Shown here piece by piece: positions 1-64,000 of a DNA stretch of 64,000 bases. Position 1 is the first letter of the stretch; every line of letters begins with the position of its first letter. The notes under the pieces were generated by a model. The model was given only the letters and a program-made list of their open reading frames with translations. It was not told the DNA's origin and made no database searches. Origin of the DNA: Sphingobacteriaceae bacterium (lineage in GTDB: Bacteria; Bacteroidota; Bacteroidia; B-17B0; Aurantibacillaceae); assembly GCA_947480015.1 (NCBI GenBank), contig CANKBS010000014.1, positions 1 through 64,000 on the forward strand, in the 5' to 3' direction. The position numbers and the translations under genes are program-made.

Positions 1-147
1 ATTATTCCTGGCGAGTTGCTCCTCAGCAGAGCTCGTTTCCGCTTCATCCAGTTCGGCAAATGTAAATGGTATTCAGGATTAAATAAAATGTGTAAACTTG
101 TAACAGGATTATTAATCAAAAAGTGTCAACTAAATTCAGGACGAGAC

Positions 148-930
148 ACTTCTTCAAAAAAACCGCAGACACTGTCTGCGAAATCTTTGTCTTTATCACA
201 ATCTTCAAAGACACCACGTAGTTCTTTTGTTAATTTATTCCCGCTTTCATGGTCGCATTATACAGTGCTTTCCCGAATAAAAAATTCAAACGAACGTTCA
301 TTTTATGAAATTGAATCGCTTCAGGGGAACTGGAGCGTAAGAGAGCTTCAACGCCAATACGATGGTTAATTATTTGAAAGATTGAGTTTAAGTAAAAATA
401 AAACAAAGGTAAAACAGCTGGCAAAAAGGGGTCAACTGGTTCAAAAGCCCGAAGATATTTTAAAATCAACGTGTCTTTTAGAATTTTTAGGACTTGAATC
501 AAAGGCCAGTTATACCGAAACAGATCTAGAAGGTGCTATTATTAGCAAGATTGAGCATTTTTTAGTAGAAATGGGAAAGGGCTTTTTGTTCCAAGGCAGG
601 CAGATACGATTTACATTTGATGGTGATGATTTTTTTGTGGACCTTGTGCTATATAACCGTCTCTTGCAGTGTTTTGTCCTGATCGATCTGAAAATAGGTA
701 AGATAAAACATCAGGATATTGGTCAGATGCAAATGTATGTGAACTATTACGACCGGTATGTAAAAACAAAAAGCGAGAAACCAACCATTGGCATCATTAT
801 TTGTAAGGATAAAAGTGATGCTGTTGTAGAAATAACGCTACCAAAAGATAACAAAACTATTTTTGCAAAAGAATACAAATTATATTTGCCAAGCAAAACA
901 GAACTCATGAAATTACTAAGTGAAAAATAA
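148..930 (+). pseudogene. DUF1016/YhcG-type PDDEXK nuclease remnant, interrupted
   Basis: One reading frame carries the C-terminal half of a DUF1016 (YhcG-like) protein, a family of PDDEXK nucleases often found near restriction systems or in mobile regions. Recognisable family blocks are PLSWSHYTVLSRI, RSFYEIESLQGNWSVREL, LEFLGLE, GKGFLFQGRQIRFTF, FFVDLVLYNRLL, LIDLKIGK and GQMQMYVNYYDRYV. The D-x(n)-D-L-K core of the nuclease is present. A TAA at 367-369 splits it; the frame is the same on both sides (RQYDG, stop, LFERLSL), where the family normally has a serine or similar residue. Upstream of about 160 no DUF1016 N-terminal domain is recognisable, so the 5' end is also missing. I read it as a dead gene; re-initiation to give only the nuclease domain (from TTG at 382) is possible but unproven. 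Confidence 0.85.
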
Positions 931-985
931 ATTAGCAATCAAACCGAATTAAGAAAATCAGTAAATACCTTTTAAAAAAAACTCT

Positions 986-2233
986 ATGAACTTTAGCAAT
1001 TATCCATTCACAGTTAGCGAACGTTTTATCCGTTACGTACAAATAGACACACAATCGGATGTAAACTCTGCCACTTGCCCGAGTACCGAAAAACAAAAAA
1101 ATCTTTCTCTGTTATTAGTAGAGGAATTAAAACAAATGGGCATTAAAGATGCCGAAATGGATGCCAATGGTTACGTGTATGCCACTATCGAAAGTAATTC
1201 AACTAAAAACGTGCCGGTATTATGTTTTTGCTCACATGTGGACACAGCGCCTGATTGCAGTGGTACTCATGTGAAACCTACACTTCATAAAAATTATCAG
1301 GGACAGGATCTTGTTTTACCTGGAGACAGATCGCAGGTGATTAAAGTTTCGGAGCATCCGGAGCTGACAAAAAAAATTGGTAACGATATTATTACAACGG
1401 ATGGTACAACTTTATTAGGAGCCGATGATAAAGCAGGAGTAGCTGAGATTATGGACGCAGCTCAATTCCTAATGAATCACCCTGAAATAAAACATGGTAA
1501 GATCCGGATTTTGTTTACACCGGATGAAGAAATCGGAAGAGGTGCCGATAAGGCCGATATGAAAAAATTAGGTGCCCACTTTGGCTATACCTTGGATGGG
1601 GGTCCGCTTGGAACCCTCGAAAACGAGACCTTTAGCGCTGATGGTGTACATCTAAAAATAAAAGGTTTCTCTACTCATCCGGGTTATGCCAAAAATAAAA
1701 TGCAGCATGCCATGAAAATTGCCGCTCAGATAATCAATAAAATTCCGGTAGACAAAACTCCCGAAACCACTGAAAAGAAACAACCTTTTATTCATCCCAA
1801 TAGTATCAGCGGGGGCTTGGAAGAAGTTGAAATTAAATTTTTGATCCGTGCCTTTGATACACCAACGCTTTTAGCACTTGAAGAAGAATTGAGAATGATT
1901 GTAGTAGAGGTATTGAGTGCCTACGATAAATCGTCTTATGAGTTTATGGTCATCGAACAATACCGCAACATGCGTGAAATGCTTGACAAAGAACCACGCA
2001 TTATAAATAACGCGTTAGAAGCCATTAAACGAGCTGGCATGAAACCGATATTAGACAGTATTCGCGGTGGAACAGATGGCTCACGTTTTTCATTTATGGG
2101 CATGCCTACTGCCAATATCTTTGCCGGTGAACATGGTATACATAGCAAACAAGAATGGGTGAGTATTCAAGATATGCAAAAAGCAGTGGAAACCATTGTG
2201 CATATTTGTAATATCTGGGAAGAGACGGCTTAA
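986..2233 (+). CDS. pepT: Peptidase T (tripeptide aminopeptidase)
   Basis: Cytoplasmic M20-family zinc metallopeptidase that removes the N-terminal residue of tripeptides. At 415 residues it has the normal family length. Metal ligands are visible: SHVDTAPDCSG (His84, Asp86), the bridging aspartate in LLGADDKAG (Asp147), the catalytic glutamate region TPDEEIGRGAD (Glu181/Glu182), and the terminal histidine in GEHGIHSKQEW. The dimerisation domain lies between, around residues 205-320. It stands alone on the plus strand, 55 bases after the dead nuclease gene. The ATG at 986 is the natural start because family similarity begins within the first ten residues. Confidence 0.96.
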   Translation: MNFSNYPFTVSERFIRYVQIDTQSDVNSATCPSTEKQKNLSLLLVEELKQMGIKDAEMDANGYVYATIESNSTKNVPVLCFCSHVDTAPDCSGTHVKPTLHKNYQGQDLVLPGDRSQVIKVSEHPELTKKIGNDIITTDGTTLLGADDKAGVAEIMDAAQFLMNHPEIKHGKIRILFTPDEEIGRGADKADMKKLGAHFGYTLDGGPLGTLENETFSADGVHLKIKGFSTHPGYAKNKMQHAMKIAAQIINKIPVDKTPETTEKKQPFIHPNSISGGLEEVEIKFLIRAFDTPTLLALEEELRMIVVEVLSAYDKSSYEFMVIEQYRNMREMLDKEPRIINNALEAIKRAGMKPILDSIRGGTDGSRFSFMGMPTANIFAGEHGIHSKQEWVSIQDMQKAVETIVHICNIWEETA

Positions 2234-2324
2234 GAGGAATTTAACTATTAAGACTGAGCCAACTCATTTGCTTTTTTAGGAAATAATTCTACTTTAGTTG
2301 AATAAATCATAATTAAGAAAAGCT

Positions 2325-3026
2325 ATGAAAAAGTTAACACTCTTATTTCTCCTGAGCCTGGGGCTTTCGAGTTTTAAATTTCTTTCTGGTGATTGTGGAA
2401 GCCTTCTTTTTTTTAAAGAAGGAACATCTACCACTATGGCCACTTATAACGACGATGGTAAACTTACCGGCACAGTAAAAACACTTTATACAGCCGTTTC
2501 TAAAACACCATCTGGACTCAGTGTAAAAGCTCAGCAGGAAAGTTTTGATAAAAAAGGCAAGTCCGCCTACAAAGCCGATTACACGATTAGGTGCGAAAAA
2601 GGCATCCTATTATTTGATATGAAAATGATGATGCCTGATCAGCAATCGGATACTTACAAGGATTTTGAAATGACCATGGAAGGTAATGAAAAAGAAATTC
2701 CTTCCGATTTTGTGGTGGGCTCCAGTTTAAAAGACAGCAACATTAAATTTAAATTCAAGACCAAAGAAGGCATGGAAATGGCCATGATGAACATGGCCGT
2801 TAAAATAAGTAACCGTAAGGTTGCGACTAAAGAATCGGTAACAACCTCTGCGGGGACTTTCGACTGTTATAAAATAACAGAGGACATGGAAATTAAAACA
2901 CTATTTACTACAAAGATGAAAACGACCACCTGGTTTAATATGGAAGTGGGTACAGTAAAAAGTGAAACCTATAAGGATAACGGTAAATTTAAGGGCAGAA
3001 CAGAATTAACCGCAATCAATCGCTAG
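2325..3026 (+). CDS. Exported DUF3108-like protein
   Basis: 233 residues with an N-terminal signal peptide (KKLTLLFLLSLGLSSFKFLS), so it is probably periplasmic or outer-membrane associated. The body looks like the DUF3108/TapB-like beta-rich family: a block with SAGTFDCYKITEDM, followed by a W-F-N-x-E-V-G-T-V-K-S-E-T strand near the C-terminus, is typical. Members of that family have no firm function. Methionines are unusually dense around residues 100-155 (KMMMPDQ, EGMEMAMMNMAV). No lipobox is present. It is separated from pepT by 91 bases and is convergent with pabB, which ends 10 bases away. Confidence 0.7.
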   Translation: MKKLTLLFLLSLGLSSFKFLSGDCGSLLFFKEGTSTTMATYNDDGKLTGTVKTLYTAVSKTPSGLSVKAQQESFDKKGKSAYKADYTIRCEKGILLFDMKMMMPDQQSDTYKDFEMTMEGNEKEIPSDFVVGSSLKDSNIKFKFKTKEGMEMAMMNMAVKISNRKVATKESVTTSAGTFDCYKITEDMEIKTLFTTKMKTTTWFNMEVGTVKSETYKDNGKFKGRTELTAINR

Positions 3027-3036
3027 AACCTCCCAT

Positions 3037-4107
3037 TTAATCAGTAATTACCGCCTCCAGAGCGCTTAGCATGGCTTTGGCCTTAAGTAAACACTCGTCG
3101 TATTCTTTTTCAGCTTCACTTAAATACGTGATGGCACCGCCCACTGAAAGGGATAACTTCAGTTTTTTTTGATCGTAAAAAATACTGCGAATAATGACCC
3201 ATAAACTAAAGTCTCCGTTTGCATCAACCAGACCCATTGAACCGGAATAAGCCTTTCTTTCAAAATCTTCAAAGGCATCTATCAAATCCATGGCCCTTAG
3301 TTTAGGAGCACCTGTCATACTGGCCATCGGAAAGGTGGCGGTTACAATATCCTCAAAACTCAGGTTGTCCTTCAGTTCGCAAGATACCGTACTCACCATC
3401 TGATGTACAGTTTCAAAACTTTCGATGTTATAAAGTTTGTTCACCCTTACACTGCCTTTTGTTGCCAAGTGCGAAAGATCATTTCTGGCAACATCCACTG
3501 CCATCACATGTTCGGTTCTTTCCTTTATATCGTGATACAACTCATCTTTTAACGCGTCATCTTCTTCCTTGCTTAAACCTCTGCGAATGGTTCCTTTAAT
3601 TGGTTTTGTTGAAAGTTGCGACCCTGTTTTTTTTAAAAATAATTCCGGACTGGTAGAAATAATAAATTCATCACCCGATTTGAATAAGGCAGAGTAGGGC
3701 GCTTTAGCTAGAGCATGCAGTTTAAGAAATACAGCGATGGGATTGATCTTTATAGCATCAGTAAAAAACTGAATACAATAATTTATTTCATAAATATTTC
3801 CTTGTTGAATGTGTTCTTTTAATTCCTTTATTTTTTTAAGATAAAGTTCTTTGGATGTTCTGCTTCTAAACCTAATTTTATCAGCTGTTGCAAGGCCTTT
3901 TTTAAAGTCGGCAAGATCAAGCGCCTCTTTACTTTTGATTTTATAATACTTTACAAGTGTTTCTTTTTGCTGTGGATTTTGATAAGGGATTAGAACAAAA
4001 CAGTTTTGCTCATAATGGCTGATGGGTTCTAATTCAAAAGCAGTGCCTGTGGAGCCGCTGCTGCCGGTGGGTATAAAAAGAAAATGCGCAATCCGTTCAA
4101 AATCCAT
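3037..4107 (-). CDS. pabB: Aminodeoxychorismate synthase component I
   Basis: Chorismate-utilising enzyme that makes 4-amino-4-deoxychorismate for folate synthesis. The PIKGT motif (in TKPIKGTIRRGL), with the nucleophilic lysine typical of PabB, separates it from anthranilate synthase TrpE, which has PIAGT. Other family blocks are YEINYCIQF, HVMAVDVARNDL and FPMASMTGAPKLRAMDLID. I chose the ATG at 4107 (MDFERIAHFL); a longer frame exists up to 4185 but overlaps the divergent nadD start and has no family similarity. With 356 residues it is the short PabB type without a large N-terminal extension. The glutamine amidotransferase partner pabA and the lyase pabC are not in the window. Confidence 0.93.
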   Translation of the reverse strand: MDFERIAHFLFIPTGSSGSTGTAFELEPISHYEQNCFVLIPYQNPQQKETLVKYYKIKSKEALDLADFKKGLATADKIRFRSRTSKELYLKKIKELKEHIQQGNIYEINYCIQFFTDAIKINPIAVFLKLHALAKAPYSALFKSGDEFIISTSPELFLKKTGSQLSTKPIKGTIRRGLSKEEDDALKDELYHDIKERTEHVMAVDVARNDLSHLATKGSVRVNKLYNIESFETVHQMVSTVSCELKDNLSFEDIVTATFPMASMTGAPKLRAMDLIDAFEDFERKAYSGSMGLVDANGDFSLWVIIRSIFYDQKKLKLSLSVGGAITYLSEAEKEYDECLLKAKAMLSALEAVITD

Positions 4108-4136
4108 ATTAATTGTAAATTTATAAAAATAACCAG

Positions 4137-4144
4137 TAATTTTG
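4137..4144 (+). promoter_or_regulatory. Bacteroidota -7 promoter box for nadD
   Basis: TAATTTTG matches TAnnTTTG, the -7 element of the Bacteroidota primary sigma factor. It ends three bases before the ATG at 4148, which would give an almost leaderless mRNA. No clear -33 element was seen. Confidence 0.4.
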
Positions 4145-4147
4145 AGC

Positions 4148-4723
4148 ATGCACATTGGTCTGTTTTTTGGTTCTTTTAACCCCATTCACATTGGTCACCT
4201 GGCCTTGGCAAATTACATGTTGAGTTTTACCGACATGGATCAAGTTTGGCTTGTCGTGAGTCCGCAAAACCCGCTTAAAAACAAAAGCGGACTATTAAAT
4301 CAAAATCACCGTCTCATGCTCGTAAATGCAGCCATTGACGATCATACTAAAATAAAAAGCAGCAACATTGAGTTTGCACTTTCTCAACCTTCATACACCA
4401 TTCACACATTAGCGCATTTGAAGGAGAAATACCCGCAGCATCGTTTTAGTTTAATAATTGGTCAGGATAATTTACAATCTTTTCACAAATGGAAAAATTA
4501 TGAGGAGATCCTAAGGAGTTTTCATGTTTATGTATATCCCCGTCCAAATTGCGTGGCTTCTGAATTCGACACCCATCCCCACGTGCATCTCACACAGGCG
4601 CCCATGATCGATATTTCTTCCACCTTTATTCGAAATGCCATTAAGGATAAAAAAGACGTTCGTTATTTTCTGCCGCAAAAAGTGTGGGAAGAAATTGACC
4701 TGATGAATTTTTATAAGAAATAA
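4148..4723 (+). CDS. nadD: Nicotinate-nucleotide adenylyltransferase
   Basis: Adenylates nicotinate mononucleotide to deamido-NAD in NAD synthesis. The nucleotidyltransferase signature is at the very N-terminus: GLFFGSFNPIHIGHLALAN, including the HxGH motif. The second signature, ISSTFIRNAI, lies near residue 160. SLIIGQDNLQSFHKWKNYE is the usual central block. The frame could start at TTG 4142, but the ATG at 4148 puts the family N-terminus in register and is preferred. It is divergent from pabB across a 40-base gap. The downstream quinolinate phosphoribosyltransferase of the same pathway (nadC) lies near 53 kb in this window. Confidence 0.96.
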   Translation: MHIGLFFGSFNPIHIGHLALANYMLSFTDMDQVWLVVSPQNPLKNKSGLLNQNHRLMLVNAAIDDHTKIKSSNIEFALSQPSYTIHTLAHLKEKYPQHRFSLIIGQDNLQSFHKWKNYEEILRSFHVYVYPRPNCVASEFDTHPHVHLTQAPMIDISSTFIRNAIKDKKDVRYFLPQKVWEEIDLMNFYKK

Positions 4724-4733
4724 AACCGGCGAA

Positions 4734-5882
4734 TTAAAAACCTGCTGTAAAATCCACCAGAAGTTTAAAAACATCCACATACTTCGTTAATGGAAGTGTT
4801 TTCGCGATGTCAAATACATCATGATATGCTTTGATGCCACCCATGGTATAAATAAAAAAACAGGGAACCCCGGCTTCACTAAACCAGTAATGATCGCTAT
4901 TGGCAGCCTTACCCCTTTTTTTAATTTCTTTTAATAGGTTTTGTGTTGCATTTATGCCATGTAAGCGTTTGAATTCCTTTTCATACAAGGCACCATTCAC
5001 AACCATAATCCCATCTGAACCGGTACCAAGTAAATCGAGGTTAATGAGGAATTTTATTTTCTTCAGATCGAGTGCTTTGCTTTCTACAAAAAACTGAGAG
5101 CCTAATAAACCGGCTTCCTCTCCGGCAAATAAAAGGAAAACTGTTTTATACTTGGGAGGGTGTGTCACATAGTAGTTCATTAAATTCAAAACAAAACTTA
5201 CGCCTGAGGCATTGTCGTTTGCCCCGGGAAAAAAAGTGCGTTTGCCCATGGCGCCTAAGTGGTCATAATGCGCAGAAAATACAATGCAAGAGTCAGACGA
5301 ACCCGTTCCCGCAATAAAAGCACCAATGTTTTTAGATTTGAAATGCGGTATAAATTTATTTTGAACGTTAACCACAAGGTCTTTTGGCATTTCTTTAAAT
5401 CGTGCACGGTCAAGTTCAAAGCCACAAAAATTAGATTCCTTGCGGCCTACACTATAGGTAAGTTTATCCTTGAAGCTAAGAGAAATGTTTTTCGAGCCCT
5501 CAACTTGAATAAAGTGTGTACTGTCGATGCTTTGAAGTTTAAAGGTTCCTGTCATCGAACAACTGGATGGGTCTACTATAAAATCAAGGCCAGGAACCAA
5601 TTTTTTCCCATTCACACTTAACTCACAGGCTTTTGGAAACGTATTCACCGGATGAAAAAAAGACTGCGTGAAAGACTTGCCAAATAAGGGCTGCAGCTTA
5701 TTTTGTTTTAATTCATGACAAATATAAGCCTCGGCAGTTTGCAAACCTTTCTTTACATAACCCCGGCCTAGGCATGATTCTGAAGTTAAATACTTAATCA
5801 CCTGCCTGGCATACAGAGTGTCTTGTGCACATGCTTGATTAACAAAAAGAAATACGAAAAGATAAATAAAAGCCTGACGCAT
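4734..5882 (-). CDS. M28-family zinc peptidase, exported
   Basis: 382 residues with a signal peptide (residues 1-19, ending NQACAQ). The peptidase M28 domain fills roughly residues 185-370: FSAHYDHLG (first His and general base Asp), GANDNASGV (bridging Asp), FAGEEAGLLGS (catalytic and metal Glu), NLDLLG, and a final histidine in GIKAYHDVFD. This is the arrangement of periplasmic or secreted aminopeptidases. Its start codon overlaps the stop of the upstream hypothetical gene by one base (TAATG), so the two are translationally coupled. The precise substrate cannot be told from sequence. Confidence 0.9.
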   Translation of the reverse strand: MRQAFIYLFVFLFVNQACAQDTLYARQVIKYLTSESCLGRGYVKKGLQTAEAYICHELKQNKLQPLFGKSFTQSFFHPVNTFPKACELSVNGKKLVPGLDFIVDPSSCSMTGTFKLQSIDSTHFIQVEGSKNISLSFKDKLTYSVGRKESNFCGFELDRARFKEMPKDLVVNVQNKFIPHFKSKNIGAFIAGTGSSDSCIVFSAHYDHLGAMGKRTFFPGANDNASGVSFVLNLMNYYVTHPPKYKTVFLLFAGEEAGLLGSQFFVESKALDLKKIKFLINLDLLGTGSDGIMVVNGALYEKEFKRLHGINATQNLLKEIKKRGKAANSDHYWFSEAGVPCFFIYTMGGIKAYHDVFDIAKTLPLTKYVDVFKLLVDFTAGF

Positions 5883-6472
5883 TAGTCAAATCGTTTTTTT
5901 ACAAGGGAATAAAAATAACGCACCGCTTCGTCAGATTCTTTCCAGTCATACAAACTTTTTAAACTGTTTAAATAATTATCCGAATCTTGCCAGCTTAGAA
6001 GGTTATTGAGTTGTTCGATGGCGACACTAAATTCAGCGTTATTATGAGCAAATAATTCATTCGCAAAACGGAATTTGTCGTTAAGTCCAATGATTAAGGC
6101 TGCTTTCACTTGAGCCGGTGCTGCTTTTGAATGTTCTTGTAAAGATTCTGTTATTTCTTCAATAGGTTCAGGATGATGTTCTTTTGCTGGAGGAGAATTG
6201 ACTACAGATTCGGTTTTCACTACTTCTTTGATTTCTTCCACATGCTCTTTGGCACTGAGTTTGGCATGGATTGTAAAACTAGGTGAAATTTCTTTGTTTA
6301 ATTTGTTGAATTTATAAACGGCCAGATTTTCAAGTAAGGCGTTTAACTGTTTTTGCAGATTTTCGCAATCATTCACCGACGGTTGAATGCTTTCATCCAC
6401 AAATAGTTCAAGTGTAGGCGCTATTTCTTGGATTTGAATCTGAATTTTATGCAATACTTTATCAAGTGCCAT
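5882..6472 (-). CDS. Conserved Bacteroidota hypothetical protein
   Basis: 196 residues, no signal peptide and no membrane segment. Residues 1-60 are helical and polar (KVLHKIQIQIQEI). Residues 75-120 form an acidic, proline-containing linker. The C-terminal block beginning ALIIGLNDKFRFANELF resembles a helical domain found in many uncharacterised Bacteroidota proteins (LNDKF-x-F-x-N-E-L-F, then a W-x-D-x-x-x-Y region and a C-terminal helix). No function is known to me. It lies upstream of, and is coupled by one base to, the M28 peptidase gene. Confidence 0.75.
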   Translation of the reverse strand: MALDKVLHKIQIQIQEIAPTLELFVDESIQPSVNDCENLQKQLNALLENLAVYKFNKLNKEISPSFTIHAKLSAKEHVEEIKEVVKTESVVNSPPAKEHHPEPIEEITESLQEHSKAAPAQVKAALIIGLNDKFRFANELFAHNNAEFSVAIEQLNNLLSWQDSDNYLNSLKSLYDWKESDEAVRYFYSLVKKRFD

Positions 6473-6616
6473 GGCTTTGCCAATAAATTATAAACAAAGA
6501 CTAAAATAATTTGATTTTATTACATCTTAAACTACATTTAAGTTTTGTTTTACACGCCTTTTAAACAATGTTGATTCAGCTTTATGCCTAAGCCGATTAA
6601 GCCAAATTCTTAGCCA

Positions 6617-9064
6617 ATGTATACTCTACAACAAATAGCCGAGATCACCAATACAACTTTTGTAGGAAGATCCAATAATAAGATTCATCATTTTTTAAAC
6701 GATAGCCGCAGTCTACAGTCGCCCGAAGACAGCATCTTCATTGCGCTCAAAACATCCCGTAATAACGGACATGCTTACATCCCTGGCATGGTTGAAGCGG
6801 GGGTTCGCTCTTTTTTAATTCAATCGAACGAATTTAATCCTATCGCTTACAAAGATTATGATGTGTCTTTCATTGTCTCTGACGATCCGTTACATACTAT
6901 TCAACAACTGGCCGCATATCATCGCCAACAATTCTCAATTCCGGTCATTGGCATTACCGGTTCAAATGGTAAAACTGTAGTTAAAGAATGGCTCTATCAG
7001 CTATTAAAGAACAATTTCATTATTTGTCGAAGTCCGAAAAGCTATAACTCTCAAATTGGCGTTCCGTTAAGTGTATTAAATCTAAATGCCAATCATAGTC
7101 TGGCAATTTTCGAAGCGGGCATTTCTCAAGCCGGTGAAATGGAAAAACTAGCCTCCATTATCCGCCCCACTATTGGTGTATTAACCTCAGTGGGTACAGC
7201 ACATGACGAAGGTTTTCAGGGTAAGGAGCAAAAGTTGGCTGAAAAATTAAAATTGCTGGAAGGTTGTGAAACGCAGATTATAAATGGACTCAACAAAGAG
7301 GAAAATAAAAACCTAGTGAGCGACCGCGCTCTTTTTATTTCTGACCATGAATCAGCAGACTTAAACATGAGTTTTGAGTCAGGTATTCTTAAACTCGTTT
7401 CTCCTTCAACAACGTATGCATTTAGCATACCATTCAGTGATGCCGCATCGGTTCAAAACAGTGCAAGCTGTGTGGCCGTGTTACTAAAGCTTGGTTTAAG
7501 CGAAAACGACATTGCTGAAAAACTGATGGGTCTGCAAGCTGTGGCTCTGCGCTTAGAAATAAAGAATGGCATCAATAATACCCTGGTTATAAATGATTAT
7601 TATAATTCCGATCTCGATTCGTTGAAGATTGCGTTAAACTATCTGCAACAACAAAACCGTCGCGCTAAAAAAATTATGATTGTGAGCGACATCGAACAAT
7701 CGGGTATTTCTGCTAACATGCTCTACCGCGAAGTGGCTGATCTGGTGGCCTCACATAAAATTGATCTACTTATTGGTATTGGTAAAGATATTGGAACTCA
7801 CAAACCTTTTTTTAAAGCCAATTCCATTTTCTTTAGTAATACAGCTGCTTTTCTCGAACAATTTAACCGCATCAATTACCATTTTTCGGAAGCCACCATT
7901 TTATTAAAAGGTGCCCGGAGTTTTGGTTTTGAAAATGTATCCAGACTCTTGCAGTTAAAAAGTCATGATACTGTTTTTGAAATCAACTTAAATAAAATCA
8001 CCGAAAATATTAATTACTACCGTTCAGTAATTGGCAACAAAGTACAGGTGATGTGTATGGTAAAGGCCATGGGTTATGGCAGCGGTAGTGTAGAAATAGC
8101 TAAAACCTTACAACACATTGGTGTTAATTATTTAGCGGTGGCTTATGCCGATGAAGGTGTCGAACTTCGCCAGTCACAGGTGTCATTACCTATCATGGTA
8201 ATGAATCCGGAGGAAGACGCGTTTGAGGACATTATCAATTACCAACTTGAACCCGAGATTTATAGTTTTAAAGTGTTACAGTCTTTTGTAAACCGCTTGG
8301 ATGCTTTGGGAATTTCTGAACCTTACCCCATTCATTTAAAAATCGACACGGGCATGCATCGCCTGGGATTTGAAGAGTTTGAAATCGAGAAATTAGTTTC
8401 AAAATTAAAGGCTTTGCCGCAATTGCGGGTTAAATCTATTTTTTCACACTTGGTGGGCACCGACAATACCGATTTAGATGGCTTCACACAAACACAAATG
8501 AACGTTTTTGAAAAGGCAGCACAATACCTTGAAAAGGGCATAAATTACCCAACCATTAAACATCTTTGTAATTCGGCCGGTATTACACGTTTTAAAGCTG
8601 CGCATTATAACATGGTTCGCCTGGGTATTGGCATGTATGGCATTGGTGTTACGGATGCTGAACAAAACAATCTCGAAAATGTAGGCACGTTAAAAACACG
8701 TATTTCACAAATTAAAACGGTGCAAGCTGGCGAAACAATTGGATATAACCGTAATGGTAAGGTGGAGAAGCAAGTTCGCATTGCTACCATCCCCATTGGA
8801 TATGCCGATGGTTTTGGTCGACTATTAGGAAATGGGAAACATGGTGTTTACATCAAAAACACCTTTTGTAAAACCTTGGGTAATATTTGTATGGATATGT
8901 GTATGGTAGATGTAACGAATGTGGGTTGTGAGGAAGGTGATGACGTGATAGTGTTTGAAAACACGGTGCAAATTAATGCTTTGGCAGAAGCTATTAATTC
9001 TATTGCTTACGAAGTGCTCACCAATGTGTCGGGTAGGGTGAAACGCGTTTATGTGCAGGAGTAA
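6617..9064 (+). CDS. Bifunctional MurF / alanine racemase fusion
   Basis: 815-residue fusion typical of Bacteroidota. The N-terminal part (about 1-445) is a Mur ligase of the MurF type, which adds D-Ala-D-Ala to UDP-MurNAc-tripeptide; the ATP loop GITGSNGKT is at residues 112-120 and FEAGISQAGEME follows. The C-terminal part (about 450-815) is alanine racemase: VFEINLNKI start, PLP lysine Lys483 in CMVKAMGYGSG, HLKIDTGMHRLGF, and the catalytic tyrosine block GETIGYNRNG with IPIGYADGF. Fusing the racemase to the ligase places D-Ala production beside its use. Family MurF enzymes have a conserved DDYN-like block; here it reads NDYYNSDLDS. Monocistronic and convergent with the RidA gene. Confidence 0.97.
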   Translation: MYTLQQIAEITNTTFVGRSNNKIHHFLNDSRSLQSPEDSIFIALKTSRNNGHAYIPGMVEAGVRSFLIQSNEFNPIAYKDYDVSFIVSDDPLHTIQQLAAYHRQQFSIPVIGITGSNGKTVVKEWLYQLLKNNFIICRSPKSYNSQIGVPLSVLNLNANHSLAIFEAGISQAGEMEKLASIIRPTIGVLTSVGTAHDEGFQGKEQKLAEKLKLLEGCETQIINGLNKEENKNLVSDRALFISDHESADLNMSFESGILKLVSPSTTYAFSIPFSDAASVQNSASCVAVLLKLGLSENDIAEKLMGLQAVALRLEIKNGINNTLVINDYYNSDLDSLKIALNYLQQQNRRAKKIMIVSDIEQSGISANMLYREVADLVASHKIDLLIGIGKDIGTHKPFFKANSIFFSNTAAFLEQFNRINYHFSEATILLKGARSFGFENVSRLLQLKSHDTVFEINLNKITENINYYRSVIGNKVQVMCMVKAMGYGSGSVEIAKTLQHIGVNYLAVAYADEGVELRQSQVSLPIMVMNPEEDAFEDIINYQLEPEIYSFKVLQSFVNRLDALGISEPYPIHLKIDTGMHRLGFEEFEIEKLVSKLKALPQLRVKSIFSHLVGTDNTDLDGFTQTQMNVFEKAAQYLEKGINYPTIKHLCNSAGITRFKAAHYNMVRLGIGMYGIGVTDAEQNNLENVGTLKTRISQIKTVQAGETIGYNRNGKVEKQVRIATIPIGYADGFGRLLGNGKHGVYIKNTFCKTLGNICMDMCMVDVTNVGCEEGDDVIVFENTVQINALAEAINSIAYEVLTNVSGRVKRVYVQE

Positions 9065-9078
9065 AAAAATTAAACCAC

Positions 9079-9519
9079 CTATTCTTCTACAATCACCGAA
9101 ATTTCTATACGCGCTCCTTTCGGTAAGGCTTTTACCTCAATGGTTTCACGGGCAGGTGGGGCTTCAGTAAAATAAGTTTTATACACCTCGTTCACTTGTT
9201 TAAAATAGCGCAGGTCAGTTAAAAAAATACTAGCCTTACTAATCTGATTCATTTTCATGTCCGCTGCTTCAATAATGGCTTTAATATTATTCAAAACTTG
9301 GCGACTTTCGTTTTCGATCGAACTGGTATCCAATACGCCGTCTTTATTCAAAGCTATTTGTCCGGAAACAAACAAATGTTGTCTGGTTTTTATAGCCTGA
9401 CTATACTGACCAATGGGGTCAGGTGCCAGTTTGGTAAAAATGACGTCTCTTTTAGAGTGTGTCGGAAAAAGCATTAACACCAAAATGATGGCAGCTGCAA
9501 TAACTAAGGACTTCCACAT
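9079..9519 (-). CDS. RidA-family protein with N-terminal membrane anchor
   Basis: 146 residues: a hydrophobic segment at residues 4-18 (SLVIAAAIILVLMLF) followed by a complete RidA/YjgF domain. The domain shows APDPIGQYSQAIK, LFVSGQIALNKDG, KASIFLTDL and PPARETIEVKALPKGARIEI; Arg124 is in the position of the catalytic arginine used by RidA enzymes to hydrolyse enamines and imines. Cytosolic RidA is about 126-130 residues, so the extra N-terminus is a signal peptide or anchor that would place it in the periplasm. It starts six bases after the class V aminotransferase-like gene and is clearly in the same operon. Inference: it removes reactive intermediates from that enzyme. Confidence 0.88.
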   Translation of the reverse strand: MWKSLVIAAAIILVLMLFPTHSKRDVIFTKLAPDPIGQYSQAIKTRQHLFVSGQIALNKDGVLDTSSIENESRQVLNNIKAIIEAADMKMNQISKASIFLTDLRYFKQVNEVYKTYFTEAPPARETIEVKALPKGARIEISVIVEE

Positions 9520-9525
9520 ACTGTT

Positions 9526-10830
9526 CTATTTTAACGGGGGCGCTTCTAATTTTGCAATTTCCGTTAAACCTTTTACTAAAAAATCCAGATCCTGAATATT
9601 GGTATACACATTTGGTGTTACCCGGATGCCATTTACTTTTTCATGGATGATGGAAACGGTATGGATTTTATATTTATCAAATAATTTGCCTTCAATTTGT
9701 TGTGCCTGCCAGCCCTCAAAGCCAATGTTGGCAATGGCACAGGAGTATTGCGGTTTAAGGGAAGTACTTAATTTGGCTTTAGGTAATTTAACTGCTTTCT
9801 CAGCCCAATAATCTTTTAAAAATCTTAAACGGGCTTCTTTTCTTTGCGCACCAATGATGTTATGAAAATCAATAGCCGTGCCAATGGCCATTTCAGAAGC
9901 AAAGGAGCGGGTACCCAGGCTTTCAAATTTTTTAATGTCATCCCCGTCAGGCTCTACACTTGATAATAAGGCCCACACATTTTTTATTTTTTCTTTTTTA
10001 ATATAAAGTAAACCGCTGCCAAAAGGCGCGCAGAGCCATTTATGAAGAGAGGTGGCAAAATAATCGGCCCCGGTGTCTTCTATTTTATAATCAATATGTC
10101 CGAAAGAATGAGCCCCATCAACTATGACCTCACAACCCTTTTTGTGCGCCATGTCCGCAATGGCTTTTGCAGGTACCAGATTACCGGTCCAGTTGATGAG
10201 ATGCGTGATGTGAACTATTTTTGTTTTAGTCGTGATGGCACTTTCATACAATTTTACAATCGTGGCATCGTCTTCTGTTGGTTGTGGAATGTTGATCCAC
10301 ACTAATTTTATCTTATCTCTTTTTTCACGTTGTTTCCAGGCATTGGTCATGTTTGGATAATCAAAGGTGCTTAATACCACTTCATCACCTTCCTTTAAAT
10401 TCAACCCAAAAATAATGGAGTTGAGTCCTTCGGTGGCATTGCGGTTAATGGCAATTTCTTCAGGCAATACACCGGCGAGTTCAGCTAATTTGTTTCTCAA
10501 ACCTTCACGTCCTTGATCGAGGATACGCCACATGTAGTAAGACGGAGCTTCGTTGCTAAGTTGGTAATTCCGGATGTGCGCATCCTGCACCACTTTAGGT
10601 TGCGGACTAACCCCACCATTATTTAAATTAATAATATTGGCCGAAATGGTATAACTCTCACGCACCCAACCCCAAAAATCTTCGTTCTCTGAAGAAGCGC
10701 TCAGGCTTTGGTTCTCAAGAACCGACAGGTGTTTTTCGAGTTTGTTTGTGAAATTCTTATCAATCATCGAAAACATTTCCAGCGCAGAAAGCGTTCCCGC
10801 TGAGCTTAATAAAAAATTTCGTCTGTTCAT
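9526..10830 (-). CDS. Class V aminotransferase-fold PLP enzyme with Tat-like signal
   Basis: 434 residues of the cysteine desulfurase / isopenicillin-N-epimerase-like branch of fold type I PLP enzymes. The PLP lysine is Lys264 in ATSLHKWLCAPFGSG, and the cofactor aspartate is Asp238 in EVIVDGAHSFG. INRNATEGLNSI is the phosphate-binding region. The N-terminus, MNRRNFLLSSAGTLSAL, resembles a twin-arginine signal, so the folded PLP enzyme may be exported. Substrate is unknown; epimerase, desulfurase and C-S lyase activities all occur in this branch. It is the first gene of a two-gene operon with the membrane-anchored RidA. Confidence 0.88.
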   Translation of the reverse strand: MNRRNFLLSSAGTLSALEMFSMIDKNFTNKLEKHLSVLENQSLSASSENEDFWGWVRESYTISANIINLNNGGVSPQPKVVQDAHIRNYQLSNEAPSYYMWRILDQGREGLRNKLAELAGVLPEEIAINRNATEGLNSIIFGLNLKEGDEVVLSTFDYPNMTNAWKQREKRDKIKLVWINIPQPTEDDATIVKLYESAITTKTKIVHITHLINWTGNLVPAKAIADMAHKKGCEVIVDGAHSFGHIDYKIEDTGADYFATSLHKWLCAPFGSGLLYIKKEKIKNVWALLSSVEPDGDDIKKFESLGTRSFASEMAIGTAIDFHNIIGAQRKEARLRFLKDYWAEKAVKLPKAKLSTSLKPQYSCAIANIGFEGWQAQQIEGKLFDKYKIHTVSIIHEKVNGIRVTPNVYTNIQDLDFLVKGLTEIAKLEAPPLK

Positions 10831-10939
10831 GATTTATAATTTAAAAGGTTAAGAGCACAAGGAAAACAAAAGCTTTTACTTTATTAAAGATAGAAAAGGA
10901 AATAAGAAATTCAAATTAAAGGGAAGAAAATTAACAGTG

Positions 10940-11680
10940 CTAAAATTTAAAACCCAACTGCAGACTTAAATGTGTAGAATTGATATAAAGTGAAGAGGCT
11001 GAATAGTTACTTTGAAAAGAATAGGGAGAAAAACCATAACGGTAATTCAGTTCCACAAAAAAACTGCCTTTGGAAGAACTTAAACTGTTTTTCTGCCAGC
11101 CCAAACTAATACTCAGTGCTGAGTTGAGTTTATCATAAAACAAAGGATTTTTAAAAGAAAGCTCTGGCATTTCGTCTTTTACCACATTGCCATTCTGACT
11201 CACTTTTAAATTAGAAGCCAGCAAATAACGTAAATGATAGGTCATAGCAATGTATGGCGAAAACAAACTATTATCCTCTCGTTTAAACAAATATTTTCCC
11301 TGCAGCGGAATACTTAATTCGTGCATGTAAAGCGCATAATCGTAGGCAAAACTTTTGTCGTAGACCTGTAAGGTATCCTGGCTAAAATAATACGAGCGAA
11401 AATTTAAGCCGTGTAAAAAATAATCCACACCAAAAAGAAAAAAAGTTTTGTATGAACGGTCCAGATGTACCTCACGACTAAAGCCAAGCGCCATACTCAT
11501 TTTTTGTCGTGGGTTAATGGCATGGTTTTTATTGATGGTGTAAAAACCAATTACAGGTCCGAAATGAATGCGGGTGCCGTTGCCTGTTTTTTTGGAAGGC
11601 GAAGAATGAAAGGAATAAGAGAGCGCCGGGAAGGAAAAAAATAAAACAAACAGGAAGAGCTTATGTTTTATTTTCATCAT
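10940..11680 (-). CDS. Outer-membrane beta-barrel protein
   Basis: 246 residues with a signal peptide (KHKLFLFVLFFSFPALSYS) and an alternating hydrophobic/polar, aromatic-rich body. It ends in HLSLQLGFKF, with the terminal aromatic residue typical of barrels inserted by the BAM machinery. No specific family recognised; PorT-like and similar eight- to ten-stranded barrels are possible. It is the last gene of a three-gene minus-strand run with the SDR gene (gap 4 bases) and the APC permease. Confidence 0.65.
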   Translation of the reverse strand: MMKIKHKLFLFVLFFSFPALSYSFHSSPSKKTGNGTRIHFGPVIGFYTINKNHAINPRQKMSMALGFSREVHLDRSYKTFFLFGVDYFLHGLNFRSYYFSQDTLQVYDKSFAYDYALYMHELSIPLQGKYLFKREDNSLFSPYIAMTYHLRYLLASNLKVSQNGNVVKDEMPELSFKNPLFYDKLNSALSISLGWQKNSLSSSKGSFFVELNYRYGFSPYSFQSNYSASSLYINSTHLSLQLGFKF

Positions 11681-11684
11681 GGGC

Positions 11685-12437
11685 CTACTTGCGGTTTACA
11701 TTGGTAGCACTGGCCTGAGCCGTTGGCATGATGATAATATCGTTAATGTTTACATGCGCCGGGCGATTGGCAACCCAAAAAATAGTTTCTGCAATATCTT
11801 CCGGTTTTAAAGCCTGCAAACCCATATATACTTTTTTGGCACGTTCTTCATCACCGTCAAAACGAACTATGCTGAATTCCGTTTCAACCATACCGGGATT
11901 AATGGCAGTTACTTTAATATTATGTGCCAGCAGATCAATGCGCATGCCTTTGTTAAGAGCATCCACAGCATGTTTGGTTGCGCAATACACATTACCGTTA
12001 GCATACACTTCTTTGCCGGCAACCGAACCTATGTTAATGATATGTCCCTTACCGTTTTTGATCATGAGGTTAGAAATGATACGCGTGGTGTATAACAAGC
12101 CTTTGATGTTGGTGTCTATCATTCTTTCCCAGTGCGAAAGTTCGCCTTCCTGAATAGAAGATAAACCGGCAGCCAATCCGGCATTATTTATCAAAATGTC
12201 TATTTTTTTATTCTCTTCTGATAGGGATTTAATAGCACTTTCTACTTCTGCTACTTGACGTACATCAAAACAAAGATCGGTCACTTTAATTTTATAATCA
12301 GCTTCTAATTGCTTTTTAAATTCCGTTAATCGTTCCTGTCTTCTACCGGTAATGATCAGGTCATATCCGTTTTGTGCAAATTTTTTTGCTGTACTTTTAC
12401 CAATGCCTGAAGTTGCTCCTGTAATAAAAACTAACAT
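11685..12437 (-). CDS. Short-chain dehydrogenase/reductase
   Basis: 250-residue cytoplasmic classical SDR. The nucleotide-binding motif TGATSGIGKS is at residues 7-16, NNAG is near residue 87, and the catalytic Ser-Tyr-Lys set appears in NIGSVAGKEVYANGNVYCATK. The closest well-known group by pattern is YdfG-like NADP-dependent 3-hydroxy acid dehydrogenase, but substrate is not readable. Its start lies three bases after the APC permease stop and its stop four bases before the beta-barrel gene. Confidence 0.92.
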   Translation of the reverse strand: MLVFITGATSGIGKSTAKKFAQNGYDLIITGRRQERLTEFKKQLEADYKIKVTDLCFDVRQVAEVESAIKSLSEENKKIDILINNAGLAAGLSSIQEGELSHWERMIDTNIKGLLYTTRIISNLMIKNGKGHIINIGSVAGKEVYANGNVYCATKHAVDALNKGMRIDLLAHNIKVTAINPGMVETEFSIVRFDGDEERAKKVYMGLQALKPEDIAETIFWVANRPAHVNINDIIIMPTAQASATNVNRK

Positions 12438-12440
12438 AAA

Positions 12441-14165
12441 TTACTTTATTGAATGCGCTAATTTACTGTGCTTGCGGCCGTAAACAAAATAAATGATTAA
12501 ACCTATTATTAACCAGACCGAGAAATACAGCCAGTTTTTATGGCCGAGTTGCGATAACATATAAAAACAACAAAGTAAACCCAAAGAAGGAATAAGTGAG
12601 AAATTAAATCGAAATGCCATTACTGAAAATATGGCAAAGCCTACAAAGAAAAAGTAAATGGGTAGTTTGGTCAAAAAGTTAGTAAATGAATCCACGTGCA
12701 GGTAAAACTGCAGAGTGGCCTGATCTTTAAACACCAATAAAAAAAGACAAATTAAAAAGATGGCCGGCACGATAAATTTAGCATTGATATATGGTGTTTT
12801 AAATTTAGAAGACGGAGCCGTAGGATCCATGCGGAGTTTTAAAACACCACCACAAACCAAACAAAAAGCAAAAAGTGTTCCGGCCGAACAAATATCGGTT
12901 ACCATGTTAATGTCTACAAAAAAGATGGGCACCGCTACCAATAAACCGGTAATCACTGTCGAAAAAGAAGGGGTTTTGTATTTGGGATGAATGCGTGCAA
13001 AAGCAGGTGGTAACAGGCCATCGCGACTCATGCTCATCCAAATGCGCGGTTGCCCCAATTGAAAAACAAGCATCACCGAAGCCATGGCTACAACTGCGCT
13101 CACAGCTATAACGCCGCTTAACCAATGCAAACTTTTTACCTTTTCAAACACATAAGCCAGTGGATCACCCACATTTAATTCGCTGTAATTAACCATACCG
13201 GTTATAACCAAGGCAATGGCCACATACAATACAGTGCAAATAATGATGGAATATAAAATACCTCGAGGTAAGTCACGTTGCGGGTTACGGCATTCTTCCG
13301 CAGTGGTTGAAATGGCATCAAAGCCTATATAAGCAAAAAACACGGCGCTGATTCCTTTTAAAAGTCCCGGTAATCCATTCGGTAAAAAAGGATCCCAGTT
13401 AGAAGTGTTCACATAAAAAGCGCCTACAAAAATAACCACCAATACCACCACTATTTTTATCACTACCATCATATTACTGGCATTGCGACTTTCCTTAATT
13501 CCCCGGTATACCAACATGGTAATTAATACATTGATAATGAGTGCCGGCAAATCGAAAATCAGGTGCATCCCCAGAAATTGCGGGGCAGTGCGATAAGCAG
13601 CATAACCCTCAATTAAACCAAGGGTTTCAGGGGCTTTGTTTATCTCTTCGATACTTTTGCCATTTTTGAGAAGTTCATTCACTAGTCCGAAATTTTGCTT
13701 GGCCGTAAAATAATCGAGACATAACCATTCATTCATTTTTACATGAAAAACGTTATGAAATAAAGTGGTAAAGTAATCGCTCCAGGAAATAGCCACAGTC
13801 ACGTTTCCAATGGCATACTCCATAATTAGCGCCCAGCCAATAATCCAGGCAAAGAGCTCACCAAAGGCTACATAACTGTAAGTATATGCACTGCCGCTCA
13901 CCGGAATAAGTGAGGCAAACTCAGCATAAGCAAAGGCCGCAAAACTACAGGCTAAAGCGGTAAAAATAAAAAGTAAAATAACACCCGGACCACCATCGGC
14001 ACTTGCTTTACCAATGGTTGAAAAAATTCCGGCACCAATAATGGCTGCAATGCCAAAGGCCGTTAAGTCGCGCACCCCCAAGTGTTTCGCCAGCGAGCCG
14101 TGAGGACTTTCGGCCTCCGCATTCTTTAAAATCGACTCAATTGACTTTTTTCGGAATAAACTCAT
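12441..14165 (-). CDS. APC-family amino acid permease
   Basis: 574-residue inner-membrane transporter with about 12-14 hydrophobic helices. The unwound first helix GIAAIIGAGIFSTIG and the following ASLIPVSGSAYTYSY block are hallmarks of the APC superfamily; the length and the long loop after helix 3 suggest the cationic amino acid transporter subgroup. I chose the ATG at 14165 (MSLFRKKSIE); the frame extends six codons further to 14183. First gene of the permease-SDR-barrel run. Confidence 0.92.
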   Translation of the reverse strand: MSLFRKKSIESILKNAEAESPHGSLAKHLGVRDLTAFGIAAIIGAGIFSTIGKASADGGPGVILLFIFTALACSFAAFAYAEFASLIPVSGSAYTYSYVAFGELFAWIIGWALIMEYAIGNVTVAISWSDYFTTLFHNVFHVKMNEWLCLDYFTAKQNFGLVNELLKNGKSIEEINKAPETLGLIEGYAAYRTAPQFLGMHLIFDLPALIINVLITMLVYRGIKESRNASNMMVVIKIVVVLVVIFVGAFYVNTSNWDPFLPNGLPGLLKGISAVFFAYIGFDAISTTAEECRNPQRDLPRGILYSIIICTVLYVAIALVITGMVNYSELNVGDPLAYVFEKVKSLHWLSGVIAVSAVVAMASVMLVFQLGQPRIWMSMSRDGLLPPAFARIHPKYKTPSFSTVITGLLVAVPIFFVDINMVTDICSAGTLFAFCLVCGGVLKLRMDPTAPSSKFKTPYINAKFIVPAIFLICLFLLVFKDQATLQFYLHVDSFTNFLTKLPIYFFFVGFAIFSVMAFRFNFSLIPSLGLLCCFYMLSQLGHKNWLYFSVWLIIGLIIYFVYGRKHSKLAHSIK

Positions 14166-14202
14166 GGTGCATTTTGGTAGCAACTAAATATACAATTATA
14201 TT

Positions 14203-15711
14203 TTAATTGAATTTTTTAAAAAATGTCGTTTTAGAAACAGGTAAGTAGTACAAAGCCCCCAAGAGTATAAATAATACGGCGGGCGCCCGGTAACGAATAA
14301 TAGCCCCACTATTAGGGGTACTCAAGCCAAATAACAAACACAAAGAAAAGGCAAAGAAGAGAAAGACCAAAACAGGGAATCGTTCTTTTTTTGAAACAAA
14401 AACTTGGATGAGAATATAAAGTAATGCCAGAGCCAACACTAAATTTTCTACCGATGCCAGCACCTGTAAAGCACTGTGTGCATTAACAAATAGTGGCGAG
14501 AATAGGGCATAATATAAACAGGAAGTAAAAAGTATAAGTAGATTGGCTTTGGAAGAGGCCACATCCACATTCGAATTTGCCGGACTAATCATGTAGGCCA
14601 ATCGGTATTGACTTAATGTATCACTATTGGCCGCGCAGTTTAAGGTGTCTTCAGGTTGACCGTTTTTCCAATACATAAAAGGCGTTTTGGCCTTGATGGT
14701 GAATAAATCAGACCTGTGAGCGACCCGGTTGACGAGGCTAGAGTCATAAGTTATGCGAATGAATTTATCCTTGTTATATAAAAAAATCCCCCCTTTGGCT
14801 ACCCCATTAAAAATACGTTGGTGTTTAATGGCTGCTTCCCATAAGCTACGGTGTTTCACAAGTAATGAAAGGGTATTTGCAGCAAGCAGGGTAAAAAAGA
14901 TGAGAGAAAAAAAGAGCAAACTTTTTTGTTTTATTTTATCATGTTGCTTAATCCAAAAAAAACACGAAAAACAAATTAGAGCAAAAACCAGTAAATAAGG
15001 TTTTAATAAACAGCTCATGACTATTAAAAGCACTAAGCCTGTAAGTTTTAAAAGACCACGTTTCCCTGCTATAACACTTTTAAGTATATACATACTCATG
15101 CCTAAGGTTAACAGCGTTAAGCCTTCTTTTAATAACCCTCCGGTATAAAACCAAAGGGCAGGTAAAAAACAAAAAATAAGTAACACCCAAATCTCTTTGC
15201 CGCCAAAATAGTCTCTAAAGCTTTTGTACAAAAAGACGATGCCGATAAAACTAAAAAAACAACTGAATAAAGCCTGAACGGCATAGGAATCAAAAGCTAT
15301 GAACTGAATAATTGAATGAACGCGAATTAGTATGCGGTTATCGTTATACAAGTAATCTTTCATGGTGCCATTATCCCAATTAAGGGTATGCATCAAACAA
15401 TACTCATAGTCGTATGAGCCGGGCATATCGTTTTGGAAACCGAAAAGTAATCGCACATAAAAACCAAAATCTTTTAAACCAAAATCGTGTATTACTTTAA
15501 TGTCGTTGTAAAATTTACCGGTATCAAATTTTTCTAAACCCCCATATAGTTTTTGATACACATAATAGAAAACAGGGATTGCCATTGATTTTAGAAAAAA
15601 CAATAAAGTAAATTGTACCTTCGAAATACGATCATCCTTAAATAAAGAAAAGAAGCCTGTAAAATAAATCAGCAGCAAAAACGCAAGCAGATATACGCTA
15701 AAGGCGATCAA
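14203..15711 (-). CDS. Polytopic membrane protein of unknown function
   Basis: 502 residues with about 10-12 hydrophobic segments and one large hydrophilic loop (about residues 290-370). Short marks such as FYNDIKVIHDFG in the first loop, LLKEGLTLLTLG and NSGAIIRYRAPAVLFIL near the end recall Wzy/O-antigen-polymerase-like and other lipid-linked-sugar membrane enzymes, but no catalytic motif can be named. Its start overlaps the GNAT stop by four bases (ATGA), so it is translationally coupled as the last gene of the PAP2-PD40-GNAT run. Confidence 0.7.
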   Translation of the reverse strand: MIAFSVYLLAFLLLIYFTGFFSLFKDDRISKVQFTLLFFLKSMAIPVFYYVYQKLYGGLEKFDTGKFYNDIKVIHDFGLKDFGFYVRLLFGFQNDMPGSYDYEYCLMHTLNWDNGTMKDYLYNDNRILIRVHSIIQFIAFDSYAVQALFSCFFSFIGIVFLYKSFRDYFGGKEIWVLLIFCFLPALWFYTGGLLKEGLTLLTLGMSMYILKSVIAGKRGLLKLTGLVLLIVMSCLLKPYLLVFALICFSCFFWIKQHDKIKQKSLLFFSLIFFTLLAANTLSLLVKHRSLWEAAIKHQRIFNGVAKGGIFLYNKDKFIRITYDSSLVNRVAHRSDLFTIKAKTPFMYWKNGQPEDTLNCAANSDTLSQYRLAYMISPANSNVDVASSKANLLILFTSCLYYALFSPLFVNAHSALQVLASVENLVLALALLYILIQVFVSKKERFPVLVFLFFAFSLCLLFGLSTPNSGAIIRYRAPAVLFILLGALYYLPVSKTTFFKKFN

Positions 15712-16151
15712 AGCGGATAGGATTCAAATGGTTTGATTTCCATAAACCTTTCGGATTCTGAAAGCGCTTTAAAGCCGAATGGTGTGTATAAGGAATGAGC
15801 GTCTTTTGTGGCCAACATAAAACGTCGCATGTTTTTAAATAGTGGATATGCCATAATAAAGGCCATTAAGTCCTTCGATAATCCCTTGCCTCGGTAATCC
15901 ATTAAAACAAACACATCAGCCAGATAAGCAAAACTCACACGATCGGTGATTACTCTGGCAAAACCAATTTGTTTGTTTTTGTGGTAAAGTGCAAAACACT
16001 CTGAGCCTTTAATGGAGCCTTCTACAGTTTCTTTCGGAATATTAATCGCCCAATAGCTTTCAGTGCTCAAAAAAGAATGAATACACGCTACATCCAGTTT
16101 GGTTTTATCATTACTGAATAAATAATCATCCTTTGTTTTTTCGTAAAGCAT
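15708..16151 (-). CDS. GNAT-family N-acetyltransferase
   Basis: 147 residues with the GNAT acetyl-CoA site: VFVLMDYRGKGLSKDLMAFI (the R-G-x-G-L/K pyrophosphate loop), preceded by a beta strand RVITDRVSFAYLA and followed by LATKDAHSLYTPFGFKAL, the usual beta 6-7 end with the Y-x-P-x-G-F-K block. Substrate unknown. One base separates it from the upstream PD40 protein gene, and it overlaps the downstream membrane protein gene by four bases. Confidence 0.9.
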   Translation of the reverse strand: MLYEKTKDDYLFSNDKTKLDVACIHSFLSTESYWAINIPKETVEGSIKGSECFALYHKNKQIGFARVITDRVSFAYLADVFVLMDYRGKGLSKDLMAFIMAYPLFKNMRRFMLATKDAHSLYTPFGFKALSESERFMEIKPFESYPL

Positions 16152-16152
16152 G

Positions 16153-17016
16153 CTAAAGGTTATTTACGAGGACGAGGAATTTGTTTTTCGAATCAAAATC
16201 AAAGCGGGTTATTTTTTTGATACCTTGATTGGAAAGGTCAAATAAGAGAACCCATTCTTTTTTTGTGACATCATAACGAAGTATTTTATCCTCTTCCGAT
16301 TTTAAGAGTCCCCATTTGGCATGCCAAACGATATCTTCATTGGTAGAAGGATACTCACAGTATTTACTGGCTCTATGAATTAAAAAATCATATATATAAA
16401 AAACAACGCGTGTTGAATCTTTAATGCCATATATAAGTTCGTGACGGTTAATGGCTTTAAATCCCCGTACAGGCGCATTACATAACCAGTTATCTTCTTT
16501 ACTGGGTTTTACATAGTATCGCAACGAATGTGGTTGCGTTAGTTTATAATAGATAACTGTATCGGCATTTAAAAAATGATAATAGCCTACCGAATCAAAG
16601 TCGAATTTTTTTTCATTAAACCCAAGTTCGGTATTCATAAAATGAATACGTTGCGAACTGTCAGCCTCAACCATGACGGTGGTAACGTATCGCCCCTCCG
16701 CTGTATGAACCGGAGAATATTCACTTTCTTTGGATTTGGTGAGTTGTTTAATTTTTTTACTTTTTAATTCGTAGTAGTAAATATCCGCTTGTTTATCTTC
16801 TTTAATACTCACAAAATAAATTTTAGATCCATCGGCTGTAAAAGATGGCTGATTGTCGTAACCCTCACGGTTGCTGATATTTAGAGAATGTGATAAAACC
16901 GGAAGGACATTCTTTTCCTCTTCAATTTTAAATAGCCACACATCCGAATTCGGGAATTGTGCTTTTGAAAGTAGCACTAAAAAAAACAAACAATAAAAAT
17001 TAAGCAGCCTGTTCAT
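16153..17016 (-). CDS. Exported PD40/TolB-like beta-propeller protein
   Basis: 287 residues. Residues 1-19 form a signal peptide (LLNFYCLFFLVLLSKAQ). The body has WD40-like PD40 repeats: NQPSFTADGSKIYFVS, IYYYELKSKKIKQLTKS and EYSPVHTAEGRYVTTV. Such propellers bind protein or glycan partners in the periplasm. Its start codon lies inside the 3' end of the PAP2 gene (17-base overlap), so translation is coupled. No partner is identified. Confidence 0.78.
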   Translation of the reverse strand: MNRLLNFYCLFFLVLLSKAQFPNSDVWLFKIEEEKNVLPVLSHSLNISNREGYDNQPSFTADGSKIYFVSIKEDKQADIYYYELKSKKIKQLTKSKESEYSPVHTAEGRYVTTVMVEADSSQRIHFMNTELGFNEKKFDFDSVGYYHFLNADTVIYYKLTQPHSLRYYVKPSKEDNWLCNAPVRGFKAINRHELIYGIKDSTRVVFYIYDFLIHRASKYCEYPSTNEDIVWHAKWGLLKSEEDKILRYDVTKKEWVLLFDLSNQGIKKITRFDFDSKNKFLVLVNNL

Positions 17017-17587
17017 TGAGTTTTAAAAAGTGTTTGTTCATTACCAGAAAACCCAGCCAGCCAAATAAAAGGCCATCTAGCATACCTATGGCCACATCGC
17101 TGGGATAATGTACGCCTAAATAGACACGACTGTAAACAACAACAAGCGGGTAAATAAAAATAAAGATTTTGTATTTGGTTTGCCACCAGTTAATACATAA
17201 AAACAAAAATGTAATTACGCCAACTGTATTAGCAGCATGCGCGCTAAAAAAACCATATTGTCCGCCGGTATAGTCATTCACCGTGTGAATTTTTTCGCGT
17301 ATTTCTAAATTATGGGTTGGACGAAAACGTTTTACGCTGTGTTTCATATAATTTGAACTCATGTCGGTGCAGGCAAAAACGATGGCACAACCCACTAATA
17401 GCTCAATGGCTTTTTTGGCTGAGAATTTTTTATAAAAAGCATAAGCAACGGCAAGTACAATAAAGCAAGTCAGGTAATTGGCAAGTTTCTCACTTAAGTA
17501 ATACATAAACGTATCAAAGAGTGGTGAGTGTATAGAATTTATGGTGAGCAATAAACTTCTATCAAGCATTTCCAGTGAATCAAACAT
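17000..17587 (-). CDS. PAP2-family lipid phosphatase
   Basis: 195-residue integral membrane phosphatase. The three PAP2 motifs are present: KHSVKRFRPTH (motif 1), FFSAHAANT (motif 2, with the catalytic His) and SRVYLGVHYPSDV (motif 3, with the nucleophilic His). About five membrane helices. Likely substrates are undecaprenyl pyrophosphate or phosphatidylglycerol phosphate, not distinguishable here. It lies 31 bases after the MBL-rhodanese gene and overlaps the PD40 gene downstream. Confidence 0.92.
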   Translation of the reverse strand: MFDSLEMLDRSLLLTINSIHSPLFDTFMYYLSEKLANYLTCFIVLAVAYAFYKKFSAKKAIELLVGCAIVFACTDMSSNYMKHSVKRFRPTHNLEIREKIHTVNDYTGGQYGFFSAHAANTVGVITFLFLCINWWQTKYKIFIFIYPLVVVYSRVYLGVHYPSDVAIGMLDGLLFGWLGFLVMNKHFLKLNEQAA

Positions 17588-17618
17588 GCTTAAAAGTAAT
17601 AAAAATTAAACAGGAAAA

Positions 17619-19028
17619 CTATACGGTTTTGCTGCAGGCTAAGGTTACAATTTCGGTTTCGGCGTTATGTACTCTACTTATGGCTGCATAACCACCTTGA
17701 ACATCCGTAAGGTGTTCAAAACCATTTGCCTTTAAAACCGAAACAGCTATCATGCTGCGGTATCCGCCGGCACAGTGCACCATGTATGGCTGAGCCTTGT
17801 CTAAGTGCTCCATCCACTCATAAATAAAATCGAGGGGTTTTGTATCGGCATTTTTTATATGTGCCGACTCATATTCGCCGGGTTTACGCACATCCAAAGT
17901 TTTTACGCCATTTAAATACTGTGGCACAAAGGTTTCGGCAGAAATACTGGTAACGGTTTCTGCGGTTTTACCCGCTTTAATCCAAGCTTCCATTCCTCCG
18001 TGCAAATATCCCAAACTATTATCATAACCCACACGCGATAAACGCATCACGGTTTCAGCTTCCTTGCCATTAGGGCAAACCAATAAGATGGGTGTTTTCA
18101 AATCCTTAATTAACGTGCCCACCCAAGGGGCAAACTGACCATCCAATCCAATAAATATAGCACCCGGTATATGCGCTTCCGCAAAATCACCCGATCTTCT
18201 TACATCTAATACCAAGGCCTTTTCATTTTTATGCATCGTCACAAAGTCACCAACCGATAAGGCATTGGAGCCCTTATGGAGTACTTTCTCATAATTTTCA
18301 TAACCTTTTTTGTTTAAGGCAGCGTTTTTTGCAAAGTACTGCGGTGCCGGTAAAATACCGGTAGTTAATTCTGTTATAAATTCTTCCTTGCTTAGGTTAC
18401 GCAAAGCATAATTCACTTCTTTTTGATGACCTAAGGTATCCGAGGTTTCTTTACTCATGTTTTTGCCACAAGCTGAACCCGCACCATGAGCAGGATATAC
18501 AATAACATCATCCGGCAATGGCATTATCTTGTTGCGCAAACTTTCATACAACATGCCGGCCAAATCTTCTTGGGTGAGATCCGATTTAATGGCTAAATCA
18601 GGGCGACCCACATCACCGATAAATAAGGTATCTCCCGAAAATAAACAAAGCGCCTTTTGATGTTCATCCTTTAATAAAAAGCAACTCGATTCCAATGTGT
18701 GACCGGGCGTATGCAATACGGTTAAACTTAAGCCGCCAATTTTAAAAACCTCTTCATCTTTGGCGATATAACTTTCGTAATCGGTTTGGGCATTCGGACC
18801 AAAAACAATTTTAGCGCCGGTAGCTGCAGCCAAATCTACGTGTCCGCTCACAAAATCGGCATGAAAATGAGTTTCGAAAATATGGGTTAACTGATCCTTG
18901 TTTTCTTTTAATAAATCCAAGTAAGGTCCAGTCTCCCTTAAAGGATCAATGATCGCGGCTTCGCCCTTATGAGAAATATAATAGGCGCCTTGTGCCAGGC
19001 AATTGGTATAAAGTTGTGTTATTTTCAT
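17619..19028 (-). CDS. MBL-fold hydrolase with two rhodanese domains
   Basis: 469 residues in three parts. Residues 1-250 are a metallo-beta-lactamase fold of the persulfide dioxygenase/glyoxalase II type (THIFETHFHADFVSGH, VLHTPGHTLES, FSGDTLF, YPAHGAGSACG). Residues about 255-355 and 365-465 are rhodanese domains, each with a cysteine loop: LLVCPNGKEAE and MVHCAGGYRSM. The combination points to cytoplasmic sulfide or persulfide handling: oxidation of a glutathione- or other thiol-persulfide and sulfur transfer. The architecture is known in Bacteroidota. It heads the minus-strand run that continues into the PAP2 gene. Confidence 0.93.
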   Translation of the reverse strand: MKITQLYTNCLAQGAYYISHKGEAAIIDPLRETGPYLDLLKENKDQLTHIFETHFHADFVSGHVDLAAATGAKIVFGPNAQTDYESYIAKDEEVFKIGGLSLTVLHTPGHTLESSCFLLKDEHQKALCLFSGDTLFIGDVGRPDLAIKSDLTQEDLAGMLYESLRNKIMPLPDDVIVYPAHGAGSACGKNMSKETSDTLGHQKEVNYALRNLSKEEFITELTTGILPAPQYFAKNAALNKKGYENYEKVLHKGSNALSVGDFVTMHKNEKALVLDVRRSGDFAEAHIPGAIFIGLDGQFAPWVGTLIKDLKTPILLVCPNGKEAETVMRLSRVGYDNSLGYLHGGMEAWIKAGKTAETVTSISAETFVPQYLNGVKTLDVRKPGEYESAHIKNADTKPLDFIYEWMEHLDKAQPYMVHCAGGYRSMIAVSVLKANGFEHLTDVQGGYAAISRVHNAETEIVTLACSKTV

Positions 19029-19062
19029 AATTTTTAGGCGGAATTATTATATGCCGTTTATA

Positions 19063-19070
19063 CAAAAATA
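19063..19070 (-). promoter_or_regulatory. Possible -7 box for the MBL-rhodanese gene
   Basis: TATTTTTG on the minus strand matches TAnnTTTG, 34 bases upstream of the ATG at 19028. It lies back to back with the box of the divergent RidA gene. Confidence 0.4.
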
Positions 19071-19116
19071 CGACTATAATGCCGCTTGAGAAATAGTTTT
19101 ATAAGAGGAATAGCGT

Positions 19117-19124
19117 TAAATTTG
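19117..19124 (+). promoter_or_regulatory. -7 box for the plus-strand RidA gene
   Basis: TAAATTTG matches TAnnTTTG, ending 11 bases before the ATG at 19136. No Shine-Dalgarno sequence follows. Confidence 0.5.
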
Positions 19125-19135
19125 CCTATTAAATT

Positions 19136-19555
19136 ATGACTGATTCAACTCAATTCGATTCGTCCAAAGCCCCAGAGCCGGTGGGACTTTATCCGCACGC
19201 GCGCCGTGTTGGCAACCTGTTATTTTTAAGCGGTGTGGGGCCACGTGAGCGTGGTACTAAAAAAATTCCCGGTGTTGAACTGGATGAAAAAGGGCATATC
19301 ATTTCATACGATATTGAAGCGCAATGCCACTCGGTTTTTCGTAACATTCGCTATATTTTAGAAGATGCCGGAAGCAGCTGGGATAAAATTGTTGACGTCA
19401 CTGTCTTTCTCACTAATATGAAGGACGATTTCCCTAAATACAATAAAATTTGGGCCGAATACTTTAACGAAAATCCACCCTGTCGCACTACTATTGAGAT
19501 AAACAAACTGCCAACCCCCATTGCTATTGAACTTAAAGTGATGGCGACCTTATAA
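19136..19555 (+). CDS. RidA-family deaminase, 2-aminomuconate deaminase-like subgroup
   Basis: 139 residues, cytoplasmic (no signal). RidA/YjgF fold with LFLSGVGPRERGTK, a long insertion after the second strand, VTVFLTNMKDDF and NPPCRTTIEINKLP; the arginine in PPCRTT sits at the catalytic position. The GPRERGTKKIPG insertion is typical of the subgroup that includes 2-aminomuconate deaminases, but the role there needs a degradation pathway that is not in this window. It is very different from the membrane-anchored RidA at 9.1-9.5 kb, so they are not recent duplicates. Divergent from the MBL-rhodanese gene. Confidence 0.9.
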   Translation: MTDSTQFDSSKAPEPVGLYPHARRVGNLLFLSGVGPRERGTKKIPGVELDEKGHIISYDIEAQCHSVFRNIRYILEDAGSSWDKIVDVTVFLTNMKDDFPKYNKIWAEYFNENPPCRTTIEINKLPTPIAIELKVMATL

Positions 19556-19720
19556 TTTATTTGTAACAAACTGAAAAACAACACGTTAATCAAATATTTA
19601 GATTTTCAAAGCAACCTTTTGCGCTAATTGGGGTATAAAAGTCGATTTGAAAGCATACAAACTCTAAAAAAATTAACAGTTTTCGAATTTTATTTATAAC
19701 TTAGTCAAAATCTTATTCGT

Positions 19721-20557
19721 ATGATAATTAAGGAAAACCAATCAATTTTAATACCAGTTGATTTTTCCAAGCAGTCCTACATTGCAGTTAAGCAAGCCTA
19801 TAATTTAGCGAGGTTCACCAAATCAAAGCTTATTTTGGTTCATATTTCGCCTAACAGCGAAAACGACCGCATGACCGATTTGGAAAATTTAGCGCAAGCA
19901 ACACGTGATGAAAGCGGATTGATAGTTGAACTGAAAGGGGTGAAGGGAGAAGTATACGAAACGATAAACCGATTAGCCGACGAATATGGATGTTCAATGG
20001 TTATTATGGCACTTGACGAAAATGCCAAATTTAAATCCGGTATTTTTAGCAGCGCCATGACAGTACCTAAATTTTTAAAAGGTGCTCCTTGCCCAATTAT
20101 TACCCTGCGTTCAACCGATCTTCGTGATGGGTGTAAAAATATTTTGATGCCTTTTGATTTGAGCCCAGAAAGCCGTGAAAAGGTTTCTTTTGCCGTGCAA
20201 TTAGCACATTATTACAAAGCTGACATTCGTATCGTTTCTGTTTTCAAGCCCAATGATGATGAAACCGAGAACAAATTATTACCTTACTTACAACAAGTAA
20301 AAAAATTCATCAAACAAGAAGGGGTAAGTTGCACAAACCGTTCTATCCCTAGTACCACGCCCGCTGAATCAATTGTTGAATACGCGGTAAAAAATGAGTG
20401 CGACATTATTATCCAAATGAATCAACAAGATTTAAGCATCAGTGAAATGATGAGCGGAACGATTGGGCACAAGGTTGTGGAATTAAGTCCGGTGCCTGTG
20501 CTAAACGTTAATCCTATGAAACGCGAAAGTATGAGCCACTTTAGCTCAGGTATGTAA
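19721..20557 (+). CDS. Tandem universal stress protein (two UspA domains)
   Basis: 278 residues made of two UspA-like domains (about 5-140 and 145-275). The first begins QSILIPVDFSKQS and the second NILMPFDLSPESREK, both matching the first strand and loop of the fold. The C-terminal GTIGHKVVELSPVPVLNVNP is a G-x-x-G-x(9)-S/P-like nucleotide-binding tail, although the second domain is degenerate (Q-D-L-S-I). Stress-related cytoplasmic protein; a binding partner is not evident. It stops one base before the convergent beta-barrel gene. Confidence 0.9.
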   Translation: MIIKENQSILIPVDFSKQSYIAVKQAYNLARFTKSKLILVHISPNSENDRMTDLENLAQATRDESGLIVELKGVKGEVYETINRLADEYGCSMVIMALDENAKFKSGIFSSAMTVPKFLKGAPCPIITLRSTDLRDGCKNILMPFDLSPESREKVSFAVQLAHYYKADIRIVSVFKPNDDETENKLLPYLQQVKKFIKQEGVSCTNRSIPSTTPAESIVEYAVKNECDIIIQMNQQDLSISEMMSGTIGHKVVELSPVPVLNVNPMKRESMSHFSSGM

Positions 20558-21319
20558 TTAGTTTTGCTTGGTAACTGTATTTTTAAAAGCCCTGAAATAC
20601 CAGCTCAACCTTAAGCCTACAAAATTTCCTTTATTTGTGAAGCTGTGATTGTATTCGAGTCCATCCATCTTATACGTCACTTCCGCCTGGGCCGTTTGTT
20701 TTAGTCCCGCATTAAACAACATGGTTATGCCTAAGATGCGGCCATTATTAAATACCCTCTCTCTTCCTACCTCTATACGCAGCAAACTTGAGATTCCTCC
20801 GCTGTTGGTGGCCGTTGTTTTTAAGCAGTTACCCGATGGGTTGCCCTCAGCGCCTTCCAAATAAGTTTGAGTAATCCTTTGTTGGCCACTCAAGGTTTGC
20901 ACATAACCGGCGCCCAAAATCCATTTGGCGTTTTTGCAGTTTGGATTAAATTTATAAAACACCATCAATGGCATGCCTACTGTACCAAAGGAACTGCGCA
21001 GTTTGCTGTATTGGCTTTCCTCCTTGCCTTTTAAAAGTGAGTAGTTTTGTGACAAAGCAAATTCATAACCATAGGAGCCAAAGCCCAGTCCTGTCATGAG
21101 CATCCAGTGTTTAGAATGATCGTAACGGAGGTTGAGGTTTAAACTGCCGCTACCATACGAATTGTGGTGGAAGCGGGCATTGGCTGTTTGCATACCTCCG
21201 CTGAGTTCCGAGTTATTGCCTTGCAAACCCCATTGCAAGCCTACACACCACTTGCCATCTTGCTGTGCAATGGCGCTCAGAGCCAGACAGCAGAATAAAG
21301 TCAATCCAATTTTTTTCAT
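20558..21319 (-). CDS. Outer-membrane beta-barrel (porin-like) protein
   Basis: 253 residues. A signal peptide covers residues 1-18 (MKKIGLTLFCCLALSAIAQ). The rest is rich in amphipathic strands with Gly and aromatic residues (SYGSGSLNLNLRYDHSK, LMTGLGFGSYGYEF, LRIEVGRERVF), as in the PF13568-type outer-membrane beta-barrels common in Bacteroidota. It ends GNFVGLRLSWYFRAF plus an eight-residue polar tail. No function can be assigned. Stands alone, convergent with the universal stress gene. Confidence 0.72.
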   Translation of the reverse strand: MKKIGLTLFCCLALSAIAQQDGKWCVGLQWGLQGNNSELSGGMQTANARFHHNSYGSGSLNLNLRYDHSKHWMLMTGLGFGSYGYEFALSQNYSLLKGKEESQYSKLRSSFGTVGMPLMVFYKFNPNCKNAKWILGAGYVQTLSGQQRITQTYLEGAEGNPSGNCLKTTATNSGGISSLLRIEVGRERVFNNGRILGITMLFNAGLKQTAQAEVTYKMDGLEYNHSFTNKGNFVGLRLSWYFRAFKNTVTKQN

Positions 21320-21461
21320 GTGCTTAAATTTTATTGAAGGTAAGAAATATCATACAAATTTGACAGTTTTTTAACGTATTGGGTTTAACTGCAATCGCAG
21401 TATTTTTAGTAAATTCGCTCTCCTTTTTTAATACAGGCGCAATGCCTATGGAAATTTAAAA

Positions 21462-24400
21462 ATGAAGAAATACACAGAATATAAAAAATTAGATCTTTCA
21501 CAGATTTCAAAGGACATGTTGCAATTGTGGCAGGCCGATAAAACTTTTGAGAAATCTGTTTCCTCACGCGAGGGGGCAAAACCTTGGGTCTTCTACGAAG
21601 GTCCACCCAGCGCCAATGGTATGCCCGGCATCCATCACGTGATGGCCCGTAGCATTAAAGATATTTTTTGTCGTTTTAAAACCTTGCAAGGTTATCAAGT
21701 AAAACGCAAGGCTGGTTGGGATACTCACGGCTTGCCTATTGAGCTCGGCGTTGAAAAATCGCTGGGCATTACCAAAGAAGATATTGGAAATAAAAACAGT
21801 GACAAATACATTTCAGTTGAAGACTATAACAAAGCCTGCCGAAAGGAGGTGATGAAGTATACCGATAAGTGGGAAGATGTTACCGCTAAAATGGGCTACT
21901 GGGTTGATATGAGTGATCCATATATCACTTACGATAATAAATACATTGAGTCGGTTTGGTGGTTGTTACAGAATCTTTCTAAAAAGGATCTGTTATACAA
22001 AGGTTTTACTATTCAACCGTATTCGCCTGCAGCGGGCACCGGACTGAGCTCCCACGAGTTGAACCAACCTGGCTGTTACCGCGATGTGAAGGACAGAACG
22101 GCTACCGTGCTTTTTAAATTGAACGAAACTACCAAGCCAAATGGCATTGATTTGACGAATACTTTTGCTTTAGCATGGACCACTACGCCCTGGACTCTGC
22201 CTTCCAATACAGCACTGGCGGTAGGCAACGAGATAACCTATGCTTTTGTAAACACATTTAATCCATTCGACGGCAATCCTATAACCGTTATATTAGCCGA
22301 AGAGCTGGTAAATAAGTATTTTCCTGAAAAGAACGCGGAACTGAATTTTGAGGATTACAAAGCCGGTGATAAAGCCATTCCGTTTAAACGTGTAGCAAGC
22401 TGCAAAGGCGAACAACTGGCTGGTTTAAGCTACGAACAACTGCTCCCATTCGTAAAACCCGAAGGTGATGCCTTTAAAGTAGTAGTGGGTGATTTTGTGA
22501 CCACCACCGATGGTACCGGTATTGTGCACATTGCGCCTAGTTTTGGTGCCGATGACTTTCGTGTAGCCAAACAAAACAACATCGACTCCTTAACCTTAGT
22601 AGATAAACGCGGCAAGTTTTTATCGGAAATAAAGGATGGTGTTTTTCTTTACGGCGAAGAATATGTGAAGGAAGCGTATCTCAGCGATGAAGAGAAAAAA
22701 ACCGAATTCGAAACTCAGAAAAAAATATTAGAAGCCACCGGAAAAATTAAAGAACTAAAAGCTTACCTGAGTGTTGACGAACGCATTGTTTTAAAACTTC
22801 AAGAAGAAGGCAAGCTATTTAAAAAAGAAAGCTACGAACACAGCTACCCGCATTGCTGGCGAACCGATAAGCCAGTATTATATTATCCTTTGGATTCATG
22901 GTTCATAAAATCAACGGCTATGAAAGATCGCATGATTGAACTGAACAGGTCTATTAACTGGAAACCCGAAGCCACCGGCAGCGGACGTTTTGGAAACTGG
23001 TTAGAGAATTTAAATGACTGGAATTTATCACGCTCACGTTTCTGGGGCATTCCTATTCCAATATGGACTAGCGAAGATGGCACTGAACAAATTGTCATCG
23101 GAAGTGCAGAAGAACTAAAAAAGGAAATTACCAATGCGGTTGCTAAAGGCATGATGGATACAAATCCTTTAGAAAAATTTGTTCCTGGAAATTTCTCTGC
23201 CGAAAATTACGAGACTTTCGATTTACACAAACCATATGCCGATACCATTGTATTGGAAAAGAACGGAAAAAAATTAGTCCGTGAAGCTGATTTGATTGAT
23301 GTGTGGTTTGATAGCGGTGCTATGCCTTACGCGCAGGTGCATTACCCTTTCGAGAACAAAGAACTTATTGATCAGAAAAAATATTTCCCGGCCGATTTTA
23401 TAGCCGAAGGAGTAGATCAAACCCGCGGATGGTTCTTTACTTTACATGCTATTGCTACCATGAATTTTGATTCGGTGGCCTATAAAAACGTAGTATCTAA
23501 CGGTTTGGTGCTTGATAAGAACGGCAACAAAATGAGCAAGCGTTTGGGTAATGCTGTAGATCCCTTTGAGACTATTGAAAAATATGGTGCCGACGCAACC
23601 CGCTGGTACATGATCGCCAATGCAGCACCTTGGGATAATTTAAAATTTGATGCGGAAGGTATTGCCGAAGTACAACGTAAATTATTCGGCACACTTTACA
23701 ATACCTATGGCTTTTACGCCTTGTATGCCAATGTAGATAAGTTTGTAGTAGACCCAACTAATTTAGTACCGGTTGTAGATCGGATTGAACTCGATCGCTG
23801 GATTCTATCCGAATTACAAACCTTAATTGAAAATGTGACCACTTTTCTTGAAGCCTATGAACCGCACCGTGCCGCCCGTTCAATTGAGACCTATGTGGAT
23901 GAGCATTTAAGTAACTGGTACGTGCGTTTATCGCGTCGTCGTTTTTGGCGCGGTGAAATGAGTCAGGATAAAAAAGCAGCTTATGAAACACTGCACGAGT
24001 GTTTAACCATAGTGTCGCAGCTCATGAGTCCCATTGCGCCATTCTTTGCCGACTGGATGTATCGTAATTTGAGTTTAAACAATCAATCGGTTCATTTAAG
24101 TAAATTGGTGGAGGTGCAGAAAGCAAATCAGGACAAGGCTTTGGAAGAGCGCATGGAACTGGCGCAGAAAATTTCTTCCATGATCCTTTCCATCCGCAAA
24201 AAAGAAAATTTAAAAGTTCGTCAACCTTTACAACGCATACAGATCCCTATTCTTGATAAGGAATACCAGCAAAAGATAGAAGCCGTAAAGGATTTGATTC
24301 TTGGCGAAGTGAACGTTAAAGAAATTGAATTTGTGGATGAAAGTAAAACGCAAATCGTAAAAAATCTGAAACTCAACTTTAAAACACTGGGTAAAAAATG

Positions 24401-24890
24401 TGGACCAAACATGAAGGCGGTGCAGGCTTATGCGCTTACGAATGGTTCGGCCATTATTTCCGGTATCGAAAAAACAGGAACTTATACCGTAGCAGTGAAT
24501 GGTGCTGAAATTGTACTGGAACCTGAAGATGTGGAGATTATTCCGGTGGATATTCTGGGCTGGAAAGTTGCTAACAGTGGCGCTTTAACCGTGGCGTTGG
24601 ACATAAATATTTCTGAGGAATTAAAGAATGAAGGTTTAGCCCGCGAGCTGGTGAACCGTATCCAAAACCTGCGTAAAGACAGTGGTTTTGAAGTAACCGA
24701 TCGAATTTTGGTTAAAATTCAGCAAAATTCAGGTCTAGATAATGCTATTAAAAACAATTTGAGTTATATTTGTTCTGAAACTTTGACGAGTGATTTGCAA
24801 GTGGTTCCATCCATAGTCTCTAATAATGTTGCCACCATTGAAGTTGACGAATTAATAACTACATTAATATCAATCGAAAAATTAAATTAG
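21462..24890 (+). CDS. ileS: Isoleucyl-tRNA synthetase, type 2, with swapped HIGH motif
   Basis: 1142-residue class I aminoacyl-tRNA synthetase of the eukaryote-like type 2 (IleRS2). The catalytic core has GPPSANGMPGIHH; the HIGH signature position reads G56-I57-H58-H59 rather than H-x-G-H. The second signature is NKMSKRLGNA (KMSKR, residues 690-694), typical of type 2. The CP1 editing domain lies around residues 190-420 (LAWTTTPWTLPSNTALAVG, TDGTGIVHIAPSFGADD). The anticodon-binding domain follows about residue 780. No zinc-ribbon tail of the type 1 enzyme is seen. Type 2 enzymes are generally insensitive to mupirocin, and a GxHH-type change is reported to increase this. It is followed after one base by the DksA-like gene. 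Confidence 0.97.
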   Translation: MKKYTEYKKLDLSQISKDMLQLWQADKTFEKSVSSREGAKPWVFYEGPPSANGMPGIHHVMARSIKDIFCRFKTLQGYQVKRKAGWDTHGLPIELGVEKSLGITKEDIGNKNSDKYISVEDYNKACRKEVMKYTDKWEDVTAKMGYWVDMSDPYITYDNKYIESVWWLLQNLSKKDLLYKGFTIQPYSPAAGTGLSSHELNQPGCYRDVKDRTATVLFKLNETTKPNGIDLTNTFALAWTTTPWTLPSNTALAVGNEITYAFVNTFNPFDGNPITVILAEELVNKYFPEKNAELNFEDYKAGDKAIPFKRVASCKGEQLAGLSYEQLLPFVKPEGDAFKVVVGDFVTTTDGTGIVHIAPSFGADDFRVAKQNNIDSLTLVDKRGKFLSEIKDGVFLYGEEYVKEAYLSDEEKKTEFETQKKILEATGKIKELKAYLSVDERIVLKLQEEGKLFKKESYEHSYPHCWRTDKPVLYYPLDSWFIKSTAMKDRMIELNRSINWKPEATGSGRFGNWLENLNDWNLSRSRFWGIPIPIWTSEDGTEQIVIGSAEELKKEITNAVAKGMMDTNPLEKFVPGNFSAENYETFDLHKPYADTIVLEKNGKKLVREADLIDVWFDSGAMPYAQVHYPFENKELIDQKKYFPADFIAEGVDQTRGWFFTLHAIATMNFDSVAYKNVVSNGLVLDKNGNKMSKRLGNAVDPFETIEKYGADATRWYMIANAAPWDNLKFDAEGIAEVQRKLFGTLYNTYGFYALYANVDKFVVDPTNLVPVVDRIELDRWILSELQTLIENVTTFLEAYEPHRAARSIETYVDEHLSNWYVRLSRRRFWRGEMSQDKKAAYETLHECLTIVSQLMSPIAPFFADWMYRNLSLNNQSVHLSKLVEVQKANQDKALEERMELAQKISSMILSIRKKENLKVRQPLQRIQIPILDKEYQQKIEAVKDLILGEVNVKEIEFVDESKTQIVKNLKLNFKTLGKKCGPNMKAVQAYALTNGSAIISGIEKTGTYTVAVNGAEIVLEPEDVEIIPVDILGWKVANSGALTVALDINISEELKNEGLARELVNRIQNLRKDSGFEVTDRILVKIQQNSGLDNAIKNNLSYICSETLTSDLQVVPSIVSNNVATIEVDELITTLISIEKLN

Positions 24891-24891
24891 T

Positions 24892-25992
24892 ATGGCTAAA
24901 AAGAAAGACACTAAAAAGGCGAACAAAAAAGCCAAACCTGTTAAAAAAGCTGTAAAGTCACCAGGTAAGCCCGCTCCTAAGAAAGTTGTGACTAAGTCTG
25001 TAAAAAAAGTAAATAAACCTGCCCCTAAAAAAGCAGCCAAACCGGCTAAACCAGTTAAATTGGTCGCCAAAAAAGTGGAGAAAAAAATGACGAAGAAGGT
25101 TGCTAAGCCCATTGTAAAGAAAAAAGTAGAAGTAATAAAAACTTCCAAGCCGGTAGCAAAAGAAATTGCGAAAGCTTCTAAAAAGCCTGCCGGGAAACCG
25201 ATTGAAGCAGTTGCTAAAAAAGGAAAAGATAAGAAAGCCTCTAAAGTGGCATCGAAAAAGAAAGGAAAAAAAGGTGATGATGAAGACGAGGAGGATATTC
25301 CTGAAGAAACGGAAGACGATTCGGATGTTGAAGTAAAAGACGACTACGAAAAACCGGAAGATGAGGATGCAGCGATTGAAGGTGGTTTGGACGAAGCCGG
25401 ATTGATTGATCTGGAAGGTGGTCCGCCAGAAATTGATGAAGACGATGATGAGATCCCTGAAAAACGTGGACGCGGTCGTAGAAAGAAAAATGAAGGTAAA
25501 TCAAGTGGAGGAAGTATGGAAGCATATATTCGTAACCGACCTTTACAAATCGACATCAACAAACCTTTAATTAGAAAAGGAAATGTGGTGGCTCCTAAAC
25601 CATTTTTAAATACCGATGATAAACGTACCCGTTATTCAGATAAAGAATTAGCGGAGTTTAAAGAGTTAATCCTCGATAAATTAAAAGAGGCTCAAATGGA
25701 TTACGACTTATTGAAACAAACGTTAAGCAACGAAGATAATCACGGTACGGATGACACGTCACCTTCTTTCAAATTACTGGAAGATGGTAGTGATGTGATG
25801 AGCAAAGAGGAAACCGCTCAGTTAGCATCGCGTCAGGAAAAATATATTGTGAATTTAAAAAATGCTTTAGTGCGTATCGAAAATAAAGCCTACGGTATTT
25901 GCCGTGTTACCGGAAGATTAATTCCTAAAGAACGTTTACGTTCGGTACCACACGCAACCCTTGGTATTGATGCTAAATTAAGTCAGTCTTAA
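24892..25992 (+). CDS. DksA/TraR-like protein with a long histone-like Lys-rich N-terminus
   Basis: 366 residues. Residues 1-125 are made of Lys/Ala/Pro-rich repeats (KKAKPVKKAVKSPGKPAPKK and similar) resembling histone H1 tails; residues 127-180 are strongly acidic (DDEDEEDIPEETEDDSDVEV). The C-terminal third (about 230-366) is a TraR/DksA domain: coiled-coil helix with ELAEFKELILDKL, then AYGICRVTGRLIPKERLR and VPHATLGIDAK. The normal C4 zinc finger is reduced to one cysteine. Bacteroidota relatives share this loss. A role in transcription through RNA polymerase secondary-channel binding is inferred from the fold; the tail suggests DNA or RNA contact. Transcribed with ileS. Confidence 0.9.
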   Translation: MAKKKDTKKANKKAKPVKKAVKSPGKPAPKKVVTKSVKKVNKPAPKKAAKPAKPVKLVAKKVEKKMTKKVAKPIVKKKVEVIKTSKPVAKEIAKASKKPAGKPIEAVAKKGKDKKASKVASKKKGKKGDDEDEEDIPEETEDDSDVEVKDDYEKPEDEDAAIEGGLDEAGLIDLEGGPPEIDEDDDEIPEKRGRGRRKKNEGKSSGGSMEAYIRNRPLQIDINKPLIRKGNVVAPKPFLNTDDKRTRYSDKELAEFKELILDKLKEAQMDYDLLKQTLSNEDNHGTDDTSPSFKLLEDGSDVMSKEETAQLASRQEKYIVNLKNALVRIENKAYGICRVTGRLIPKERLRSVPHATLGIDAKLSQS

Positions 25993-26012
25993 TAAAAATT
26001 AGATTAAAACAA

Positions 26013-26047
26013 AATGCCTTTCTAAATTCAGGAAGGCATTTTTTTTA
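26013..26047 (+). terminator. Rho-independent terminator after the ileS-DksA-like pair
   Basis: AATGCCTT and AAGGCATT form an eight-base stem (extended by a wobble and a C-G pair), loop of about eight bases, followed by a run of T. It ends the ileS transcript and separates it from lspA. Confidence 0.85.
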
Positions 26048-26111
26048 GTAAAAGATTCTTAAAATAGCTCAAGGTCTAAGTAAAATCAAACAATAAAAAT
26101 CTTAAATAGCT

Positions 26112-26119
26112 TATCTTTG
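26112..26119 (+). promoter_or_regulatory. -7 box for lspA
   Basis: TATCTTTG matches TAnnTTTG, 16 bases before the ATG at 26136 and just after the terminator, so lspA starts a new transcript. No clear -33 element seen. Confidence 0.55.
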
Positions 26120-26135
26120 CCAACACTAAAAATTC

Positions 26136-26846
26136 ATGTTTAAAACGTATCGCATTCCTCTTCTCACTGTTTTATTGGTACTGTTCGTTGATCAGTTCAT
26201 TAAAATTTACATTAAAATGAATTACCCGTTAGGTGAAGTAGGGCGATTAACCGATTGGTGCATTATCCATTTTACCGAAAACCCAGGCATGGCCTTTGGT
26301 TTTGAGTTCGGTGGACAATTCGGTAAACTGGCCTTGAGTGTGTTTCGTATTCTGGCCTGCATTGGTGGAGCCTTGTACATTCGTCACATCATCAAACAAA
26401 AAGAACATCCGGGTTTTATTTTTTCGGTGTCCTTAATTTTAGCCGGCGCCATGGGGAATATTTTAGACTCGGCTTTTTACGGACTCATCTTCGATAAAGG
26501 CACTTTATTAAATCCCGATTTTCAGGAATATTTACCTTATGACGGGGTTGCCGCACTAACCCGTCACGGCTATGCACCCAGCATGTATGGTTGTGTGGTA
26601 GACATGTTTTATTTCCCTTTATTTGATGGAAAGTTCCCCGAGTGGTTTCCGGTTTGGGGTGGTGAAGATTTTCAGTTCTTTCGTCCCATTTTTAATTTTG
26701 CCGATGCTTCCATTTCTATTGGAGTAGGTGTTATTATTGTGTTTCAACGAAAATTCTCGAAACCCATGCCTCCTGAAAGTACCGTGTCTGAAACCATCAG
26801 TACTTCTGAAAATACTTCTGCCGATTTGAACACAAACCAACATTAA
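26136..26846 (+). CDS. lspA: Lipoprotein signal peptidase (signal peptidase II)
   Basis: Inner-membrane aspartyl peptidase that cleaves signal peptides of diacylglyceryl-modified prolipoproteins. 236 residues with four membrane helices; conserved blocks are LFVDQFIKIYI, FTENPGMAFG, GAMGNILDSAFYG (first catalytic Asp) and PIFNFADASISIGV (second catalytic Asp). It is longer than the usual 160-170 residues because of an insertion of about 50 residues between the two aspartates (residues about 115-175), normal for Bacteroidota, and a Ser/Thr-rich tail. Serves the several lipoproteins predicted in this window (amidohydrolase, TPR, GWxTD). Confidence 0.96.
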   Translation: MFKTYRIPLLTVLLVLFVDQFIKIYIKMNYPLGEVGRLTDWCIIHFTENPGMAFGFEFGGQFGKLALSVFRILACIGGALYIRHIIKQKEHPGFIFSVSLILAGAMGNILDSAFYGLIFDKGTLLNPDFQEYLPYDGVAALTRHGYAPSMYGCVVDMFYFPLFDGKFPEWFPVWGGEDFQFFRPIFNFADASISIGVGVIIVFQRKFSKPMPPESTVSETISTSENTSADLNTNQH

Positions 26847-26859
26847 TTGTTGTCATTAC

Positions 26860-27870
26860 ATGAAACAAGCTGTTTTACTTATTAATCTCGGTACCCCCGA
26901 AGCTCCCACGCCTGCTAAGGTTGGAAAATACCTCACACAGTTTTTAAACGATAAAAGGGTTATTGATATTAATGCCATTGGCCGTTTTATGCTGGTGAAC
27001 ATGATCATTGTGCCATTCAGAAGTTTTAAATCTTCTAAATTGTATTCACACATCTGGACCAAAGAAGGCTCACCTTTAATGACCAACAGCATTTTACTGA
27101 AAGAAAAATTACAAAAAAAACTGGGTAACGATTTTGTGGTTGAATTGGCCATGCGTTATCAGCAACCCAGCATTAAAAATGTGTTGGAAAAATTACGCCA
27201 GCAACGTCCCGATAAAATTCACATCATTCCGCTTTATCCACAGTACGCCAGTTCGAGCACAGGCAGTACCATTGAAGAAGTTTTAAATCAAATTAAAGGC
27301 TGGGAAGTTATTCCGAATTTAAACATTGTGGCTAAATTTCATCAGCATCCAAAATTTATTGAAGCCTTAGTGAAGCAGGCAAAAAAATACGATATGGCCG
27401 CTTACGACCATGTTTTGTTTAGTTACCATGGTTTACCCGAGCGACAAATATTAAAAGCATCGGCTCATTACGGCGGCAACACTTGCCAGATGGGAGCCTG
27501 TTGTAATAGCTTAACTGCAAATAACCAATACTGTTACCGAGCCAATTGTTTTGAAACCACGCGCCAACTGGTAAAAGCTTTAAATCTGCCCGAAGGCAAG
27601 TACACCACAGCTTTTCAAAGCCGTCTCGATCAAAAATGGTTGCAACCCTTTAGCGATAAAGTTGTTGAAGGCTTGGGCAAAAGTGGTGCTAAAAAGGTGT
27701 TGGTATTCTCGCCGGCCTTTGTAGCTGATTGTTTGGAAACCATTTATGAAATTGGTACCGAATACGAAGAGATTTTTAAACATAATGGTGGTCATGAAAT
27801 TAAGCTGGTAGAAAGTTTAAACGCCAACGATGAATGGGTAGAGGCGCTGCAGGCCATGCTCAATAATTAA
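26860..27870 (+). CDS. hemH: Ferrochelatase
   Basis: 336-residue enzyme that inserts Fe2+ into protoporphyrin IX, the last step of heme synthesis. Starts AVLLINLGTPEAPTP, the family N-terminus. LFSYHGLPERQI carries the metal-binding histidine, and the acidic partner lies in VADCLETIYEIGTEY. Thirteen bases after lspA, so the two are probably co-transcribed. The cysteine-rich stretch NTCQMGACCNS may be a lineage feature; it is not the classical C-terminal 2Fe-2S cluster. Confidence 0.96.
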   Translation: MKQAVLLINLGTPEAPTPAKVGKYLTQFLNDKRVIDINAIGRFMLVNMIIVPFRSFKSSKLYSHIWTKEGSPLMTNSILLKEKLQKKLGNDFVVELAMRYQQPSIKNVLEKLRQQRPDKIHIIPLYPQYASSSTGSTIEEVLNQIKGWEVIPNLNIVAKFHQHPKFIEALVKQAKKYDMAAYDHVLFSYHGLPERQILKASAHYGGNTCQMGACCNSLTANNQYCYRANCFETTRQLVKALNLPEGKYTTAFQSRLDQKWLQPFSDKVVEGLGKSGAKKVLVFSPAFVADCLETIYEIGTEYEEIFKHNGGHEIKLVESLNANDEWVEALQAMLNN

Positions 27871-27888
27871 TGCAAAATCTGATTTTAT

Positions 27889-27967
27889 TTAAACCGGCCC
27901 AATGGGCTTATCATCGCTCAGGCGGGTGTCCATGGCATCACGCAGACCATTGCCTATAAACATAAAA
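27889..27967 (-). pseudogene. Detached copy of the 3' end of the ABC permease gene
   Basis: About 79 bases nearly identical to 28248-28326, the last 25 codons of the permease gene. On the minus strand it reads FMFIGNGLRDAMDTRLSDDK then PIGPV and stop, against FMLVGNGLRDAMDTHLSDDK in the real gene. Several differences are third-base synonymous and the others are conservative, as if this copy came from a diverged functional relative rather than from a recent local duplication. The similarity stops abruptly at 27967, where unrelated sequence leading to a small ORF begins. Confidence 0.85.
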
Positions 27968-28054
27968 CAAGATCGGATAATTTTCGATAATACTCAAAAA
28001 CCTCAGATAGTGGCAGAAGGCTTGGGCCAGCTTGATTTGAACATAAATAATGCT

Positions 28055-28062
28055 TATATTTG
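28055..28062 (+). promoter_or_regulatory. Possible -7 box for the small inserted ORF
   Basis: TATATTTG matches TAnnTTTG and ends 14 bases before the ATG at 28077. This spacing is like that of other genes in the window. Confidence 0.4.
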
Positions 28063-28076
28063 GTCTAAGATTTCCA

Positions 28077-28238
28077 ATGGGTAACAATCATCCATATACT
28101 GAATTACGTGATAAATTAATTGCCGGTACTAAGCTTGCATTTGAGCGACTAGTTGAAAAAGCGAAGTTGGAAGATGATTATCTTGTATTCTCTGATAACG
28201 GCAAGCCTATTAAAGTTAAGGCGAGATCACTTAAATAA
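28077..28238 (+). CDS. Small hypothetical protein (53 aa) inside an insertion
   Basis: Reads MGNNHPYTELRDKLI, then a helix AGTKLAFERLVEKAK and a short beta-like tail LVFSDNGKPIKVKARSLK. Charged, soluble, no signal peptide. The pattern (amphipathic helix followed by L-V-x-S-x-x-G-K-x-x-x-V-K-A) looks like a real small protein rather than random frame, and it resembles small accessory ORFs of Bacteroidota that I cannot name. I chose the ATG at 28077, though the frame is open from 28050. It lies between hemH and the permease operon together with a copy of the permease 3' end. Function unknown; antitoxin-like size is noted but not claimed. Confidence 0.55.
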   Translation: MGNNHPYTELRDKLIAGTKLAFERLVEKAKLEDDYLVFSDNGKPIKVKARSLK

Positions 28239-28247
28239 GTTCACAAA

Positions 28248-28326
28248 ATTTAAACCGGCCCAATGGGCTTATCATCGCTCAGGTGAGTGTCCATGGCATC
28301 ACGCAGACCGTTACCTACCAACATAA
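28248..28326 (-). repeat. Second copy of the permease-tail repeat (in the intact gene)
   Basis: Partner of 27889-27967 in direct orientation; includes the stop codon and last 25 codons of the ABC permease. The 359 bases from the start of one copy to the start of the other hold the small ORF. Confidence 0.85.
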
Positions 28327-29509
28327 ACGAAAGCACCAAGGTCATGATGGCAATGCCCGGTACAAAGGTGAGGTAAGCCTTATCCATTAAAATATAACCG
28401 CGGTGCGCATTTACCATTTCGCCCCAGGAAGGAATAGGAGGTTGAGCGCCAATGCCTAAAAAACTTAAACCCGCTTCGGTTAAAATAGCCGAGGCAAAAT
28501 TACTGGCGGCCATTACAATTACCGGTCCCATTACGTTTGGTAAAATATGATTAAAAATAATGCGACTGTTTTTAAAACCTAAAGCGCGTCCGGCTTCCAC
28601 AAATTCTTTTTCGCGGATGCTTAATACCTGTCCCCTTACAATACGGGCCACATCTACCCACATGGTTAAACCAACAGCAATAAACACCTGCATCACCCCT
28701 TTGCCCAATACCAAAGTAATGGCAATTACCAATAATAAAGTGGGAATGCTCCACACTACATTAATGAGCCAGCTGATCACAGTATCGGTTCTACCTCTGA
28801 AATAGCCGGCCAGAGAGCCAAGCAGAATGCCAATAAAAATGGAGATGATCACCGAAATTAAACCCACGGTTAAACTGATGCGGGTGCCAATTAATAAACG
28901 ACTCAAGAGATCACGTCCTAACAGATCGGTTCCCAACAAATATGAACGACTTTGAATATTATTTTCCTTAATAATTTTTTGTAAGTCGGCAATTGATTTT
29001 TTTTGAATTTGATTTTCACCTAAAACAACAAAACTTAATTCGTTTTTTAAAGAATCGTAAATCACTTTGGTTTTATTGTTGAGGGCATACACCACGTCGG
29101 CCAGATTAAAAGCGCTGGTGCTGCCCTTATTGGGTGTGTTGCCGGTATATTCTTCAACCAGAATATTAGGGCCCTTAAAAACATAATTGTAACAAGTGTA
29201 AGAGGCATTCGGATCGTTACGGCCAAAAAGCATGGTACTTAAAAAACCGTTAGACTCTTCCACTGCATTTCGTTTTACCAAAAGCATGTTAAGATGAAAG
29301 CCCGGTTCTTTGATATGGAGTTCGGGTTTTTGATCGTTGGCATAAGGTGTTTTATCGGGGGTTATGAGATAACCCAAAACAGAAATCACACAAGCCAACA
29401 GAATAAGAACCAAACCAAAGAGCGCTAATTTATTTCGCTTAAATCGTCGCCAGGTAAGCTCACTTAGAGATTCAGATTCGTAGTTTATAATTTTCTTTTT
29501 AAAAAACAC
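28250..29509 (-). CDS. ABC transporter permease, OppC/DppC type
   Basis: 419-residue inner-membrane subunit of a peptide or nickel-type ABC importer. N-terminal OppC-like segment (WRRFKRNKLALFGLVLILLA), a long periplasmic insertion of about 130 residues (about 50-185) typical of Bacteroidota, LGTDLLGRDLLSRLLIGTRI, then the permease core with the EAA loop (EAGRALGFKNSRIIFNHILP). The end ..GNGLRDAMDTHL is the standard OppC C-terminus. The binding protein, second permease and ATPases are not adjacent. Last gene of an operon after the GT2 gene (gap 3 bases). Confidence 0.94.
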   Translation of the reverse strand: MFFKKKIINYESESLSELTWRRFKRNKLALFGLVLILLACVISVLGYLITPDKTPYANDQKPELHIKEPGFHLNMLLVKRNAVEESNGFLSTMLFGRNDPNASYTCYNYVFKGPNILVEEYTGNTPNKGSTSAFNLADVVYALNNKTKVIYDSLKNELSFVVLGENQIQKKSIADLQKIIKENNIQSRSYLLGTDLLGRDLLSRLLIGTRISLTVGLISVIISIFIGILLGSLAGYFRGRTDTVISWLINVVWSIPTLLLVIAITLVLGKGVMQVFIAVGLTMWVDVARIVRGQVLSIREKEFVEAGRALGFKNSRIIFNHILPNVMGPVIVMAASNFASAILTEAGLSFLGIGAQPPIPSWGEMVNAHRGYILMDKAYLTFVPGIAIMTLVLSFMLVGNGLRDAMDTHLSDDKPIGPV

Positions 29510-29512
29510 AGA

Positions 29513-30628
29513 CTATTTTTTCCAGTTTGGTTTTAGGAACAAGGATGCTAAAGCCACCATGCAGGCGTAAACGGGGTAAATGCAGCCAACCGGCAAACTG
29601 TACCAAAGTAAACGCTTATTTTTAATAAAACCTGAAGCTAAAAATAACAACAAAATATCAATTGACAATTTAAAAAAGATAAAAAACAAAGCGGCATTTA
29701 AATGCTGAGCTGAGAGGTAGGCCAGCACAAAACAAAAGAGCCAGCCGGCATTAACCAAAAAGCTGAGCAGAGCTAGCGCACGATTTAAAACATTTGTGTT
29801 GGGTTTAAATTTTGAAGCCCAGCGCACTTTTTGATTAAGCAGTTGAGAAAAGGAAAAAGCAGGATAGGTATATACCAAAGCATCTTTTGATTTTAAATAA
29901 AGAATTTTAGCATCCGGAATTTTTTTGACCGCTTCCAGAAACAAAATATCGTCGCCCGAAGCAACGTTGAGGTGCGATTGAAATGATCCCGTTTTTTCGA
30001 AGATTGCTTTTGTAAAAATGAGATTAGCCCCATTACACAAAAAAGGTAGTTTATAAAAAGCACTTCCGGCAGCAAAGAGGGCCAGTACCTTGGTCTCGAT
30101 GGCTTGCAAGGCCCACAGAAGCCCCGTGTTATTAGCAATGCCAATGGGAGCTATGATCATATCGGGCTGACTTTGCTGATAAAGATCGGAGATGCTTTGC
30201 AGCCATTTGGGAGAAATGGTAAAGGTATCGGCATCGTGTAACACCACCACCGCGTTGCTTACCTGTTGCATGGCAGTAATGATACTTTGTTTTTTGCCGA
30301 TATGTTCGGGGTTTGTAATGATCTTATAATTTAAATCAGAACCTTTTAAAATGGATTCAGCGCGAAGCACCGTTTCATCGGTACTGGCATCGTTAATAAG
30401 AATGAGTTGTACTTTGCGTAACACATAATCTTGTTTTAAAATAGAACGTAAACACAGGGTGATGTTTTTTTCTTCATTGCGCGCGCAAATAATTATGCTT
30501 AAAGGCATTTGCAGGGTTTTATCTTTGGCCTTGAACCATTTTGTAAACATATATCCCAGGGCCAGAATCAGGAGCAGGGCTGCATATAACAGAAGCAAAG
30601 AAAGGAAGATATAAAGCAGGATCGTCAT
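29513..30628 (-). CDS. Membrane glycosyltransferase, family 2
   Basis: 371 residues: an N-terminal membrane helix, a GT2 catalytic domain (about 40-270) and three or four C-terminal helices. GT-A motifs are visible: LSIIICARNEEKNI, LINDASTDET, HDADT (the D-x-D metal site), SGDDILFLEAV (general base region) and NQKVRWASK (Q-x-x-R-W). This is the processive or polyprenyl-linked type of enzyme. It starts inside the flippase gene (four-base overlap, ATGA), so they act together, probably in surface glycolipid or polysaccharide synthesis. Confidence 0.92.
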   Translation of the reverse strand: MTILLYIFLSLLLLYAALLLILALGYMFTKWFKAKDKTLQMPLSIIICARNEEKNITLCLRSILKQDYVLRKVQLILINDASTDETVLRAESILKGSDLNYKIITNPEHIGKKQSIITAMQQVSNAVVVLHDADTFTISPKWLQSISDLYQQSQPDMIIAPIGIANNTGLLWALQAIETKVLALFAAGSAFYKLPFLCNGANLIFTKAIFEKTGSFQSHLNVASGDDILFLEAVKKIPDAKILYLKSKDALVYTYPAFSFSQLLNQKVRWASKFKPNTNVLNRALALLSFLVNAGWLFCFVLAYLSAQHLNAALFFIFFKLSIDILLLFLASGFIKNKRLLWYSLPVGCIYPVYACMVALASLFLKPNWKK

Positions 30629-31596
30629 TTTTTGGTTCCGAATAACTTGAAATTAAAATTTTGACGCAGTAAAATGACATAACCAAAAATACTGGGGATG
30701 ATTATATTTACCAGCCAGATCAAAGCAGAGGATAGAGCCAAAGCCGTTTCGCTAATCCCTGAATCTTTAAACACTACCAGTGCAATAGCTGCACGAATGG
30801 CTGCTTCCAGCACACTTATCATGGGGATGGTAGTGGTGATGAGGAAATACAATAAAATATTCGGCACAATAGCGGCTGTTAAATGCGGATGAAATAAAAA
30901 GATGAGTAAAAAGAATTGCGTAAAAAAAACACCGTAACGGATCAAAGAAAAGCCGAATAATTTGCCGAGTAGTGAAAAAGAGAATTTGTAATTAAAATCT
31001 TCTACCTCCGAATTTTTACTGATTTTTTTCGAAATGAAATTAAGCAGATCGTTTATTCGGTAAATACATAAACTTAAGATCACAAGCAGTATAAGTCCAA
31101 TGGCACTGGTAAGATAAGTCATCCACAAGGAGTCGGAATTAAAATGACGTAGTTCAAAAAGCAGAGCTATAAATCCGGCAATGATGGTAATGGATAACTG
31201 AAACATGCCACCCACAAAATGCAGCACGGTAATTTTAGGACGATTCTCAATTTTAAAGAAAATAATTTTGGCTACAAATTCGGTGGCTCGTCCGGGTGCC
31301 AGATTACCCAGACACACCCCGCTATACACCGATTTGGTGGCCGTTTTGTACGATACATGCTGAATGGGTGCTGTAATGAGTTTCCATTTATAGGCTTCAA
31401 TGCCCCAGTTAAATGGGATAAGACAAAGACAAACCATAAAACAAAGGATGCCGGTGCCAGAAAAAGCTGATTGAGCAAGCAGGTTTAATTTTTCACCACT
31501 GAGGTCACTTTTGAGCCGGATGTAAATGATCACAAAACTGAAAACACCGATCAAAAGTTTTATAAGTATAGAAAGTATTTTTTTCCGATGTTTCAA
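30625..31596 (-). CDS. Lysylphosphatidylglycerol synthase-like membrane (flippase-like) protein
   Basis: 323 residues with about eight membrane helices, of the UPF0104/AglD-like family (LPG_synthase_TM). Marks include NWGIEAYKWKLI, YSGVCLGNLAPGRATEF and a final VFKDSGISETALALSSALIWLVN block. Family members are thought to move or modify lipid-linked molecules. Coupled by overlap to the GT2 gene and followed by the ABC permease. Divergent from ruvC across 23 bases. Confidence 0.88.
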   Translation of the reverse strand: MKHRKKILSILIKLLIGVFSFVIIYIRLKSDLSGEKLNLLAQSAFSGTGILCFMVCLCLIPFNWGIEAYKWKLITAPIQHVSYKTATKSVYSGVCLGNLAPGRATEFVAKIIFFKIENRPKITVLHFVGGMFQLSITIIAGFIALLFELRHFNSDSLWMTYLTSAIGLILLVILSLCIYRINDLLNFISKKISKNSEVEDFNYKFSFSLLGKLFGFSLIRYGVFFTQFFLLIFLFHPHLTAAIVPNILLYFLITTTIPMISVLEAAIRAAIALVVFKDSGISETALALSSALIWLVNIIIPSIFGYVILLRQNFNFKLFGTKK

Positions 31597-31619
31597 TTTA
31601 GGCTAAATTTACATTTTTA

Positions 31620-32177
31620 ATGGCAGTTAACGACAGAATAATATTGGGAATTGATCCCGGCACCATTGTGATGGGCTATGGCATACTGCACATTCAGAAT
31701 ACAACTTTAAAACCACTAGGCATTGGCGTAATTAAACTCGATAAATACGATGATCACGCCATTCGTTTAAAAAAAATATTTGAGCGCACGGTTAGCATCA
31801 TCGAAGAATTTAAACCCGATGAACTGGCCATTGAAGCACCCTTTTTTGGTAAGAACGTGCAATCGATGCTTAAGCTGGGAAGAGCACAGGGTGTGGCCAT
31901 TGCGGCAGCCTTAAGTAAAAATATTCCTATTACCGAATACTCGCCTAAAAAAATAAAAATGAGTATTACAGGTAATGGTAATGCCAGTAAAGAACAGGTG
32001 GCTGCCATGTTACAGCAAATACTGGGAGTAGATAGTATGCATGAATACTTGGATGCCACCGATGCCATGGGTGCAGCACTTTGTCATTATTATCAAAATA
32101 AAAAAACAGCAGGTAGCGGAAAATCTTACAGTGGCTGGAAAGCCTTTTTAACAGACAATCCCAAAAGAAAAGTTTGA
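31620..32177 (+). CDS. ruvC: Holliday junction resolvase
   Basis: 185-residue endonuclease that resolves Holliday junctions made by RuvAB. The RNase H-like fold shows all acidic residues: Asp12 in ILGIDPGT, Glu72 in LAIEAPFFGKN, and the C-terminal pair in EYLDATDAMGAALCH. YSPKKIKMSITGNGNASKEQ is the conserved DNA-binding block. The frame extends slightly past the family end with a basic tail (SGWKAFLTDNPKRKV). ruvA and ruvB are not nearby. Confidence 0.96.
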   Translation: MAVNDRIILGIDPGTIVMGYGILHIQNTTLKPLGIGVIKLDKYDDHAIRLKKIFERTVSIIEEFKPDELAIEAPFFGKNVQSMLKLGRAQGVAIAAALSKNIPITEYSPKKIKMSITGNGNASKEQVAAMLQQILGVDSMHEYLDATDAMGAALCHYYQNKKTAGSGKSYSGWKAFLTDNPKRKV

Positions 32178-32187
32178 TAGCTTGTTC

Positions 32188-33495
32188 TTATCTCTTTAAG
32201 GAATTAAGTTTGGCATAACCGATTAACTGATCGTAATAAGTTCCGAATTTACGGTGATAGACTAAAATATTATAATCGTTTTCAGTATCCCAATGGTTGC
32301 CTTCTGTAACGGTTTCATCGCCGGTTTTTGTGGCATCATTACTCAGCACGTACATGTAATTATAATAACCTTGTTTTAGATACAATTTGGCTTCGTAACC
32401 AACTCGCTGATAATTGTAAGTCATTTTACTGTTTTTGTTCATGCGCCAATCGGTGAGTTTGCCCATCACATAAAAATTACCACCGGTTACCGGATTAGCG
32501 TAGGGAAGAAAAAATTCAACATACACGTAATCGGCTTCAAGGTCCACATTACCTTGCGTTTCGCGGTTTTTGATCAGAAAATTTCCATTCAAATCATTGT
32601 AAAACGAATAAGATTTATTGGCTCTTAACTCATCGGGATAAAGTACCACATGGTTTTTATTACTTTCATCCCGATAAATATTGGCAACTTTCTCGGTTAA
32701 AAAACGCAGACTCCGCATATCAAAATACCTGAATTCATTGCCACCATTAAAGGTGCTGGCATCATCCATTGAATAGGTGAATTGGCTACCATTCATAAAA
32801 GTTGGTTTGATGTCGGTAACGGCATTATCCCATCGGTAATTTTGTGTTAATACCACTTTCATGTCTTTATATGGATTATTCAAATCATAAGCATTGGCAG
32901 AAATTGTAAAGTCGATGTGTTGTTTGTTGAATTGTTCACCATCGCTCATAGCCTGGCGAAAGGTAGAGAGTAACGATACTTTATTGTCGTATACCATCAT
33001 GCGCCGTGTAAAGGCTATATTATCTTTATTGCCATCTATATAAACGTACATAATGTAATTACCGCTTTTGGTAAACGACATGTTGGTTTGTGGAAATAAA
33101 ATATCGTAATGTGTGTATTTTTGAAAGGTATTAGAGGCGTAAGCAAAATTAAAAATGTTCACATCAGAAAATCCACCCAAATATTCGCTGGCCATTAAAT
33201 CGCTGGGAGTCCAGTCGGCGTTACAAAGTACAAAGGTGAGGGTGTAGTTTTTTTTATCGCCATCCAAATCATCAAAACTTAATTGAATTTGCTGGGCCGA
33301 GTTGAGTTCAATAATAGGAGCCGCATAATCCCAACTACTTTCGTGAAATTGAATGGTTTTAAGATTCGATTTATAAACGTAGTCATCGTATTTCAATACA
33401 TTATCATTTACATAATCATCATCGGGTGTTACCGTTTGGGCTTTGTTTATGAAGTGACCTAAAAAAAACAGTAGAATTAAGAGTTTATTCAGCAT
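32188..33495 (-). CDS. Type IX secretion system plug-family protein (DUF5103)
   Basis: 435 residues with a signal peptide (LLILLFFLGHFINKAQ). It matches the family formerly called DUF5103: YVYKSNLKTIQFHESSWDYA, then QIQLSFDDLDGD, YTLTFVLCNADW, FTKSGNYIMYVYIDG and WRMNKNSKMTYN. In Flavobacterium the family member blocks the SprA (Sov) translocon pore when no cargo passes. It implies that the genome encodes T9SS, though no other T9SS part is in the window. Monocistronic on the minus strand. Confidence 0.88.
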   Translation of the reverse strand: MLNKLLILLFFLGHFINKAQTVTPDDDYVNDNVLKYDDYVYKSNLKTIQFHESSWDYAAPIIELNSAQQIQLSFDDLDGDKKNYTLTFVLCNADWTPSDLMASEYLGGFSDVNIFNFAYASNTFQKYTHYDILFPQTNMSFTKSGNYIMYVYIDGNKDNIAFTRRMMVYDNKVSLLSTFRQAMSDGEQFNKQHIDFTISANAYDLNNPYKDMKVVLTQNYRWDNAVTDIKPTFMNGSQFTYSMDDASTFNGGNEFRYFDMRSLRFLTEKVANIYRDESNKNHVVLYPDELRANKSYSFYNDLNGNFLIKNRETQGNVDLEADYVYVEFFLPYANPVTGGNFYVMGKLTDWRMNKNSKMTYNYQRVGYEAKLYLKQGYYNYMYVLSNDATKTGDETVTEGNHWDTENDYNILVYHRKFGTYYDQLIGYAKLNSLKR

Positions 33496-33500
33496 GTTAT

Positions 33501-33508
33501 CAAAGATA
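33501..33508 (-). promoter_or_regulatory. -7 box for the T9SS plug gene
   Basis: TATCTTTG on the minus strand (TAnnTTTG), only five bases before the ATG at 33495. This predicts a very short leader. Confidence 0.45.
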
Positions 33509-33627
33509 AGGAAATAGGCTTAGGGTTAATAGCCGTGAGTTTCTAAATGTGGCTATACAGGTGAAATTAACATCAATTATACAATGCTGTTTAAGAAGAA
33601 TTCGTGTGGAAATAGTTTTGAAAGAAC

Positions 33628-34251
33628 TTATTTATTCTTCACCGTGAATAAATTCACCTTGCTTTCTTCTTTTTTGAGTAGGCGTTTGATGTTTTTGCGG
33701 TGGGTTACAATTAAAAGAAGCGCAACAATGATGGAGAAAACCAGGAGGATGGGATTGTTATTGCCAAGCACAATGTTTAAAAAAATAGGGAAACTGACAC
33801 CGGCCAGCATGGAAGAGAGTGAAACAATACGACTTGAAAGAAGGCAGATTAAAAATACCAATAAAGAGAGGGCACAGGCGGTTGGAACGATGCAAATAAC
33901 GATACCTAAAATGGTGGCTACCCCTTTACCACCTCTGAAACCGGCAAAAATGGGGAATATATGTCCAATCAAAGCCGCCACCCCGAGTGCCAGTTGCAAA
34001 TCGACAAAAGCGTTGCTGCCAATTTCGAAGGTCGAGAAATAAGAAAGCGCTACAGACAGGGCGCCTTTAATTATATCAATGATAAGTACGGGAATACCGG
34101 CACTGCGCCCAAGTACACGAAAGGTATTCGTGGCTCCGGCGTTACCACTTCCAAATTCCCTTACATCAATGTTATAGAAAGTTTTACCGATCCAAACTGA
34201 AGTTGGAATGGATCCTAATAAATAGGCTATAAGAACTAAGACTGTAACCAA
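33628..34251 (-). CDS. plsY: Acyl-phosphate:glycerol-3-phosphate acyltransferase
   Basis: 207-residue membrane enzyme that acylates glycerol 3-phosphate at position 1 using acyl phosphate, the first step of phospholipid synthesis. The three PlsY loops are present: AYLLGSIPTSVWIGK, GSGNAGATNTFRVLG, and GHIFPIFAGFRGGKGVAT. About five membrane helices; the C-terminus is basic and cytoplasmic (THRKNIKRLLKKEESK). Stands alone between the plug gene and gdhA. Confidence 0.96.
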   Translation of the reverse strand: MVTVLVLIAYLLGSIPTSVWIGKTFYNIDVREFGSGNAGATNTFRVLGRSAGIPVLIIDIIKGALSVALSYFSTFEIGSNAFVDLQLALGVAALIGHIFPIFAGFRGGKGVATILGIVICIVPTACALSLLVFLICLLSSRIVSLSSMLAGVSFPIFLNIVLGNNNPILLVFSIIVALLLIVTHRKNIKRLLKKEESKVNLFTVKNK

Positions 34252-34301
34252 CGTTATTTGATTGTTAAATTAACCAGAGCAAATCTAAAAATTTATTTCA
34301 A

Positions 34302-34345
34302 ATAAAAAAGCACCTAAACTTCTGTAGTAGAAAGTTTAAGTGCTT
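34302..34345 (-). terminator. Rho-independent terminator after gdhA
   Basis: AAGCACTTAAACT and AGTTTAGGTGCTT (minus-strand sense) form a 13-base stem with one mismatch and a 12-base loop, followed by TTTTTTATTT. It lies just after the glutamate dehydrogenase stop. Confidence 0.8.
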
Positions 34346-34364
34346 GATTAATAGTTTTTTATGA

Positions 34365-35642
34365 TTAGTAGGCGCCTTTTAACTTAACACCTTGCTCTAA
34401 TTTTTGCAAGGCAGTAATATAAGCGGCAATACGCATACTGGTTTTAAAAACTTCGGCATTGTGCCAAACAGCTTCAAAAGCAATGTTCATTTTTAAATCG
34501 TGACGGCTGTTTACTTCTTCTTCTGTCCAGTAATAACCGGCTTTATTTTGAACCCACTCAAAATAACTTACGGTAACACCACCGGCATTAGCTAAAATAT
34601 CGGGAACCACAATAATTTTTTTGTTATTCAAAATTGGATCAGCTTCAGGCATTGTTGGACCGTTAGCACCTTCCACAATCAATTTTGCTTGAATGTGTGG
34701 GGCATTTTGTTCGGTAATAACATTTTGTAAAGCGGCCGGAACCAACACGTCACATTTGCTAATTAGCAATTCGGAGTTTTTAATTTCGGTTGCACCGGTA
34801 AAGCCTTTTAAATTGCGGTTGTTTTTACCGGCATAATCAATAGCTGCTAACACGTCAATTCCTTTTTCGTTGTAAAAAGAACCGCTGTGATCACCAATAC
34901 CAACAATTTTCACCCCTTGTTCAGAAAGTAAACGTGCGGCATGAGAACCCACATTACCAAAACCTTGAACAACTGCTGTAACTTCTTTAGGATTTAACCC
35001 CATTTTCTTAAGGGCGGCTAAAGTCACTACCATTACACCACGGCCGGTAGCGGCATCTCTGCCTAATGATCCACCCACTGCCAGTGGTTTACCGGTAATA
35101 ACACCCGGACTATCAACCCCTGTGTTTTTATTAAATTCATCTAAGATCCAGGCCATTTCGCGACCACTGGTTCCCATATCGGGAGCAGGAATATCTTTAT
35201 TTACACCAAACACATCTTTCATGGCTACTGCGTAGGCACGTGAAATACGTTCTAATTCACCCACACTGTGAGCGCGTGGATCGAGTTTAATACCACCTTT
35301 GGCACCACCATAAGGTAAGTTGGCTACCGCACATTTAAAGCTCATCCAAGCTGCAAGGGCCATTACTTCATCGGCATTTACATCCATGGCGTAACGAATA
35401 CCACCTTTACTCGGACCAAGATGGGTACTATGTACCGTACGGTATCCTTCAAATACTTGAATTTTACCGTTGTCCATCATAACGGGCAAACTTACTTTAA
35501 CTTGTTTACTAGGATTTTTTAAAACCAGGGCTACTTCTTCGCTAAGGTTCATCAATTTAGCCGCTGCATCTAAGCGGGCCAATACAGCCTCAAACATACT
35601 TTCGTGTTGTGCCTGAGCTGCATTTACTGTTTGTGTTGACAT
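34365..35642 (-). CDS. Glu/Leu/Phe/Val-type dehydrogenase (glutamate dehydrogenase)
   Basis: 425-residue cytoplasmic enzyme for reversible deamination of an amino acid, most likely glutamate. Signature PYGGAKGGIKLDP holds the catalytic lysine; GPSKGGIRY and PAPDMGTS are further family blocks; the NAD(P)-binding motif is VVQGFGNVGSHAA. The size fits the hexameric glutamate dehydrogenases of bacteria and archaea. Monocistronic with its own terminator. Confidence 0.94.
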   Translation of the reverse strand: MSTQTVNAAQAQHESMFEAVLARLDAAAKLMNLSEEVALVLKNPSKQVKVSLPVMMDNGKIQVFEGYRTVHSTHLGPSKGGIRYAMDVNADEVMALAAWMSFKCAVANLPYGGAKGGIKLDPRAHSVGELERISRAYAVAMKDVFGVNKDIPAPDMGTSGREMAWILDEFNKNTGVDSPGVITGKPLAVGGSLGRDAATGRGVMVVTLAALKKMGLNPKEVTAVVQGFGNVGSHAARLLSEQGVKIVGIGDHSGSFYNEKGIDVLAAIDYAGKNNRNLKGFTGATEIKNSELLISKCDVLVPAALQNVITEQNAPHIQAKLIVEGANGPTMPEADPILNNKKIIVVPDILANAGGVTVSYFEWVQNKAGYYWTEEEVNSRHDLKMNIAFEAVWHNAEVFKTSMRIAAYITALQKLEQGVKLKGAY

Positions 35643-35794
35643 AAGTAAAATATAGTTTATTAACTGGGGCGTAAAATTACGGAAAATATATTAATTATAG
35701 GCTCAGCCTTCCATTAATCTTGAGCATTTTATAACATATCTTGGCTTCACTAAACTTGTCAAAACCTGGCTTGTTTTGTTAATTTGGCGTTCTT

Positions 35795-36265
35795 ATGGAG
35801 GAGTTTGTAAAGATTTTATCAGTGTTTGTGACCTGTGCCTTGGCTTTTGGTAAAATCGGTTTCCCAACTGCATTTTTAGTTTTTAATTCCAATTTTATTA
35901 AAGTGATTTTAGTCACCTGTGCCGGTGGTATTAGCGGAAATATTTTATTTACCTATTTAAGCGCCTTCTTATTAAAATGGCGACATAATTACCGCTTGAA
36001 AAAACATAAAATTCATGCGCGTCAGATTTTTACTAAATTTAATCGTCGCGTGATTCGAATTAAACAACGTTTTGGTTTGGCGGGTATTGCTTTTATTACA
36101 CCGGTTATTTTATCAACGCCGGTTGGTGCTTTTTTAGCCGATCGTTTTTATAAAGATAAAAAAAAGGTCATCTTATACCTTAGCCTCTCTACTGTATTTT
36201 GGGCACTGGCCTTGTATTGTTTATTGTACTTTTTTCAGGATCAGGTAAAAGTATGGCTGAACTAA
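35795..36265 (+). CDS. Small membrane protein, COG2426/small multidrug export-like
   Basis: 156 residues with four hydrophobic helices and a basic central loop (KWRHNYRLKKHKIHARQIF). The C-terminal half has FGLAGIAFITPVILSTPVGAFLA, which recalls the small multi-drug export (COG2426) and SNARE-associated families (G-x-x-G-I-A-x-x-x-P-x-x-S-x-P-V-G). Function is not established. The last 13 bases overlap the start of the next gene. Confidence 0.68.
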   Translation: MEEFVKILSVFVTCALAFGKIGFPTAFLVFNSNFIKVILVTCAGGISGNILFTYLSAFLLKWRHNYRLKKHKIHARQIFTKFNRRVIRIKQRFGLAGIAFITPVILSTPVGAFLADRFYKDKKKVILYLSLSTVFWALALYCLLYFFQDQVKVWLN

Positions 36266-36951
36266 AACATAAAAAACAGTTGTTCTTTGATTTTGACGAT
36301 ACCCTATGGGATTTTCAAAAAAACTCGGCACACATACTGGAGGAATTATTTTACGAATACCAACTCGCCGACAAACTAAAAACCGATTATACAAATTTCG
36401 AAAAAACGTATCAAACTATTAATCGCGAGTTGTGGAAGAAATATTACAAAAAAGAGATTGATAAGCACCACCTGCGCAATCACCGTTTCGATAAGGTTTT
36501 TAAAGCCTTTGGCTATACTAATTACGAAGAGAATTTAGAAGTAACCAATCATTATTTGAGACGCGGACCCAAAGGCATTCATTTAAAAGAAGGCTGTATT
36601 GAAACGCTCGATTATTTGAAACCCAACTATCAACTCCATATTATTACCAATGGCTTTAAAGAATCGCAGGATATAAAAATAGAGGTCTGCGGTTTAAAAA
36701 GTTATTTTTCTCAAATCATCATCAGCGAAGAACATGATTTGGTAAAACCCGAAGAAAGAATTTTCAGATTGGCGGAAAATTTTGCCGGGGCTAAAACCGA
36801 AGACTGTGTGATGATCGGAGATAGTCTGGAAAGTGATATTGAAGGTGCCCTGAATGCCGGTTGGGAAGCCATTTACATGGCAGGCAATAAAGATCATAAC
36901 TACGGTGGCAGAACCATATACAAACTCGAAGAGTTAAAGAATTTGTTTTAG
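36253..36951 (+). CDS. YjjG-type HAD nucleotidase
   Basis: 232 residues of the HAD superfamily. LFFDFDDTLWDFQKN holds the nucleophile and acid aspartates; HIITNGF is motif 2; KPEERIF carries the motif 3 lysine; and VMIGDSLESDIEGALNAGWEAIYM the motif 4 aspartates. The overall pattern fits YjjG, a 5'-nucleotidase that removes non-canonical pyrimidine nucleotides. I chose the ATG at 36253 (MAELKHKK) inside the upstream gene; the frame runs back to 36199 without family similarity. Confidence 0.9.
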   Translation: MAELKHKKQLFFDFDDTLWDFQKNSAHILEELFYEYQLADKLKTDYTNFEKTYQTINRELWKKYYKKEIDKHHLRNHRFDKVFKAFGYTNYEENLEVTNHYLRRGPKGIHLKEGCIETLDYLKPNYQLHIITNGFKESQDIKIEVCGLKSYFSQIIISEEHDLVKPEERIFRLAENFAGAKTEDCVMIGDSLESDIEGALNAGWEAIYMAGNKDHNYGGRTIYKLEELKNLF

Positions 36952-36997
36952 CAACTCTTTTTAATTTTTAGGCCCTCATTATTTTAACTACCCGAAT

Positions 36998-37064
36998 TCA
37001 CAAAGTATTTTTGTTCTCCTCTGTGGTCCTTTGTGAAAACCTCTGTGTTCTCCGTGGTTAAACT
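36998..37064. repeat. CTCTGTG-type dispersed repeat
   Basis: Contains CTCTGTGGTCCTTTGTG and CCTCTGTGTTCTCCGTGG, a pattern recurring as near-identical copies in intergenic DNA of many environmental bacteria, to my knowledge without a known function. A related copy in both orientations lies at 46751-46875. Confidence 0.6.
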
Positions 37065-37112
37065 TCCCAAGGTCGAGGAGATTTTATAATACGAGTAAAC
37101 CCCACATCTAAA

Positions 37113-38753
37113 TTACTTTACAGAAAACAATTTTTCTCCGTTAATAAAGGTGGCCAATACTTTTGTGTTTAGAATTTCTTTTTCCTTGCAATTCATCAGG
37201 TCATTGTCAAGAATAATAAAATCGGCATATTTACCTTTTTCCAAACTACCCTGTTCCTTCTCCTGAAAGGAAGCACGAGCCGCCCAAAGCGTCATGCCAA
37301 GTAAGGTTTCTTCTCGGCTTAAGGCATTCTCTTTTTGAAAACCACCTTCAGGAAAACCCTTAGCGTCTTGTCTTACCACCGCCGCATAAAACGTTTTTAA
37401 GGGCGAAAGATCTTCCACCGGAAAATCGGTTCCCAGTGCAAGGGTACCGGCAATAGTCAATAATTTTTTATAGGCATAAGCATTTTTAATGCGCTCTTTT
37501 CCTAATCGGTCACTTGCCCAATACATATCGCTGGTAGCATGCGTAGGCTGTACCGATGGAATGATGTCAAATTTTTTAAATAGTTCAAAATCGGTTTCGT
37601 TCACTACCTGAGCATGTTCAATTCGCCAGCGTTTGTCGTTTTTTCCTTTTAAAACCGAACCGTATAAATTTAAAATATAACGGTTGGCACTATCACCAAT
37701 GGCATGCGAACAAAACTGAAAAGGACTATTGATTAAGGCCTCTGCAATGTTTTTTAATCTTCTTTTATCGGTCAATAAAAAACCTTTCCAATCTTTTTTA
37801 TCCGAATACGCTTCCAGCAAACAGGCGCCCCTGCTGCCAAGCGCCCCATCGGTATAAATTTTAAATCCTCCTACAGTTAAACGATCGGTTTTGTAAATGC
37901 CTTTCTTTAACCATCTTTCGTAATAAGTCGAATCATCACTCAGCAAAGCAAAAATTTTCATTTTTAAGGCTCCGGCTTTTTGAGAAGCATCTAGCAAATC
38001 AACAGTATGCTCACTAATACCACAATCGTGCACCTGGGTTAATCCCAGTTTAAAACAATTTTCCTGAGCTCTTAAATAATAGGCCTTGGCCAGACTATCA
38101 GAAATGGCGGGAATCTTCATGTCAACCAAATCCATGGCGTTATCGATGAGGAGTCCGGTTAATTTTCCGTTCTTCACCTCCAGACTTCCTCCTGATATTT
38201 TAGTATGGATGCTAATCCCTGCCAGATCGAGGGCTTTTTGATTCACAAGTGCGGCATGACCATCAACCCGTTTTAAAAATACAGGTCGGTCGGGAAACAG
38301 GGCATCTAATTTTGTTCGATCGGGAAACTCTTTTACAATCCAGTCGTTCTGATCCCAACCGCGTCCATAAATCCAGAGCATGGGCGCATTTTTTGAATAG
38401 GTATTTATTTTTTCAAGCACGTCATCAAAAGAAGTGGTGCCGGTTAAATGACATTTCCACATATCGGTGGCATAACCCGTAAAATGGCAATGCGCATCAA
38501 TAAAGCCCGGGTAAATAAATTTACCTTTTACATCGATAATGGAATCGGAACTGTATTTTTTAAAAATTTCGGCATTCGAATTTAATTCCACAATTTTACC
38601 TGCCTTTATTACCATGGCTTCGTACTTTGTAAATGCAGAATCAACTGAATAGATGTTGGCATGATGCAAAATAAGATCAACCTGTTCTTTTTTAGATGAA
38701 CAAGCACCGAGGATAAGAAGGGCAAAACTTAAAACAAAACAGTTTTTTAGCAT
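37113..38753 (-). CDS. Amidohydrolase family 3 lipoprotein (YtcJ-like)
   Basis: 546 residues. Lipoprotein signal with lipobox LGAC (residues 16-19), so it is lipid-anchored. Amidohydrolase (YtcJ/LAF3-like) features: YPGFIDAHCHFTGY (metal histidines), YTDGALGSRGACLLEAYSD, RWRIEHAQVV and GTDFPVEDLSPL. The substrate is unknown. It is divergent from the SnoaL-like gene (gap 24 bases) and follows the intergenic repeat. Confidence 0.92.
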   Translation of the reverse strand: MLKNCFVLSFALLILGACSSKKEQVDLILHHANIYSVDSAFTKYEAMVIKAGKIVELNSNAEIFKKYSSDSIIDVKGKFIYPGFIDAHCHFTGYATDMWKCHLTGTTSFDDVLEKINTYSKNAPMLWIYGRGWDQNDWIVKEFPDRTKLDALFPDRPVFLKRVDGHAALVNQKALDLAGISIHTKISGGSLEVKNGKLTGLLIDNAMDLVDMKIPAISDSLAKAYYLRAQENCFKLGLTQVHDCGISEHTVDLLDASQKAGALKMKIFALLSDDSTYYERWLKKGIYKTDRLTVGGFKIYTDGALGSRGACLLEAYSDKKDWKGFLLTDKRRLKNIAEALINSPFQFCSHAIGDSANRYILNLYGSVLKGKNDKRWRIEHAQVVNETDFELFKKFDIIPSVQPTHATSDMYWASDRLGKERIKNAYAYKKLLTIAGTLALGTDFPVEDLSPLKTFYAAVVRQDAKGFPEGGFQKENALSREETLLGMTLWAARASFQEKEQGSLEKGKYADFIILDNDLMNCKEKEILNTKVLATFINGEKLFSVK

Positions 38754-38766
38754 AAATTAATTTTAT

Positions 38767-38774
38767 CAAAGATA
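38767..38774 (-). promoter_or_regulatory. -7 box for the amidohydrolase gene
   Basis: TATCTTTG on the minus strand (TAnnTTTG), 13 bases before the ATG at 38753. Confidence 0.5.
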
Positions 38775-38777
38775 AAG

Positions 38778-39140
38778 ATGATTTCAGAACAAAATAAACA
38801 AATTGCCCTGAGCTGGCTTGAGGCCTTTAATGCACATAACCTCGAAAAACTATTAGCCTTATACGACGCGGAGGCCGAACATTTTAGTCCGAAGTTGAAA
38901 ATCCGTCAACCCGAAACGCAGGGTTTAATTAAGGGCAAAGCTGCACTCAGAGACTGGTGGCAGGATAGTTTTGACCGTTTGACGACTTTACACTATGAAG
39001 TAAAAAAATTAACGGCCGATGAGGAACAGGTGTTTATGGAATATATTAGACATGTGAACGGAGAGGAGGATCTGCGGGTAGGGGAGGTGTTGGCGATCAA
39101 AAAGGGAAAGATCATCTTTTCGCGGGTTTATCATGGTTAA
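38778..39140 (+). CDS. SnoaL/NTF2-like protein
   Basis: 120 residues with the cone-like NTF2 fold: a first helix ALSWLEAFNAHNLEKLLALYDAEAEHFS (shown in part; W-L-E-A-F-N-A-H-N is the common start), GLIKGKAALRDWW, and strands ending GKIIFSRVYHG. Members act as small enzymes or ligand-binding proteins. No catalytic residue set is firm. Its promoter region is shared with the divergent amidohydrolase. Confidence 0.8.
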   Translation: MISEQNKQIALSWLEAFNAHNLEKLLALYDAEAEHFSPKLKIRQPETQGLIKGKAALRDWWQDSFDRLTTLHYEVKKLTADEEQVFMEYIRHVNGEEDLRVGEVLAIKKGKIIFSRVYHG

Positions 39141-39192
39141 AATTATTTTCTACTGCTTATAATTCATTAAATTCACACACAAAAAAAAGAAC

Positions 39193-41364
39193 ATGAAGCG
39201 ACTAAGTTTTATAATATTACTAGTACCGGTATTTATTTTTGCGCAACAAAAAATTACTTTGGAAGATATTTGGCAGAAGTATGCCTTTTATCCGAAATCA
39301 GCGCAAGGTTTTAATGTGTTGAAAGATGGTATAAGTTATGTGGATATTGAAGCAGGCCCTGATGGCGCCGAGACTTTATACAAATACGAATTAAAAACAC
39401 AAAAACGTGGCGACATTTTAGTGAGTGGCAGTGACGTCAAATATGAGAATCGTTTTCTTGATTTGAAATCGTACCAGTTCAGTCCCAATGAAGATAAATT
39501 GTTAATCTCAGAAAACAAAGAGAATGTATACCGTCGTTCGCCAAAGGCCAATTACTATGTATATAACATTGCCGATAAAAAAGTAATGCAGTTAAGCGAT
39601 AAGGGCAAACAAATGTTCCCTAAGTTTTCACCCGATGGAAAAAAGATTGCCTACGTACGTGATAATAATTTATACATCAAATATCTTGAAAGTGGTGCTG
39701 AGGTAACAGTGACCACAGATGGGGAGCAAAATAAAATTAAAAATGGCTGGGCCGATTGGGTATATGAAGAAGAATTTTCGAAAGCCGATTATTTTGACTG
39801 GAGCGCCAATTCGAAGTTTTTGGCTTATGTGCGTTTTGATGAAAGCAGGGTAAAGGAGTATACCATGGATTATTACAAGGGTGATCTGTATCCCGAAAAA
39901 TACACCTTTAAATATCCTAAAGCGGGTGAAGATAATTCCATTGTGTCGGTACTTGTGTTTGATGAAGATGCGCAAAGCAGCAATACCGTTGATATTGGCA
40001 ACAATCCCGATATTTACATTCCGCGCATTGAATTCACCAAGGAAGCTAAAACTTTATGTGTGCAACGTTTAAATCGTTTACAAAACAAACTGGAATTTTT
40101 ATTTGCTGATGCACAAAGCGGCAAAAGCCGAGTGGTGTATACCGACGAAAGTAAAACGTACGTGGATATTACTGACGATTTAAAATTTGTTGGCAACAAA
40201 GGGTTTATAGTGTCGAGCGAACGGGATGAATACAATCATTTATATTATTATGATCTTAACGGTAAACTCATCAATCAAATAACCAAAGGGAATTGGGATG
40301 TAATGGATTTTAAAGGTTTTGATGAGGCTGCCAATACTTTGTATTATGTGTCAACCGAAAACGGACCGCTTTACCGCGATGTATACAGTGTAAAATTAGA
40401 CGGCAAGAATAAAAAGCGTTTATCACCAAAAATCGGATCGAACAATTTCGAATTCACCAATGGATATAAATATTATGTTTCAACATACAGCAATGCCGGA
40501 ACCCCGCCTGTGTATGAATTGTACAGCATTAACGGTAAACTTATAAAAGTACTTGAATCAAATACAGAGCTCATTAATAAAATGAAAACCTATGATCTGT
40601 CAACCAAAAAGTTTTTTAAATTCAAGCAGGATGATGGCATCGAATTAAACGCTTGGATGATGAAACCAAACCATTTTGATTCCACTAAAAAATATCCGGT
40701 ATACATGTATGCTTATGGTGGTCCGGGTAGTAACGAAGTGAACGATGGCTGGGATGGTTTTGATTTTTTCTGGCATAATTTATTAAATCAGGAAGGGTAT
40801 ATTGTGGTATGTGTGGATAACCGCGGTACCATGGGTCGCGGAAGGGTATTTAAACACAGCACCTATTTACAATTAGGGAAATTAGAAACACAGGATCAAA
40901 TCTCCTTTGCTAATTATTTAGGCAGACTTACATACGTGGATAAAACCCGTATGGGATTTCAGGGTTGGAGTTTTGGAGGTTACATGGCTTCCTTAATGAT
41001 TTCAAAGGGTGCTGAGGTGATTAAAACTGCTATTTCGGTGGCACCGGTTACTAACTGGAAATATTACGATAACATTTACACCGAACGTTTTTTACGCAAG
41101 CCGGCCGACAATAAAAGTGGTTATGAAGATAATTCGCCGACTAATTTTGTGAAGAACATCAAAGGGAAGTATCTACTTATTCACGGTGATGCCGATGACA
41201 ATGTGCATGTTCAGAATAGTATGGAATTAGCCGCTGCGATGGTAAAAAACAACATCCCCTTCGATTTTATGGTTTACCCGAACAAAAACCATGGAATTAG
41301 CGGCGGATTAACCCGTTTGCATATCTACACTAAAATGCTGAAGTTCGTAAAAGAAAACCTATAA
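39193..41364 (+). CDS. S9-family dipeptidyl peptidase (DPP4-like)
   Basis: 723 residues with signal peptide (SFIILLVPVFIFAQ). The N-terminal beta-propeller (DPPIV_N, about 90-440) includes FSPDGKKIAYVRDNNLY and WVYEEEFSKADYFDWS, with the Glu-Glu motif that fixes the substrate N-terminus. The C-terminal alpha/beta hydrolase has the catalytic Ser in QGWSFGGYMASLM, Asp in HGDADDNVH and His in NKNHGISGG. Removes X-Pro or X-Ala dipeptides from peptides in the periplasm. Six bases before the sirtuin gene. Confidence 0.95.
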   Translation: MKRLSFIILLVPVFIFAQQKITLEDIWQKYAFYPKSAQGFNVLKDGISYVDIEAGPDGAETLYKYELKTQKRGDILVSGSDVKYENRFLDLKSYQFSPNEDKLLISENKENVYRRSPKANYYVYNIADKKVMQLSDKGKQMFPKFSPDGKKIAYVRDNNLYIKYLESGAEVTVTTDGEQNKIKNGWADWVYEEEFSKADYFDWSANSKFLAYVRFDESRVKEYTMDYYKGDLYPEKYTFKYPKAGEDNSIVSVLVFDEDAQSSNTVDIGNNPDIYIPRIEFTKEAKTLCVQRLNRLQNKLEFLFADAQSGKSRVVYTDESKTYVDITDDLKFVGNKGFIVSSERDEYNHLYYYDLNGKLINQITKGNWDVMDFKGFDEAANTLYYVSTENGPLYRDVYSVKLDGKNKKRLSPKIGSNNFEFTNGYKYYVSTYSNAGTPPVYELYSINGKLIKVLESNTELINKMKTYDLSTKKFFKFKQDDGIELNAWMMKPNHFDSTKKYPVYMYAYGGPGSNEVNDGWDGFDFFWHNLLNQEGYIVVCVDNRGTMGRGRVFKHSTYLQLGKLETQDQISFANYLGRLTYVDKTRMGFQGWSFGGYMASLMISKGAEVIKTAISVAPVTNWKYYDNIYTERFLRKPADNKSGYEDNSPTNFVKNIKGKYLLIHGDADDNVHVQNSMELAAAMVKNNIPFDFMVYPNKNHGISGGLTRLHIYTKMLKFVKENL

Positions 41365-41369
41365 GTTAA

Positions 41370-42068
41370 ATGCCACACAGAAAAAAATTAGTCGTTTTTA
41401 CAGGGGCTGGAATGAGCGCAGAAAGTGGCATTAAAACCTTTCGCGATGCCGGTGGTTTGTGGGAACAATACCGAATTGAGGATGTGGCAACCTTCGAAGC
41501 CTGGTCAACTAATCAGGCTATGGTGTTGGATTTTTACAATCAGCGCCGTAAACAGGTTATGGAGGCGAGTCCGAATGCGGCGCATTTAATGATCGCTGAA
41601 TTACAAAAAAAGTTCGACGTGCAGGTGATCACACAAAATGTGGATGATTTGCATGAAAGGGCCGGTTCTAAAAAAGTATTGCACTTGCATGGCGAAATTA
41701 TGAAGTCACGCAGCACGGTAGATGATAAATTAATTTACAGTCTTAAAGGATGGGAATTAAATGCCGGTGATGTTTGTGAAAGGGGCTCGCAGTTAAGACC
41801 GCATATTGTTTGGTTTGGTGAACTGGTGCCTGAAATGGATAAGGCGATTGCACTGGCACAACATGCCGATTTTTTTGTGGTGATAGGTACTTCGCTCAAT
41901 GTTTATCCGGCTGCAGGGGTTATTAATTTTGTACCGGCCTTCACTCCAACCTGGTTATTAGATCCCGGTGATTTTAATCTGGATTATATTAGGGAATTAA
42001 AACACATCAAAAAAACCGCGGTAAGCGGCGCCGAAGATCTTCGCAAACAACTCCTCAAACATAGTTAG
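41370..42068 (+). CDS. NAD-dependent protein deacylase (sirtuin) without the zinc tetrad
   Basis: 232-residue class III-like sirtuin. The NAD site has FTGAGMSAESGIKTFRD and QNVDDLHERAGS; the catalytic His is in HLHGE; and the Y-x-x-R acyl pocket (FYNQRRKQ) suggests desuccinylase or similar activity. Between KSRS and LRPHIVWFGE the usual four zinc cysteines are missing; a single Cys (DVCERG) remains. Other Bacteroidota sirtuins share this. Follows the S9 peptidase gene by six bases. Confidence 0.92.
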   Translation: MPHRKKLVVFTGAGMSAESGIKTFRDAGGLWEQYRIEDVATFEAWSTNQAMVLDFYNQRRKQVMEASPNAAHLMIAELQKKFDVQVITQNVDDLHERAGSKKVLHLHGEIMKSRSTVDDKLIYSLKGWELNAGDVCERGSQLRPHIVWFGELVPEMDKAIALAQHADFFVVIGTSLNVYPAAGVINFVPAFTPTWLLDPGDFNLDYIRELKHIKKTAVSGAEDLRKQLLKHS

Positions 42069-42112
42069 GTTTTTACTTCTCGAATCTGGTTCTTGCATCT
42101 TGTCTCTTGCTC

Positions 42113-42178
42113 CTCAACCTCAACTTCAACCTTAACCTCAACCTTAACCTTAACCTCAACCTTAACCTCAACCTTAAC
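42113..42178. repeat. Eleven CTYAAC hexamer units
   Basis: Tandem hexamers CTCAAC and CTTAAC (one TTCAAC), 66 bases. On the other strand G(T/C)TRAG-like. No coding, no spacer structure, so not CRISPR. A second low-complexity block of TAATCTTTAAT-type units follows at 42182-42212 and a similar motif recurs at 57330-57354. Confidence 0.85.
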
Positions 42179-42216
42179 CGCGATCTTTAATTTTTAATCT
42201 CTAATCTTTAATCCAG

Positions 42217-42363
42217 CTACTTGTGTCCCGGACACTTTTTACAGCGATCGCCTTTCTTAAAATTTTTACAACAATCTTTTTTCTTTTTATTCAGTTCGGT
42301 GAGTAAACCTAGCGGATTATTATTCTGGAAAAAAAGAAGTGTTTTTAATTTCTCTGCATTCAT
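42217..42363 (-). CDS. Small Lys/Cys-rich protein (48 aa)
   Basis: Reads MNAEKLKTLLFFQNNN at the start and DCCKNFKKGDRCKKCPGHK at the end. The C-x-C..C-x-x-C arrangement in a basic context suits a small metal- or nucleic-acid-binding protein; similar K-C-C-K-x-Y/F-K-K-G-x-x-C-K-x-C-P proteins are common in Bacteroidota but uncharacterised. The longer frame reaches 42486 but only from the ATG at 42363 is it family-like. A -7 box precedes it. Function unknown. Confidence 0.65.
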   Translation of the reverse strand: MNAEKLKTLLFFQNNNPLGLLTELNKKKKDCCKNFKKGDRCKKCPGHK

Positions 42364-42367
42364 GCTA

Positions 42368-42375
42368 CAAAAGTA
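42368..42375 (-). promoter_or_regulatory. -7 box for the small Lys/Cys-rich protein
   Basis: TACTTTTG on the minus strand (TAnnTTTG), four bases before the ATG at 42363; supports that start and a nearly leaderless mRNA. Confidence 0.45.
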
Positions 42376-42580
42376 GGAAGCTTTCTTAAAACATAGTTGA
42401 CACTTATCACTACTTTGGAACCATGATTTGCTTACAGAAGCGGGAATTTGGCCTGAAACTATTGTTACCATTATGTTTTGGAGCATTTATGAGATTCATC
42501 AGTTTAAACTCAAAACGTGCTGATATTTATCTATTTTGAATTTATTAAGCCAGAACAATTTAAAACTCATCTTATTTAGA

Positions 42581-42588
42581 TAAATTTG
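42581..42588 (+). promoter_or_regulatory. -7 box for DAHP synthase-chorismate mutase
   Basis: TAAATTTG (TAnnTTTG). It overlaps the GTG at 42588, which therefore cannot be the start, and lies 14 bases before the ATG at 42603. Confidence 0.6.
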
Positions 42589-42602
42589 TGCCCTTACAAA
42601 CC

Positions 42603-43691
42603 ATGGAAAAACGGATGCACTTCGAACCTTTATCAAACTGGCTGCCTGCAGTAGCAGAACCTTTATTAATTGCCGGTCCCTGCGGTGCCGAAAGTCTCGA
42701 CCAGTTAAGAACCACTGCCCAAGGTTTAAAGGATTTGAACAAAGTGTCTTTATTCAGGGCGGGTGTGTGGAAACCACGTACCCGTCCCAATGCCTTTGAG
42801 GGCCGCGGTGAAGAAGCACTAAAGTGGTTACAGGAAATTCAAAAAGAATTTGGTTTTAAAATTACTTTGGAAGTGGCCAATGCTCAGCATACCGAACTGG
42901 CTTTAAAATACGGCATGGATGTATTGTGGATAGGCGCTCGCACGACTGCTAATCCATTCAGTGTTCAGGAAATTGCCGATGTGCTCAAGGGTGTTGATAT
43001 TCCGGTGATGGTAAAAAATCCCATTCATGCCGATTTACAATTATGGGTTGGAGGTATTGAACGCATTTATAATGCCGGCATTACCAAGATAGCCGCTATT
43101 CACAGGGGTTTTCATTTTTACGGAAAAACAAAATACCGCAATAAACCCTTGTGGCAATTACCCATCGAATTACGTACACTCTTTCCTGATTTGCCTATTA
43201 TTTGCGACCCCAGCCACATCAGCGGTAACCGTGAATTAATTCCTTCGGTGGCTCAAAAGGCACTCGATCTGGGCATGAACGGCCTAATGATCGAATCGCA
43301 TAGTAATCCTGCTGTGGCACTCAGTGACGCTGAGCAACAACTTACCCCTCAACAGTTAAACGAATTGATCGCTAAGTTGGTGATCAGAACACAAAGTTCG
43401 GTTGACATGTTGAGCAGTAATAAACTGGATGAATTAAGAAAGATCATTGATGAAATAGACGATGAACTTATTAATGTTCTGAAAAAACGCCAACAGATTA
43501 TTGAAGAAATTGGTGTTTATAAAAAAGACCATAACATCACCATCTTTCAACTCGACCGCTGGCAGGAAATTCTGCGTACACGTGGTCAATGGGCTGATAA
43601 AATCGGACTCTCCCGTCAGCATATTGAAAAAATCTGTCAGCTTTTACACGAAGAAAGTATTCGCGTTCAAAATGATTTGATGAATAATTAA
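42603..43691 (+). CDS. Bifunctional DAHP synthase / chorismate mutase
   Basis: 362-residue fusion. Residues about 1-255 are a KDO8PS/DAHPS-type (class I beta) DAHP synthase: LLIAGPCGAES, FRAGVWKPRTRPNAFEG, IHRGFHFYGK and PIICDPSHISGNR. Residues about 270-362 are a type II (AroQ) chorismate mutase (KLDELRKIIDEIDDELINVL, then KKRQQIIEEIGVYKK). It links the first step of aromatic amino-acid synthesis to chorismate use. The fusion is a Bacteroidota trait. I chose the ATG at 42603 (MEKRMHFEPL) because the promoter box overlaps the upstream GTG at 42588. Confidence 0.93.
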   Translation: MEKRMHFEPLSNWLPAVAEPLLIAGPCGAESLDQLRTTAQGLKDLNKVSLFRAGVWKPRTRPNAFEGRGEEALKWLQEIQKEFGFKITLEVANAQHTELALKYGMDVLWIGARTTANPFSVQEIADVLKGVDIPVMVKNPIHADLQLWVGGIERIYNAGITKIAAIHRGFHFYGKTKYRNKPLWQLPIELRTLFPDLPIICDPSHISGNRELIPSVAQKALDLGMNGLMIESHSNPAVALSDAEQQLTPQQLNELIAKLVIRTQSSVDMLSSNKLDELRKIIDEIDDELINVLKKRQQIIEEIGVYKKDHNITIFQLDRWQEILRTRGQWADKIGLSRQHIEKICQLLHEESIRVQNDLMNN

Positions 43692-43866
43692 GAAATCTTA
43701 ATCTGTTATAATGAGTTTTATCGCAGGAGAATTTTCTTTTTTTAACTTTAAAATAAGAGATGCCAGTCGGAATTGAATTGCCAACAAAGTCTTTCCTAAT
43801 CCCTGCCTCAGCCAAAACCGGGTTTCAGTAAGTACTTAATCGTTTTTTAAGTAATGTTCGATTATT

Positions 43867-44394
43867 TTAAACCTTATCCCGGAGTAATTCCCACAATACA
43901 ATACCAACCGTAACCGAAATATTAAACGAATGTTTGGTGCCCAGCTGAGGCACTTCAATAACCCCCTCGCAAGTAGTCATCACTTCCTGATCTACGCCAT
44001 ACACTTCATTTCCAAAAACCAGAGCAATTTTTTCATCGGCATAGCTAAACTTATTTAATGCAATGCTGTTGGTCGATTGTTCAACAGCATAGCAGCGGTA
44101 TTTTTTTTCTTTTAATTGTTTAATGGCATCTAAAGTTGTTTCGCAATGTGACCAATTTACCGAAGCTGTGGCACCCAAGGCGGTTTTTTCAATTTCCTTG
44201 TTTGGCGGGCTTCCGGTTAGTCCGCATAAAATAATTTCTTCGATTAAAAATGCATCGGCAGTTCGAAAGGCCGAACCCACATTATTTAAACTTCGTACAT
44301 TGTCTAAAACCAGCACAATAGGCCGTTTTTGGGCACTCTTAAAGGCATCCACACTTAAACGGTTTAGCTCTTCATTTTTTAATTTCTGACTCAT
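43867..44394 (-). CDS. TrmH/SpoU-family RNA methyltransferase
   Basis: 175 residues of the SPOUT fold. Motif 1 is VLVLDNVRSLNNVGSAFRTAD, motif 2 KIALVFGNEVYGV, and motif 3 VPQLGTKHSFNISVTVGIVLWE, which form the knotted S-adenosylmethionine site. It 2'-O-methylates a tRNA or rRNA nucleotide; which one is not readable. Divergent from mlaD across 63 bases. Confidence 0.92.
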   Translation of the reverse strand: MSQKLKNEELNRLSVDAFKSAQKRPIVLVLDNVRSLNNVGSAFRTADAFLIEEIILCGLTGSPPNKEIEKTALGATASVNWSHCETTLDAIKQLKEKKYRCYAVEQSTNSIALNKFSYADEKIALVFGNEVYGVDQEVMTTCEGVIEVPQLGTKHSFNISVTVGIVLWELLRDKV

Positions 44395-44457
44395 AATTCA
44401 ACCGGCTAACTGAATAAAAAATACGTATATTTAGGACTTAAAACCTAACCTTTTTTT

Positions 44458-45420
44458 GTGAAGTTAAGTAAAGAATTCAAAATAGGCATTGTGGTTGTTT
44501 GCACCATCTCTGCTTTTATATGGGGCATTAGTTTTTTAAAGGGCACAAACCTGTTTACAAGCAAATATTATCTCTATGCGGTTTATCCTAAAATTGATAA
44601 TTTAATCCCTTCTAGTCCATTGCAGATTAATGGCTACAAGATTGGCCAGATCAAAACCATTTCCCTCATACAAAACGATGGGAAGAACGTGGTGTTGGTA
44701 AAGTTTTTATTGCTTGAAGATATTCAGATCCCGAAAAACTCCATTGCCAGAGCCGTTAGTTCTGATTTGCTCGGATCAAAAGCCGTGGAAGTGATTTTCA
44801 GCAAAGAATCAGAATTTGTTGTAAATGGTGACACCTTAATTGCTGAAACGGAGCAAGGTTTAAAAGAATCCTTCAATAAACAATTAGCACCACTGCAAGC
44901 CAAAGCCGAAAATTTATTAGGAAGTATTGATAGTGTGATGACGGTTGCCAAATTAATGCTCAATGCTAAAACCCGCGAAAATATTGATCAATCTTTCGAA
45001 AGTGTGCGTAAGGCTATTTTAAGTCTCGAACAAACCGCCTACAAACTCGATGATTTAATGGCCAGCGAAAAACCTAAAATGTCGAACATCTTAACGAATT
45101 TGAGCGATATCACAAGCAATTTAAATAAAAGTGAAAACAAGATCAATAACATTTTAAATAATTTCTCCAATTTATCCGACACCCTGGTGAAAACACAACT
45201 GAAGAGCGCAGTGAACAACGCCGATAACACCTTAAAAGAATTAAATGGTTTACTAGCTAAAATTAATCAGGGACAGGGAACGCTCGGTAAACTGGCCAAG
45301 AATGATTCCCTTTATAACAACTTAAACAAATCGTCTGAAGATTTGGATAAACTTTTAAAAGATCTGAAAGAAAATCCAAAGCGCTATGTGCACTTTTCAA
45401 TTTTTGGCCGAAAAAAATAA
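44458..45420 (+). CDS. MlaD-family lipid transport protein
   Basis: 320 residues, GTG start. A single N-terminal membrane helix (GIVVVCTISAFIWGISFL) is followed by the MCE/MlaD domain (about 40-120: YAVYPKIDNLIPSSPLQINGYKIGQI) and a long helical C-terminus (about 130-300), rich in Asn/Leu heptads, as in MCE proteins that form lipid tunnels or bridges. It would pair with an ABC transporter not seen here. First of a plus-strand run with two Fe-S proteins. Confidence 0.9.
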   Translation: MKLSKEFKIGIVVVCTISAFIWGISFLKGTNLFTSKYYLYAVYPKIDNLIPSSPLQINGYKIGQIKTISLIQNDGKNVVLVKFLLLEDIQIPKNSIARAVSSDLLGSKAVEVIFSKESEFVVNGDTLIAETEQGLKESFNKQLAPLQAKAENLLGSIDSVMTVAKLMLNAKTRENIDQSFESVRKAILSLEQTAYKLDDLMASEKPKMSNILTNLSDITSNLNKSENKINNILNNFSNLSDTLVKTQLKSAVNNADNTLKELNGLLAKINQGQGTLGKLAKNDSLYNNLNKSSEDLDKLLKDLKENPKRYVHFSIFGRKK

Positions 45421-45442
45421 TAATACTTAAAGACAAAATCTT

Positions 45443-46750
45443 ATGATTGGTTCTGTTATTTTCTGCATTTTACTTATCGGGGCATCTGCCTTTTTTTACA
45501 GCAACGCCAAAAAAATCAGACGCAATATTTTTATCGGAAAAGATTTCCCCATCACCGATCATAAATCAGAACGGCTCAAAACCATGATTATGGTGGCCTT
45601 AGGGCAGAGTAAAATGATTACCCGACCTGTGAGCGCCATCTTACATATTTTTGTTTATGTGGGCTTTGTACTCATCAATGTCGAAATTCTTGAAATGTTT
45701 GTGGATGGCATCACTGGTGCGCATCGCGCATTTAGTTTTTTAGGTTCCTTCTATAATTTCCTCATCGGATTTTTCGAACTACTTGCTTTGGGTGTTTTTA
45801 TAGGTGTGGTTGTTTTTTGGTTAAGAAGAAATGTGGTTAAGGTAAAACGTTTCTTAAACGCTGAACTGAATGGTTGGCCGCGATTTGATGCCAATGCGAT
45901 TTTGATTACTGAAATGGTTTTAATGACAGCTCTTATGCTGATGAATGCTGCCGACCAGAATTTACAATTACGTGGAAACGAACATTATCATGTGGCCGGT
46001 AATTTTCCGGTAAGTGGTTTTTTTGCTTCTTCCTTAAGTGGCTTATCCGATGGCACACTCATTTTTATCGAACGCTTCTGCTGGTGGTTGCACATTGTGG
46101 GCATCTTTGCATTTTTAAATTATCTTCCTTATTCTAAACACCTGCATATTTTACTGGCATTCCCCAATACCTATTTTTCTAACTTAAAAGTAAAAGGCGA
46201 ATTCACCACCCTCGATTCGGTAACCGATGTGGTAGCTCCAAATTTCGACCCTTCGTATCAGCCAAAAACCGATCCCAATAACCCGGTGCGCTTTGGTGTG
46301 AGGGATGTTCAGGATCTTGGTTGGAAAAACTTAATGGATGCTTATTCCTGCACCGAGTGCGGACGATGCACCTCGTCATGTCCGCAAAACATGACCGGAA
46401 AAAAATTATCGCCTCGTAAAATTATGATGGATACCCGTGATCGTTTGGTGGAAGTTGGTAATAACATGGATAGAAACAAAGGTGTGTTTGTGGACGATGG
46501 TAAATCTCTTTTGGGTGATTATATCAGCAGTGAAGAAGTTTGGGCCTGTAACACTTGTCATGCTTGTGTGCAGGAGTGCCCAATCAACATCGATCCTTTG
46601 GCTATTATCATCGAATTACGGCGTTATTTGGTAATGGAACAAAGTCAGAGTCCGGCTGAATTAAACGGGATGTTCACCAACATTGAAAACAATGGTGCGC
46701 CTTGGCAGTTTTCACCGGCTGATAGAGGTAACTGGGTTAATGAATCATAA
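45443..46750 (+). CDS. Membrane Fe-S oxidoreductase subunit (HdrD/GlcF-NarI-like)
   Basis: 435 residues. Five or so N-terminal helices (about 1-260) resemble a NarI/b-type membrane domain; the C-terminal domain has two 4Fe-4S motifs, SCTECGRCTSSCP and CNTCHACVQECP. Such proteins work as electron carriers between a membrane pool and a Cys-rich CCG subunit. The CCG subunit is the next gene but separated by a 276-base repeat-containing gap. Electron donor and acceptor are unknown. Confidence 0.88.
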   Translation: MIGSVIFCILLIGASAFFYSNAKKIRRNIFIGKDFPITDHKSERLKTMIMVALGQSKMITRPVSAILHIFVYVGFVLINVEILEMFVDGITGAHRAFSFLGSFYNFLIGFFELLALGVFIGVVVFWLRRNVVKVKRFLNAELNGWPRFDANAILITEMVLMTALMLMNAADQNLQLRGNEHYHVAGNFPVSGFFASSLSGLSDGTLIFIERFCWWLHIVGIFAFLNYLPYSKHLHILLAFPNTYFSNLKVKGEFTTLDSVTDVVAPNFDPSYQPKTDPNNPVRFGVRDVQDLGWKNLMDAYSCTECGRCTSSCPQNMTGKKLSPRKIMMDTRDRLVEVGNNMDRNKGVFVDDGKSLLGDYISSEEVWACNTCHACVQECPINIDPLAIIIELRRYLVMEQSQSPAELNGMFTNIENNGAPWQFSPADRGNWVNES

Positions 46751-46875
46751 ACACAGAGACACGGAGAAACAGAGGGCACAGAAGCGTATAGATTTAATTG
46801 GATTGTGCAGAGATGATTATAGTTGAAAAACATTGTGACCTTTGTGCAACACTTTGTGACCTTTGTGGTTAAAAA
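46751..46875. repeat. Two-orientation copy of the CACAGAG/CTTTGTG repeat
   Basis: 46751-46782 reads ACACAGAGACACGGAGAAAC..; 46831-46875 reads CATTGTGACCTTTGTG and CACTTTGTGACCTTTGTGG in the opposite sense. Together they resemble an inverted pair of the repeat at 36998-37064. It sits in the 276-base gap that splits the two Fe-S genes; the rest of that gap is A/T-rich with no ORF. Confidence 0.6.
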
Positions 46876-47026
46876 GGCCAAGATGGGAAGATGTTAAGAG
46901 GTAATGAAGGATAGACTAAATTAGAGTAATTATAAGTTAGTAAAAGGATAGGCGGTAGGATGTGGTCATTTGAAATTTTTTAGGAATTAAACGAACGACT
47001 TCCACTGCCAATTAAAAACGAATTTT

Positions 47027-47815
47027 ATGTCAGAGATTAAGGTGAATACAATGGCTGAGATGCTAGCCAAAGGTGAATTTCCGGAAATCCTCTTCTGGGT
47101 TGGCTGCAGCGGTAGTTTTGATGACCGTGCAAAAAAGATCACCAAAGCAATTGTTCGCATTTTAGATCATGTGAAAATTAAATTTGCTATTTTAGGTTCG
47201 GAAGAAGGCTGTACGGGCGATCCGGCCAAACGTGCAGGTAATGAATTTTTATTTCAAATGCAGGCCATGCAAAACATTTCGGTATTAAACGGCTACGAAA
47301 TAAAAAAAATCGTGACCGGTTGTCCGCATTGTTTTAACACCCTTAAAAACGAATACCCTGCTTTGGGTGGTAAATACGAAGTGGTGCATCACACGCAATT
47401 AGTGCAGCAACTCATCGACGAAGGCAAACTAAAAGTACAGGGTGGCGAATTCAAAGGCAAAAAAATTGTGTTTCACGACCCGTGTTATTTGGGCCGCGCT
47501 AACGACGTTTACGAAGCCCCACGCGAGGTAATCAAAAAACTGGACGTGGAATTAGCCGAGATGAAACGTAGTCGCGCTAAAGGTTTATGCTGCGGTGCAG
47601 GTGGTGCACAAATGTTTAAGGAATCTGAAAAAGGAACCAAAGAAGTAAATGTTGAACGTGCCGAAGAAGCTTTGGCTCTTGATCCGGATGTGATTGCTGT
47701 GGCTTGTCCGTTTTGTAATACCATGATGACCGATGGCGTGAAACATTTTAATAAAGAAGAAAAAACCAAAGTTCTCGATATTGCTGAATTAATCGTCAAG
47801 GCCAATGATCTCTAA
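47027..47815 (+). CDS. CCG-domain (HdrB/GlcF-like) Fe-S protein
   Basis: 262-residue soluble subunit with CCG-type cysteine motifs: GCPHCFNTLKNEYP, LCCGAGGAQM and ACPFCNTMMTDGV. Typical partner of a ferredoxin-like or membrane Fe-S subunit, as in heterodisulfide reductase HdrB or glycolate oxidase GlcF. Its end overlaps the next gene by 11 bases. Confidence 0.9.
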   Translation: MSEIKVNTMAEMLAKGEFPEILFWVGCSGSFDDRAKKITKAIVRILDHVKIKFAILGSEEGCTGDPAKRAGNEFLFQMQAMQNISVLNGYEIKKIVTGCPHCFNTLKNEYPALGGKYEVVHHTQLVQQLIDEGKLKVQGGEFKGKKIVFHDPCYLGRANDVYEAPREVIKKLDVELAEMKRSRAKGLCCGAGGAQMFKESEKGTKEVNVERAEEALALDPDVIAVACPFCNTMMTDGVKHFNKEEKTKVLDIAELIVKANDL

Positions 47816-48848
47816 ACACCATTTCAGCGTTCTGCTTTTTTTAGGCGTTCTTTCCACTTTTTTGTTCACAGCGTGTAAAACAAACTCCGGCGATGTTGAG
47901 CTACAAGAAGAAAATCGTAAGTCGGATAGTATCAGCAACATTTTAAATTCTCCCGAACTAAAAGCGGTAAACGCCGAATTATTGCAAGCGCCTGATAATG
48001 CTGAACTTTATCATAAACGAGCAAGTGTTTATTTAAAATTAAAATTACTCGCGGAGGCGGTGAATGATTCCAAGCGTGCCATTCGTTTGGATAGTGCGGT
48101 GGTGAAGTATTACCTTACCTTGGCCGATGTTTATTTTAGTCAGAATAACACCCGCTTATCAAAAGAGTTGCTAGAAATTACCGTCACAAAATTTCCCGAT
48201 AACATCGAAGCGCTCTTAAAATTATCTGAATTATATTTCCTCGTTCAGAAATATCAAAAGGGAATCGACTTTGTAAATAAGGCTTTAAAAATGGATGCGC
48301 ATCTTGCCAAAGCTTACTATATAAAAGGCAGCATTTACCGCGAAAGTGGCGATACGGCTAAGGCCATCTCTAGTCTCGAAACCGCAGTAGAGCAAGATAA
48401 TACCTATGAAGATGCTTATTATGATATGGGTGTGATTTATGCGGCAAGGCGAAATCCCTTGGCTCTCGATTATTATCAAAATGTGCTTCGCATCAATCCC
48501 GAAAATCAAAATGCAAAATATGCACGTGCTAAATTACTGCAAGATTTAGGTAAAACGGATGAGGCCATCAAGGAATACGACGTGATTTTAAGTACGAACA
48601 AAACTTGCGCCAACTGTTATTATAATTTAGGAGCCATTTATTTGGAACTAAAAAAGGATCCTGAAAAAGCATTGGAACAATTTACAAAAGCCATTGAGTG
48701 CGATCCAAACTATGTGGAAGCTTATTTTGCCAGAGCTTACACGTATACCAAATTAAAAGATAAAGAAAGTGCCAAAGCCGATTATAACATGTGCTTAAAA
48801 ATTCAACCTAATTTTGAAGGGGCCATTCAGGGCCTGAATGAGCTGTAA
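47805..48848 (+). CDS. TPR-repeat lipoprotein
   Basis: 347 residues. Lipobox LFTAC at residues 20-24 of a signal peptide, so probably outer-membrane lipid-anchored. About seven tetratricopeptide repeats (for example AELYHKRASVYLKLKLLAEAV, AYYIKGSIYRESGDTAKAIS and NCYYNLGAIYLELKKDPEKA, shown as partial repeats). Protein-binding scaffold of unknown partners. Overlaps the CCG-domain gene. Confidence 0.9.
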   Translation: MISKHHFSVLLFLGVLSTFLFTACKTNSGDVELQEENRKSDSISNILNSPELKAVNAELLQAPDNAELYHKRASVYLKLKLLAEAVNDSKRAIRLDSAVVKYYLTLADVYFSQNNTRLSKELLEITVTKFPDNIEALLKLSELYFLVQKYQKGIDFVNKALKMDAHLAKAYYIKGSIYRESGDTAKAISSLETAVEQDNTYEDAYYDMGVIYAARRNPLALDYYQNVLRINPENQNAKYARAKLLQDLGKTDEAIKEYDVILSTNKTCANCYYNLGAIYLELKKDPEKALEQFTKAIECDPNYVEAYFARAYTYTKLKDKESAKADYNMCLKIQPNFEGAIQGLNEL

Positions 48849-48940
48849 ACATGGGCCTTTTCTAGTACGATTTATTTTGTGATAAAAAAGTTTAAGCTCA
48901 GTTATAAAATAATAAATTTAAAAGATAGAAATACATTAAC

Positions 48941-49972
48941 ATGCAATTAGAAAAAAAACAGATTGGTCTTGCTTTGCAAGGAGGTGGCGCTCACGGCGCA
49001 TTTACCTGGGGCGTATTGGATAGATTGCTGGAAGAAGATGCCATTGTAGCCGAGGCCATGTGTGGCACCAGTGCAGGCGCAGTGAATGCGGTTACCTGCG
49101 CCTATGGTTTACATGTTGGCGGACCCCTAAAAGCAAAAGAACTCATGGAACAGCTCTGGCGTAAAATTGCGTTGAGTGGAAGTTTTTTATTTAAGCCGAG
49201 CATGTTTGATAAGGCCTATGGTAATGGCGATATTCATAATTCTCCGGGTTTTATGATGTTTAACACGCTTTCGCAGTTTTTATCACCTTATAATTTTAAC
49301 CCCTTTAATTACAACCCACTGCGTGACATCTTAAACGATCTCATCGATTTCGAGGAACTTCATTTATACAACAAAAAGAAACTATTTATTTGCGCCACTA
49401 ATGTAAAAACCAATCGCGCCAAAATTTTCACCAATAAAGAAATTACCGTTGATGCCGTTTTAGCTTCCGCCTGTTTACCATTTTTATTTCAAGCGGTACA
49501 AATTGACGGCGAATTTTATTGGGATGGCGGGTATATGGGAAATCCTCCTATCTCCCCAATTATCACCAATACCAACATACGCGATATTGTATTAATCAAA
49601 ATCAATTCCATCAATATTAATTCGGTGCCAACTACCGCGCGTGATATAGCTGATCGCGTGAATGAGATTTCCTTTAACAGCAGTTTAATTAATGAGATGA
49701 AACTCATTCACTACCGTAACGAACTCATTAGAAACGGTGTTTTAAAAACCGATAACAAAACCAACCGCGAAATATTTGTTCATACCATCTCGGGTTATGA
49801 AGCTTTGAGCCAAATGAGCCAAAGTTCAAAAATGAATATTTCATGGGAGTTTTTACTCGATCTGAAAGAAAAGGGCCGTCAAATAGCTGAAAAATGGATT
49901 AAGACCGATTACAGCGAAGTTGGTTTAAAATCTACCTTCGATGTGGAAGAACACTTTTTTGGTAAATTGTAG
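48941..49972 (+). CDS. Patatin-like phospholipase
   Basis: 343 residues with the patatin fold: oxyanion hole GLALQGGGAHGAFTWG, nucleophile in MCGTSAGAVNA and the catalytic Asp in WDGGYMGNPP. Such enzymes hydrolyse acyl groups from lipids. No signal peptide, so cytoplasmic or exported by another route. The long C-terminal extension (about 250-343) is polar. Confidence 0.93.
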   Translation: MQLEKKQIGLALQGGGAHGAFTWGVLDRLLEEDAIVAEAMCGTSAGAVNAVTCAYGLHVGGPLKAKELMEQLWRKIALSGSFLFKPSMFDKAYGNGDIHNSPGFMMFNTLSQFLSPYNFNPFNYNPLRDILNDLIDFEELHLYNKKKLFICATNVKTNRAKIFTNKEITVDAVLASACLPFLFQAVQIDGEFYWDGGYMGNPPISPIITNTNIRDIVLIKINSININSVPTTARDIADRVNEISFNSSLINEMKLIHYRNELIRNGVLKTDNKTNREIFVHTISGYEALSQMSQSSKMNISWEFLLDLKEKGRQIAEKWIKTDYSEVGLKSTFDVEEHFFGKL

Positions 49973-50071
49973 CTTGAGTCGCTTATTCTTGATATCATTT
50001 AACTTTCTTTAAATTCAGAAAGGTATAATTTTCTTAGTTTTACTTTTTATCAGGCAAAATACACCTTTTTA

Positions 50072-51961
50072 ATGGTTGAGTTTTTAAGAGACGCAGAAAC
50101 GAAGGCAGGTTTTAAACGAGCCGTTACCATGTTTTTGCTGTGCCTCAGTTTTTGTGGTGTTTCTCAGGTTTACTACTCCATTAATCCCAAGTATTTAAAA
50201 AGCAAAAAGGAACAGAACAATTGTGTTAGCCGATATAAATCTACTTATCCCGATACGACCTTAACCGAATTCAGCAATTTTACGCCGCGTAATTTTATGG
50301 GCAATATAGGCATGCCTTCGCCTAATTTGTTATTGACTTATGGCACGGATAACATTGGTTTTCGCTTTTTTCAGCCTCCCACCGTTATTGACAAATACCG
50401 TGAAAATGAAATCGACTATTACCGCAGTAAAGGTCCATATGCTAACCTCACCGGCATTGCCGGAAGTAAACAAATGCAGTCATTCGACATGTTGTTTACG
50501 CATACCTATCGCGATAAGGTAAATATCACACTCAAATTTAACCGTTATACATCCTTGGGTTATTATTCGAAACAGCAAAGCTATAACAACAAATTTTTCA
50601 TGACCAGTAATTACACTGAGAAGAAAAAACGGTATGGCTATTATTTGTATTTACTCAATAACAGCAATAAAAATCAAGAAAACGGAGGGATTAGCGATCG
50701 CAGTTTAAACGATTCCACTTATTTAATAAGTAAAGAGTTGTTCCCGGTGCGCTTATCTGGTGCCAACCGCGATAATCGCGAGACCAAAATCATGATCAAT
50801 CCTTGGTTTAGACTTAATGTAAACAGTGATTCAACGCGCTTATTTGATCATTTTTTACAAGTCAAATCCAAATTTTCAACCAGCTCCTATCGCTACAAAG
50901 ATAAAGGCATTAAGTACGATAAATTTTATAAAAATATTTACAGCGACTCAACTTTAACACTCGACAGTTCACACGTTCAGCAATTTATGAACGAATTAAA
51001 TTATACTTTGTTATCAAGCAATCATGCTTTCGGTTTTTCTGCCGGTTACCGCAACGAGTTAAGTAAAGTATGGCAAAAAAGAGATACGGTTTTTTTAAAT
51101 CATATGCTTTATGCGGATTTAAATTTCAGTTCCGAAAAAGAACAGAAGGATACTTCGAAGCTTTTGAAACCATATGTTGAGAGTCGCTTCAATTACCAGT
51201 ATATAGTAGGCGGAAGCAATGCGGGTAATTTTAAAATTGAAAACAATTCGTTTTATCATTTTAAACCAATGAAACACTGGACTGTTTTTTTTAATGCTCT
51301 TATTGAAAACAGAACAGCCGATTATATTTACCGCAATTGGAGCAGCAATAATTTTATTTGGAATACAAAATACTACGAACAACAAAAGCAGGTACAGGCT
51401 CAGTTAGGTATTAAGTTTGGGAAAAGTTTCAGAATTTCGGTAATGAACCAAAGCATTAAAAACTTCCTCTACTTCGACAGTTTGGCGCTTCCGGCTCAAT
51501 TTAAAGGCACTATTAATAATCTGGTTTTGGATGTTAATTTCACTAAACTATTTTTTAAACATTTGGGTATTTCGCTCGATCATAAATATCAACTCACGTC
51601 TAAGCCTTCATTGGTTCGCCTGCCACAAAATATCACGACGGCAAAATTATTTTATAACGGAAATTTATTCAAGAATAATCTGCAATTACAAATTGGCACA
51701 CAAGTGCAGCTCTACGATGCATTTACAACTTACGATTACATGCCCTCCACGCAGGTGTTTTATTTGCAAGATAAAATTAAAACAAGTCAGTACCCTTATT
51801 TGGATGTCTACTTAAACGCCCGTATTCATCCGGTATCCATATTTCTGAAAATGGAAAACGCTTTGCAGGGTTTGGTTGGACCAGCCTATTTCTTTGTGCC
51901 GGGCTATTATCAAACCGACAGAACCTTTCGATTCGGGATTAGCTGGATGTTCTTCGATTAG
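50072..51961 (+). CDS. Putative porin (Bacteroidota Porin_10-like)
   Basis: 629 residues. A hydrophobic start (MFLLCLSFCGVSQVYYS) lies at residues 20-36, so the real start may be the ATG at 50129, but the longer frame with MVEFLRDAE has its own ATG. The mature part shows Porin_10 marks: LLTYGTDNIGFRFFQPP, ITLKFNRYTSLGYYSKQQ and many amphipathic aromatic strands, ending TFRFGISWMFFD. Outer-membrane protein; no transport substrate can be named. Confidence 0.78.
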   Translation: MVEFLRDAETKAGFKRAVTMFLLCLSFCGVSQVYYSINPKYLKSKKEQNNCVSRYKSTYPDTTLTEFSNFTPRNFMGNIGMPSPNLLLTYGTDNIGFRFFQPPTVIDKYRENEIDYYRSKGPYANLTGIAGSKQMQSFDMLFTHTYRDKVNITLKFNRYTSLGYYSKQQSYNNKFFMTSNYTEKKKRYGYYLYLLNNSNKNQENGGISDRSLNDSTYLISKELFPVRLSGANRDNRETKIMINPWFRLNVNSDSTRLFDHFLQVKSKFSTSSYRYKDKGIKYDKFYKNIYSDSTLTLDSSHVQQFMNELNYTLLSSNHAFGFSAGYRNELSKVWQKRDTVFLNHMLYADLNFSSEKEQKDTSKLLKPYVESRFNYQYIVGGSNAGNFKIENNSFYHFKPMKHWTVFFNALIENRTADYIYRNWSSNNFIWNTKYYEQQKQVQAQLGIKFGKSFRISVMNQSIKNFLYFDSLALPAQFKGTINNLVLDVNFTKLFFKHLGISLDHKYQLTSKPSLVRLPQNITTAKLFYNGNLFKNNLQLQIGTQVQLYDAFTTYDYMPSTQVFYLQDKIKTSQYPYLDVYLNARIHPVSIFLKMENALQGLVGPAYFFVPGYYQTDRTFRFGISWMFFD

Positions 51962-51971
51962 CTTTTCCTCC

Positions 51972-52012
51972 AATTTGAACCACATAAGAAACATAAGAAC
52001 ACATTAGTTTTG
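51972..52012. repeat. ACATAAGAAAC-type intergenic repeat
   Basis: Reads AACCACATAAGAAACATAAG followed by AACACATTAG; a short-unit repeat similar to motifs often seen between Bacteroidota genes. Function unknown. Confidence 0.45.
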
Positions 52013-52086
52013 TTTAGCCAATTTGAGGTTTTATGAGTTCAATTTATTTTACCTTCTTATATGCCCTTATTCGCGCCCTGAGCCAT

Positions 52087-52158
52087 TTGCACTGAGTTAA
52101 GTCGAAGTGTAGTCGAAGGGTGCCTTATGCTCGCCATGAGCTGAGTCGAATGGTGGTT
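52087..52158. repeat. GAGT(T/C)AAGTCGAAG-type dispersed repeat, two half units
   Basis: CACTGAGTTAAGTCGAAGTG and a following GTAGTCGAAGGG belong to a well-known Bacteroidota intergenic pattern; a partial second unit reads CATGAGCTGAGTCGAATGG. Lies between the porin and rlmH, in a 236-base gap with no ORF. Confidence 0.7.
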
Positions 52159-52197
52159 CAAAAGTCCCCGATAGCGGATTTTAGATATTATTAACAG

Positions 52198-52671
52198 CTA
52201 TTCGTGGTGGTACTTTTCGCCCTTTAAAATGGTAAAAGCACGGTATAACTGTTCCACAAAAAACAAACGGATCATTTGATGTGAGAAGGTCATTCTGGAG
52301 AAAGAAAGCTGAAAATCGGCTCTTTCATAAATGCGTTCATCAAAGCCAAAAGGTCCGCCAATTAAGAAAATAAGACGTTTTGGAGAAGCGTTTTGTTTTT
52401 TCGACAGGTAGGCTGCAAATTCAGGTGAACTGAACTCCTTGCCCTTATCATCCAGTAATACCAGATGGTCTTCGGGCGTGATAACATTCAAAATAAGTTT
52501 CCCCTCTTCGGTTTTTTGTTCCTTCTGACTCCTTTGCCTAATGGCTTTTGGCACATTAATTGTCGTCATTTCAAAGGCAGTATAGTTCTTCAGCCTTTTG
52601 GTATAGTTTTCTATACCTTCGCTGAGGTAACTGTCCTGAGTTTTGTCAATTTGAAGCAAGATGATCTTCAT
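52198..52671 (-). CDS. rlmH: 23S rRNA pseudouridine-1915 N3-methyltransferase
   Basis: 157-residue SPOUT methyltransferase. The start MKIILLQIDKTQDSYL, LDDKGKEFSS, FLIGGPFGFDE and SFSRMTFSHQMIRLFFVEQL are the RlmH family blocks; HQ-x-x-R-x-x-x-x-E-Q-x-Y-R-A is diagnostic. It modifies the ribosome tunnel/decoding helix of 70S. Divergent from the DUF4783-nadC pair, whose promoter lies in the gap. Confidence 0.96.
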   Translation of the reverse strand: MKIILLQIDKTQDSYLSEGIENYTKRLKNYTAFEMTTINVPKAIRQRSQKEQKTEEGKLILNVITPEDHLVLLDDKGKEFSSPEFAAYLSKKQNASPKRLIFLIGGPFGFDERIYERADFQLSFSRMTFSHQMIRLFFVEQLYRAFTILKGEKYHHE

Positions 52672-52694
52672 GTTTTAAAGTTGCAAAATTTAAT

Positions 52695-52702
52695 TAAATT
52701 TG
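52695..52702 (+). promoter_or_regulatory. -7 box for DUF4783-nadC
   Basis: TAAATTTG (TAnnTTTG), 11 bases before the ATG at 52714. It supports the shorter start of DUF4783. Confidence 0.55.
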
Positions 52703-52713
52703 TAGGATACATC

Positions 52714-53088
52714 ATGAAATTATTAATTAATATTTTTTACTTAGTCTTCAGTCTCTTTTTTACAGGAGCTGAGGTAAGCGATGATATTGTGGCTGCCATT
52801 AAACAAGGAAAAGCATCTGAATTGGTTAAATACTTTGATGAAAAAGTCTCTGTAAAGATCATCAATCAGGAAGATGTACTCAGTAAATCACAAGCTGAAG
52901 CCAACCTTCAATTTTTCTTTGAAAAACATAGCGTTAAAAATTTCACGTCTTCTCACGTAAGTTCAGTTAATAATAGTTCCCAATACATTACCGGCTCTCT
53001 CGAAACTTCAAATGGAAAATTCAGAGTCTCGGTTTTGATTAGAAGGAACTTAATTTCGCAATTTCGCATCGAAAACGATAATGACTGA
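52714..53088 (+). CDS. DUF4783 protein (NTF2-like, exported)
   Basis: 124 residues beginning MKLLINIFYLVFSLFFTGAE, a signal peptide. The mature part (SDDIVAAIKQGKASELVKYF, then VSVKIINQEDVLSKSQAEAN and QYITGSLETSNGKFRV) matches DUF4783, a small NTF2/lumazine-binding-like family in Bacteroidota. Function unknown. The reading frame extends back to 52465 without similarity; the -7 box at 52695 sets this start. Its end overlaps nadC by eight bases. Confidence 0.85.
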   Translation: MKLLINIFYLVFSLFFTGAEVSDDIVAAIKQGKASELVKYFDEKVSVKIINQEDVLSKSQAEANLQFFFEKHSVKNFTSSHVSSVNNSSQYITGSLETSNGKFRVSVLIRRNLISQFRIENDND

Positions 53089-53950
53089 TTTTATTAAACT
53101 TCACCAATCACATTTTAATTTTAAACAGTTTATTGCGGCCGCATTTAAAGAGGATGTTGGCGATGGCGATCACACCTCCTTATCTACCATTCCTAAAAAC
53201 CACCATGGAAAAATGCACTTGCTGGTGAAAGAAGATGGTATACTGGCCGGTGTAGAAGCGGCTAAACGCATCTTTAAAGAACTGGATAAGAATTTTAAAC
53301 TAAAGTTTTTTTTACAAGATGGCACTACTGTAAAAAAAGGGGACATAGTTTTTATCGTTGAAGGCAACACGCAAAAATTATTAATGGCCGAGCGATTGGT
53401 TTTAAATATAATGCAGCGCATGAGTGGCATTGCTACCAAAACCAATTATTTGCAAACCTTATGCAAGGGTACAAAAGCAACGGTTATTGATACCCGCAAA
53501 ACAACTCCGGGATTTCGCTTTTTCGAAAAATGGGCCGTGCTCATTGGTGGTGGATCCAATCACCGATATGGTTTGTTTGATATGATTCTTATTAAAGATA
53601 ATCACATCGATTTTGCAGGCGGAATTATTCCTGCAATTGATGCAGCTAATAAGTATCTGAAAACGAAACGAAAAAAACTACCCATTGAAGTGGAGACCAG
53701 AAATATTGAGGACGTCAAACAAGTCATCAAACATGGTGCCGTGCAACGTATCATGCTCGATAATTACAGTCCCAAACAATGCCAGACAGCTGTAAAACTC
53801 ATCAATGGTAAATTTGAAGTAGAAGCTTCGGGTGGTATTACCGAAAAAAATATCAGCGCCTATGCCAAAACCGGTGTTGATTTTATTTCCATTGGTGCAT
53901 TAACGCATCATGTAAAAGGTCTTGATTTGAGTTTGAAAGCTATGAAATAA
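53081..53950 (+). CDS. nadC: Nicotinate-nucleotide pyrophosphorylase (carboxylating)
   Basis: 289-residue quinolinate phosphoribosyltransferase making nicotinate mononucleotide for NAD synthesis. Conserved blocks are IDTRKTTPGFR, LIGGGSNHRYGLFDMILIKDNH, PIEVETRN and FEVEASGGI. It overlaps DUF4783; the pair is often linked in Bacteroidota. nadD of the same pathway lies at 4.1-4.7 kb. The two were probably separated by rearrangement and need no common control. Confidence 0.96.
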   Translation: MTDFIKLHQSHFNFKQFIAAAFKEDVGDGDHTSLSTIPKNHHGKMHLLVKEDGILAGVEAAKRIFKELDKNFKLKFFLQDGTTVKKGDIVFIVEGNTQKLLMAERLVLNIMQRMSGIATKTNYLQTLCKGTKATVIDTRKTTPGFRFFEKWAVLIGGGSNHRYGLFDMILIKDNHIDFAGGIIPAIDAANKYLKTKRKKLPIEVETRNIEDVKQVIKHGAVQRIMLDNYSPKQCQTAVKLINGKFEVEASGGITEKNISAYAKTGVDFISIGALTHHVKGLDLSLKAMK

Positions 53951-53951
53951 A

Positions 53952-54296
53952 TTAGTACAGTTTCACGGCCAGTTTTAGAATTTCATTCAGACTTTTTAAG
54001 TCCACATCCATTGCCGGATCGACATAAAACACTTTAATGGTATTTCTGCCTTCACTCTCCAGCTTTTTGTGTTTCATTTTATAGCCTTGTGCAAAGCCAA
54101 TATAGGTTTTCCCGGTTTTTTTACCGATTGAAAAATAACAAAAGAGTTTATTATGAAAGCTGAAAAATGCCGTCTGGTATTTAAAACTCTCGCTAATGTG
54201 CGGCGAATAATTTAAAAGATAAGTTCTTAAAAAAAGCAGACAACTTTGTTGAGGCTCTGTTAAACTAAAATAAAAATTATCAAGCCGATTTAACAT
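53952..54296 (-). CDS. DUF1801-domain protein
   Basis: 114 residues, starting MLNRLDNFYFSLTEPQQS. FKYQTAFFSFHNKLFCYFSI and GKTYIGFAQGYKMKHKKLES resemble the DUF1801 (YdhG-like) core. The frame continues to 54377 inside the upstream glycosyltransferase but similarity begins at the ATG at 54296, which overlaps that gene's 3' end by 17 bases. Function unknown. Confidence 0.78.
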   Translation of the reverse strand: MLNRLDNFYFSLTEPQQSCLLFLRTYLLNYSPHISESFKYQTAFFSFHNKLFCYFSIGKKTGKTYIGFAQGYKMKHKKLESEGRNTIKVFYVDPAMDVDLKSLNEILKLAVKLY

Positions 54297-55365
54297 CCTT
54301 AAAAACTTGCAGGTACTTGTCGCGGAGAGCCATAACAGAAAACTTTTCTTCCACCGTTTTTCTTCCGGCTTTACCAATAGACGTTCTTAAATTTTTATCT
54401 TCTATAAGTTGACACAAATAGTCAAACCATTCCTCATCATTCCTTGCTAAAAATCCGTTTTTTCCTTGCTCTATAATTTCTTTATTCACGCCAACGGCAC
54501 TCAACACAGATGGTAAGCCGCAGGCCATATAGGATAAGGCTTTTAAACCACATTTACCATTGGCCCAGGCATCATCGGGCAATGGCATTAATCCAATATC
54601 AAAACTATTCAGTTCATCCACCTCGGAATCTTCTGACCAGGCAGTGGCATCAATTTTTAGAATTTCATTTTTATAATCCGGATCGCCCATTATTTTAAAA
54701 CCAATGGCATCGCCATATTTTTCTTTTAAACGTTTTAATACGGGAATTAATAATTCAAAATGTTTAAGGGTACTTATACTGCCGCTCCAACCAATATTAA
54801 GTTTCGGTTTATTTCGGAGTTCAGGTTTTGATACATGAAAACTTGTGTCAATGCTCGTTGGTATAATCACTGTATTCGGATTTATATATTTTGCTTTTTC
54901 CGCCAGGTACTCGTTTCCGGCAATAACAACATGCGCGTATCTCAAGTTTTTAAAAAACTTTTCCGGCTTTTTGATCCACTCCCATTTTTTGTTACCCGGA
55001 CTCGTATCGGCCAGCCAGATGCTATCGTCAAAATCAAAAATAACTTTAGCACCTGATTTGAATGCCCGTTTTTCAAAAAAACTTGTCCCGAAAAAAGAAG
55101 CCTCTCGTTGAATAAAAAGGATGTCGAATTGACTAAAACGAAAACAATCTTTTATCCTGATTAAAATGGATTTGAATAAAATAAACACTTTGGCCAAAAA
55201 ATTTCCTTTGGAATAAAAGAGTGTATCATCTTTTTCATTTAATAAGTAAGAAAATGTAAATTTAAATCCATTCTTTTCCAAATACGGCAAGTATTGTTCG
55301 AAGCGGTAACGCTGACTGGGCGAGCGTTTTGGGCGATGGGCGCAAAGAATGAGAACTTTTGACAT
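54280..55365 (-). CDS. Glycosyltransferase, GT4-like (group 1)
   Basis: 361-residue GT-B enzyme. The N-terminal nucleotide-fold half contains KVLILCAHRPKRSPSQRYRF and DSIWLADTS; the C-terminal half has the donor-binding region LNIGWSGSISTLKH and FDIGLMPLPDDAWANGKCGL with E-x7-E-like SYMACGLPSVLS. It likely makes a surface polysaccharide. Upstream of the DUF1801 gene with overlap. Confidence 0.9.
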   Translation of the reverse strand: MSKVLILCAHRPKRSPSQRYRFEQYLPYLEKNGFKFTFSYLLNEKDDTLFYSKGNFLAKVFILFKSILIRIKDCFRFSQFDILFIQREASFFGTSFFEKRAFKSGAKVIFDFDDSIWLADTSPGNKKWEWIKKPEKFFKNLRYAHVVIAGNEYLAEKAKYINPNTVIIPTSIDTSFHVSKPELRNKPKLNIGWSGSISTLKHFELLIPVLKRLKEKYGDAIGFKIMGDPDYKNEILKIDATAWSEDSEVDELNSFDIGLMPLPDDAWANGKCGLKALSYMACGLPSVLSAVGVNKEIIEQGKNGFLARNDEEWFDYLCQLIEDKNLRTSIGKAGRKTVEEKFSVMALRDKYLQVFKDVKSA

Positions 55366-55377
55366 ATGTGAAGCGAC

Positions 55378-55685
55378 TTAGATCTGGTTAATTCTAGTAT
55401 CAAATTTGCTTTTTTTTCGTTTCCCAAAGACTATAGCAAGAATCAAAACCCGAGGAATGGTTTTATCAATATTGAATGCACTAGATAAGGAAAGGAAGAT
55501 AATTTTAAAGTTCTTATGTGACCGTATTTAATTTCGAAATAAGGATTGGTTTCAAGTATAGTTTTTATTTGTAAGAATTCTTCGAAGTATCTTTTTGACA
55601 GGGAGGGATTAATTCGATAATAGTATTCTAATGCTTTATCAAGATCTTTTTGAGCTGAAAGTAAAAGGTTTACTTTAAAAGCCAT
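55378..55685 (-). pseudogene. RelE/ParE-family toxin with a frameshift
   Basis: The reading frame gives KVNLLLSAQKDLDKALEYYY, then ETNPYFEIKYGHIRTLKLSSF, a good ParE/RelE pattern, but stops at 55443 after SILIKPFLGF. In a neighbouring frame right after the SILIKP region the missing end reads IPRVLILAIVFGKRKKSKFD, which has the expected toxin C-terminus (I-L-A-x-x-x-G/H-x-R) and then a stop at 55378-55380. So a one-base shift near 55455-55462 breaks the toxin. It overlaps the antitoxin by 11 bases. Confidence 0.78.
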
Positions 55686-55890
55686 ATTTGATCTTGAGTT
55701 TTTTTAAAGCCTCACCGAGTTCAACTATTGATTCCGGATTCATTTTATATTCTTCTAATCGTTCGTTGATTAACTTTGTTTCTTCCTCATCAGATAATTC
55801 TGAATTATTAATCCTGACAAAGTCTAAGCTGTTTAGAAATTCTATAAAAACTTTTGCTTTGTTATCGTTTATATCTAATGAAAGCAGCAT
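55675..55890 (-). CDS. Antitoxin of a ParE/RelE-type pair
   Basis: 71 residues, mostly helical and acidic: NDNKAKVFIEFLNSLDFVRI then ERLEEYKMNPESIVELGEAL. The tail with E-E-R-L-x-E-Y and E-L-x-E-A-L-x-K-L resembles the antitoxins that sit directly upstream of ParE/RelE toxins in Bacteroidota. The toxin start overlaps its end. Because the toxin seems broken, the antitoxin may be a relic but its own frame is intact. Confidence 0.72.
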   Translation of the reverse strand: MLLSLDINDNKAKVFIEFLNSLDFVRINNSELSDEEETKLINERLEEYKMNPESIVELGEALKKLKIKYGF

Positions 55891-55927
55891 GTTTTGATTT
55901 TATGTATTAAAGTTACAATTATTTTAT

Positions 55928-56269
55928 TCACTCCTCAACCTCAATTTTAAATTTGTGTAAAAAACGATGTACAATCGGACTAAAGATGATGGCCACCGAA
56001 GTTAAAAATGCAACCCCGCTATAAATGGCGTAAAAGGAGGCATAAATTTTACCAGAATCGTTTATGGCCCTGTCAACCGGTCCCATGCCGGTTAAGATCA
56101 TACTCGCGTTGTATAAACTATCTACCCAGTCAAGAGCAAAATAATGGTGGTACCCTGCCATCCCTAAAAGCAATGAAAAAGCAAGCACTACAGAGCCTGC
56201 CAGCATACTTTTTATAATCTTATTGGCATAATGTTTTTTGTGTGGGAGTGTTTTAAGATGATTGGCCAT
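55928..56269 (-). CDS. Small two-helix membrane protein with pore-loop-like segment
   Basis: 113 residues. Two membrane helices (about 22-40 and 80-98) flank a loop SLYNASMILTGMGPVDRAI, which occupies the place of a K+ channel selectivity loop but lacks T-x-G-Y-G. The C-terminus is basic and ends HRFLHKFKIEVEE. Similar small proteins are widespread and annotated as hypothetical or ion-channel-like. Function is not established. Confidence 0.65.
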   Translation of the reverse strand: MANHLKTLPHKKHYANKIIKSMLAGSVVLAFSLLLGMAGYHHYFALDWVDSLYNASMILTGMGPVDRAINDSGKIYASFYAIYSGVAFLTSVAIIFSPIVHRFLHKFKIEVEE

Positions 56270-56368
56270 TGCTAATATGCTTTTGTTTTGAATATAAATG
56301 TAGAAAGAAAATCAGAACGGCCTTTTAATAATATAGATTATTTTTTTGGTTATTAAAGCCTTAACTTT

Positions 56369-56947
56369 ATGGTTATGAATTTAGTGTTTGATATTATTGA
56401 AATTTTAAAAGTAACCATGGTCCTTTTTGCGGTTATTGATATTATCGGTTCTATACCGGTTATAATTAATTTGAAACAAAACACCGGTATTATTCAGCCT
56501 TTCAAAGCAGCATGGGTATCGCTTTTGATCATGATCGTGTTTTTATTTGTGGGTGAATCTATTTTACACATCATTGGCATTACCGAAGGTGATTTTGCAA
56601 TAGCAGGTTCTTTTGTTTTGTTTTTTATTGCACTCGAAATGATTTTGGGCATCAAGATTTACCGTGATGAATTACCCAACACCGCCACCATCGTTCCTTT
56701 GGCTTTCCCTTTAATTGCAGGCACGGGCACATTAACCACACTATTATCCATTCGTGCCGAATATAATTTACTTTCTATTTTGATTGCTTTAATCATTAAC
56801 GTGATGATTGTTTATTTTGTGCTAAAATATTTACATAAGCTCGAAAAACTTTTAGGTTTGGGTGGAATAGCGATTATCAAAAAGGTGTTTGGTATTGTTC
56901 TTTTAGCGCTTGCCATCAAATTATTTAGAAAATACAGTGGATTATGA
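56369..56947 (+). CDS. MarC-family membrane protein
   Basis: 192-residue integral membrane protein with about six helices. AVIDIIGSIPVIINLK and PLAFPLIAGTGTLTTLL are the paired MarC/NAAT half motifs (P-x-A-x-P-x-x-x-G-x-G). Historically called multiple antibiotic resistance protein, though the function is not settled. Two possible starts, ATG at 56369 and at 56375. Its stop overlaps the ATG of the damaged DUF486 gene (ATGA). Confidence 0.9.
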   Translation: MVMNLVFDIIEILKVTMVLFAVIDIIGSIPVIINLKQNTGIIQPFKAAWVSLLIMIVFLFVGESILHIIGITEGDFAIAGSFVLFFIALEMILGIKIYRDELPNTATIVPLAFPLIAGTGTLTTLLSIRAEYNLLSILIALIINVMIVYFVLKYLHKLEKLLGLGGIAIIKKVFGIVLLALAIKLFRKYSGL

Positions 56948-57318
56948 TCTCACGTTCACTCATGACCATTGGTTTGCTCATTGCTTCCAATACTTTTATG
57001 ACCATTGCTTGGTAAGGACACCTGCGCTATAAAGATATTCCGGTTTTAAAAGGAAGTGGTTTGTTTACCATGGTTCTTATTAGCTGGGGCATAGCTTTTT
57101 TTGAATACATGTTAATGATTCCTGCCAATAAATTCGGAAGCAACATCAATGGCGGACCCTTTAACATGTGGCAACTCAAACTTATTCAGGAAGTTGTTTC
57201 TATTTCAGTATTTGTGGTCTTTACACTGATCTTCTTTAAAACCGATCAACTAAAGTGGAATCATCTTGTCGGTTTTGTTTTTCTTTTAGGCGCGGTTTAT
57301 TTTTTCTTTAAGAAATAG
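56944..57318 (+). pseudogene. DUF486 membrane protein with in-frame stop
   Basis: One frame, 124 codons plus the stop, that reads as a whole DUF486 protein: LIASNTFMTIAW, TAA at 57013-57015, GHLRYKDIPVLK, SWGIAFFEYMLMIPANKFG, FNMWQLKLIQEVVSISVFV and LKWNHLVGFVFLLGAVYFFF. Family members have W-Y-G-H-L at this place, so TAA replaces a Tyr codon (one base). Everything else is intact, so it is a recent nonsense mutation or a sequence error. Confidence 0.85.
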
Positions 57319-57350
57319 AAATCAAATCGCCAATTTCTAATCTTTAATCT

Positions 57351-58010
57351 TTAACTATGTGTAGCCTCTCTCAGAAATTCCAGGAAAGGAAGCATCGCTT
57401 TAAAGCCACCTGTAATATAACTCTCCGTATCCTTCGCCAAAACCTGCTTATCACTCAAGTGATGCATCACTATAAAATGTTTGTTCTTTAATAATTCCAC
57501 CTGAGGATGTTCTTTATCAAATCCCTTGGGTGGATTTTTTAATTTATCTTCTTCATCCAAACCCTTGAAATATTTTTTAAAGCTAGTCGATTTAAAGATT
57601 TTTAATAAAGCATCGGCATTGTAATCTATTTCCTGACGAATGGCTTGCAACACTTCAGGTTGCGGCATATACACACCACCGGCTAAAAAACTTCCACCCG
57701 GTTCTAAATGCAAGTAATAACCCGCCAATAACGATTTTTTGCCTCCCGGATTAATACTGGCTCCCATATTACTTTTATAAGGCGTTTTATCTTTCGAAAA
57801 ATGTACATCCTTATAAATACGAAAGGTGCAGTCTTTGCCTTTTAAGTCTGGCGCTATCTGTTTATCGAATTTTCTAACACCTGTTATTACTTTGTTAACA
57901 AGGGCTTCAACCGCTTCTTTTGATTGGAGGTAAGTGTTTTTGTTTTTCTCAAACCAATCTTTATTATTATTGGTTTTAAGCTCTTTTAAAAAATTAAGCG
58001 TATACTTCAT
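57351..58010 (-). CDS. DUF2461 protein
   Basis: 219 residues that match DUF2461 (TIGR02453): NNNKDWFEKNKNTYLQSKEA, CTFRIYKDVHFSKDKTPYKS, GYYLHLEPGGSFLAGGVYMP and FKKYFKGLDEEDKLK. The family is widespread but uncharacterised. It starts one base before the stop of the AI-2E transporter gene in the same operon. Confidence 0.92.
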   Translation of the reverse strand: MKYTLNFLKELKTNNNKDWFEKNKNTYLQSKEAVEALVNKVITGVRKFDKQIAPDLKGKDCTFRIYKDVHFSKDKTPYKSNMGASINPGGKKSLLAGYYLHLEPGGSFLAGGVYMPQPEVLQAIRQEIDYNADALLKIFKSTSFKKYFKGLDEEDKLKNPPKGFDKEHPQVELLKNKHFIVMHHLSDKQVLAKDTESYITGGFKAMLPFLEFLREATHS

Positions 58011-58011
58011 G

Positions 58012-59097
58012 TTATTGAATGGTGTCGGATATTTTTTTGAAAAATTTAAGATGGCCTAAAAATACTTTAGCAACGACCCTCAGTAAGGTATAACTTGGTA
58101 AAGCTATGACCATGCCGAAAATACCGCCCAGCTTGGCAGCCATTAAGGTGACAATAAATATTTCAAGGGGATGAGCCTTTACCGAATTGGAAAACAAAAA
58201 TGGCTGCACAATAAAACCATCAATAAGGTTAATGCTTAGCATGGCAAAAAAGATTTCATAAATAGTTGGGCCAATCATATCGTAAGCCCCCATACCAATA
58301 CAACTGCTTACACCTAAAATTACTGCAATACACATGGTTATAATCGATCCGATATAGGGAATCACATTTAGTAATCCGGCACAAAAGGCAATGATAAGTG
58401 CATTCTTGACACCCAAAAGAGATAGTACTAATAAAACAGCCATACTGACTAAAAACATATCAAAAAATAAAGCTGCAAAATACTTGCTCAACATGCGTTT
58501 GCTGGTTTTTAAAATCTCGCTAACGGCCTCTTCATAACCGGAAGGGGTAATTACCAAAATACTTTCTCTTACCAAATTCTCATCTTTTAAAAGGAAAAAG
58601 GTGATAAACAGAACACATAATACGCCCCCTAAAATGGAACCAAAATAACCAAACACATTATTTAACACCATGCCCAGGTTATTAGCCGTAATAAAACTTT
58701 TTAACTGCGTGGCAACACTTATTTTAAGATCTTCTTCTTCACCAAATTTTAAAAGCAAGGCTTTAACTGACGGAAATTGCGCCAAGATATTATGAAGGAC
58801 TTCATAAAAGTTTAAATCATACAAAAAATTAATTTCGGCTGCTAGGGCCGGAACAACCAGAAAAAACACGCCAACCAAAACGGTGAGCATGACCGAAATG
58901 GTCAACAATGCAGCAATACTACGTGGAACACGAAATCTTCCTAATTTTATTTTTTCAATAAGATTACTGATGGGATTACCAATCAAAAACAACACCAGTG
59001 AAATGCCCAGATAAATAACTAGTTTAAAAAATAAAACTGCAAAGAGCAGAATGGCCACTATGCCTAGTAACCGCCATATACTAAATCCTGTTTTCAT
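58012..59097 (-). CDS. AI-2E family transporter (YdiK/PerM-type)
   Basis: 361 residues with about eight helices in the two-halves pattern of the family: SLVLFLIGNPISNLIEKIK, FFLLKDENLVRESILVITPS, NVIPYIGSIITMCIAVILG and KLGGIFGMVIALPSYTLLR. Exporter of unknown substrate; the AI-2 role is not general. First gene of an operon with DUF2461, divergent from GWxTD. Confidence 0.92.
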   Translation of the reverse strand: MKTGFSIWRLLGIVAILLFAVLFFKLVIYLGISLVLFLIGNPISNLIEKIKLGRFRVPRSIAALLTISVMLTVLVGVFFLVVPALAAEINFLYDLNFYEVLHNILAQFPSVKALLLKFGEEEDLKISVATQLKSFITANNLGMVLNNVFGYFGSILGGVLCVLFITFFLLKDENLVRESILVITPSGYEEAVSEILKTSKRMLSKYFAALFFDMFLVSMAVLLVLSLLGVKNALIIAFCAGLLNVIPYIGSIITMCIAVILGVSSCIGMGAYDMIGPTIYEIFFAMLSINLIDGFIVQPFLFSNSVKAHPLEIFIVTLMAAKLGGIFGMVIALPSYTLLRVVAKVFLGHLKFFKKISDTIQ

Positions 59098-59160
59098 TTT
59101 TAATATTAGGCTAAGGTAAGTTTTATACTCAAGATTTGCATAGCCCCACGAATTTTTATT

Positions 59161-59168
59161 TAAATTTG
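59161..59168 (+). promoter_or_regulatory. -7 box for the GWxTD gene
   Basis: TAAATTTG (TAnnTTTG), five bases before the TTG start at 59174. It implies almost no leader or a different start. Confidence 0.45.
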
Positions 59169-59173
59169 AATGG

Positions 59174-60454
59174 TTGACACAACTGTGTAAAAATAGTATT
59201 TTTCTTCTGCTCTGCTTAGTACTTGTAAGCTGTCAAACAAAACGACAGTATACCTCCAAGCCTTCTAAAAGTTTGGTTAATCCCGATAGTGAACTGCTTG
59301 AGGTTAACGCCATCGCCTATCATCTGAACGATAGCTTGAGCATGACTTTTCTTGAGATTAAAAATGAAAATCTTTTGTATAAACGCCCCGACACCACCAA
59401 AGCGTTTTACGCAGAAGTTAGGGTAAGTTATAAATTGCTGAGTGAACCTAATTCACGGGTTATTCTTGATTCCGGCTCCTTTTATTTAAACGATAGGGCA
59501 GGGGAGGAAAACGTGCAAGTAAAATCGGTGTATGCCAAATTTCGCTTGAAGGCCTTTTTAGGAACAAATTACTATCTCGATATTCGGGTCTTCGATCTTA
59601 ATAAAAAAACGAAATACAGCAAGGGGCTAAATGTGTATAAGTACAACAAACTCACCGAACAGAATTATTTGATTCGACATAAAGATCAGATTGCCTTTAA
59701 AAATAATTTTTTAAAGGATGATGAATTGAGCATATCCTGCGCTAATAGCGCTTTGTCAAAAATAACGGTGGATTGTTTTTTTAAAGATTTTGGTCCGGCT
59801 CTGCCTCCGTTTTCATCAAAAATACCCGATGAATTTAAGTACAAGCCCGATTCGGTATTTGAAACTCCCTTTACGAACGGCGAATTTAAAATTACCATGC
59901 CCGAAAAAGGCTTCTACCATATTATTTCTGATTCTAAAAAAAACGAAGGCCTCACACTCTATACATACGACATTACCTTTCCCGGTGTTAGTAACAGTGA
60001 CGATATGATTAATGCAACCCGCTATATCATGAACCGTGAGGAATTTGAAAATTGTAAAGAATCAAACGAACAAAAATCCTGCATCGAACAATTTTGGTTA
60101 AACATTGGTGGAAGCAACGAGCGCGCCCGTGAATTATTAAAGCGTTATTACGGAAGAGTGAAGGAAGCGAATAAATACTACACCTCTTATGCGCAAGGCT
60201 GGAAAAGCGATCGTGGAATGATCTACATTGTGTTTGGGCCGCCTACCAATACTTACCGAAGTAAAGAAGATGAGATTTGGGTATATGGTAATGAAGCGAA
60301 TCCAAGTACCTTGCGTTTTATTTTTAATAAAACCCAAAACCCGTTTACCGATAACGATTTTGTTTTAGAACGCTCACCGTTTTTTAAGGAAGCCTATTAC
60401 ACCGCCGTTGATTATTGGCGTCAGGGCGTGGTTTATATGGATTCAAAAAAATGA
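59174..60454 (+). CDS. GWxTD-domain lipoprotein
   Basis: 426 residues. The signal peptide has lipobox LVSC (residues 17-20), so it is likely lipid-anchored. The C-terminal domain (about 320-426) holds YAQGWKSDRGMIYIVFGPPT, the G-W-x-S/T-D motif that names the family, and EIWVYG. Function of GWxTD proteins is unknown. The start is TTG at 59174; an ATG at 59170 is out of frame. It ends one base before rnhA. Confidence 0.85.
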   Translation: MTQLCKNSIFLLLCLVLVSCQTKRQYTSKPSKSLVNPDSELLEVNAIAYHLNDSLSMTFLEIKNENLLYKRPDTTKAFYAEVRVSYKLLSEPNSRVILDSGSFYLNDRAGEENVQVKSVYAKFRLKAFLGTNYYLDIRVFDLNKKTKYSKGLNVYKYNKLTEQNYLIRHKDQIAFKNNFLKDDELSISCANSALSKITVDCFFKDFGPALPPFSSKIPDEFKYKPDSVFETPFTNGEFKITMPEKGFYHIISDSKKNEGLTLYTYDITFPGVSNSDDMINATRYIMNREEFENCKESNEQKSCIEQFWLNIGGSNERARELLKRYYGRVKEANKYYTSYAQGWKSDRGMIYIVFGPPTNTYRSKEDEIWVYGNEANPSTLRFIFNKTQNPFTDNDFVLERSPFFKEAYYTAVDYWRQGVVYMDSKK

Positions 60455-60913
60455 TTACTTCCCTAGGTAACCCTCATCAATCGGCAAATGCAGCTTTTTA
60501 GAGGCGGCCACTGCTAATGCATCACAACGGTTATTCTCTACATTGCTGGCATGACCCTTCACCCAATGAAATTCATGTTTTGTCGCATCATACACGCTTA
60601 AAAAGCGTTGCCACAAATCGGGATTAGCCTTGTTTTTAAAGCCAATCTTTCGCCAGCCAAACACCCATTTTAAATTAATGGAATCCACCACATACTTACT
60701 GTCGGAATATACTTTTACTTTCAGGTCATTTTGTGTAATGCTCTCCAAACCTACTATCACAGCCATTAACTCCATGCGGTTATTGGTGGTGTGTTTAAAA
60801 CCGGCACTTATCTCCTTGCGGTGATTCTTAAATTTTAAGACTACGCCAAAACCACCCGGACCCGGATTACCGCTGGCAGCACCATCGGTGTATATTTCTA
60901 TAAAATGTTCCAA
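60455..60913 (-). CDS. rnhA: Ribonuclease HI
   Basis: 152-residue enzyme that cuts RNA in RNA-DNA hybrids. The catalytic residues are all present: Asp in IYTDGAASGNPGPGGFG, Glu in TTNNRMELMAVI, Asp in KVYSDSKYVVDS and Asp in NNRCDALAVAA; the His is in WVKGHASNVEN. Family length is normal. Its stop is adjacent to the GWxTD gene stop. Confidence 0.96.
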   Translation of the reverse strand: MEHFIEIYTDGAASGNPGPGGFGVVLKFKNHRKEISAGFKHTTNNRMELMAVIVGLESITQNDLKVKVYSDSKYVVDSINLKWVFGWRKIGFKNKANPDLWQRFLSVYDATKHEFHWVKGHASNVENNRCDALAVAASKKLHLPIDEGYLGK

Positions 60914-61001
60914 ATTACTAAACCGTGAAAATAAATTATTTTAATCGAAAAATCATTTATTTTTCTCAGTATATGGTTCGAAAGGATATTGTTTCTTAAA
61001 A

Positions 61002-61032
61002 CATGCATCGCTTAACTAATTAGCGATGCATG
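61002..61032. repeat. Perfect 11-base inverted repeat upstream of sucD
   Basis: CATGCATCGCT (61002-61012) and AGCGATGCATG (61022-61032) form a perfect stem with a nine-base loop. No T run follows either arm, so not a simple terminator. A second smaller repeat, GTGCA (61040-61044) and TGCAC (61053-61057), follows. Confidence 0.8.
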
Positions 61033-61146
61033 CTAAGTTGTGCAATTTTATATGCACGAATAATGATTAATATCAGCAGTTAAACCTGGCCTTGAGGCCT
61101 TTACCCAACAAATAAAAGCTCTTTTGCGTAAGTGCAAATTAGTGAC

Positions 61147-61154
61147 TATATTCG
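61147..61154 (+). promoter_or_regulatory. Near-consensus -7 box for sucD
   Basis: TATATTCG differs from TAnnTTTG by one base, 18 bases before the ATG at 61173. Confidence 0.4.
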
Positions 61155-61172
61155 TGGCTCAAAATTTCGTTT

Positions 61173-62063
61173 ATGTCAGTTTTAGTAAATAAAGATTCAA
61201 AGGTAATTGTTCAAGGTTTTACAGGTGGTGAGGGAACTTTCCACGCTACTCAAATGATTGAGTATGGAACGAATGTAGTTGGTGGTGTAACTCCCGGAAA
61301 AGGTGGAACCATGCACTTAGATCGTCCGGTGTTTAATACCGTTTCAGAGGCTGTTAAAACGGCCGGTGCTGATGTTTCTATCATTTTTGTTCCGGCTGCT
61401 TTTGCTGCTGATGCCATTATGGAATCGGCTGACGCAGGCATTAAGGTGATTGTTTGTATCACTGAAGGCATTCCTGTTAAGGACATGATTTATGTGAAAG
61501 AATATTTAAAAGGAAAAACTTGCCGCTTAATAGGTCCAAACTGTCCTGGTGTGATTACCGCCGGTGAAGCCAAGGTTGGTATTATGCCGGGCTTTGTCTT
61601 TAAAAAAGGTAAAATCGGAATCGTTTCAAAAAGTGGTACTTTAACTTATGAAGCCGCTGATCAAATTGCGAAAGCAGGCTTAGGCGTGACTACAGCCATT
61701 GGTATTGGTGGTGATCCAATTATTGGAACGCCTACTAAAGATGCGGTTGAATTATTAATGAATGATCCTGAAACGGAAGCCATTGTTATGATTGGTGAAA
61801 TTGGCGGGAATTATGAAGCGGAAGCAGCCCGTTGGATTAAAGCAAACGGTAACAAAAAACCGGTTGTAGGTTTTATAGCCGGACAAACTGCGCCTAAAGG
61901 TCGTACCATGGGTCATGCCGGTGCTATTGTTGGTGGCGCTGAAGATACCGCTCAAGCTAAAATGCAAATCATGCGCGAGTGTGGTATTCACGTGTGTGAG
62001 AGTCCTGCCGAAATTGGCAAAACCATGCTAGCCGTTTTAAAAGGCGAAAAAGCAATTGCTTAA
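61173..62063 (+). CDS. sucD: Succinyl-CoA synthetase alpha subunit
   Basis: 296-residue alpha subunit of the TCA-cycle enzyme. CoA-binding start [23 protein letters not shown], and the phosphohistidine loop [15 protein letters not shown] identify it. Family blocks [13 protein letters not shown] and [10 protein letters not shown] also match. The beta subunit sucC is not nearby. It has its own terminator. Confidence 0.97.
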
Positions 62064-62083
62064 TTAGTATAGGATATAAAACG

Positions 62084-62112
62084 AAAGCCATCCATAGGGG
62101 TGGCTTTTTTGT
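62084..62112 (+). terminator. Rho-independent terminator after sucD
   Basis: AAAGCCATCC and GGGTGGCTTT form a ten-base stem (one wobble) with a four-base loop, followed by a T run. Confidence 0.85.
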
Positions 62113-62162
62113 TTTTGTGATTATTGCTTTTTTTTCTCAAAGACTTCGTGCTGCGCCACTTT

Positions 62163-62564
62163 TTATTTTTCTTCCACCATGACACGGTCGCTACCATTAA
62201 AATAAGGCGCCTGTATACTGAGTACTTTCATGGGAGTGGCACTTGTTGATTTTACCGAATGCACCATGTTTTTCGGAATAAAAATGAGATCCCCTTTTTT
62301 TACCGCAAATGTTTTATCACCCAGCTTCATCAACCCTTCTCCTTCCAATATCTGCGCATGTTCGCTATGATACGGATGCTTGTGAGGTTTTACTTCTTTT
62401 GGAATAATAATACAAAAACTACTGGCCAAACTATCGCCAAACAGTGGTTTCATAAAAATGTTCTCTGATTTCTGATCGTTGTGAATGGTATCGGTATTAA
62501 TAACGGTTTGCGACTTGCCGAATAAAAAACAAGTCGCAAACAGTATACTAATATAATAGCGCAT
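62163..62564 (-). CDS. Exported cupin-domain protein
   Basis: 133 residues with a signal peptide (ISILFATCFLFGKSQ). The cupin core (about 55-125) has PHKHPYHSEHAQILEGEG as the first metal motif, GDLIFIPKNMVHSVKS as the second. Metal and substrate are unknown. Coupled by one-base overlap (TAATG) to the TPR membrane protein gene upstream. Confidence 0.88.
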   Translation of the reverse strand: MRYYISILFATCFLFGKSQTVINTDTIHNDQKSENIFMKPLFGDSLASSFCIIIPKEVKPHKHPYHSEHAQILEGEGLMKLGDKTFAVKKGDLIFIPKNMVHSVKSTSATPMKVLSIQAPYFNGSDRVMVEEK

Positions 62565-64000
62565 TAACGGTTTTGAATGGGTTGCGCAGGCGGAACACTA
62601 ACAGGAGGTGCCTGACCAATCATTTGAGGGGTAATCATTGGCAATACACGTTTAACTTCTGCATAGTTCGGGTTTAACTGTAAAGCTCTTTCCCAACTGC
62701 GTTTAGCCAATACAAATTTTTGTTGATTAAAATAAGCACCACCTAAATTATACCAAGCTTCCGGATCGCCGGGACTTAACAAGGTCCATTTGTTATAAGC
62801 CATAGCAGCTGAATCCATACGACCACGGTTAAAGGCCATCGCACCACGATTTTTAAGGTCGTTAGAAAACACTTGGTAGTAATTTCTTAAGTAAGGATTG
62901 TTTGGATATAAACGCTCAGCATTTTTCCAATAATAAAGGGCATCAAAATCTTTACGCAATTTAAAATTGGCTAACCCTAAATTTAAATAACCATTTACGT
63001 AGCGAGGATGCAGTTCAACCGCATGTTTAAGGAAACCAATTCCTTTATACAAGGCAGCTTCTCTTCTGGTTTTATAACCACCTTCTTTCATTTCCTCATC
63101 CGTAATTTTTAAAGTACCGTTGTAATCGTTAAAACGGGTCGAATCTTGTCCAACCACTTGCGCGCCGGTTACCTCTTTGGTATCAGCCAAATCAACCCAA
63201 CGCGCTCCGGCATTTCCTAATACCAAAACAGAGTTTGGCATGGTTTTAACGTCCTTCAAGAACAAAGTCACGTCATTTTTCCAGTCAAAATTACGTTCCC
63301 AAGTTTTGCAACCAAATAAGAAAGTAATGACCAGTACCACCGCAATTAAACCGGCACGACGCATGTTAAAGGCGATCCCCGATAATTTATCCAAACCTTG
63401 CAGCATGAGATAAGCCGCCGCAATACAGAATCCGATAGACGAGTGGAAGATTAAACGTTCACCCATAGTAGCACCAATATCCATTAACACGTTACCAATC
63501 ATTAAGGCAAAAATAATGTAGGTCATCATGGCAAAACCAAGAATGTGTTTTTTGAACGTGTATTTAATAGCCAAATAAACCATGCTCACATGCAATACAA
63601 TGGACAGGAGGAAATCCCAACTTGTAAAGTGACGGTATTCGATGGTATTGTATGAATAATCGGATGATAAAGTAGCCGGGAAGACTTGTAACCATAAGTA
63701 TTTGAGTAATACAAATCCTTTGGTAGCAAAACGTTCTTGGCCATTTGCTAATAAATACGGGTTATTTAAGATCTCTGTATCTGGAACACCCGGTTTCAAT
63801 TTAACTGCTACCAAACGCATGGCCAAATAAAACAACATCACAAAATAAAACCAGCTAAGTAATTTGTGGAAATTATTTTTCTTGTTGCTTCCCATCATGA
63901 ATATACCCACTAACACATATAAGAAAGGGAAAAACCAGAACGATCGAATTGGTTTAGCACCGGGTTGCGCATGCATGTCAAAATCTCGTTTTAAATACAG
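62564..64000 (-). CDS. Membrane TPR protein, TMTC/DUF1736-like, 5' end outside the window
   Basis: The frame is open to the window edge; codons before the in-frame ATG at 63976 read LYLKRDFD, so the gene continues beyond 64000. At least 478 residues: several membrane helices (FFPFLYVLVGIFMMG, LLSIVLHVSMVYLAIKY, LIAVVLVITFLFG) followed by a C-terminal TPR region (about 310-450: YVNGYLNLGLANFKLRKDFD, AWYNLGGAYFNQQKFVLAKR). Resembles the TMTC/O-mannosyltransferase-like family of Bacteroidota. Function not settled. Coupled to the cupin gene. Confidence 0.82.
   Translation of the reverse strand: MYLKRDFDMHAQPGAKPIRSFWFFPFLYVLVGIFMMGSNKKNNFHKLLSWFYFVMLFYLAMRLVAVKLKPGVPDTEILNNPYLLANGQERFATKGFVLLKYLWLQVFPATLSSDYSYNTIEYRHFTSWDFLLSIVLHVSMVYLAIKYTFKKHILGFAMMTYIIFALMIGNVLMDIGATMGERLIFHSSIGFCIAAAYLMLQGLDKLSGIAFNMRRAGLIAVVLVITFLFGCKTWERNFDWKNDVTLFLKDVKTMPNSVLVLGNAGARWVDLADTKEVTGAQVVGQDSTRFNDYNGTLKITDEEMKEGGYKTRREAALYKGIGFLKHAVELHPRYVNGYLNLGLANFKLRKDFDALYYWKNAERLYPNNPYLRNYYQVFSNDLKNRGAMAFNRGRMDSAAMAYNKWTLLSPGDPEAWYNLGGAYFNQQKFVLAKRSWERALQLNPNYAEVKRVLPMITPQMIGQAPPVSVPPAQPIQNR

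Follow-up and report, generated by a model that had tools for sequence, protein, structure and literature searches.

Probable remains of a mobile kinase-partner module at a duplicated permease 3' end in a Sphingobacteriaceae bacterium

In a 64,000-nt stretch of DNA of a Sphingobacteriaceae bacterium (hereafter called the window, which means the whole stretch that was analysed), we found a small insertion between hemH and an ABC permease gene. On balance it is best explained as the remains of a mobile module, composed of a zeta-toxin-type kinase gene and a small partner gene, that would have inserted at the hemH-permease junction with duplication of the permease 3' end, i.e. an insertion with long target duplication. 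The junction carries two copies of the permease tail, a kinase stub and an intact partner gene, there are relatives in which the insert is absent, and duplications flank related modules more often than they flank control positions. The window itself holds a worn remnant, of interest mainly for the pattern of which it is part, and the picture goes beyond the small imported gene that had been proposed in a first-pass annotation of this DNA.

The permease tail is present twice, as the first-pass annotation had noticed, and the repeat was delimited as a direct repeat of 80 nt, 74/80 identical, with 361 nt from start to start and a spacer of 281 nt between the copies (Table 1). A repeat search over the 64-kb window returned this pair as the sole direct repeat of at least 40 nt at a spacing of at most 5 kb, and genome-wide the 80-nt tail has two full-length matches and no more, next to five other matches of at most 20 nt. 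Six codons differ between the copies, three by synonymous changes and three by the replacements L>F, V>I and H>R; comparison with the relatives assigns L>F and V>I to the copy and R>H to the gene. The earlier description of these differences, as for the most part synonymous or conservative, holds approximately, though without a synonymous excess (3/6, p 0.46 compared to an assumed 40%).

Table 1 Features of the hemH-permease junction in the window, and direct repeats flanking related modules at other loci
Feature	Position in the window, or locus	Strand	Details and basis
Permease tail, extra copy	27887..27966	-	Last 26 codons including stop, plus 2 nt; repeat and codon comparison
Permease 3' end, copy belonging to the full gene	28248..28327	-	Repeat search
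ABC permease gene, complete, 419 aa	28250..29509	-	ORF; putative name, read from the sequence
hemH (ferrochelatase), left neighbour	26860..27870	+	ORF; near the permease in 18 relatives; putative name
Zeta-toxin-type kinase remnant, about the last 37 codons	27967..28084	+	tblastn against the kinase ends of L061-L063; phmmer E 1.6e-4
53-codon partner gene, antitoxin-like, ATG start	28077..28238	+	ORF and homologues; 8-nt overlap with the kinase stop
Promoter-like TATATTTG	28055..28062	+	Inside the kinase remnant; unusual there in the family
Repeat: aldehyde dehydrogenase (ALDH) end	L063		157 nt, 89%
Repeat: ETF-alpha end with stop	L127		101 nt, 85%
Repeat: carB end with terminator	L262		119 nt, 91%
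Repeat: SAHH end	L264		44 nt, 84%
Repeat with terminator	L034, L123		61 nt
Repeat: start of the next gene	L042		32 nt
Repeat with promoter-like stretch	L145		26 nt, copies identical

The 281 nt between the tail copies hold the kinase stub and the partner gene alone, and no recombinase gene. The kinase remnant abuts the extra tail copy directly and is in frame with an ORF that starts inside this copy, at position 27902, and the partner gene and the kinase gene, stop codon included, overlap by 8 nt. The 53-codon ORF that had been proposed between the tail copies was confirmed. A promoter-like box of its own had been proposed as well, and TATATTTG is indeed present 22 nt upstream of the partner ATG, but it lies within codons of the kinase remnant and is unusual for the family, in which such a box is found at most 60 nt before the partner gene in 7 of 99 modules. 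The box that is frequent in the family lies upstream of the kinase, where the bin of 551-600 nt ahead of the partner counts 50 occurrences in the same 99 modules, and the reading of a promoter belonging to the small gene was rejected.

Comparison of the partner gene of the window with that of three relatives gave a pN of 0.09-0.17 compared to a pS of 0.82-0.94, which indicates strong purifying selection on the partner gene over that history; such selection would hardly tell how long ago the loss of the kinase took place. Searches of the window's own genome revealed no second copy of the partner gene and no kinase match at E<=1e-30. The combination of a kinase stub and an intact partner, with no kinase elsewhere in the genome at this threshold, suggests that the partner persisted after the kinase was lost, as would be possible for an antitoxin, and we regard the 53-aa protein as a probable orphan antitoxin.

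The small ORF has homologues elsewhere. Within the genus, close homologues of 89, 85 and 75% identity are located at other loci (in genomes G030, G010 and G420), each behind an open zeta-type kinase frame; that of G030 lacks a usual start codon at the expected place and has a transposase-like ORF ahead of it. Since the partner lies behind a kinase in relatives and a kinase stub precedes it in the window, the small gene is to be read as half of a pair and no lone gene, and the import of a single small gene, as first proposed, is not borne out. Among 36 partner loci (L001 and L032-L066, weaker partner matches being left out), 24 have a kinase ORF beside the partner gene (phmmer E<=1e-3), a count that takes in the window stub and the fragmented kinases of L043 and L053. 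For the 12 loci without a kinase ORF, tblastn detected kinase pieces in four (L032 weakly, L038, L052 and L054) and no kinase piece in the other eight, one of which is at a contig end. In L052 and L054, a C-terminal piece of the kinase stands before an intact partner, as it does in the window. Viewed from the kinase side and among the matches listed, the partner (E<0.01) was found in 51 of 69 loci; restricted to the loci with a long match and enough downstream DNA, again among the matches listed, it was present in 46/59 and absent in 13/59.

Two intact kinases were scanned and both score above the cut-off of Pfam Zeta_toxin (PF06414), and the P-loop residues N, G, G, K, T and T are invariant across 19 aligned kinases. 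A kinase profile gave no match in the PDB at E<=1e-5, and one kinase gave none in PADLOC. The partner protein has no match in Pfam, NCBIfam, PADLOC or PHROGs and no significant PDB match by sequence or fold; its AlphaFold model comprises one helix and a hairpin, with a mean pLDDT of 87.6. We infer that the pair may consist of a toxin and its antitoxin. A kinase relative is encoded in 606 plasmid records, in 604 of these at below 60% identity. Kinase relatives are also encoded by five virus-labelled contigs (L332-L336), with the partner clear in L332 and weak in L333. At L131 and L138, short repeats with GGCTATA and its complement occur on both sides of the module and, judged by eye, resemble what we take to be attC-type sites of integrons, so that the module may in some cases be carried as an integron cassette.

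To place the window insert in context, 39 permease-bearing relatives (36 from the genus and 3 from the family) were inspected in stretches of unequal length. In 18 of these, hemH is near the permease; in the other 21, it is not in the stretch examined. In 8 of the 18, the distance between the stop codons of the two genes is -4 to +10 nt, and in the remaining 10 the genes are separated by 524 to 5473 nt of varied content, the gap in the window being 379 nt. This bears out the proposed insertion at the junction and shows that the layout is not alike in all relatives. The varied content of the gaps implies that the hemH-permease junction takes insertions: a three-gene cassette is common to five species, and other genes occupy the junction in the remaining gapped relatives. 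The cassette (G006, G012, G020, G034 and G421) encodes a 201-aa ORF, an HTH_34 regulator and a 2TM-domain protein, the families being taken from the G006 copy. In G030, the junction contains a decayed 195-nt copy of that genome's own permease tail, 90% identical, between two unrelated genes and with no kinase module. As the copies in the window and in G030 differ in extent and company, the tail duplication at this junction apparently arose twice.

The G030 copy, at the same junction and free of the module, is what would be expected of a plain local duplication, in which the permease tail was copied by an accident of replication or repair and the kinase-partner DNA came separately, before or after. 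The identity values are also in line with it: compared with the permease tails of 37 relatives (38 rows, G030 being represented twice), the window tail copy reaches at most 59/80, far from the 74/80 shared with the local gene. We nevertheless consider a plain local duplication unlikely, given that module edges and repeats coincide at several unrelated places, and do so oftener than at shifted positions (see below). The same search gave no donor for the window tail copy among the sampled relatives, and the first-pass view that the copy came from a related genome is not supported, though a close relative outside the sample may be the source; neither of the two tail copies is much nearer to the tails of the relatives than the other.

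A copied neighbour end at a module of this kind is not unique to the window. When the 600 nt left of the kinase were compared with the 600 nt right of the partner (E<=1e-5), a direct flanking repeat was found in 16 of 97 modules and an inverted one in 1 of 97, compared to 0/385 when left flanks were set against the right flanks of other loci. Shifted positions served as a control in the 49 loci with long flanks, in which 7 modules gave a match compared to 7/461 shifted positions (p 1e-4). Six of these 7 shifted-position matches fall in the repeat-rich locus L174, and when it is left out the counts become 6/48 modules and 1/449 shifted positions (p 4e-6). The other 9 of the 16 flank matches lie in 48 loci too short for this control, including L063, L034 and L042, which are among the loci where the pattern was first noticed. 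The pooled comparison gives a p of 2e-8 that is too favourable, as it mixes loci with and without the shifted-position control, and the Fisher p values treat loci as independent though they are phylogenetically related. Two places are represented twice among the 97 (L044/L252 and L056/L256), neither pair with a repeat; in one set the best 25 of 30 loci from the kinase search were flank-tested, and one of these 25, which has no partner, is outside the 97.

Three of the 16 cases (L051, L174 and L272) were excluded by hand as repeat arrays or low complexity, leaving 13 clean ones with repeats of 24 to 169 nt. In 4 of these 13 the duplicated stretch is a core-gene end, and in the other nine it contains no recognised gene tail; examples of both are given in Table 1, in which gene names and motifs at the repeat targets were read from the sequences by eye. 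The right-hand copy starts within 25 nt of the partner stop in 11 of the 13. Clean copies of more than 60 nt are 81-97% identical and none is fully identical, meaning that no fresh long event was seen. No repeat at E<=1e-5 flanks 81 of the 97 modules, so other entry routes, or the loss of one copy, must be common.

A target at which the signature recurs is carB. With the carB-tail copy of genome G135 as the query, 299 genomes of the same genus, which we take to be probably Flavobacterium, were searched; matches were obtained in 243, with two or three matches in 37, the second not always nearby. We read 38 carB loci closely (19 of 20 taken from those 37, G135 and 18 others) and found a tail copy near carB in 11 of them, namely in 9 of the 19, in G135 and, as a weak one, in G809; the other 10 of the 19 genomes with a second match have no copy near carB in the stretch examined. 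In five species (G135, G849, G870, G949 and G1005) the kinase module lies between carB and the tail copy, which is 819-826 nt from the carB stop in all of them, and these five cases may share descent. The site is empty in G836, G889 and G997, where the left neighbour gene stands directly before carB. Three carB tails with different genes between them are present in G1005 (L314), G949 (L318) and G972 (L316), as if insertions had been stacked at one gene end. The cargo is not always a kinase module: in G856 (L330) a 610-aa ATPase-like ORF, possibly a defence gene, is located between carB and a decayed tail copy (2140-3972 with carB turned to the minus strand), and in G798 there is no ORF of more than 100 aa between carB and the tail copy. 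Beside carB in G844 (L323), G956 (L325) and G830 (L322), single unrelated ORFs are flanked by identical carB-terminator repeats of 29-36 nt.

Stacking of copies at one gene, together with core-gene 3' ends as 4 of the 13 clean targets, could also result if a non-autonomous element, served by a recombinase from elsewhere, integrated site-specifically at gene 3' ends, in the way of prophages that replace a gene end. This we regard as improbable, because the repeats vary from 24 to 169 nt and no shared core or end sequence was seen when the flanks were read by eye, the targets also include terminators and gene 5' ends (L042, L145), and the window insert has no room for an integrase.

The source of the tail copies bears on another possibility, namely that homologous recombination brought in the module and a diverged tail together from another species, which extends the first-pass proposal to the whole module. 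Such an import is compatible with an insertion with target duplication, and we judge it doubtful though worth considering. Synonymous changes predominate in ALDH (L063; 11/18 changed codons before the stop, one-sided p 0.058 compared to an assumed 40%) and in ETF-alpha (8/11 changed codons, stop included, one-sided p 0.029 compared to the same assumed share). For ALDH, the ending usual in the genus is retained in the distal copy, which also shows decay, and it is the gene that ends atypically; this looks like an exchange of the gene end with displacement of the former one. Judged by bit scores, 4 of the 13 clear carB copies match the tail of another species better than their own (G798, G856 and both of G972, one of the latter by 5 bits only), or 5/14 if the weak copy of G809 is included. 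Against such an import, for the other 9 of these 13 clear carB copies the highest score is that with the carB of the same genome, the ETF-alpha copy has replacements at sites that are conserved in relatives and that look like decay, and the window itself offers neither a synonymous excess nor, in the sampled relatives, a donor species. The evidence on the source of the tail copies is thus mixed, and we claim no donor.

For the preferred insertion with long target duplication, we propose that a two-gene module, with a zeta-toxin-type kinase followed by a partner of about 53 aa, would have entered the hemH-permease junction, with a second copy of the permease 3' end remaining beyond the module. 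About 150 codons from the start of the kinase would have disappeared, either during entry or afterwards, with the partner staying intact. On entry, the conserved gene end would pair by homology (one-sided homology) and the other end would be joined non-homologously at a point slightly upstream in the resident gene, by which the gene end becomes duplicated; the locus would then comprise the cargo, a newly acquired gene end and the former one, displaced, with no recombinase of the module's own being used. Entry by one-sided homology without an own recombinase is the likeliest route and, taken by itself, a tentative proposal that we expect to be wrong rather than right; insertion with target duplication is the firmer part. 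As similar insertions accompany part of the related modules in other bacteria of the same large group, this may be among the ways by which small selfish pairs of genes are disseminated when they encode no integration enzyme. More speculatively, Bacteroidota might build islands in general without integrases: small selfish modules, above all the kinase-partner pair, would anchor on conserved core-gene ends, leave the displaced end as a scar and be able to stack, and an orphan partner with a kinase stub would be a long-lived residue that protects against the next copy.

Several known systems resemble parts of this picture. In the prophage-type replacement of a gene 3' end, as for e14 and icd, the element lies at a gene end and this end is present twice; the window differs in that the insert has no integrase and is smaller than 1 kb, and no fixed core site was seen. 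The zeta toxin/PezT family (PF06414) shares with the intact modules a zeta-type P-loop kinase as the upstream gene and the organisation in two overlapping genes; different here are a partner of about 53 aa that lies downstream and has no match in the four family collections searched, and a kinase reduced to a stub in the window. A limited search of the literature returned no report of such duplications in Bacteroidota or of the partner protein. The partner is without a family name and its putative neutralising role is directly testable, and the repeated and stacked occurrence of the signature at carB offers many natural events to compare.

In type VI clusters of Vibrio cholerae, orphan immunity genes are kept after the effector has been displaced, together with the displaced 3' end, and homology-facilitated illegitimate recombination has been proposed for these orphan genes and displaced effector ends (PMC5361080). 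Both systems show a displaced gene end and a retained gene of putative immunity type, and our case differs in having no secretion system or effector context. Closest is the insertion with long target duplication described for restriction-modification genes of Helicobacter pylori (Nobusato et al. 2000, as recounted in PMC1643837 and PMC3031569). The two have in common a gene pair of selfish type between long target repeats of variable length and the existence of insert-free relatives; here, in contrast, the cargo is a kinase-partner module (at carB other genes too), the phylum is another one, some of the targets are core-gene 3' ends and the long copies are diverged. What was known for restriction-modification genes from closely related genomes is herewith extended to a toxin-antitoxin-like module in another large bacterial group, with which the signature is associated in a controlled comparison.
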